From a virus, in IMG/VR virus record IMGVR_UViG_3300030451_003766, positions 1 to 22,305 of that record: a stretch of 22,305 nt of DNA, one strand, 5' to 3'. Positions 1 to 22,305 of this stretch are shown one piece after another. The notes beneath the pieces are model-generated. The model made no database searches. It was not told the origin of the DNA and saw nothing but the letters and a program-made list of their open reading frames with translations. Positions within the stretch are counted from its first letter, which is position 1; each line of letters begins with the position of its first letter. The position numbers and the translations under genes are program-made.

Positions 1-68
1 TCAGGTGAAACATAAAGATACTTACCAGTCTTACTGCTGATAAGATTATCCAAACGTGTTAATGGCAT
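1..68 (-). CDS. Cyanophage virion structural protein, N-terminal fragment (truncated by window edge)
   Basis: Only the first 22 codons are present (MPLTRLDNLISSKTGKYLYV, then SP), reading off the left edge. This opening is recognisable as the start of a large protein that recurs in T4-like cyanophage genomes and is usually annotated as a virion structural or tail-fibre-like protein. That identity rests on memory of the family start, since the rest is missing. A perfect T4-type late promoter lies 31 bases upstream, which fits a late structural gene. The Shine-Dalgarno is weak: an AGG lies too close to the ATG and a GAGG too far upstream. Confidence 0.7.
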   Translation of the reverse strand, partial: MPLTRLDNLISSKTGKYLYVSP

Positions 69-98
69 GACCTACTAATATACTTTTATCCTCGGATT

Positions 99-106
99 TA
101 TTTATA
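99..106 (-). promoter_or_regulatory. T4-type late promoter TATAAATA
   Basis: The minus strand reads TATAAATA exactly, the late promoter box recognised in T4-like phages by the gp55 sigma factor with gp33 as co-activator. It lies about 30 bases upstream of the virion gene that starts at 68 and points the right way. Confidence 0.75.
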
Positions 107-124
107 CCATCAGAACATAATATA

Positions 125-176
125 TGACTGGGGTTCTAAAAATTAAAATCAATAAGATTTGAACCCCAATCAGTCA
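125..176 (-). other. Imperfect stem-loop at the end of the HNH gene
   Basis: Arms at 125-136 and 161-176 pair: seven bases (GGGGTTC with GAACCCC) plus TGACT with AGTCA, separated by a short bulge, around a 24-base A/T-rich loop. The HNH stop codon lies in one arm. There is no U-run after the hairpin, so it is not a standard terminator. It could be a processing or termination signal that insulates the late gene to the left. On the minus strand GGTTCAAATC resembles the 5' half of a tRNA T-arm, but no matching 3' half follows. Confidence 0.5.
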
Positions 177-527
177 CAAGGATAACACTACTAAGTCAGG
201 CAATTCAACGTAACCATGTATTAAAAGACGGTGACAATTTGCACATAAAGGTGCACACTTGTCTATCTCCTCCTTAAGAAGAGAATAACTTGCAATACTT
301 TGTAATTTAGATACACTCATCATTTTTGGTGATGGATCTATATGATGTAGTTCCATCACCTCAATGGGGTATTCTTTATTACAAATAACGCACGGATGTG
401 CTTTCGCATCATCAACTATTTGTTTTCTCCTCTTAGCACCGACTTGATTTGTCTTTTTGGTCTTTGAATTTTTTCTAGCCCATTCCCGTTGGTATTTTCT
501 ATTTTTATCCTTGTCTTTAATAGGCAT
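174..527 (-). CDS. HNH endonuclease-like protein
   Basis: The 117-residue protein has a very basic N-terminus (residues 1-40), likely for DNA contact, followed by a compact zinc-ribbon HNH fold. CxxC pairs at C46/C49 and C95/C98 would hold the zinc; the LHHIDP motif (H61, H62) and CANCHRLLIH (H99, H104) supply the metal and catalytic histidines. HNH proteins of this size in phages are often homing-type nicking or cutting enzymes. Its ATG overlaps the stop of the ParB-like gene (TAATG), so the two are translationally coupled and probably act or move together. The natural target is not visible. Its position close to a tRNA cluster is typical of mobile nuclease cassettes. A packaging-associated HNH is possible but less likely, since no terminase is nearby. 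Confidence 0.85.
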   Translation of the reverse strand: MPIKDKDKNRKYQREWARKNSKTKKTNQVGAKRRKQIVDDAKAHPCVICNKEYPIEVMELHHIDPSPKMMSVSKLQSIASYSLLKEEIDKCAPLCANCHRLLIHGYVELPDLVVLSL

Positions 528-1573
528 TAGTATTTGCTAATATCAACAAAACGATGTCCTTTAAAGTAAGTAGTGTGCTTACCAATTATCTGTCCAATAC
601 ATCCTAAGATTTTATATGGAGTAGATTTTACAGGTAAGTTTAGTAAAGGAGCATAGTCCTTTTCTACCATCAAGTAAGAAGCATCTAGAAAGTATTTAAG
701 GTGATCATGAAATACTTGCATATTCTTACGTGCTTCTGCAGGTACATGCTTATTAGTAAAGAGAATAATCTCTATAGGATCAGCATTTCTGACTATAGCA
801 GGTAGGATGTGTTGACACCATGCACGATATGAATATGTGTCGTTGTCTGCAGAAAGAAGAAAGACTTTCTTATTGTCAATCTTATGACCTGCTTTTTCAC
901 AGTATGCTTCCCACTTAGAACGAGCTTTTACTAGAACTAGTGGATCTCCACCAGCAACACCACGTTTTAGAACAGAATTAAGAATTCTAGTGATGTTACC
1001 TTTTGAGAAGTGCTTCTCAATGTTAATGTCATCATATAGATAACGACGAATTGAGACTTCGGTTAGGTCAAGCTCATTTTGCTTGATAAGGTATAGACAT
1101 CCGATTATAACGGATTCTAAGGTTGCCCCAAAAGATGGGTCATGACGTAAGTTTTCTGAGAGTCCGTCTGTAACTCTACTCTTTTCTGAATCGTCTTTTA
1201 TGACGTAATATAGTACGGGAATTTTTTTCTCTCCACGACGTTTAGCAGCGATGATTCTGCCACGTCCATCACGTGGAAATCCGTTTGTTCCCATAAGAGG
1301 TGGAATGTAACAGGTTTTAAAACCCTCTACCTCATATTTGTTTGTAAATGTTTCAATGCGTTCTTCAGTATTTCCTTCTTCACGAATACCGATGTTTAAC
1401 CAACGCTCATCGTCTTCATCTACTTCGTCAAGGTCTAAGACCCCAACATGTGAAAATTCACCTGCTTTAATGCTAGGTGGTATAATGCTTAAGTAGTCCT
1501 CTAGATTAATTTGACCAACTCCATTAAATCCTGGAATTAGAGTAGGACCTTCTATATGAATTTCGTATGACAT
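527..1573 (-). CDS. ParB-like nuclease-domain protein
   Basis: This is a 348-residue protein. Residues about 95-130 contain the DGRGRIIAAKRRGE...IPV pattern, which resembles the DGHHR...AA...G...IPV core of the ParB/sulfiredoxin (ParBc) fold, followed by an SENLRHDPS segment in the place of the ParB box II region. The rest, including the C-terminal half with LFTNKHVPAEAR, is not recognised. Phage ParBc proteins bind or nick DNA or hydrolyse nucleotides; which of these applies here cannot be told. A good Shine-Dalgarno (AAGGAGA) lies before the ATG at 1573. It is the first gene after the tRNA and structured-RNA region and is coupled to the HNH gene. A role in DNA modification or selfish spread with the HNH enzyme is inference. 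Confidence 0.6.
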   Translation of the reverse strand: MSYEIHIEGPTLIPGFNGVGQINLEDYLSIIPPSIKAGEFSHVGVLDLDEVDEDDERWLNIGIREEGNTEERIETFTNKYEVEGFKTCYIPPLMGTNGFPRDGRGRIIAAKRRGEKKIPVLYYVIKDDSEKSRVTDGLSENLRHDPSFGATLESVIIGCLYLIKQNELDLTEVSIRRYLYDDINIEKHFSKGNITRILNSVLKRGVAGGDPLVLVKARSKWEAYCEKAGHKIDNKKVFLLSADNDTYSYRAWCQHILPAIVRNADPIEIILFTNKHVPAEARKNMQVFHDHLKYFLDASYLMVEKDYAPLLNLPVKSTPYKILGCIGQIIGKHTTYFKGHRFVDISKY

Positions 1574-1631
1574 AAGTCTCCTTGTAATTGTACTTTGAGT
1601 TACTAATCAATTGCGTGTGCGTTAGATTAGT

Positions 1632-1826
1632 GAGGGGTGGGAGGTTGGATTCCTGTGTACCAACAAGAGGAGGGCATTTCTACAGTTTAGAATTTCTCCT
1701 CTGCCTGAGACCCGACTGGTAGGTCGGTTCTTCCGAAGAAGCAGCACCACCTGTGTCTCATCACCTTAACCAGCTATATGCCAGTAAGTTTATTCAGTCA
1801 CTCCCGATGGAGATGATCAATCTCCA
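1632..1826 (-). ncRNA. Candidate structured non-coding RNA downstream of the tRNA cluster
   Basis: The 254 bases between the ParB-like gene and tRNA-Thr hold no credible gene but many perfect helices: 1644-1648 with 1660-1664; 1666-1672 with 1696-1702 (7 bp, with a nested 5-bp helix 1678-1682/1688-1692); 1706-1711 with 1755-1760, enclosing two hairpins (1712-1716/1723-1727 and 1728-1732/1736-1740); and 1808-1814 with 1820-1826. A possible long-range pairing of 1636-1640 with 1747-1751 would make a pseudoknot. It lies directly 3' of the tRNAs on the same strand and would be co-transcribed. T4 makes small stable RNAs (C and D) from its tRNA region, so a similar stable RNA is plausible. No known family (tmRNA, RNase P RNA, group I intron) was recognised. 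The ends are approximate. Confidence 0.45.
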
Positions 1827-1827
1827 A

Positions 1828-1899
1828 AGCCTAATGTCGGATTTGAACCAACGACCTTCGCTTTACAAAAGCGTTGCTCTACCACTGAGCTAATCAGGC
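1828..1899 (-). tRNA. tRNA-Thr (anticodon UGU)
   Basis: Full cloverleaf on the minus strand: acceptor GCCTGAT with ATTAGGC, D-arm GCTC/GAGC, anticodon loop TTTGTAA giving UGU (reads ACA), T-arm GTTGG/CCGAC with loop TTCAAAT. The outermost anticodon-stem pair is an A-A mismatch. No CCA is encoded. It is the last tRNA of the four-gene cluster and lies 11 bases from tRNA-Leu. Confidence 0.93.
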
Positions 1900-1910
1900 A
1901 AAAAAGTAGG

Positions 1911-1984
1911 TAGGAGTGGTGAGATTTGAACTCACACTGTACAGATTTTAAGTCTGCTGTCTCTACCAATTGGACTACACTCCC
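1911..1984 (-). tRNA. tRNA-Leu (anticodon UAA) with a short variable loop
   Basis: Acceptor GGGAGTG with CACTCCT, anticodon stem GCAGA/TCTGT around loop CTTAAAA giving UAA (reads UUA), T-arm GTGAG/CTCAC with loop TTCAAAT. The variable region is only about five bases, whereas leucine tRNAs normally carry a long variable arm. The D-arm pairs by only three bases (GTC/GAC). The encoded 3' end reads ACCT rather than ACCA. Confidence 0.85.
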
Positions 1985-1987
1985 AAA

Positions 1988-2061
1988 CGAGTGTGATTGG
2001 ATTTGAACCAATGACCGATTGCTTAGAAGGCAATTGCTCTAGTCCACTGAGCTACACACCC
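1988..2061 (-). tRNA. tRNA-Arg (anticodon UCU)
   Basis: Acceptor GGGTGTG with CACACTC, D-arm GCTC/GAGC, anticodon stem ATTGC/GCAAT around CTTCTAA giving UCU (reads AGA), T-arm ATTGG/CCAAT with loop TTCAAAT. It is three bases from tRNA-Leu. AGA is used often in this AT-rich phage, so supplementing host decoding is a reasonable role. Confidence 0.93.
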
Positions 2062-2066
2062 GTAGG

Positions 2067-2139
2067 TGCTTCTTGTGGGAATTGAACCCACCTTATCCGA
2101 ATTATGAGTTCGGTGCATTCACCAGATTGCTAAAGAAGC
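2067..2139 (-). tRNA. tRNA-Met (anticodon CAU)
   Basis: Acceptor GCTTCTT with AAGAAGC, anticodon stem CCGAA/TTCGG around CTCATAA giving CAU, T-arm GTGGG/CCCAC with loop TTCAATT. CAU could serve elongator Met, initiator Met, or Ile after lysidine modification. The paired first base (G1-C72) argues against an initiator. It starts only four bases after the cpeT stop codon, so the cluster is read through from the cpeT operon. Confidence 0.92.
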
Positions 2140-2143
2140 GGTA

Positions 2144-2674
2144 CTAAGGCGGTAACCTAATGAATTCAAAGGCACCCCATTCGGATCCCCAAATTCGTTG
2201 ATGTGTGTTTACATCTAAACCTTTATCTACTACATGATAATCTTTATCATTAAGGGTAACTTCATTTTGGACGTAAGTCTTGGTGCCATTCCAAGCGACC
2301 CAACACTCACATGTAGATGTTCCTCCAAAAAATGAATTCTTTCCTGTCCTCCTCATTATAATATCGCATCCTTCACGATATGTCAACAGGTCATCTGTAA
2401 TGGTTTCAATTCCCTTACATTCTGCAAACTGAAGAGGGTTGTTAATCTCATAATTCTTAAGACGATACTCTTCATCTTTCTTTTCCTCCACGACATCAAT
2501 TACAAATTGACGATATGGACGATTTAAAAGATAATTGTAAGCTTGCTCTCCATATATACGATTTTCTCCAATCAAACGATGTTGAACACGTATATGGGCA
2601 TAACGAGTAGGATGGGATTGTGCTTGTCTCTTATTATTAAACGTTCCCACCAACAATTCAAGAAATTGACTCAT
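2144..2674 (-). CDS. cpeT: CpeT/CpcT-type phycobiliprotein lyase
   Basis: The 176-residue protein begins MSQFLELLVGTFNNKRQA, then HPTRYAHIRV and YLLNRPYRQFVIDV, matching the CpeT/CpcT lyase family that attaches bilin chromophores to phycobiliproteins. Host members are about 195-200 residues, so this is a slightly short but complete version, as in other cyanophages carrying cpeT. It would act in the host cytoplasm on newly made antenna proteins, or scavenge and hold bilins. The window also encodes a heme oxygenase, which makes the bilin precursor, so the two may act in one pathway. Its start overlaps the end of the upstream 92-residue gene by 17 bases, and tRNA-Met begins four bases after its stop. 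The exact bilin or cysteine target cannot be read from the sequence. Confidence 0.88.
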   Translation of the reverse strand: MSQFLELLVGTFNNKRQAQSHPTRYAHIRVQHRLIGENRIYGEQAYNYLLNRPYRQFVIDVVEEKKDEEYRLKNYEINNPLQFAECKGIETITDDLLTYREGCDIIMRRTGKNSFFGGTSTCECWVAWNGTKTYVQNEVTLNDKDYHVVDKGLDVNTHQRIWGSEWGAFEFIRLPP

Positions 2675-2936
2675 CTGGTAATACTTCGGGATTTGCTATT
2701 TCTAATTCAAATAATACTGGATGACACTCTTCAGCGATCAAATAATCTGACCATCTAAAAATGTCTTGTAATGTATATTCAGGATTCATTGCTGCTTCAG
2801 ATAATATCCACTTATCTTGTTTCTGTTGTAGTGTCAGATCATCCATAGCAAATGGTATTTCCTGTATGAAATACATTAGGACTGGTTGTTTATCAACAAA
2901 TACGTGTCTCTTATCTACATGATACTTGAAATTCAT
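2658..2936 (-). CDS. Small protein of unknown function
   Basis: A 92-residue soluble protein with no family recognised. It is mildly acidic towards the C-terminus (ending NPEVLPDESIS), has no membrane segment, and carries one Cys. Its ATG overlaps the stop of the upstream 49-residue gene (TAATG) and its end overlaps cpeT by 17 bases, so it is embedded in a translationally coupled chain leading into cpeT. The tight overlaps are the main support for it being real. Confidence 0.7.
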   Translation of the reverse strand: MNFKYHVDKRHVFVDKQPVLMYFIQEIPFAMDDLTLQQKQDKWILSEAAMNPEYTLQDIFRWSDYLIAEECHPVLFELEIANPEVLPDESIS

Positions 2937-3085
2937 TATCCTGTCAAGCTCTTTTCTCTATTTAAGAGATTTAACTTTTTAATTAGAGAATTGCGACGTG
3001 CTTTTGCTTGACGTAATGCTTGAGGTTTCAAACTACGCTTTTGATCTTTCTTAGAGTGGTGTTGCCAGTTCGGTGTCGTCGTCAT
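2936..3085 (-). CDS. Small basic protein of unknown function
   Basis: This is a 49-residue, Lys/Arg-rich protein (MTTTPNWQHHSKKDQKRS at the start). The chosen ATG at 3085 has a GAGG nine bases upstream; longer options start at ATG 3094 or 3100, or GTG 3127. The start lies inside the acidic tail of the upstream gene, so the same GAC/GAT repeat is read as Asp in one frame and as Thr/Met in the other. Its stop overlaps the next ATG (TAATG). The high charge suggests nucleic-acid or ribosome binding, but nothing identifies it. Confidence 0.6.
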   Translation of the reverse strand: MTTTPNWQHHSKKDQKRSLKPQALRQAKARRNSLIKKLNLLNREKSLTG

Positions 3086-3296
3086 CGTCGTCATCCTCAT
3101 CTTGTCTGAATACCAATAGTGTATCACCTTTTTTAACGTCTTGCATCTCTGGGTGTACAGGTTTACGATCTGGTCTATCTACATATTTTTCCATTTCCGA
3201 AAAAACAGCACCCATAGACCTCCACATAAAAGCAAATGCTGCCCCTACAGTTGCAGCAAAACAAATACCAAAAATGAATATCGTTACATCATTCAT
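3051..3296 (-). CDS. Small single-pass membrane protein with acidic tail
   Basis: The 81-residue protein has a hydrophobic N-terminal segment (residues about 4-24, IFIFGICFAATVGAAFAF), then a charged region and a run of eight acidic residues near the C-terminus (EDDDDDDD). This predicts an inner- or thylakoid-membrane anchor with an acidic cytoplasmic tail. Small proteins of this layout are common in T4-like cyanophages, with no known function. Its 3' end overlaps the next gene by 35 bases. The Asp run comes from a GAC/GAT triplet repeat, which may vary in length between relatives. Confidence 0.75.
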   Translation of the reverse strand: MNDVTIFIFGICFAATVGAAFAFMWRSMGAVFSEMEKYVDRPDRKPVHPEMQDVKKGDTLLVFRQDEDDDDDDDTELATPL

Positions 3297-3299
3297 ACA

Positions 3300-3446
3300 C
3301 TATGATTTATCATTTGGAGGATTTGGAGCTTTATACTTACTATCTGATTGTGACTTAATGTATGCAGTTAGTTCTGGAGTCTCTTCCCATTCCCATATTT
3401 GATTATGTTGTGGGTTCTTCTTTACAATAGTATGTGTTCTCTTCAT
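3300..3446 (-). CDS. Small hydrophilic protein of unknown function
   Basis: A 48-residue reading frame (starts MKRTHTIVKKNPQHNQIW, ends PPNDKS) fills the gap between the glutaredoxin and the small membrane protein. It has a clear Shine-Dalgarno (GGGAG, with the start eight bases on) and its stop is three bases from the next start, consistent with an operon member. It has two Trp residues and a Pro/Asn-rich tail. No family is recognised. Confidence 0.65.
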   Translation of the reverse strand: MKRTHTIVKKNPQHNQIWEWEETPELTAYIKSQSDSKYKAPNPPNDKS

Positions 3447-3481
3447 ATTGATCTCCCATATTTTAAAATTGTAATAGACTT

Positions 3482-3730
3482 TTAAAAGTTTGTCAAGTGC
3501 CTCAACGCTTCTTTTAAAGTTCCTATGTGTTCTGATCCTATAGTAATCTGTGGAAAACTTGCATCTCCACCAAATTCCATTTCAAATTGAGTCTTATCAA
3601 AATGATCGTCTAAAACATATTCTCTAAAATCTACATGTTGACTTTTGAGTAATTGTTTGATACGCTCACACTCTTGACATCCACTTTTGGTGTAAATTGC
3701 AGCTTGTTTAGTCACGTTGCCTCCAATCAT
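3482..3730 (-). CDS. Glutaredoxin-like protein
   Basis: This 82-residue protein has the thioredoxin fold signature of a small glutaredoxin: beta strand AAIYTKSG, the redox motif C18-Q-E-C21, then the conserved FPQI with the cis-proline at P60 and the IG...L glutathione-contact region near residues 65-72. It would reduce disulfides at glutathione's expense, in phages usually as electron donor to ribonucleotide reductase (as T4 NrdC does). No reductase is in the window. The CQEC active site differs from the usual CPYC, so its substrate may differ. It overlaps the upstream gene by 23 bases. Confidence 0.88.
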   Translation of the reverse strand: MIGGNVTKQAAIYTKSGCQECERIKQLLKSQHVDFREYVLDDHFDKTQFEMEFGGDASFPQITIGSEHIGTLKEALRHLTNF

Positions 3731-4007
3731 CTGATCGTTCTTGATGAAACCAGTCTACCACATCTTCTGGATTTTCGAAACCCCTACGGTGATTGTTTGA
3801 ATCGGGGTCTCCTATATTCAAACTATTCAGAAAAGAATCGTTAGGATTCGTCTTCATTCTTCTTGCAGTTTTTAACATACCTCTTGCTGAAGTATTTGCC
3901 TTTGCTAATTTCTCTGCCCAGATCATATCTGATATAGAAACTTCACTACCAGAAGCAATATCTCTACAGATTGCTTCTAGTCTCAAACGATATTGAGTGG
4001 ATAGCAT
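3708..4007 (-). CDS. Conserved-looking cyanophage protein of unknown function
   Basis: The frame opens at 4037 right against a terminator U-run, so the internal ATG at 4007 (MLSTQYRLRLEAICRDIA) is the better start; neither has a strong Shine-Dalgarno. That gives 99 residues. The N-terminal half is helical and includes SISDMIWAEKLAKANTSA, and the C-terminus is hydrophilic with NPEDVVDWFHQERSDDW. No catalytic motif is seen. It overlaps the glutaredoxin and probably heads the operon that runs through cpeT into the tRNAs. Its promoter was not found. Confidence 0.7.
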   Translation of the reverse strand: MLSTQYRLRLEAICRDIASGSEVSISDMIWAEKLAKANTSARGMLKTARRMKTNPNDSFLNSLNIGDPDSNNHRRGFENPEDVVDWFHQERSDDWRQRD

Positions 4008-4037
4008 ATAATAATAGTAACTGAAAATATGTAGCAT

Positions 4038-4063
4038 AAAAAAGGGGGTCGTAAGACCCCCTT
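4038..4063 (-). terminator. Rho-independent terminator of the beta-barrel protein gene
   Basis: On the minus strand a perfect 7-bp GGGGGTC/GACCCCC hairpin with a four-base loop is followed by six T residues. It lies 27 bases after the stop of the 124-residue exported protein and just before the next operon, so it separates the two transcripts. Confidence 0.92.
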
Positions 4064-4089
4064 GTTACTATTTCATAAAGAAATAAGAT

Positions 4090-4464
4090 TTAGAACTTGA
4101 ACTTAGCACCAACTTTAGCACCGTACCCATTATCTGTATCTCCCTTTGCAGTTGCGAATGATACTTCACCGTAAAGATCTAGAGCTTCAGAAAGTGGAGC
4201 ACCAAGACCTGCCTTACCAGAGAACTGAGTATCAGTTCCATCAACGCCATCAACAGCAGCAACAGCAGGACCGCCTTGGATGTAGTATCCAGCAGAACCT
4301 ACAGTTCCTTCATAACCGATATGAACGTCTGTAGTAGTACCTGTATAGTCAGTACCAGTGAAAGATGAATTAGATTCTACATTCACATAAGGACCAGCAA
4401 AAGCTGCACCAGCGAATACGAATGGAGATGCTGCCAACGCAGCGATTGTTGATTTAATAGACAT
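4090..4464 (-). CDS. Exported beta-barrel-like outer membrane protein
   Basis: The 124-residue protein has a textbook signal peptide (MSIKSTIAALAASPFVF..., predicted cut after AFA at residue 23). The mature part is made of short alternating strands rich in Gly, Tyr and Thr, and ends KFKF, i.e. with the terminal Phe typical of outer-membrane beta-barrels. At about 100 mature residues it is small for a full barrel and may oligomerise. It looks like a protein of the host cyanobacteria. Its gene stands alone between its own leader and a strong terminator, like a moron. It could alter the host surface, for example by blocking superinfection or changing permeability; this is inference. The Shine-Dalgarno is AGGT. 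Confidence 0.75.
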   Translation of the reverse strand: MSIKSTIAALAASPFVFAGAAFAGPYVNVESNSSFTGTDYTGTTTDVHIGYEGTVGSAGYYIQGGPAVAAVDGVDGTDTQFSGKAGLGAPLSEALDLYGEVSFATAKGDTDNGYGAKVGAKFKF

Positions 4465-4487
4465 GTAAATTTACCTATATGTTTACT

Positions 4488-4530
4488 TGCGGAGTGGTTA
4501 CCCGCAGATGTTGGATAAGTTTTTCTTATC
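4488..4530 (-). promoter_or_regulatory. Two leader hairpins upstream of the beta-barrel protein gene
   Basis: On the minus strand the leader has GATAAG/CTTATC around an A5 loop (4514-4530), then TGCGG/CCGCA around a nine-base loop (4488-4506), about 24 bases before the ATG. They may stabilise the message 5' end or regulate translation. The second starts CTGCGG and contains GTAACC, similar to the CTGCGGTTACC opening of the gp32 leader. Confidence 0.5.
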
Positions 4531-4540
4531 GCATAATGTA

Positions 4541-4548
4541 ATTTATCA
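4541..4548 (-). promoter_or_regulatory. Possible variant late promoter (TGATAAAT)
   Basis: The minus strand reads TGATAAAT just upstream of the two leader hairpins. It keeps an ATAAAT core but is not the exact TATAAATA box. The position would start the RNA close to the first hairpin. A host-type promoter is also possible. Confidence 0.3.
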
Positions 4549-4607
4549 CTACAAACCATAAAAAGTCAAGGGGCTTGTGACAGTTTGCGATCAGTATTGC
4601 TTATGAA

Positions 4608-5636
4608 TCAGTTAAGATAAATTAATGACCCAGTGACCTTAACGATTCCTGCTGCCTTGAGATCTAGTGTAGATTTAGAATCAATCGTTGCTTTAGCAGC
4701 ATCCAGCTTGAAATCAGCAGATTCAACATCCAATTGTGCCGTTTTTACAGTGGTTTTAGCAGATTCTAACCCTAAATCTGCACTTCTAATATCCATAGGA
4801 CCTGGTGTATTAATTGCAAGACCAGCAACACCAGCATACATTGCTTGTGTTGTTGTGGTTATTTTAAGACCATAAGTCCTATCTTTTATTAATAAACCAG
4901 CACCACCTATAGAACTTATGTGCACATTTCCTATCGCTCTTAAAGCATAATCACCAAGAACTTTATGGTTAATACAACCAGCTGAAACTATATTTGTGGA
5001 AGATCGTGGATCAAATTTGATATCAGAAGATTCTCCTGCACCAAAATTCATATCCTGTCCTATTGTAATTTCTTTCTTATTAATCTGTGCTTTAGTGAAA
5101 GATGCTGCTGCCATCTCTATATCACCTTGAGCTTGTATTTTGACAGACTGACCATTAAGAACTAAATCTTCAGTTGCTTCAATTAAAATCTTTGCTGCTT
5201 TGAGATATCGTGTACCACCAATGGTTTCTTCTACAATATCTCCATAAGCAAGAACATTTAATGCTTGTCCTTCATTGTCTGATCCACCAACATTATATTG
5301 AATATTAGATCTTTCATAATGTATTTGTTGTTGACCATATGTTTTGATACCCAACATACCAGTACCAGCAATATCAGTCTTCTCTCCTGTTATAATTCTA
5401 ATGTTACCTTTATTGTTTAATACAATAGCAGAATCTGCTGGTCCATCAATCCTAAGTGCACATGTTAGATTGTCTGGTAACATTCTCTCATAGATCTCTG
5501 ATCTAGTAAGACTTCCTTTCCAAACAGTCCTAAACTTCGGACCACTTGATAATTCCTGAGTTTCATCAGGGGTAGTCTGTTTAAACAGATCAGTTGGATA
5601 AGTAGATGCAGGAAATTCTAAAGTCATTATGGGCAA
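4608..5636 (-). CDS. Beta-helical baseplate spike protein (gp5 C-terminal/VgrG-like)
   Basis: This is a 342-residue protein. From about residue 145 onward it consists of short repeated beta segments of the type seen in the gp5/VgrG needle (VKIQAQGDIEMAAAS; near the end STLDLKAAGIVKVTGSLIYLN). Such repeats form a trimeric beta-helix that pierces the host envelope. In T4 this needle is the C-terminal part of gp5; here it is a separate gene whose start overlaps the gp5-like hub gene by 10 bases, so the two are probably made together and assemble into one spike. The N-terminal part (residues 1-60) would be the docking end. No enzymatic motif is seen. It is the last gene of the hub operon. Confidence 0.7.
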   Translation of the reverse strand: MPIMTLEFPASTYPTDLFKQTTPDETQELSSGPKFRTVWKGSLTRSEIYERMLPDNLTCALRIDGPADSAIVLNNKGNIRIITGEKTDIAGTGMLGIKTYGQQQIHYERSNIQYNVGGSDNEGQALNVLAYGDIVEETIGGTRYLKAAKILIEATEDLVLNGQSVKIQAQGDIEMAAASFTKAQINKKEITIGQDMNFGAGESSDIKFDPRSSTNIVSAGCINHKVLGDYALRAIGNVHISSIGGAGLLIKDRTYGLKITTTTQAMYAGVAGLAINTPGPMDIRSADLGLESAKTTVKTAQLDVESADFKLDAAKATIDSKSTLDLKAAGIVKVTGSLIYLN

Positions 5637-8452
5637 TCAATATACTGACCAGTACCAATCTTAGTAGCACCAACTGTTGCTAGTGCATCTGTATCTAGAC
5701 ATGCTAGTGATGGGAGTAATTTAGCACCATAACCACCACCTCCTACAATATTAATTGTAGGGAATCTATCAAATGTCATTTCTCTGTTTAATATACGAGC
5801 ACCAATAACAAAACCATCATCATTTATAACAGCTTCTGCAATACCCAATTCACCATTAACATATAAATCAGGTGCTGTAGTATATCCTATACCTGGTCTA
5901 AGAATAGTAAATGCATCTATTATACATCTTACACCTTTATCTTTTGCCAAATTCTTTTTATATCCAAAACCTGAGGATTGAACTCTTATCTCTGTTAAGA
6001 ATCCATCTGAATCTAATAGACCAGTAGCAGTTGCACCACTACCTTCACCACCAACAAACACATAAGGTGGTTCAGCCCAAGGAGATCCAGGATTATCAAC
6101 AGGTATTTCTATAATTCCACCACTATCATCTGTTATAACATCATCTATATTAACAATTGGTGGTTTAAAACCTTCAAATACAGTTTCAGGAGAATCTCCT
6201 AGACCTTCATCATAATCATTAATATCTTGATCATCTGATGCAGTAATAAGAACATCAACAGATGCACCTTTGCCTGTAATACTAAAAATTAAAGTCTCTT
6301 CATCTTCTATTGTATTATCTTCTGCAATACCAACAGTTACTTTAGAAGAATTGTTATTAACAATGAAACTACCAGTTAATTGACCACCTATAATATCTGT
6401 ACTTGTTATATTATTTCCTGATAAGTTATAGTATAGAATTGCTCCATTTTCAACATTAGTTGTAGTAATAGTATAGATTATAAATGCATCTTCAGGACAA
6501 GTAGTTCTATTAGCAACTACAGTATAAGTTGGTGTAGGATCTATACCAGTATCATCTTCACTATCATCATCACCTGGTGGATCATCTGGGAAATTATCTT
6601 CACTTGGTGGAACAAAAGGTTCAAAAGGATTTACTGGATCTGCAGGGTATGGATTATATGGTTCTTTAAGATCTTTTTCAATGATCGTACCTTTACCAAT
6701 GTTATTCGTAAACATCGTAATAATTTCACTATCATTAACAGGAGAATTAGTTCTTAATCTAATATAGAATGTCTCATTAGAATCTTTTTCATCGTCAATC
6801 AATGTTTGAACAGATATAAACTTTTCTGATTCTCCTACATTAAAACCAAGAATACCATCTTGCTTTAAATAATCAACTTCAGGAGTTGCAGTACCTTGTT
6901 TATTAATAGTTTTATATGTAACAGAAGAAGATACATCAAGATTACCACTTCTAGTTACAGTAAATACAGCTTCATCACCTTCAGTAACTTCAACATTATT
7001 AATGTTATAGACTATCTTAGATTGAGGTAATGGTTTGGGAACACCACCTGTAAATCCAACTGTAGTTACATCTAATGGTTTACCAGTATATGCATCTTCA
7101 CAAACATACTGTGTGTAATCTGCAGGTGTATCACCAAAAAGATTATCTAAACTTGATAATAAACCATCTAAGAAACCTTCTTCATCATCCTCCTTCTTCT
7201 CTCCAGTTGTGCATACTTTCTTCCACTTAGCACATTTTTGATCTGGACCTGAGCAAGAAATACCAAGAAGTCTTAGAACATAATTAATTGCATTACCAAT
7301 AAGATTAAAGGGAGCTGCTATTGCTCCAAGAATATCACTCAATGGACCTAAAATGCTATTAAGCAATTCGGTCATTAACTGTTGAATCTTAGAAATAATA
7401 CCATTAACTAACTCATCAACCTGACATACTGCATTACGATATATCTGACTAAGATAACTCATCAATACATTGGTTAACCATGCTGCCAATCTATCTCCAA
7501 GATCTGCCATCTGACATCCAAGATCTTTAAGCATCTTGTTAAACCACTCTGTAACTGGAGTAAGAGCGTTTCCTTTTTCATCAGGACGTAATATTGCTTT
7601 AACTAATGCATCAACTGCCTTTTGTAGCAATGATGCAATATATCCTTTTATTCTTGCTAGAAATTCACGTACAATATAAATTGCTTTATTTACTGTACTT
7701 CTAGCTTTACCTATACCATTAGTAAGTCCACCAGTATACTTGTTTACATAATAAGTTCCTATATTACCATTATTGTCCTGTATATCTTTTAAAAGTGTTC
7801 CTATAACTCCAGACATCTTAGATTTAAGATCTTGATCCTCACATTTCTTTGCCGTCTCTTGACACCATTCTTCTTGTTTAACAGACGCTTTCTTCTTTTC
7901 TGCTAGATCAACTCTTTGATCCCCATTACCATCTTTACTTCCATCAGATAATCCACCACCAGATGTATTTACTTTTCCTTCATCCTTTTTCTCACAATAT
8001 GGATTTCCATCAGTTGTTGGATTTAATGAATTACTATCTGTCTTTAACGCAGTTACAAATCTGTTATCGTTATTAGGATCTTCCTCATTAATAATAGTTG
8101 TAGAACCTGGAACTGTACCTATTGAACCCATGATTATGGGTTTCTGTTTATCATTATCCAAATAAAAACCAATGACCCAACATCCTGGAATTAATTGTGG
8201 ATGTGCTCCACCAGTATTTCCAGGCATGAAGGGTACATTGACAGGCATCATCACAGTTGCCCATGGCAAATCTTTAGTAGGCAGAAGGGTTTTATCCTTA
8301 GGATGATCCCCAACGATTGCTACTTTATAACGGTACCCACCTTTGTTGTTTTCTTCATCGGTGGCAGTACCTTCTATTTGTCCAACCCACCAACTAAATC
8401 CATCGGATCCAATCCGATTAGCTGGTATCAACTGTGATAATTTCTGATCCAT
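5627..8452 (-). CDS. gp5: gp5-like baseplate hub protein without lysozyme domain
   Basis: The 941-residue protein starts with the gp5 OB-fold (residues about 15-120: GFSWWVGQIEG, DLPWATVMMPV, VIGFYLDN, PIIMGSIG), which in T4 caps the gp27 ring. No lysozyme domain follows. Instead there is a low-complexity linker, a long helical/hydrophobic region (about 230-420), a Calx-beta domain at about 487-590 (EVTEGDEAVFTVTRSG ... DSNETFYIRL), a second weaker one at about 642-745, and a C-terminal Gly-rich beta repeat (GFGYKK, GIGYTTAP, GGGGYGAK). Calx-beta domains bind calcium or give adhesion surfaces, so this hub may contact the host. Its ATG follows directly on the CP12 stop. Homologues are annotated baseplate lysozyme by similarity to T4, which is doubtful here. 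Confidence 0.82.
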   Translation of the reverse strand: MDQKLSQLIPANRIGSDGFSWWVGQIEGTATDEENNKGGYRYKVAIVGDHPKDKTLLPTKDLPWATVMMPVNVPFMPGNTGGAHPQLIPGCWVIGFYLDNDKQKPIIMGSIGTVPGSTTIINEEDPNNDNRFVTALKTDSNSLNPTTDGNPYCEKKDEGKVNTSGGGLSDGSKDGNGDQRVDLAEKKKASVKQEEWCQETAKKCEDQDLKSKMSGVIGTLLKDIQDNNGNIGTYYVNKYTGGLTNGIGKARSTVNKAIYIVREFLARIKGYIASLLQKAVDALVKAILRPDEKGNALTPVTEWFNKMLKDLGCQMADLGDRLAAWLTNVLMSYLSQIYRNAVCQVDELVNGIISKIQQLMTELLNSILGPLSDILGAIAAPFNLIGNAINYVLRLLGISCSGPDQKCAKWKKVCTTGEKKEDDEEGFLDGLLSSLDNLFGDTPADYTQYVCEDAYTGKPLDVTTVGFTGGVPKPLPQSKIVYNINNVEVTEGDEAVFTVTRSGNLDVSSSVTYKTINKQGTATPEVDYLKQDGILGFNVGESEKFISVQTLIDDEKDSNETFYIRLRTNSPVNDSEIITMFTNNIGKGTIIEKDLKEPYNPYPADPVNPFEPFVPPSEDNFPDDPPGDDDSEDDTGIDPTPTYTVVANRTTCPEDAFIIYTITTTNVENGAILYYNLSGNNITSTDIIGGQLTGSFIVNNNSSKVTVGIAEDNTIEDEETLIFSITGKGASVDVLITASDDQDINDYDEGLGDSPETVFEGFKPPIVNIDDVITDDSGGIIEIPVDNPGSPWAEPPYVFVGGEGSGATATGLLDSDGFLTEIRVQSSGFGYKKNLAKDKGVRCIIDAFTILRPGIGYTTAPDLYVNGELGIAEAVINDDGFVIGARILNREMTFDRFPTINIVGGGGYGAKLLPSLACLDTDALATVGATKIGTGQYIDCP

Positions 8453-8680
8453 TTAATCATCGTATATTAAGCATTCTGGTTCATCAGGATGTTGATCGCA
8501 AAAGAGTTCAATAGCATTAGGATCGTGATGATCTCCTGCTTCAATCTCTTGCTTATGATGTTCAACATACTCTTCTAACTCATGTAGTTCCTCCTTATAG
8601 TGACGACGTGCTGCTGGATTTGTTGTTGGATCTTCTATGATCTTTTTATCCTGAGCTATATGGTCTTCTATTGTTTTCAT
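8453..8680 (-). CDS. cp12: CP12-like Calvin cycle inhibitor
   Basis: A 75-residue, highly charged protein whose C-terminus (IELFCDQHPDEPECLIYDD) carries the CP12 signature: two cysteines eight residues apart and the acidic ...C..YDD end. In the host CP12 ties up GAPDH and phosphoribulokinase when oxidised, shutting off carbon fixation; phage copies are thought to steer carbon to the pentose phosphate pathway and nucleotide synthesis. As in other short phage forms, the N-terminal Cys pair is absent; that half is helical (HYKEELHELEEYVEHH). It has a strong Shine-Dalgarno (AAGGAGGT) and its TAA touches the ATG of the gp5-like gene, so this metabolic gene is expressed with the late tail genes. 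Confidence 0.85.
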   Translation of the reverse strand: MKTIEDHIAQDKKIIEDPTTNPAARRHYKEELHELEEYVEHHKQEIEAGDHHDPNAIELFCDQHPDEPECLIYDD

Positions 8681-8705
8681 GATAGGAAAATACCTCCTTA
8701 TAACA

Positions 8706-10145
8706 TTATTTAGTTCCGTGTCCAGAATCCTTGTCCTTCATACCATAAGAGTCTCTCATAAGACGAAGGGTTGTGAGAAATCTTCCATTTGTACCGATAG
8801 TTCTGTCATATGTATGAGTTGCCTCTTGAATGAGGTATAATCCACTACTCTCTTTATCAAATGGTTCTTTCTTGGCTTCTTTATCTGGTAACTTATTTAC
8901 TAGTCTAACATCAATTTTATCTCCTGCACATATTTCAGCATTCCCAGGTATTACGATAGTACATTGCTGATTCTTTAACAATTGATATCTTGCAAGAGAC
9001 TGAGCTGCATAAAATTTTTGCCAATCTGCAAATTCAGTTGGTTTCTGTGCACCATCCTTTTCATCTATAGAAGCAATATTTGGTTCATTAAACCAAGTCT
9101 CATGATCTAACATCATAGACATAACCCTTGAATGTTGATCAGATAGTTCTTCCTGATTTACAGGAACTAAAGATAATGTTTCTTGTCCACCAAGATGTGC
9201 CATATTATCATAACTACTCTTGATTTTATAAACATATTCATCATATTGACCAGTAGAATGATTAAAGAATACTACTTTACTAGCATATTTTCCCTTTCTT
9301 AAGGATGTCATTAAATCAATTTCAGAATCAAATATAGATTCATATATGGTAAATCTATCATCAGCACCATCATCCTGATTACCTACTTTTTCTACATAAG
9401 GTCCCCATGATTCAGATACAAGTCTTGGAGCAGAGAATGTGCCACCTGGTTCATCACACAAAGCATCAACAGAAAAGAAATTATATCCTCTCCTAGTTTC
9501 CCAGAAGAAAAATCCACTAGATCCTCTAATTTCCTCATTATTCTCTTTATTACCAGACCATGGTAAAGAAGATTGTGTAGATGTATTTGTCTGACCCCAT
9601 TTTCCCTTAGAAGAAACAGATTTAATTGCTAATGAAGATATAATATCAAAAGGTCTTCTCCTATTAGGAAGTAATTTAACTTGGAACATAGATGGTTCAG
9701 AGAAGATTTGTTTTGATGATTTTAATTCTTGTTGTAATAGAGATTCTATAATTTGCTCTGGATTACCTTCCTGACGAGTTAATATTCTTGTACCTTCATT
9801 AACAAGAGCTTCTTGTGATATTAAACCTACAGTATATGTTTGTTTTTTCTGTTTTGCAAAACGATTACCAATTTTCCAAATAACAAAACTGTACTCAAAT
9901 GATTCATCTCTAATATTAGTATCAACAGCAATTAATAACTTTTCACCTCCCTCAATAGGCATACCTTGCAATAATCCACCACTATCAACTACTTCCATTG
10001 TTGCAGAAAGAAATGGAGAAGTAATATCTTCAACATAATTAAGTGCAGTAACTAACTGCTTAATTTCTATTGGTTCCTCCTTACCTTGAGGATATATCCT
10101 TACAGACTTTAAACGAAAATCTGTATTAGACTGAAATTTTGCCAT
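8706..10145 (-). CDS. Baseplate hub protein, gp27-like
   Basis: This 479-residue protein sits between the tape-measure-like gene and the gp5-type hub, the place where contractile tails encode the hub ring on which gp5 sits. The N-terminal part (residues 1-110: LVTALNYVEDITSPFLSATMEV, a GGEKL segment) looks like the first beta-domain of gp27/gpD-type hub proteins, and the centre has FDIISSLAIK. T4 gp27 is shorter (391 residues). Similarity is by pattern and position, so gp27 equivalence is inferred. A trimer would form the hub at the tail tube's lower end. It starts one base after the stop of the upstream gene begins (overlap at 10145). Confidence 0.7.
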   Translation of the reverse strand: MAKFQSNTDFRLKSVRIYPQGKEEPIEIKQLVTALNYVEDITSPFLSATMEVVDSGGLLQGMPIEGGEKLLIAVDTNIRDESFEYSFVIWKIGNRFAKQKKQTYTVGLISQEALVNEGTRILTRQEGNPEQIIESLLQQELKSSKQIFSEPSMFQVKLLPNRRRPFDIISSLAIKSVSSKGKWGQTNTSTQSSLPWSGNKENNEEIRGSSGFFFWETRRGYNFFSVDALCDEPGGTFSAPRLVSESWGPYVEKVGNQDDGADDRFTIYESIFDSEIDLMTSLRKGKYASKVVFFNHSTGQYDEYVYKIKSSYDNMAHLGGQETLSLVPVNQEELSDQHSRVMSMMLDHETWFNEPNIASIDEKDGAQKPTEFADWQKFYAAQSLARYQLLKNQQCTIVIPGNAEICAGDKIDVRLVNKLPDKEAKKEPFDKESSGLYLIQEATHTYDRTIGTNGRFLTTLRLMRDSYGMKDKDSGHGTK

Positions 10146-12361
10146 TATGCTAATGACCTCAATCCCATCTCCTGGAATATATCAGTTCCAGTATCAGAAG
10201 AACTAATACCAAAAGGCATACCCAATGTAGCGGTACTACCATCACCACCACCAGCAGCACCACCGCCACTATCTCCATAGTAATTATTGATGATATTAAC
10301 ACCACCAGAAGCTGCTTGTGAAGCAAGAGCTAACTCATTTGATTTGTCACCAGCTCCAAAGAGGGAATTCATACCATCTAATAAACTCTGATCTGTACTA
10401 CTATTATTATAGATTCCCCTTAATGTCTCATTAGTTTTAGTTGGTTGACCATAGTTATTACCAGGGAAAGATGCCCATACTGGAGAGAGTTTTTTAATAA
10501 TTTCATCACTCAAACCCTGTTCCTTAAGAAGTTCTGGAGTTACACCTTTTTCTGCTGCTAGGAACATTGCTAGTTGATCTTGAAATTCTGGTGTAAACAT
10601 CTGTGTAGAAGTATCAACTCCCATTCTCTTAGCATGATCTTTTAAGAAAGTAAATTGATATCTACCAACAGCAGCAGAATTTTGTCCATTACCAAACTTA
10701 CCTTTACCTGCATTTAAGAAGTCACCTTGTAAATCATGCATCTGATCAATTGTATATCCAGATAAATCTTTACCACCAAATTCCTGATGACCAAACCATG
10801 TATTATATCCAGGATTTCCTTCAGCATGTGCAATAGTATTCAATAATGCTTGTGTTTCATTATTTTTAACACCTTGACTAGTATCCTTATTACCAAAGAA
10901 TCTACCCCACAAATTCTTAGCACCATCAATCATATTTGGTATTAAACCTTTATTATTAGTTGGAGGTGAAGTAGTATTATTAGATGAAGTATTGTTATTA
11001 TCAGATTTATCGTCACCAAAGAACCAACTAAGAAGACCTTTATTACCACCATCAAATGCTTTAGTTAGATCATTTTTACGTTTGATCTGTGCCTCTACTA
11101 TACCTTCACCAAACATTCTAAATGTTTCTTTTCCTTCTTTACCTGAAAGTGGGAAAACACCTTCTCTTTGACCCTCTTCACTTAAGATACCAGCAATTGG
11201 AGAAGATGTAATACCACCTTCCTTAAATGGAGTTAATCCCATATCTCTACCAATCAATGCAGCATCAATTCCAACAGATGCAGCAGTTCCAAGACCAGGA
11301 ATTGTTGAAGATGCACCAGATGCTAGCTCTAATGCAGCACCAGTCCAATCTCCTGCCATTGCTCTTTGAGCAGCAAATATGGCACCAAGACCCAATCCAA
11401 CTAGAGGAATTTTCTTTCCTAATGCTTTACCCAATCCTTTTTTCAATGCTCCTTTCCCCGCATTTTTGATTCCTAGTCTAGCACCTTGTCTTGCACCAAA
11501 TTTAACAATTTTATTTGCAGCAGTTTTACTACCTCTTTTAGCAAAATGTCTTGCTAATCCTCTTCCACCAACTCTTGCCAATGCTCTGGTCCCCACTCTG
11601 CCGAGACCTCTTCTACCAATCGTCTTAAGTGCTTTTGCACCACCTAAGAGATTCATTCCAGTACCTAATAAACCAGCACCACCTCCAAGAAGACCTCCTC
11701 CACCACGACGTTGAGCAACTTTCTCGTAAGCAATATTATCAGAAAAATCTCCACCTTGCTCAATCTGATTCTCTTCTGCTCTAGAAAGTGCTCTACTTGC
11801 TAATTTTTCTGCCTGTTGATGTTGTATTTGAGCAATTGCCTTTTGTCCAGCTGTTTGATCTTCTGTAGCTTGAACTAATTGGCGTGTAACATATGTTAGT
11901 CTATCAATTGCTTGAACTATTTCATCTGATCCACTACCTGCTATTGTTGCTGATTTAGCAAACATATCATCATCAATTGATGACGATGTTGGTGTTATAT
12001 TAATAAGTGCATCAGAAGCACGAGGTTCTGGTCTTAAACTACCTGCACCAAAATTAACAATATTTTTAGCAAGAGATCCACCAAATACATCTGGATTAAT
12101 CCCTCTATCACCAGCAATAGACTTTTGTACACCATCATTAAGATTAGCAAATCTAGAACCACCTAAAAGACCCTTTGGTTCTGATCCTGCTATTTGTGCT
12201 ACTTGTTGAGATACTTCTGTAGATAACTTTCCAGACTCAGGAGTTTTTAAAAGATCCAAAAAACCTTTAATACCACCTTTCATGGTATTAAACAATTTCC
12301 CATACCTGAGATCCTTGTTTTTGCCTCTTGTGTCTTTTGGTGTTAAAAATCCGTGTGCCAT
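10145..12361 (-). CDS. Tape-measure-like tail protein with C-terminal lambda R-type lytic transglycosylase domain
   Basis: The 738-residue protein follows the chaperone pair, the standard site of the tape measure gene. Residues about 215-370 are Gly/Ala/Arg-rich with hydrophobic stretches (GLLGGGAGLLGTG, VGLGLGAIFAA, GLGTAASVGIDAALI), as in tape measure proteins. Residues about 500-650 form a muralytic domain like phage lambda endolysin R (GH104): TIAHAEG with candidate catalytic Glu514, SAAVGRYQF, FQDQLAMFL and WASFPGNNYGQP. This would cut host peptidoglycan during DNA injection, the job done in T4 by the gp5 lysozyme. A Gly-rich C-terminal tail follows. Tape measure function is inferred from position and composition; 738 residues is short for a tape measure of a long tail, and a hub-lysozyme is the alternative. 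Confidence 0.7.
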   Translation of the reverse strand: MAHGFLTPKDTRGKNKDLRYGKLFNTMKGGIKGFLDLLKTPESGKLSTEVSQQVAQIAGSEPKGLLGGSRFANLNDGVQKSIAGDRGINPDVFGGSLAKNIVNFGAGSLRPEPRASDALINITPTSSSIDDDMFAKSATIAGSGSDEIVQAIDRLTYVTRQLVQATEDQTAGQKAIAQIQHQQAEKLASRALSRAEENQIEQGGDFSDNIAYEKVAQRRGGGGLLGGGAGLLGTGMNLLGGAKALKTIGRRGLGRVGTRALARVGGRGLARHFAKRGSKTAANKIVKFGARQGARLGIKNAGKGALKKGLGKALGKKIPLVGLGLGAIFAAQRAMAGDWTGAALELASGASSTIPGLGTAASVGIDAALIGRDMGLTPFKEGGITSSPIAGILSEEGQREGVFPLSGKEGKETFRMFGEGIVEAQIKRKNDLTKAFDGGNKGLLSWFFGDDKSDNNNTSSNNTTSPPTNNKGLIPNMIDGAKNLWGRFFGNKDTSQGVKNNETQALLNTIAHAEGNPGYNTWFGHQEFGGKDLSGYTIDQMHDLQGDFLNAGKGKFGNGQNSAAVGRYQFTFLKDHAKRMGVDTSTQMFTPEFQDQLAMFLAAEKGVTPELLKEQGLSDEIIKKLSPVWASFPGNNYGQPTKTNETLRGIYNNSSTDQSLLDGMNSLFGAGDKSNELALASQAASGGVNIINNYYGDSGGGAAGGGDGSTATLGMPFGISSSDTGTDIFQEMGLRSLA

Positions 12362-12546
12362 TATCTTTTTGCGGCTTCTTGTTGTTGCTTGAGTTGATCC
12401 AAGTGTTGCATTAGAAGACTAGTGTACACTTGTCTCTCCCATGGCATCATATTTTCAATTTCACTCAAGCTATATTTATGGTGTTGCATCAAAGCGAAAT
12501 TAGTTTTGTAGTATCCCTCTAGCGTTTGATGGAAGAGGGCTATCCG
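12361..12546 (-). CDS. -1 frameshift extension of gp26 (tail chaperone C-terminal segment; T4 gp51 position)
   Basis: After the slippery site an open frame runs 61 codons (RIALFHQTLEGYYKTNF... to ...QQQEAAKR) to a TAA that overlaps the ATG of the next gene (TAATG). No ATG or GTG with a Shine-Dalgarno opens it; the first ATG (12489) would discard the conserved-looking EGYYKTNFAL part. The content (YSLSEIENMMPWERQVY, then a charged helix) has the look of the second segment of tail assembly chaperones, which in lambda (gpG/gpGT) is made by -1 frameshifting just before the tape measure gene. Full fused product: 12361-13253, about 297 residues. T4 has gp51 at this place between 26 and 27. Confidence 0.7.
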   Translation of the reverse strand, partial: RIALFHQTLEGYYKTNFALMQHHKYSLSEIENMMPWERQVYTSLLMQHLDQLKQQQEAAKR

Positions 12547-13253
12547 AAAAAATTGGCTAACCCCATAATTACAAATTCTGACGTTTCTCCTGTATTTGGA
12601 TTAACTACTGAAAACTTATGTTCCATGCGTGGTGATGATGCAAAGAATTCCTGTAATTTCTCAAATTGAGTGTTTGTAAGACCTTCTACAAATTCAGTAA
12701 ATTCCTTTTTAGTAGTAGTGGAAGAATCATATACATCTTCTTTATCAAATATCTGATCTATACAACCAGAAACTAAATCAACAATTCCATCTGCTGTAGG
12801 AGCAGCTCCCATAACAGAACCAACGATAAATTCATTCCATCCAGGATGTTTCATAATTACACCCATATTATCAGTGAGCATAATTTTAGGATCATACTTT
12901 GGTGGTTTTGTTACTTGTACTTCAGTTAAATCTAAGTTATATGCAACTTGTGTAGTATTATCATCTTTACAAACAACCTTCATTTCAACAACACTACCAA
13001 CAGAAACTGAACGTATATTTAAGAAGATGTACTCTAAATCAAAAACTGGCAATTCTTCTACTTTTACTCTACTGATTATACAACCTTTTAATAAAGTCTT
13101 AACTGCTTTCTCTATTTCTTTTTCGTCATTTGTCTCTAATGCCAATAAAAGGAGTTTTTCTTCTTTTACGACAAATGGACGATATTTAATTTTCTTCCCA
13201 TTTGAAGGAAGCTCCAACTCATATGTTGGTAATACTACTTTTGGTAATGCCAT
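12540..13253 (-). CDS. gp26: gp26-like baseplate hub / tail assembly chaperone
   Basis: The 237-residue protein starts at the ATG at 13253 (MALPKVVLPTYELELPSNGK); a longer in-frame start at 13301 would lie upstream of the late promoter, so it is rejected. The KIKYRPFVVKEEKLLLLA opening and the KEIEKAVKTLLKGCI helix match the T4 baseplate hub family (gp26) of T4-like phages. The T4 protein is 208 residues. Its last codons (AAT TTT TTC GGA TAG) contain the slippery run that lets a fraction of ribosomes shift into the downstream frame. In context it is best viewed as the short chaperone form, with the fused form in lower amount. A late promoter sits 20 bases upstream; no clear Shine-Dalgarno is visible. 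Confidence 0.85.
   Translation of the reverse strand: MALPKVVLPTYELELPSNGKKIKYRPFVVKEEKLLLLALETNDEKEIEKAVKTLLKGCIISRVKVEELPVFDLEYIFLNIRSVSVGSVVEMKVVCKDDNTTQVAYNLDLTEVQVTKPPKYDPKIMLTDNMGVIMKHPGWNEFIVGSVMGAAPTADGIVDLVSGCIDQIFDKEDVYDSSTTTKKEFTEFVEGLTNTQFEKLQEFFASSPRMEHKFSVVNPNTGETSEFVIMGLANFFG
12546..12552 (-). promoter_or_regulatory. Programmed -1 ribosomal frameshift site (T TTT TTC)
   Basis: In the gp26 frame the minus strand reads AAT TTT TTC GGA TAG, so the heptamer T TTT TTC fits X XXY YYZ. Slipping back one base re-pairs both tRNAs with TTT TTT and continues CGG ATA GCC into the 61-codon downstream frame, avoiding the TAG three bases on. Confidence 0.7.
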
Positions 13254-13273
13254 TAAAATGATTTCAAGTCGTA

Positions 13274-13281
13274 TATTTATA
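13274..13281 (-). promoter_or_regulatory. T4-type late promoter TATAAATA for the gp26 hub operon
   Basis: An exact TATAAATA on the minus strand lies 20 bases upstream of the gp26 ATG. It sits inside a 6-bp inverted repeat (13266-13271 AAGTCG, 13286-13291 CGACTT). Confidence 0.75.
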
Positions 13282-13336
13282 TATGCGACTTTTTTGACCA
13301 AAAATTTACCGAGTAATTTTTTCGGGTTTTATGGAA

Positions 13337-14041
13337 TTAGAAAATCGTATTTGCTGAGGCTCCTGTGAATGAAGGTAAAATTGTTATCTTGTTAAGATCT
13401 GACACATCACCTCTAACGTTTGTAATTCTTCTATTGATTTGATAATGTCTCTGATATTTAAACTGTGCTGTTACCTTTGTTATTTGACTAGAACCAAACT
13501 GTAATGGAATAGCATCAATAGCATATGGAAATGCTTTTTCTAAAACATATGTTATTGGTTGTCTTTGTGTTGTAGACTCTGGACCTGATTCTGCTTTTGT
13601 TATCTTTATAGTTGCTGCATAATCATCTTTATATGCTACCCTTGTTGTTCTATTTTCCATGAAAGTTCCATCTTGACCTAAAATTTCAGGAGTTATGGTT
13701 CCACTTGCAAGATCACTTTCACCAAATATTGTACCATACCAAAGATTTAAAAATTTCAATACATCTAAGTTTGCAGTTAAAGCAAATCCTAACTGTAGTT
13801 CTGTAAATATTCTCGTATGAGGATAATCAACAGATCCTACACCTGTATAAAGACCAGTTTGTGTACCAGTTGCAGTGTTAATATTTGGTAATTGTGCTTC
13901 ATCACAGAACATCTCCAAATACTCAGTTCCCAAGCCACCTTTGAATTGTTCAGGAAGATCTTCAATCTCAACAATAAAGTTATTAGCAAAGGACATTCCC
14001 CCTTGCTTTGCTATGGTCTGTATAAACTTTGGTATGGTCAC
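13337..14041 (-). CDS. gp54: Tail-tube-fold baseplate protein, gp54-like
   Basis: The 234-residue protein begins at a GTG (14041) with AGGT upstream; an ATG at 13996 is the alternative. Features: SFANNFIVEIEDLP at the start, a CDEAQLPNI strand typical of tail-tube-fold proteins, LTANLDVLKFLNLWYG, and FKYQRHYQI near the end. T4 uses gp48 and gp54, two tail-tube-like proteins, to start the tube on the baseplate; gp48 is encoded nearby on the other strand, so this is most likely the gp54 counterpart although shorter (T4: 320 residues). Tube protein followed by the chaperone pair and tape measure is also the standard order of long-tailed phages. A second tail tube protein remains possible. Confidence 0.65.
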   Translation of the reverse strand: MTIPKFIQTIAKQGGMSFANNFIVEIEDLPEQFKGGLGTEYLEMFCDEAQLPNINTATGTQTGLYTGVGSVDYPHTRIFTELQLGFALTANLDVLKFLNLWYGTIFGESDLASGTITPEILGQDGTFMENRTTRVAYKDDYAATIKITKAESGPESTTQRQPITYVLEKAFPYAIDAIPLQFGSSQITKVTAQFKYQRHYQINRRITNVRGDVSDLNKITILPSFTGASANTIF

Positions 14042-14075
14042 ACTAAATACCTATATTGGTACAAATATATTTATG
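14042..14075. promoter_or_regulatory. Divergent late promoter region between the gp54-like gene and gp4
   Basis: The 31-base gap between divergent genes holds CATAAATA on the minus strand (14068-14075, 7 of 8 late box positions) pointing at the gp54-like gene and ACTAAATA on the plus strand (14042-14049, 6 of 8) pointing at gp4. Each box overlaps the start codon of the opposite gene. A further plus-strand TATAAACT at 14021-14028 is an alternative for gp4. Confidence 0.45.
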
Positions 14076-14504
14076 GCATACTCTGGGATTTACAAACCAA
14101 TTAATCCTAAAAAGTATCGTGGAAATCCAACTAGAGTTATCTACAGATCGCTATGGGAAAGAAAGTTCATGGTATTCTGTGATAACAATCCCTCCATTAT
14201 GGAGTGGGGTTCTGAAGAAATTATAATACCATACAGAGCACCTGATGGTAAAGTGAGAAGATATTTTCCAGACTTTTACATAAAGGTTCGTGAGAAGTCA
14301 GGACAAATAGCAAAATATATTATTGAAGTTAAACCCAAGAAACAAACCAAACCACCCTATGATAAGGATAAGAGGACTGCTGCCTATAGACGGGCTGCCC
14401 TGACGTTTGCTAAAAACCGTGCTAAATGGAATGCTGCTCAGGACTTCTGTGAAGATAGGCAGATGAAATTTTTAATTCTCACCGAAGACCACTTAGCGGT
14501 ATGA
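14073..14504 (+). CDS. gp4: Head completion protein gp4
   Basis: The 143-residue protein (MAYSGIYKPINPKKYRGN) has the features of T4 gp4 (gp50/gp4): TRVIYRSLWERKFMVFCDNNP, MEWGSEEIIIPY, RRYFPDFYIKV and IIEVKPKKQTKPP. This is a TnsA-like nuclease fold with a likely acid/Lys centre (W-E-R early, PDF with the Asp, and E-V-K). In T4 it acts at the head after DNA packaging, before tail joining. The longer open frame upstream overlaps the divergent gene, so the ATG at 14073 is taken as the start, although no clear Shine-Dalgarno is seen. It is the first gene of the plus-strand virion block. Confidence 0.92.
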   Translation: MAYSGIYKPINPKKYRGNPTRVIYRSLWERKFMVFCDNNPSIMEWGSEEIIIPYRAPDGKVRRYFPDFYIKVREKSGQIAKYIIEVKPKKQTKPPYDKDKRTAAYRRAALTFAKNRAKWNAAQDFCEDRQMKFLILTEDHLAV

Positions 14505-14508
14505 AACA

Positions 14509-15165
14509 ATGGCAACTGGATTTGCATCTATCCAGAGAAACGCAGTCAATAAGACTCCTGGATACAAAACCCTGTTTGAGCGAGTAACAGCAAGAACAGG
14601 TGGAGAGAAGAAATCACTCTCTTGGTATAGATCTGCTGTAAAAGCAGAAGCTAGTGTATATAAGAAAAATTTCGGAAAATATATTTTAGATGAGAAACGG
14701 GATAATATAGGATCCGTACAAGCACAAGATCAAAACGAATTACGACAATATACTGTACAAGGACATCTTTATATGTTTGAGTACAAAGCTAAAATGAAAT
14801 GGTTACCCTATTATGATAGGTTTCCATTAGTTTATGTAATTAAATCATTAAGGAATGAATTTTGGGGTGCTAACCTCCATTACCTACCTATAAAGAAGAG
14901 ATTACAAGCTACAAAAAAATTAATGCAAGGTAGAGTTGACCTACCTAAGGCATGTTTCCATAAATACTTACAACCTCATGTTGAAGGTCTGTTAATAGAT
15001 CTTGCTGAAGATGAATGGGATACTGCTATCCTATTACCTACAGAAGATTTTGTGAAGTATACTCATGGTGTCATGTTCCCCATAGATAAAAAATCTGTCT
15101 GGGCTGAAGTAAATGACGCATATTATGACAAACTAAAGGGAGTTAGGATAGTAAAAAGTTATTAA
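14509..15165 (+). CDS. Conserved phage protein of unknown role, possibly gp2-like DNA end protector
   Basis: The 218-residue protein is rich in basic residues and aromatic strands: GHLYMFEYKAKMKWLPYYDRFPLVYVI followed by NLHYLPIKKRL. The F-Y-K...LPYYD-FPLV...NLHYLP pattern recurs in structural genes of T4-like marine phages. It lies directly after gp4; in T4, gene 2 (DNA end protector, which guards packaged ends from RecBCD) is next to gene 50/4, which is the only reason to suggest gp2. The sequence match itself was not established. It starts five bases after the gp4 stop and ends two bases before gp48, so it belongs to the same late transcript. Confidence 0.5.
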   Translation: MATGFASIQRNAVNKTPGYKTLFERVTARTGGEKKSLSWYRSAVKAEASVYKKNFGKYILDEKRDNIGSVQAQDQNELRQYTVQGHLYMFEYKAKMKWLPYYDRFPLVYVIKSLRNEFWGANLHYLPIKKRLQATKKLMQGRVDLPKACFHKYLQPHVEGLLIDLAEDEWDTAILLPTEDFVKYTHGVMFPIDKKSVWAEVNDAYYDKLKGVRIVKSY

Positions 15166-15167
15166 CT

Positions 15168-16250
15168 ATGGGCGTTAAAAAAACAGGAAACCAATGGTGG
15201 GATTTTCTTGACTGGTTCCCAGATCCAGGAGAAAGAGATCAAGAATTGAAAATGGAGGCTATAAAATCAGGGGAAAAAATTTACCTTGGTGCTTATGGCA
15301 AGCCAGACCACAATTATTCAAATGCTTCCCTTCGTTATCCATCTAATCAGGATATCGGACCTAACAGTGACTATGTTTTATTTGAATTTAAAAAATACTT
15401 ACCACCGTTTAGAGATCAAGCTGGATTTAAAAAACAAGAAGATGGTACTTTTAAACAGGTTCAAGCAGGTGGTGCATATGGTGGTCAATATGATTATAAT
15501 AGAGTAACTGACTATGAAGATGCAGAACCAGCATATAAAACCATTGTAATGTACATGCCAGAAGATGTATCTACTGGTTTCAAAGGTCAATGGGGTGGTA
15601 AAGCATTTAGTACAACTGGAGCTGAAGCATTAAGAGCAGCTGCTCAAAGAACTGCTGGTGAAAAATTAAATGCATCATTAAGTGCAGCAGGTAAGACATT
15701 AAAAAGAAGTGTACAACTTGGCGGTGCACAAGTACTTAGAGATTCTATAAAAGCTATAACAGGAGAACAAATATCTAATGATGATATATTTGGTGCTATC
15801 TCTGGAGCAATATTAAATCCAAATACTGAATTATTATTCAGTGCAATTGATATGAGAAACTTTCAATTGACATTTTCATTAGTTCCTAGAAATTCAGGAG
15901 AAGCAGCTATTGTTAATGAGATAGCAAAAATATTTAAGATGTGTACTCTACCAAAAAGAAACCCTGGCAAGGTATTAGGTGGAGATGCAGATAAAAATGA
16001 TGGTATTGGAGCAGGTTTTATTGGTGTACCTAATCTTTGTAGAGTTTCTTTCATGCGTGGAGCAGATGAACATGATGTTCTTCCAAGATTTAAAATGTGT
16101 GCTGTAACCCAGACTGATGTAAACTACACACCAGATGGTGTCTATGCTACATATCCTGATGGACAACCAGTTGCAATGCAATTAAAAATAAATTTCCAAG
16201 AGACTAAGATATGTTTTGCTGATGAAGTAGAAAAAGGAGCTGTAAGGTAA
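15168..16250 (+). CDS. gp48: Baseplate tail tube cap gp48
   Basis: This is a 360-residue protein, close to T4 gp48 (364). Residues about 140-200 are Ala-rich helix, and the second half has FQLTFSLVPRNSGEAAIVNEIAKIFKMC and a C-terminal strand block (YATYPDGQPVAMQLKINFQET) matching the gp48 pattern of an IINIYQYF-type helix and a PSTFTLEITMRE-type end. In T4 gp48 sits on the gp27 ring and, with gp54, starts the tail tube. Its TAA overlaps the ATG of gp53 (TAATG), so the two are coupled. Confidence 0.85.
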   Translation: MGVKKTGNQWWDFLDWFPDPGERDQELKMEAIKSGEKIYLGAYGKPDHNYSNASLRYPSNQDIGPNSDYVLFEFKKYLPPFRDQAGFKKQEDGTFKQVQAGGAYGGQYDYNRVTDYEDAEPAYKTIVMYMPEDVSTGFKGQWGGKAFSTTGAEALRAAAQRTAGEKLNASLSAAGKTLKRSVQLGGAQVLRDSIKAITGEQISNDDIFGAISGAILNPNTELLFSAIDMRNFQLTFSLVPRNSGEAAIVNEIAKIFKMCTLPKRNPGKVLGGDADKNDGIGAGFIGVPNLCRVSFMRGADEHDVLPRFKMCAVTQTDVNYTPDGVYATYPDGQPVAMQLKINFQETKICFADEVEKGAVR

Positions 16251-16879
16251 TGTATTTTTCAATTATTCCTAACATCTCATACGATGAGAAACCAATCAGT
16301 TATCCATTTTCTGAATCAGACTTTGTAACTGCTAAGAATTTCTTTCGTAGATATAAAATTAGCGAAGATGTATTTTCTAATGCAGTATACTTTAAGAAGT
16401 ACACGATAGTAGATGGAGAACGTCCAGACGCATTAGCTGACAAACTATATGGTGATCCTTTTTATGACTGGGTTATATTATTGACAAACAATATGGTCAA
16501 CGCACAATACGACTGGCCAAAAAGTAACTATGAAGTATATAAAATTGTAGAGAATGAGTATGATGATCCATACTCAGAGATTGCTTACTATGAAACGTCT
16601 GCCATTGGACAATTTGCTCCTGGTCTACATGTAGATGAGACTTTTTACAACGGTACACATAAAGTATTAGGTCCAGATGGTGTAATATCAATGAATGGTA
16701 ATCAAATTTGTAGTCCTGTTACTGTAGCAGAAGACTTTCAAAGACAGAATGAGAAGAAGAGAGAAATATATATCCTAAAACCACGTTATTTACAATCATT
16801 TGTGGATGATTTTAGGAAGCAAAATAAGTACAAGAAATCAAGTAACTATATAAGTCAGCGTCTTAAAAAAACATTATGA
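16250..16879 (+). CDS. gp53: Baseplate wedge protein gp53
   Basis: The 209-residue protein matches T4 gp53 (196 residues): FRRYKISEDVF, then PDALADKLYGDPFYDWVILLTNN (the LysM-like YGNPQLYWVLLMCN motif of T4), YDWPKSNYEVYK and a C-terminal REIYILKPRYLQSFVDDFRK. gp53 clamps wedges around the central hub in baseplate assembly. Both ends overlap neighbours: TAATG with gp48 and ATGA with the next gene. Confidence 0.92.
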   Translation: MYFSIIPNISYDEKPISYPFSESDFVTAKNFFRRYKISEDVFSNAVYFKKYTIVDGERPDALADKLYGDPFYDWVILLTNNMVNAQYDWPKSNYEVYKIVENEYDDPYSEIAYYETSAIGQFAPGLHVDETFYNGTHKVLGPDGVISMNGNQICSPVTVAEDFQRQNEKKREIYILKPRYLQSFVDDFRKQNKYKKSSNYISQRLKKTL

Positions 16880-17196
16880 TATTTTGGATTGGATTCTTTG
16901 TTATGTTCTTCAATGAAGGATTTGTTATGATGAGACACGTGTCACCATGGTTTGGTAGACAACGTGATAAAATTATGAAGAGATTAGGTGACAAGATGTG
17001 GTGGAGACTACATGGTACCCTAGATTATACTTGGATGGGTCTTGTCACATTAGGATTAATAGTAAACTCAAATAGATTAACACACTTACTAGCTTTGGTT
17101 ATCTTTTGGGTTGCATCGTTTTTAATATTTTATTTCCCAAGATATACAAAAAGGTTTTTGGCAAAAAAATACCCCGAAAAATTTTCGGGGTTTTAA
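16876..17196 (+). CDS. Small multi-pass membrane protein
   Basis: The 106-residue protein has three likely membrane segments: residues 2-18 (FWIGFFVMFFNEGFVMM), about 50-64 (YTWMGLVTLGLIVNS) and about 69-88 (LLALVIFWVASFLIFYF), with basic connecting parts. No family is recognised. It starts with an ATGA overlap at the end of gp53 and its last eight codons form part of the terminator stem, so the transcript ends right after it. A holin or a host-membrane modifier would be guesses; three segments and small size would not exclude a holin. Confidence 0.8.
   Translation: MIFWIGFFVMFFNEGFVMMRHVSPWFGRQRDKIMKRLGDKMWWRLHGTLDYTWMGLVTLGLIVNSNRLTHLLALVIFWVASFLIFYFPRYTKRFLAKKYPEKFSGF
17170..17195. terminator. 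Bidirectional rho-independent terminator between convergent operons
   Basis: CCCCGAAAA/TTTTCGGGG (9 bp with a one-base loop, or 7 bp with five) is followed on the plus strand by TTTT and, on the minus strand, by TATTTTTTT. It ends the plus-strand virion block and also the minus-strand gene stopping at 17207. The plus-strand gene's stop codon lies in its tail. Confidence 0.9.
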
Positions 17197-17206
17197 GGAA
17201 TTCACT

Positions 17207-17749
17207 TTAGCATTTTGGACTCAGATCTTCAGTCATTTGACCACCAATCTCAGCACCTTGATCCATTCCTATCATCGTAGCAGCACCAGCAAGCACCCAA
17301 CCAACGAAAGGTATAGGGGTGAGACTAGGAGCAACAGCAGCACCCACGCTTGCACCGACCATTCTACCTGTTCCTTTTCCTGCACCGATTGATTCAATAC
17401 AGGCTTCTGACCTTGTTGCTGTTGTTTGGTCAGTGTATTCTTCTGGAACATTCCTGTAAGGTATTGGAGTGACAGGTACTTCTTTGAGAAGTCTCTCAGT
17501 GTTGTTACCCAACCCCAGAAAGCCACCTTTCTCTTTCACCTCCCTGTCTATAAGAACAGTCTTAGGATCATTAGCTTTATAATCTATTTCATAACCATCC
17601 ATTGAAACCTTTGCCTTGTAAGATGTGTATTCACCTACAGGTAAGTTTAATGTTGGCATTTTACTAGGACGATTAGCAATCATACCAATCATTCCTATAT
17701 GAGATAAGCCTAGGATTCCTCCTAGACTTATACCGATCCACTTATTCAT
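17207..17749 (-). CDS. Membrane-associated protein with glycine-zipper-like region
   Basis: This 180-residue protein has an N-terminal hydrophobic anchor (residues 4-26, WIGISLGGILGLSHIGMIGMI), a hydrophilic middle with YTSYKAKVSMDGYEIDYKA, and a C-terminal Gly/Ala-rich hydrophobic region (about 122-170: GTGRMVGASVGAAVAPS, VGWVLAGAATMIGMDQGAEIGG) like the glycine zippers that let peptides pack in or cross membranes. It ends in Cys. No function is assigned. Its ATG directly follows the stop of the 58-residue gene, and it is the last gene of the gp32 transcript, which the shared terminator closes. Confidence 0.75.
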   Translation of the reverse strand: MNKWIGISLGGILGLSHIGMIGMIANRPSKMPTLNLPVGEYTSYKAKVSMDGYEIDYKANDPKTVLIDREVKEKGGFLGLGNNTERLLKEVPVTPIPYRNVPEEYTDQTTATRSEACIESIGAGKGTGRMVGASVGAAVAPSLTPIPFVGWVLAGAATMIGMDQGAEIGGQMTEDLSPKC

Positions 17750-17926
17750 TTAATAATCATCCTCTTTCATTTCAATGTACTCTTTGTTCTGCCTACAGAT
17801 ACCATGTACATCTATCTCTTGATGAAGATGTGCTGAAGTGTGTAGACCCTCTATCATTAACAGGATTGCTAATAACATAACTGGTAGCATCCATAGTGGA
17901 TGCCCCAGTATCTCTTCGGTTTTCAT
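17750..17926 (-). CDS. Small single-pass membrane protein
   Basis: A 58-residue frame (MKTEEILGHPLWML...) has one clear membrane span (residues about 11-28, LWMLPVMLLAILLMIEG) and a polar C-terminus with HLHQEIDVHGICRQ. It fills the gap after gp32 exactly: 15 bases from the gp32 stop, and its TAA touches the ATG of the next gene. No strong Shine-Dalgarno is seen, so reinitiation from gp32 is likely. Confidence 0.7.
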   Translation of the reverse strand: MKTEEILGHPLWMLPVMLLAILLMIEGLHTSAHLHQEIDVHGICRQNKEYIEMKEDDY

Positions 17927-17941
17927 CAAAGAGTGTTACTT

Positions 17942-18844
17942 TTAATCATCATTAGCTAATGATGCAAAGTATGATAATGCATCATCGTCATCCACTACTG
18001 CTTCTTTTTTAACTGGAGTAGGTGCTCCAACAGAAACAGGTTGTCTAGTAGGAGGTGCAACAGGTTCAAACTCTTCATCATCCACAGTAGGACGAGGAAT
18101 AGGAGCAGGTCGTTGACCGATACCTAGAACAAGATTCAATCTATTTTCAAGTTCTTCGTAAGACTTGAATTGATCCTTAGAAGTAAATGCTTCTAACGAA
18201 TATTCTTTCTTCCAGACCGCTTCCAATTCAGAATCATCTGTAGAAACAGCACTAACACTATCAAACTCACTACTGTCATAGTTCCAGAATCCTGCGACTT
18301 GTTTGATCTTCAACTTAAAGTTTGCACCTTCCCAAAGATCAAATACATTTACTGGTTCTTCATCTTGGAACTCAGGTTGCATAGCAGCAAGGATCTTATC
18401 ATGGATCTTCTTACCATACTTGTAAAGGAATACCTTACCTTCGTTCTCAGGATGCTTAGGATCCTTAACAACTAAGATATTACTGTAGTAAGAAAGCTTA
18501 CGCTTCTGCTTACGAGCAGTATCTTTATCAGCATCATCGCCACTGTTCCAAAGACGACGGTTGACTTCACCAACTGGATCCTTTTCGTTGATAGTAGTCA
18601 AAGAATTCTCAATGTACCATCCACCAATACCTTGGAAGGCATGTGAATATACTTTTGCCCATGGAATAGTCTCTCCTTCTGGGGCAGGAAGGAATCTGAT
18701 AACAGCATAACCGTTACCAGTTGCATCAACTTCTGGTTTCCAGAAACGTTCATCAACTTGCTTTCCGCTAGATGATTTCTCTAATTCTTTTTGTAAGAAA
18801 TCAAAGTTGTTTCTAGATTTACGCTTAAGATCTGCAAATGACAT
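17942..18844 (-). CDS. gp32: Single-stranded DNA binding protein gp32
   Basis: The 300-residue protein has the T4 gp32 layout: a basic cooperativity motif (K7-R-K-S-R11, as the LAST motif of T4), the OB core (ERFWKPEVDATGNGYAVIRFLPAP, GWYIEN, SYYSNILVVKDP, KVFLYKYGKKI, FDLWEGANFKLKIK) and an acidic C-terminal tail (VVDDDDALSYFASLANDD) that recruits replication partners. It coats single strands in replication and recombination. Unlike T4 gp32 it has no cysteine at all, so the Cys3-His zinc site is missing (ENSLTTINEKDPVGEVN occupies that place). It has a GAGGT Shine-Dalgarno, its own late promoter, and a pseudoknot leader. Confidence 0.97.
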   Translation of the reverse strand: MSFADLKRKSRNNFDFLQKELEKSSSGKQVDERFWKPEVDATGNGYAVIRFLPAPEGETIPWAKVYSHAFQGIGGWYIENSLTTINEKDPVGEVNRRLWNSGDDADKDTARKQKRKLSYYSNILVVKDPKHPENEGKVFLYKYGKKIHDKILAAMQPEFQDEEPVNVFDLWEGANFKLKIKQVAGFWNYDSSEFDSVSAVSTDDSELEAVWKKEYSLEAFTSKDQFKSYEELENRLNLVLGIGQRPAPIPRPTVDDEEFEPVAPPTRQPVSVGAPTPVKKEAVVDDDDALSYFASLANDD

Positions 18845-18881
18845 ATTAGATTACCTCGGATTATTTTAGATTTGGTTTTTG

Positions 18882-18924
18882 TCTGGTTCCTATAGCCGCT
18901 TACCCTAAACCAGAAAGGGGGTAA
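18882..18924 (-). promoter_or_regulatory. H-type pseudoknot in the gp32 leader (likely autoregulatory)
   Basis: On the minus strand TTACCC (18924-18919) pairs with GGGTAA (18905-18900), and TCTGGTT (18914-18908), which lies between them, pairs with AACCAGA (18888-18882): stems of 6 and 7 bp in the a-b-a'-b' order of an H-type pseudoknot, with loops of 4, 2 and 11 bases. It ends 37 bases before the ATG, and the spacer is A/U-rich and unstructured with the GAGGT Shine-Dalgarno. In T4, gp32 shuts off its own translation by nucleating on a pseudoknot 40 bases upstream of the start and spreading over such a spacer. A small hairpin (18930-18934 with 18943-18947) precedes it. Confidence 0.8.
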
Positions 18925-18952
18925 CCGCAGTCAGAATTACTCCTGACACTAG

Positions 18953-18960
18953 TATTTATA
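18953..18960 (-). promoter_or_regulatory. T4-type late promoter TATAAATA for gp32
   Basis: An exact TATAAATA box on the minus strand; the expected start site lies at about 18947, directly at the 5' hairpin that precedes the pseudoknot. It gives gp32 a late transcript separate from the upstream replication operon. Confidence 0.78.
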
Positions 18961-18979
18961 GCACATCTGAGATGGTTTG

Positions 18980-19321
18980 TCAAGTCTCAGATTCTAGTTG
19001 TGTCTTCATTTGCTGAACCTTTGTGAGCAGTTCATCAAACATAGATTCTATGGTTGTATTAGGTGTAGCACCTAGCATAACAATGCCTTGCTTCATAGAT
19101 TCTATAACAGATTTTGCTTCAGGATCATCACTCAACTGAAGACGACCATGAAATATCTTTTGCTTTTCTATTAACTTTTCAAGTGCTTCAAAGTATTCTA
19201 TCTTTCTCTCTGGATCTAATAGAATAAAATTCATAGCAGATCTGAAACAGAACTGCTGAAGCTCCATCATTTCTTGAATGTCACCACGGACAATTTCTGA
19301 TTGAAAAAATTTACTGGTCAT
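18980..19321 (-). CDS. DUF1825 family protein
   Basis: The 113-residue protein matches the cyanobacterial and cyanophage DUF1825 pattern: FFQSEIVRGDIQEMMELQQ, then REK/ERKIEYFEALEKLIEKQKIFHGRLQLSDDPEAK, and a C-terminal helix with MFDELLTKVQQMKTQLE. It is all-helical, has no catalytic motif and its function is unknown. It overlaps gp33 by four bases (ATGA). The coupling to a late-transcription co-activator suggests a role in host RNA polymerase takeover or replication, but this is guesswork. A 6-bp hairpin spans its stop codon (18967-18990). Confidence 0.75.
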   Translation of the reverse strand: MTSKFFQSEIVRGDIQEMMELQQFCFRSAMNFILLDPERKIEYFEALEKLIEKQKIFHGRLQLSDDPEAKSVIESMKQGIVMLGATPNTTIESMFDELLTKVQQMKTQLESET

Positions 19322-19572
19322 ACTAGCATTAACTTTGCTCTAGAGGTCTTCTTCATGAAGTTAAGTTGTTGTGCCTCGTAACGAAGTTTCTCCTTTAAAG
19401 GTTTACTAATTAATTTGTTTACACTATCTAGTTCAATTTCATTTTCTTCACAGTAGTGGATGACCGAATCAATGTAGTTCATGTCTTGATTGTGTAATGC
19501 AATCTTCTCCACCTCCTGCGAGAATTTCGCAGCAGTCATAAATCTATCCTCAAGTAATTGTTTTTTATCCAT
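19318..19572 (-). CDS. gp33: Late transcription co-activator gp33
   Basis: The 84-residue helical protein (FMTAAKFSQEVEKIALHNQD; MNYIDSVIHYCEENEIELDSVNKLISKPLKEKL; NFMKKTSRAKL) fits the gp33-type late promoter accessory protein: the YIDAV-YCE-N-IE...I...LKEKL...LN segment is the family core. In T4 gp33 bridges RNA polymerase and the sliding clamp and, with gp55, opens late promoters such as the TATAAATA boxes in this window. T4 gp33 is 112 residues. It overlaps the nuclease gene by eight bases upstream and the DUF1825 gene by four downstream. Confidence 0.8.
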   Translation of the reverse strand: MDKKQLLEDRFMTAAKFSQEVEKIALHNQDMNYIDSVIHYCEENEIELDSVNKLISKPLKEKLRYEAQQLNFMKKTSRAKLMLV

Positions 19573-20239
19573 ATCGTTGTTGGTACTCGTCTATGTAACT
19601 CATTAATTTAATGAAAAATTCTTTCTTAGGAGGAAGTATTTTTACCTGAGTTTCACCATTTTCACAAGCAACGATAGTCACTAGTTGTTTAACAGTTAAA
19701 TCATACTGTTCTTGCAGCATACATGCATACGCTGTCTCTTGTACGAAATAATCATACAAGTATGCTTCTCTCTTAGGTTCAGCTGCTGTCTTGAAATCAA
19801 TTATAGACAACACGCCATCAAACTCAGCAATACAGTCAACCCTACCTGCCAATTCTAAATGTCTACTATAAAGGGCTGCTTCCTGTAGATACACATTATT
19901 TATGCGTTCTAGTACAGGTTTACTATGCTGAAACATGAGTACAGGAAGTGGATGCTTACTGTACTTTTTAAGATCTAAGTTATTATTGATACAATCTTCT
20001 ACTATAGAATGATACTTGGTTCCTCTATTAGTAGAACGAGAAGTGATTGCATCAGCTTTCTCTGCACCTACACGAGCTCTCCACTTGGCGATGCCAGCTT
20101 TCTTTGCAGAGTTATTACTAATCACTGTAGTAACAGACGGAAAATTATCTCCCTCTGGTGTTAGGTATAAACGTTTACCGTCCACCATTTTAGCAGACAA
20201 TTCTATAGGATCTAGTCCTACGTGATTATATAATTTCAT
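19565..20239 (-). CDS. PD-(D/E)XK exonuclease (RecB/MGME1-like)
   Basis: The 224-residue protein has N-terminal FPSVTTVIS and a GTKYHSIVE motif (H77, E81), then LELAGRVDCIAEFDGVLSIIDFKTA with the nuclease residues D135, D148 and K150 (with E120 upstream) and a further Q-Y helix (DYFVQETAYACML). This is the RecB-type PD-(D/E)XK core seen in MGME1-like exonucleases and Cas4. It would trim DNA ends in replication or recombination, or help degrade host DNA. It overlaps phoH by four bases and gp33 by eight. Confidence 0.85.
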   Translation of the reverse strand: MKLYNHVGLDPIELSAKMVDGKRLYLTPEGDNFPSVTTVISNNSAKKAGIAKWRARVGAEKADAITSRSTNRGTKYHSIVEDCINNNLDLKKYSKHPLPVLMFQHSKPVLERINNVYLQEAALYSRHLELAGRVDCIAEFDGVLSIIDFKTAAEPKREAYLYDYFVQETAYACMLQEQYDLTVKQLVTIVACENGETQVKILPPKKEFFIKLMSYIDEYQQRYG

Positions 20240-20988
20240 AAACCCATATTGATTTTACTAATAAGATAAGACTTAACTAGACCAGACCTAACGATATCAT
20301 CTATACCGAACTCAATTAAAGAGAACTCATCCATGTTCTGAATGATACGTTGGAAGTCCATGATGCCTGTACGTTCATTTACCTTTAGTAAATCAGTTTG
20401 TGCAGCATCACCACAGAATACGATCTTACTATCTTGACCGACACGTGTGATAATACTATCAAGTTCATGGAAGTTTAAATTCTGACACTCATCAATAATA
20501 ATGATAGCATTGTCAAGTGTCGTACCTCTTATGAAAGAAGTAGACCAGAAAGATATAGTTTCCTGTGCCTTAAGATTATCATACAACATTTCGTATGAAT
20601 TGTCATCTGGCATTTCAAACATGGACTGAACCATGTTCTTGTATGGTATCTGATAAAGAGAAGACTTATCTTCATGATCTCCAGGTAAGAAACCAATTTC
20701 TCTAGTAGCTACTAGAGATCTAACAATGTATATCTTATCGTATAATGTAAACTCATCAAGCACATCTTTCAATGCTTTATACAATGCAATGAATGTTTTA
20801 CCTGTACCAGCTACACCATAAGCATATAACATCTGTCCTTTATCCCACTCATCAAAGAAAACCTTTTGGTTATCAGTGATAGGTTCAACAGGAAGCATAT
20901 GCTCTCCACCAATAGGTTTACGACGCTTGCGTTGCTTCGCAGTCATCCCTTGACCAGGTGCTTTAGTTGTCTTCTTCTTTACTGGCAT
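20236..20988 (-). CDS. phoH: PhoH-like ATPase
   Basis: The 250-residue protein has a basic N-terminus (residues 1-30), Walker A GVAGTGKT (58-65), the RSLVATREIGFLPGD PhoH segment, Walker B IIIIDECQN (D166, E167) and a sensor GDAAQTD. PhoH proteins are related to superfamily 1 helicases; they are common in marine phages, and their role (RNA or phosphate-stress linked) is unsettled. The length and motif order are normal and complete. It lies one base from the upstream gene's stop and overlaps the nuclease gene, so it is part of the replication operon. No Pho-box was looked for at the operon's start, which is outside the window. Confidence 0.95.
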   Translation of the reverse strand: MPVKKKTTKAPGQGMTAKQRKRRKPIGGEHMLPVEPITDNQKVFFDEWDKGQMLYAYGVAGTGKTFIALYKALKDVLDEFTLYDKIYIVRSLVATREIGFLPGDHEDKSSLYQIPYKNMVQSMFEMPDDNSYEMLYDNLKAQETISFWSTSFIRGTTLDNAIIIIDECQNLNFHELDSIITRVGQDSKIVFCGDAAQTDLLKVNERTGIMDFQRIIQNMDEFSLIEFGIDDIVRSGLVKSYLISKINMGL

Positions 20989-20989
20989 A

Positions 20990-21250
20990 TTAATATCTGT
21001 ATTTGTCGGTAATAGTTTTGTTTCGTGGTGCTTTAGGTATAATTTTATTCTTCATAATATCTGCCCAACCAGGATGTGTGGTTGCCATTTTATCTCTCCA
21101 CTCACCCACTTCACCAGCAGAAGCACAACCTGCTTGCCAATCTTTATCCCAATCGGGATTGTCTTTTCTCCACTGATCATATTCTTTCATGGTCATGGAG
21201 AGTTCTTTCTTCTCTTCAGTTTTTAAATTTTTTACAGGATATGTTGGCAT
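20990..21250 (-). CDS. Small cyanophage MPTY-type protein of unknown function
   Basis: The start at 21250 (MPTYPVKNLKTEEKKELSM) is chosen because it overlaps the ho1 stop (TAATG). This gives 86 residues. The MPTY...KN..TEE..E..M...E...W...NPDW start is like a family of small phage proteins related to FmdB-type zinc ribbons, but the zinc cysteines are missing (a single Cys, AGCAS). A second part reads HPGWADIMKNKIIP. Function is not known. It sits between heme oxygenase and PhoH in an overlapping chain. Confidence 0.75.
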   Translation of the reverse strand: MPTYPVKNLKTEEKKELSMTMKEYDQWRKDNPDWDKDWQAGCASAGEVGEWRDKMATTHPGWADIMKNKIIPKAPRNKTITDKYRY

Positions 21251-21933
21251 TATTTTCCTCCTCTTATAAAACCTAGAAGAACTTTCCACAATGACTTAGT
21301 GGCATTACCTTCTACTTCATCAAACAAATACATGTTCAATCTAAATGCATAGTTTGCTTCAGTAATTAAAGCATCCTTCTGTGGTGTTTTTAATGGTAAT
21401 GTATCTAATACTTTTCTATACTGTGTCTTCCATTCTTTAGCATCTTTAATGCGAGGGAAGTCATAGAAATTTAAACCTTCACCTTTAGGTGGTTGCAGTG
21501 CTTTCTCTGCTATACCTCTAAGGATCTGACCACCAGATAAATCACCAATGTATCTAGTATAATGATGTGCAATTAAAAGGTAGGGATCTTTCTCTGCTAT
21601 TTCATTAATTCTATTACAGTATGCAGTACATGCTTCAGAAGGTTCTAATTTATCCCTCCATATAGGACCAAAATAATATCTAAGATCTCGTTCCAATGTT
21701 GCTGTACGATTTAAGTCTGCTGACCATGATTGTAATACTTCAGCTAAAGGATCTTTAGTCTCATCAATCCTCTGTTCCATAGTGTCATAAACATAATAGA
21801 AATTAGCAATTAGTCTACTATATTTCTCAGGATCTACAACACCTCTAAGAAAACCAGCAACAAACTTAGTGTTCTCTGCTGCTGAATGTGACTTCTTAGT
21901 TCCTTCTTTAATTTGTTTTGAAAAAGTTACCAT
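21250..21933 (-). CDS. ho1: Heme oxygenase
   Basis: This 227-residue protein is close to the normal length of cyanobacterial HO1 (about 240). It has the heme proximal ligand H16 in KKSHSAAENT, the distal helix GDLSGGQIL (residues 130-138) and the NFYYVYDTMEQ helix. It opens heme to biliverdin IXalpha with ferredoxin as donor, the first step to phycobilins. Phage copies are thought to keep bilin production going in infection. A bilin reductase (PcyA/PebS) is not in this window, but the CpeT lyase is. It overlaps thyX by seven bases and the MPTY gene by one. Confidence 0.96.
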   Translation of the reverse strand: MVTFSKQIKEGTKKSHSAAENTKFVAGFLRGVVDPEKYSRLIANFYYVYDTMEQRIDETKDPLAEVLQSWSADLNRTATLERDLRYYFGPIWRDKLEPSEACTAYCNRINEIAEKDPYLLIAHHYTRYIGDLSGGQILRGIAEKALQPPKGEGLNFYDFPRIKDAKEWKTQYRKVLDTLPLKTPQKDALITEANYAFRLNMYLFDEVEGNATKSLWKVLLGFIRGGK

Positions 21934-22305
21934 GATAATGCCTCTGATACTATAGGAAATTCTTTTTTAAAAATAGTTCTACAATTTTCTACGATATCCA
22001 TGTGTTCTTTCTGAGTACCATGTGCAGAACGTAAATCTATGTAGTGTATCCATGAACGAACACTACCAGTCATATAAATTCTGGTTGGTGCTGCTAATGG
22101 GAGAACAAATCTCGCACACTCCTTCGCAATACCTGAAGCGAGGAGTTCGTTGTATAGATCCATCGCTTCAACAAAATGTTCAGCAATCTTGTATTGGAGA
22201 TCTGCCTTTTTGTTTTTCGGTACGTCATCTGTACTGTTCTGTCTATTCTTGGTGTCTTGATGCCTAAGATCAAACATAGGAATCTCATCTGCTAACAGAT
22301 TAGTG
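21927..22305 (-). CDS. thyX: Flavin-dependent thymidylate synthase ThyX, C-terminal part (truncated by window edge)
   Basis: The frame stays open to the right edge, so only the last 125 codons are present. Visible ThyX motifs: LRHQDTKNRQNSTDD, CARFVLPLAAPTRIYMTGSVRSWIHYIDLR (flavin/dUMP contacts) and AHGTQKEHMDI. ThyX makes dTMP from dUMP using methylene-tetrahydrofolate and FAD. The canonical RHR motif would lie upstream, outside the window. Its stop overlaps the heme oxygenase start, so thyX is upstream in the same operon. Confidence 0.93.
   Translation of the reverse strand, partial: TNLLADEIPMFDLRHQDTKNRQNSTDDVPKNKKADLQYKIAEHFVEAMDLYNELLASGIAKECARFVLPLAAPTRIYMTGSVRSWIHYIDLRSAHGTQKEHMDIVENCRTIFKKEFPIVSEALSW

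Follow-up and report, generated by a model that had tools for sequence, protein, structure and literature searches.

A conserved slip site at the end of gp26 in a marine T4-like phage and a probable −1 frameshift into the 'gp51' frame

The locus described here raises the question of whether the short frame behind gp26 in marine T4-like phages is a gene in its own right or the second segment of a gp26 product made by −1 frameshifting. It lies in the 22,305-base IMG/VR virus record IMGVR_UViG_3300030451_003766, a contig of a marine T4-like phage (the window, spanning the record from position 1 to position 22,305), and all coordinates below refer to its minus strand. The gene for gp26 (12540–13253; 237 aa) corresponds to phrog_150 and matches the Pfam family T4_baseplate (PF12322) with an E value of 2.5e-66. 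Its last codons read AAT TTT TTC GGA TAG, with the heptamer T TTT TTC (12546–12552) in the zero frame, fitting the pattern X XXY YYZ, and the stop codon TAG (12540–12542) 3 nt past it. A slip of −1 leads into an extension of 61 codons (12364–12546), whose residues begin RIALFHQTLEGYYKTNFALMQHHKYSLSEIENMMPWERQVY and whose stop TAA (12361–12363) overlaps the start codon ATG (12361–12359) of the gene that follows. A previous sequence-only reading had proposed this slip site and this extension, and both were confirmed at the same coordinates. The fused product has a computed length of 297 aa, against 237 aa for unshifted gp26, with FF-RIA at its junction; in S-PM2, the counterpart of this junction is found in the residues around QSFFRISMFYNNLENYYR. 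The extension itself matches phrog_634, 'baseplate hub assembly catalyst' (gp51), with an E value of 8.8e-27. The number of such heptamers in the window (9, with 9.0 expected) shows no excess over chance, and thus proves nothing alone.

It is the conservation of the heptamer, and not its count in the window, that far exceeds chance. The junction was located in 165 loci (80 plus 85, comprising IMG/VR contigs, four cyanophage isolates, and the window) and in seven more isolates with Synechococcus, Vibrio, Sinorhizobium, Pseudomonas, Methylophilales, and Desulfovibrio as hosts, 171 of these sequences being long enough for the junction counts; the Vibrio nt-1 protein used as a query recovered two further loci only. 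All 171 carried NNT TTT TT[C/T/A] at the same frame position, followed by the −1 extension, so that no relative lacking the U-run was found. Both U6 and the T closing the preceding codon were invariant (171/171), the heptamer being TTTTTTC in 143 loci, TTTTTTT in 25, and TTTTTTA in 3. The second Phe codon was thus TTC in 143/171, although TTT accounts for 75% of the other gp26 Phe codons (first set). The frame of the extension relative to gp26 was −1 in 80/80 and 85/85 loci, with gp51-like sequence in it and no stops between the slip site and the domain, and the same arrangement was present in the Vibrio, Sinorhizobium, Pseudomonas, Methylophilales, and Desulfovibrio phages. The U-run and the −1 frame persisted across gp26 3' ends, as the sequence-only reading had anticipated, but the position of the zero-frame stop did not, being found mostly 3 nt from the slip site and also at 0, 6, or 9 nt. 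In other words, the zero-frame stop drifts whereas the slip site stays put.

The sequence directly past the heptamer is also unusually prone to fold. When 45-nt folding windows from 75 loci were compared with dinucleotide shuffles, the mean z was −2.1 to −2.4 at this position and about 0 elsewhere along gp26 and the extension. With shuffles of synonymous codons that kept the −1 frame protein, the minimum free energy past the heptamer in 67 cyanophage-like loci was −10.6 kcal/mol against −4.3 kcal/mol in the shuffles (mean z −2.9), and control regions treated in the same way gave z values of −0.4 and −0.5. A wider and more distant set of 147 loci gave a mean z of −1.8, with about half of the loci individually significant. 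In the window, a stem-loop of 6 bp, CCCUCU...AGAGGG (12515–12539), begins 6 nt past the heptamer as a putative frameshift stimulator; its support is modest (−9 kcal/mol, synonymous-shuffle p 0.01–0.03, dinucleotide z −1.7), and its register is nearly invariant among loci, so that the window's own stem contributes no covariation. Across the loci, the stems begin about 5–10 nt past the slip site and their pairings differ, falling into at least five registers. Compensatory changes were detected in two of them, the cells with both sides changed exceeding all 500 shuffles, a result to be read with the caution that kinship alone can beat such shuffles and that the registers were picked from the same sequences. 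Rfam held no family matching the stem-loop, and it was not significant in Vibrio D479, S-SSM5, and the Desulfovibrio phage (p > 0.4), for which reason it may be a helper of frameshifting and not a requirement. We see about an even chance that, outside the T4 branch, T4-like phages have kept a very old, fixed slip site and repeatedly rebuilt the stem-loop at the same spot in non-homologous registers, its function kept and its base pairs turned over. This changing stem-loop is the least known part of the system, and the stem-loops offer a natural series for the study of frameshift stimulation.

A hairpin is also able to promote slippage by RNA polymerase, and the homopolymeric run of T6–T8 next to the one found here could in principle be where polymerase makes an mRNA already in the −1 frame. 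However, the run is merely T6 followed by C in 143/171 loci, shorter than those usually needed for transcriptional slippage, and the NNT TTT TTC register, an exact fit to tandem tRNA slippage, is never displaced. We regard this origin of the shifted frame as very unlikely.

Still less likely is the reading adopted in the annotation of S-PM2 and S-RIM32, by which gp51 would be a separate small gene, translated through termination and reinitiation at an ATG just past the gp26 stop. That ATG, annotated as a start in several records, does lie 2 nt past the gp26 stop in 59/171 loci, yet it is missing from the other 112, the window among them. Its place is mostly taken by CTC, CTA, or CTT (CTC in the window, S-CAM4, and S-RSM4), and no conserved start codon for the downstream frame was found. 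All three observations that the sequence-only reading had listed as refuting it, namely a missing U-run, stops in the −1 frame, and such a start codon, were thus looked for in the relatives and not found. In addition, there is no Shine–Dalgarno sequence, the residues ahead of the ATG position (R-I/L/V) are conserved in the −1 frame, both parts are fused in T4 gp51, and a separate gene would leave the invariant U6 unexplained. For 36 non-redundant loci that lack this ATG, pN/pS was 0.25 for extension codons 1–19, 0.19 for codons 20–45, and 0.44 for the end of gp26; the first value places codons 1–19 under purifying selection in these loci and makes it very likely that they are translated. Since the −1 slip would add the gp51 residues to gp26, cyanophage 'gp51' would therefore be the C-terminal part of a frameshift product and not a gene of its own. 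The sequence-only reading had called the extension unannotated, which holds for some close relatives (S-CAM4) and not for S-RSM4, S-PM2, and S-RIM32, where a separate 'gp51' is listed. Finally, the idea that the run reflects only a Phe-Phe constraint on the protein, FF being conserved and present in T4 gp26 too, with the downstream frame a decaying remnant, is barely credible, as the wobble bases and the base before the run are fixed as well, and it is contradicted by a downstream frame open in all loci and under purifying selection.

The T4 proteins provide a further view of the same two segments. Residues 1–201 of T4 gp51 (249 aa) form a PF12322 domain, followed by a segment that matches phrog_634 and aligns with the extension in pairwise comparison (E 0.001). 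T4 gp26 (208 aa) also matches PF12322 and ends where the cyanophage slip site lies. Genes 26 and 51 are adjacent in T4, as the sequence-only reading had it, but on opposite strands, and they are divergent in Aeromonas Aes508 as well. Since T4 gp51 is fused and T4 gp26 ends at the slip position, T4-type phages would make the short and the long form from two genes, and the other phages both forms from one frameshifting gene. The composition of T4 gp51, a gp26-like domain with the same tail, likewise supports the view that gp26 (TAC-N) and the fused product (TAC-NC) are paired tail assembly chaperones, with the extension as TAC-C, and with it the earlier proposal that places the T4 hub-assembly proteins in the chaperone group; in T4, gp26 would be the short chaperone and gp51 the long one. 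A confident predicted model of gp26 (pLDDT 90.6) had no significant match in a fold search of the PDB, its best chaperone match, HK97 2OB9, being in the top ten and below significance; no relative emerged either when solved structures were searched with a profile of the fused protein.

The gene behind the extension (10145–12361; 738 aa) lies within the tail and baseplate cluster at the position expected of a tape measure, and its matches are to a phage 'endolysin' and to unknown families. Tape-measure matches were weak and came from relatives only, and BLAST of T4 gp29 against the downstream genes returned no match; the gene is for this reason described as tape-measure-like, mostly by position. 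Inside the extension, CATAAATA at 12473–12480 agrees with NATAAATA, the late promoter reported from S-PM2 (PMC2984593), and is exact in 114/171 relatives. The His codon within it is CAT in 136/152 cases, against 52/103 for the adjacent His codon (Fisher p 5e-12, computed over loci that are not independent); this bias, together with the conservation of CATAAATA, suggests that a late promoter for the downstream gene is embedded in the extension. Two ATAAATA cores (13274–13280 and 14068–14074), which precede the starts of gp26 and of the tail tube gene by about 21–27 bp, are consistent with late promoters. The window also contains a gp5-like hub protein with a Gp5 OB domain and a Calx-beta domain (5627–8452), a CP12-domain gene (PF02672, a Calvin-cycle regulator; 8453–8680) between tail and baseplate genes, and a manA RNA (RF01745, 177 bits; 1634–2139) adjoining four tRNA genes.

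Given the slip site, the frame, their conservation, the stem-loop, and the T4 homology, it is highly probable that a −1 slip on U UUU UUC yields a minority of long chaperone; we infer the efficiency of the slip, the stoichiometry of the products, and their action on the tape measure. The downstream stem-loop would pause the ribosome in gene 26 with tRNA-Phe on UUU and UUC, and in a minority of ribosomes the tandem tRNA-Phe would slip one base back. Being in the −1 frame, the shifted ribosomes would then not stop at the UAG and would lengthen the protein by 61 residues, the output being presumably much TAC-N of 237 aa and some TAC-NC of 297 aa.

Frameshifting is reportedly conserved in several T4-like groups, with T4 using genes 26 and 51. 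The T4-like TAC genes, their frameshift, and the different solution of T4 were reported by Vladimirov et al. 2022, according to later papers that cite this study. One of them credits it with the poly-T signals for −1 frameshifting found in T4-like TAC-N genes (PMC12846349), and another with T4-like phages in which a short gene and a long, fused one stand in for frameshifting (PMC10885494). As these papers credit that study, the T4-like TAC frameshift is taken as already known, and the window as a clean new instance with no claim of discovery. The G-T frameshift is called conserved 'except T4' in a review (PMC5009743), and neither this review nor PMC2984593 mentions the slip site. What the present analysis corrects is a widespread annotation error, in which cyanophage 'gp51' either figures as a tiny gene of its own or is overlooked. 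Cyanophage gp51 had been described as short, at only about 20% of its usual length, with the first ~200 residues absent, a 'reduced' form covering cyanophages and marine vibriophages (Sullivan et al. 2010, PMC3037559); it would be short because gp26 supplies the missing ~200 residues.

Among known systems, the nearest are the T4-like TACs of Vladimirov et al. 2022, which are also short and long chaperones of the gp26/gp51 type and which, according to the papers citing that study, show poly-T signals for a −1 shift in some T4-like phages and fused long copies in others. The TAC locus of Vandenendeviridae (phage Adele, PMC12846349) resembles the window in its poly-T slip site and in a −1 frame that is open in all genomes and whose downstream part is misannotated as a separate gene, and differs in belonging to another phage family and in its GTTTTT core motif. 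T4 gp26 and gp51 share the PF12322 domain family and the C-terminal segment with the window, but there the two forms come from two opposite-strand genes without a frameshift. Lambda gpG/gpGT is not known to share sequence homology with gp26, gp26 is larger than gpG, and the slippery heptamer of lambda is G GGA AAG, unlike the T TTT TTC of the window. The likeness to lambda would be one of function, with an N part that coats the tape measure and a C part that recruits tail-tube subunits; by this analogy, the TAC-N part in the window could coat the tape-measure protein, and the added C part could recruit the subunits of the tail tube.

Follow-up and report, generated by a model that had tools for sequence, protein, structure and literature searches.

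Layout of the gp32 leader

The window, that is, the whole 22,305-nt stretch of the IMG/VR virus record IMGVR_UViG_3300030451_003766 that was analysed, carries on its minus strand a gene coding for the single-stranded DNA-binding protein gp32, with its ATG at 18844. The features of this gene and its leader are as follows, from the coding sequence towards the promoter.

17942..18844 (-): gp32 ssDNA-binding protein gene (Pfam PF08804, E 9.9e-50; PHROG 224)
18845..18881 (-): 37-nt A-rich spacer with GAGG at 18857-18854, also found in relatives, whether or not they have the pseudoknot
18882..18930 (-): pseudoknot RNA core CUGCGG...AACCAGA (blastn, covariation, covariance model)
18882..18888 (-): stem 2, 3' strand AACCAGA (shuffles and covariation)
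18889..18899 (-): loop 3, GCGGCUAUAGG; GCGGC[U/G]A[U/C]AGG is nearly invariant in 132/132 copies, partly because the search patterns fixed it
18900..18905 (-): stem 1, 3' strand GGGUAA (shuffles and covariation)
18908..18914 (-): stem 2, 5' strand UCUGGUU (shuffles and covariation)
18919..18924 (-): stem 1, 5' strand UUACCC (shuffles and covariation)
18930..18947 (-): 5' hairpin P0, GUCAGGA-GUAA-UUCUGAC, 7 bp with a GUAA loop; the transcript is predicted to start at its 5' end
18953..18960 (-): TATAAATA, -10 element and match to the T4-type late promoter box
18978..18983 (-): -35 element TTGACA, exactly 17 nt upstream of TATAAA

Read 5' to 3', the leader consists of TTGACA, 17 nt, TATAAATA, the P0 hairpin, the pseudoknot, and the spacer with GAGG, followed by the AUG. 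Interleaving of the two stems gives an H-type pseudoknot whose loops measure 4, 2, and 11 nt. An earlier reading of this DNA, hereafter the original prediction, had described two perfect interleaved stems (6 and 7 bp) whose end lies 37 nt from the ATG, a leader hairpin, and an A/U-rich spacer with a Shine-Dalgarno sequence, and all of these were found: the stems lie where they had been placed, the hairpin occupies 18947-18930, and the 37-nt spacer is 73% A+U, its GAGG lying 9 nt ahead of the gp32 AUG. The spacer and the ribosome binding site also contain three AATC motifs at a 10-nt spacing (window 18845-18875, minus strand), and the same was seen in several relatives.

The promoter had been described as a late one. 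This holds insofar as TATAAATA matches the late box, but the TTGACA 17 nt upstream, which shares bases with the stop codon of the DUF1825 gene lying upstream, makes the promoter sigma70-like. A purely late promoter was rejected, since the TTGACA-17-TATAAA arrangement of the window and the TATAAT boxes of its relatives favour the sigma70 type, with late use still possible. Sigma70-like promoters were found in 168 of 235 gp32 leaders, and TATAAATA in only 15 of the 235. In addition, a perfect 8-bp inverted repeat, ATCTGAGA/TCTCAGAT, surrounds the -35 element (window 18965-18992, minus strand), and a repeat of at least 7 bp occurs there in 61 of 205 gp32 leaders with TTGAC; it is a possible operator.

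The pseudoknot as a family in marine phages

Within the window, a pseudoknot of equal stem energy appeared in 2 of 3000 dinucleotide shuffles of 18845-18960. The pseudoknot was the strongest candidate in the window (-24 kcal/mol), with chance candidates reaching -23 kcal/mol, and the nested fold of the leader by itself was ordinary (z -0.44). Taken singly, the window sequence is suggestive of a pseudoknot, not decisive, and the evidence beyond chance is comparative.

BLAST searches with the window element found copies in P-SSM2, P-SSM5, and the single-cell marine viruses AG-345-E02/F15 (best E 7e-5). These copies are located before P-SSM2_175, upstream of purM, and not before gp32, and in both of their stems changes on one side are compensated on the other. 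Scanning IMG/VR with patterns brought the total to 132 copies on marine viral contigs in 102 distinct contexts, which are not independent, as many of the contigs are close kin and one context, DUF6561, dominates. An exact search with GGGTAAGCGGCTATAGG gave no match because one stem base varies, and a looser pattern succeeded; about half of the matches to the loose pattern were chance ones without the element, which were discarded after inspection. Two exact-pattern scans of 84,980 bacterial and archaeal genomes returned no copy. A single copy was present in each of two long records, P-SSM2 (252 kb) and a 236-kb contig, and none in fifteen further named cyanophage records.

Across 19 aligned distinct cores, all 247 cells were paired, and both sides had changed at 7 of the 13 pairs (stem 1, 2 of 6; stem 2, 5 of 7). 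Double-change cells numbered 41, against 12.1 ± 3.0 in shuffles, a control that does not remove kinship among the cores; slid registers paired at 50% or less. Stem 1 occurs as UUACCC/GGGUAA, UUAUCC/GGAUAA, UUAUGC/GCAUAA, UUAUUC/GAAUAA, and UUACUC/GAGUAA. In all 132 copies stem 1 was paired 6/6, part of it being fixed by the pattern, and stem 2 had at least 7 pairs. The slid registers and the many pair types, alongside the shuffles, leave little doubt on the pseudoknot, which is strongly supported by this comparison of sequences. Compensatory changes in relatives were the test set by the original prediction, and they were seen in both stems; a chance structure was rejected on the covariation. 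The window core scores 71.3 bits with a covariance model that includes the window itself.

The family core can be written as CUGCGGUUA...UAAGCGGC(U/G)A(U/C)AGGAA with two interleaved stems, and the window has it. The loops are nearly constant across unrelated genes, a conservation that is overstated because some loop positions, like some of stem 1, were prescribed by the search patterns. The feature downstream of the 102 contexts was a gene for DUF6561, a small Sm-like protein, in the majority (62), a P-SSM2_175-like gene in 11, gp32 in 8, PurM in 5, and others in 16, the last including small ORFs, two tRNA arrays, and one copy past the end of a psbA-like gene. In all DUF6561, P-SSM2_175-like, and PurM contexts the AUG lies 18-22 nt past stem 2; for gp32 the distance is about 32-36 nt, and a few others also fall outside 18-22 nt. 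Copies in L381, L390, and L412 have their own TATAAT-like box and stand directly before tRNA genes, and the tRNA array of L381 includes a tmRNA-like gene. In L397 (4230-4110, minus strand), the pseudoknot past the psbA-like gene is closely followed by a hairpin resembling an intrinsic terminator, GGGUCCUAACUAUGUUAGGAUCC plus U7, and then by an ORF, an arrangement that is a possible attenuator.

A TATAAT box with at most one mismatch was present within 60 nt upstream in 91 of the 96 contexts with enough upstream sequence, and exactly 28 nt before the core in 72 of them; the window has TATAAA at -30 from the core. Given this usual spacing, the RNA is expected to start at P0, and the transcript probably begins at this 5' hairpin. 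The sequence of P0 is highly variable, and at least 5 pairs ending at the C of CUGCGG were found in 84 of 98 contexts, compared with about 15% in shuffles. The window shares both traits of the family, a TATAAT-type -10 box placing the predicted start and a P0 that ends at the C of CUGCGG.

Presence and absence in gp32 leaders

The pseudoknot was found in 7 of 181 distinct gp32 leaders, in 4 by itself and in 3 together with the manA RNA. Among the remaining leaders, 26 have an element here called C, 6 an element B, and 6 the manA RNA, while 136 have no recognised element; classes were assigned by sequence pattern, and the 136 are the remainder, not a tested class. Many of these 136 leaders have a short 5' hairpin. 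In the nearest IMG/VR relatives of the window, L001 and L002, whose gp32 is 94% identical, the promoter, P0, and the spacer are the same and exactly the 47-nt core is missing. In the relatives that come next, the equivalent site has either no insert or one of a quite different kind.

In the tree of gp32 proteins the pseudoknot occurs in three places: in the window with L352, in L353, and in L376, L379, L385, and L395, whose gp32 is about 57-64% identical to that of the window. L001 and L188, which do not have the pseudoknot, are nested next to L352, so that loss is the simplest reading there. These comparisons indicate that the gp32 leader changes faster than its gene, through module exchange or deletion. 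Cyanophage gp32 leaders are a slot for exchangeable structured RNAs of at least four kinds.

The cysteines of the zinc site of Syn1 and T4-type gp32 are replaced in the window gp32 (EKDPVGEVN). The original prediction had paired this loss with the pseudoknot. The loss itself is borne out, but a link between the two was rejected, because the gp32 of S-RSM4 and L060 also has no zinc site and neither of them has the pseudoknot.

Element C, GUUGGGCAG...CGUAAGACCCAAC, is located where transcription is predicted to start, in gp32 leaders other than that of the window (L424-L538, L089, L090, and L422). Of its 85 contexts, 81 lie before gp32, and the other 4 are truncated by the end of the contig. Covariation was seen in the inner hairpin (16 double-change cells against 5.5), and an Rfam scan of C-bearing loci gave no match to the element. 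Should a T4-like operator exist for cyanophage gp32, element C would be a better candidate for it than the pseudoknot. Element B, CUGGGUUCUGACUACCACGAC...GGGUAAAAC..CCCAG, is a structured-looking insert of about 70 nt upstream of gp32 in L005, L055, L158, L161, L170, and L185; neither the phage record collection nor, for the loci scanned, Rfam gave a match.

Possible functions and comparison with known systems

From the comparison across contigs we favour, with modest confidence, the reading that the 5' leader of the gp32 mRNA is a hairpin and pseudoknot of a promoter-proximal family of cyanophage leaders, a cis-acting switch that has been borrowed repeatedly. The element would form the 5' end of the mRNA, hairpin first and H-type pseudoknot next. 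Its location in leaders suggests that it acts in cis on the transcript that it heads, as a riboswitch-like or protein-binding switch, and the near-invariant loops across unrelated genes suggest specific recognition. The invariant loops, UGCGG and GCGGC(U/G)AUAGG, would be recognised in the folded RNA by a small molecule or by a protein of the phage or the host, and this recognition would alter either translation initiation, the AUG usually being 18-22 nt away, or what becomes of the transcript. As in riboswitches, conserved unpaired residues are held in a conserved fold at a 5' UTR site. The nearly fixed AUG spacing of most copies and the single terminator of L397 are putative signs of an expression platform. 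The nearly fixed spacing suggests a translational role. However, the copies before tRNA arrays do not fit a purely translational role and the L397 terminator suggests transcription, so translation cannot be the sole level. By this account gp32 would have gained the module more than once, and one subgroup would have lost it again. Autoregulation of gp32 through the borrowed element is possible and putative.

Other explanations were weighed against this switch. The element might be the binding site of the phage DUF6561 Sm/LSm-like protein, in an autoregulatory leader that was borrowed by purM, gp32, and tRNA arrays and that would be comparable to ribosomal protein leaders. The 62 of 102 contexts directly before DUF6561 genes argue for it, although this count is inflated by related contigs. 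The profile of the protein matches PDB 3BY7 (E 2e-6), a structure titled as similar to Sm/LSm RNA-binding proteins, its predicted model matches the same entry (Foldseek E 6e-6), and the gene is encoded in 10 of 10 named cyanomyovirus records tested. However, most named cyanophages have DUF6561 without the element, in P-SSM2 the copy heads a different gene, some 4 kb away from the DUF6561 genes of that phage, and RNA binding by DUF6561 is putative; we consider this explanation unlikely. A ligand-free structure at the 5' end, shielding transcripts from nucleases like a cap or modifying RNA polymerase as in put-like antitermination, would account for the site at the predicted transcript start, the variable P0, and the use before tRNA arrays and before a terminator. 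It is quite unlikely: the loops, being near-invariant, point to specific recognition, the distance to the AUG hardly varies, long records that were searched hold a single copy per genome, and only one copy has a downstream terminator.

The original prediction had seen in the leader a cyanophage counterpart of the T4 gene 32 operator, with gp32 nucleating on the pseudoknot, spreading over the spacer, and blocking the ribosome binding site. T4 gp32 binds a pseudoknot and spreads across an A+U-rich stretch, and RB69 does so with a diverged sequence, while RB49 has no conserved pseudoknot (PMC3014915; PMC535899). The window resembles the operators of T4, T2, and RB69 in having an H-type pseudoknot whose distance to the downstream gp32 AUG is about 34-40 nt (37 nt here, compared with 34 nt in RB14) and, after it, an unpaired A-rich stretch with the Shine-Dalgarno sequence that reaches the ribosome binding site. 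Position, size, and a single-stranded spacer therefore fit an operator, as does the occurrence of the element in leaders of more than one gp32 lineage. The sequence, predicted to be unlike that of T4, does differ from the RB14 leader when compared by eye, with other loop lengths and no sequence relation or homology to the T-even/RB69 pseudoknot. This by itself would not speak against an operator, since those of T4 and RB69 are both functional despite unlike sequences (PMC535899). The spacer of the window is A-rich instead of consisting of UUAA repeats, and such spacers also occur in leaders without a pseudoknot. Unlike the T4/T2/RB69 operator, the element is common to many genes and absent from most gp32 leaders: only 8 of 102 contexts are gp32, only 7 of 181 gp32 leaders have it, and it is missing from L001 and L002. 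The nearly invariant loops over unrelated genes are not explained by a gp32-only operator, and element C is the one that is exclusive to gp32. We therefore regard a T4-type autogenous operator as very unlikely. Of the proposed conservation of mechanism without sequence, the geometry stands and the specific, retained association with gp32 does not; pseudoknot regulation of gp32 was not conserved from T4 by descent.

Sequence comparison points to the switch-like element as a new, unnamed family of cyanophage leader RNAs and a candidate new regulatory RNA. Rfam 15, searched with gathering and permissive thresholds, gave no match at the pseudoknot, and a known RNA was rejected on this ground; in the open-access literature searched, neither the loop sequence in print nor a description of a cyanophage gp32 pseudoknot was found. 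We tentatively propose an undescribed class of riboswitch-like or Sm-protein-responsive pseudoknots, used as an exchangeable module at cyanophage transcript starts and answering to one common signal of infection. If so, a common signal would tie together nucleotide synthesis, tRNA supply, an Sm-like protein, and DNA replication through gp32. The element is compact (about 65 nt), backed by covariation, and present on more than 100 marine viral contigs and in the isolate P-SSM2. Its partner, a ligand or a protein, can be searched for directly.

The manA RNA is a candidate riboswitch (PMC2864571) and lies directly 5' of the pseudoknot core in seven loci; its covariance model (RF01745) had no match at the element itself. 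In the window, the manA RNA was found at 1634-1826 (minus strand, 177 bits), adjoining four tRNA genes at 1828-2139 (minus strand), and it also stands upstream of gp32 in L042 and L060, and in P-SSM2 ahead of a gene annotated as purL. The glnA (Glutamine, RF01739), wcaG (RF01761), and similar leaders are, like the new core, compact RNAs with conserved residues in cyanophages, but none of them matched the element at the gathering threshold or when the window and P-SSM2 loci were searched permissively. The antitermination RNAs at the put sites of phage HK022 are likewise structured RNAs at the start of a phage transcript. The manA RNA of marine phages is about 190 nt long and has a different structure, and the new core mostly stands alone; however, the two are alike in their setting, which comprises the 5' UTRs of T4-like cyanophages, gp32 leaders, pur genes, and tRNA arrays.
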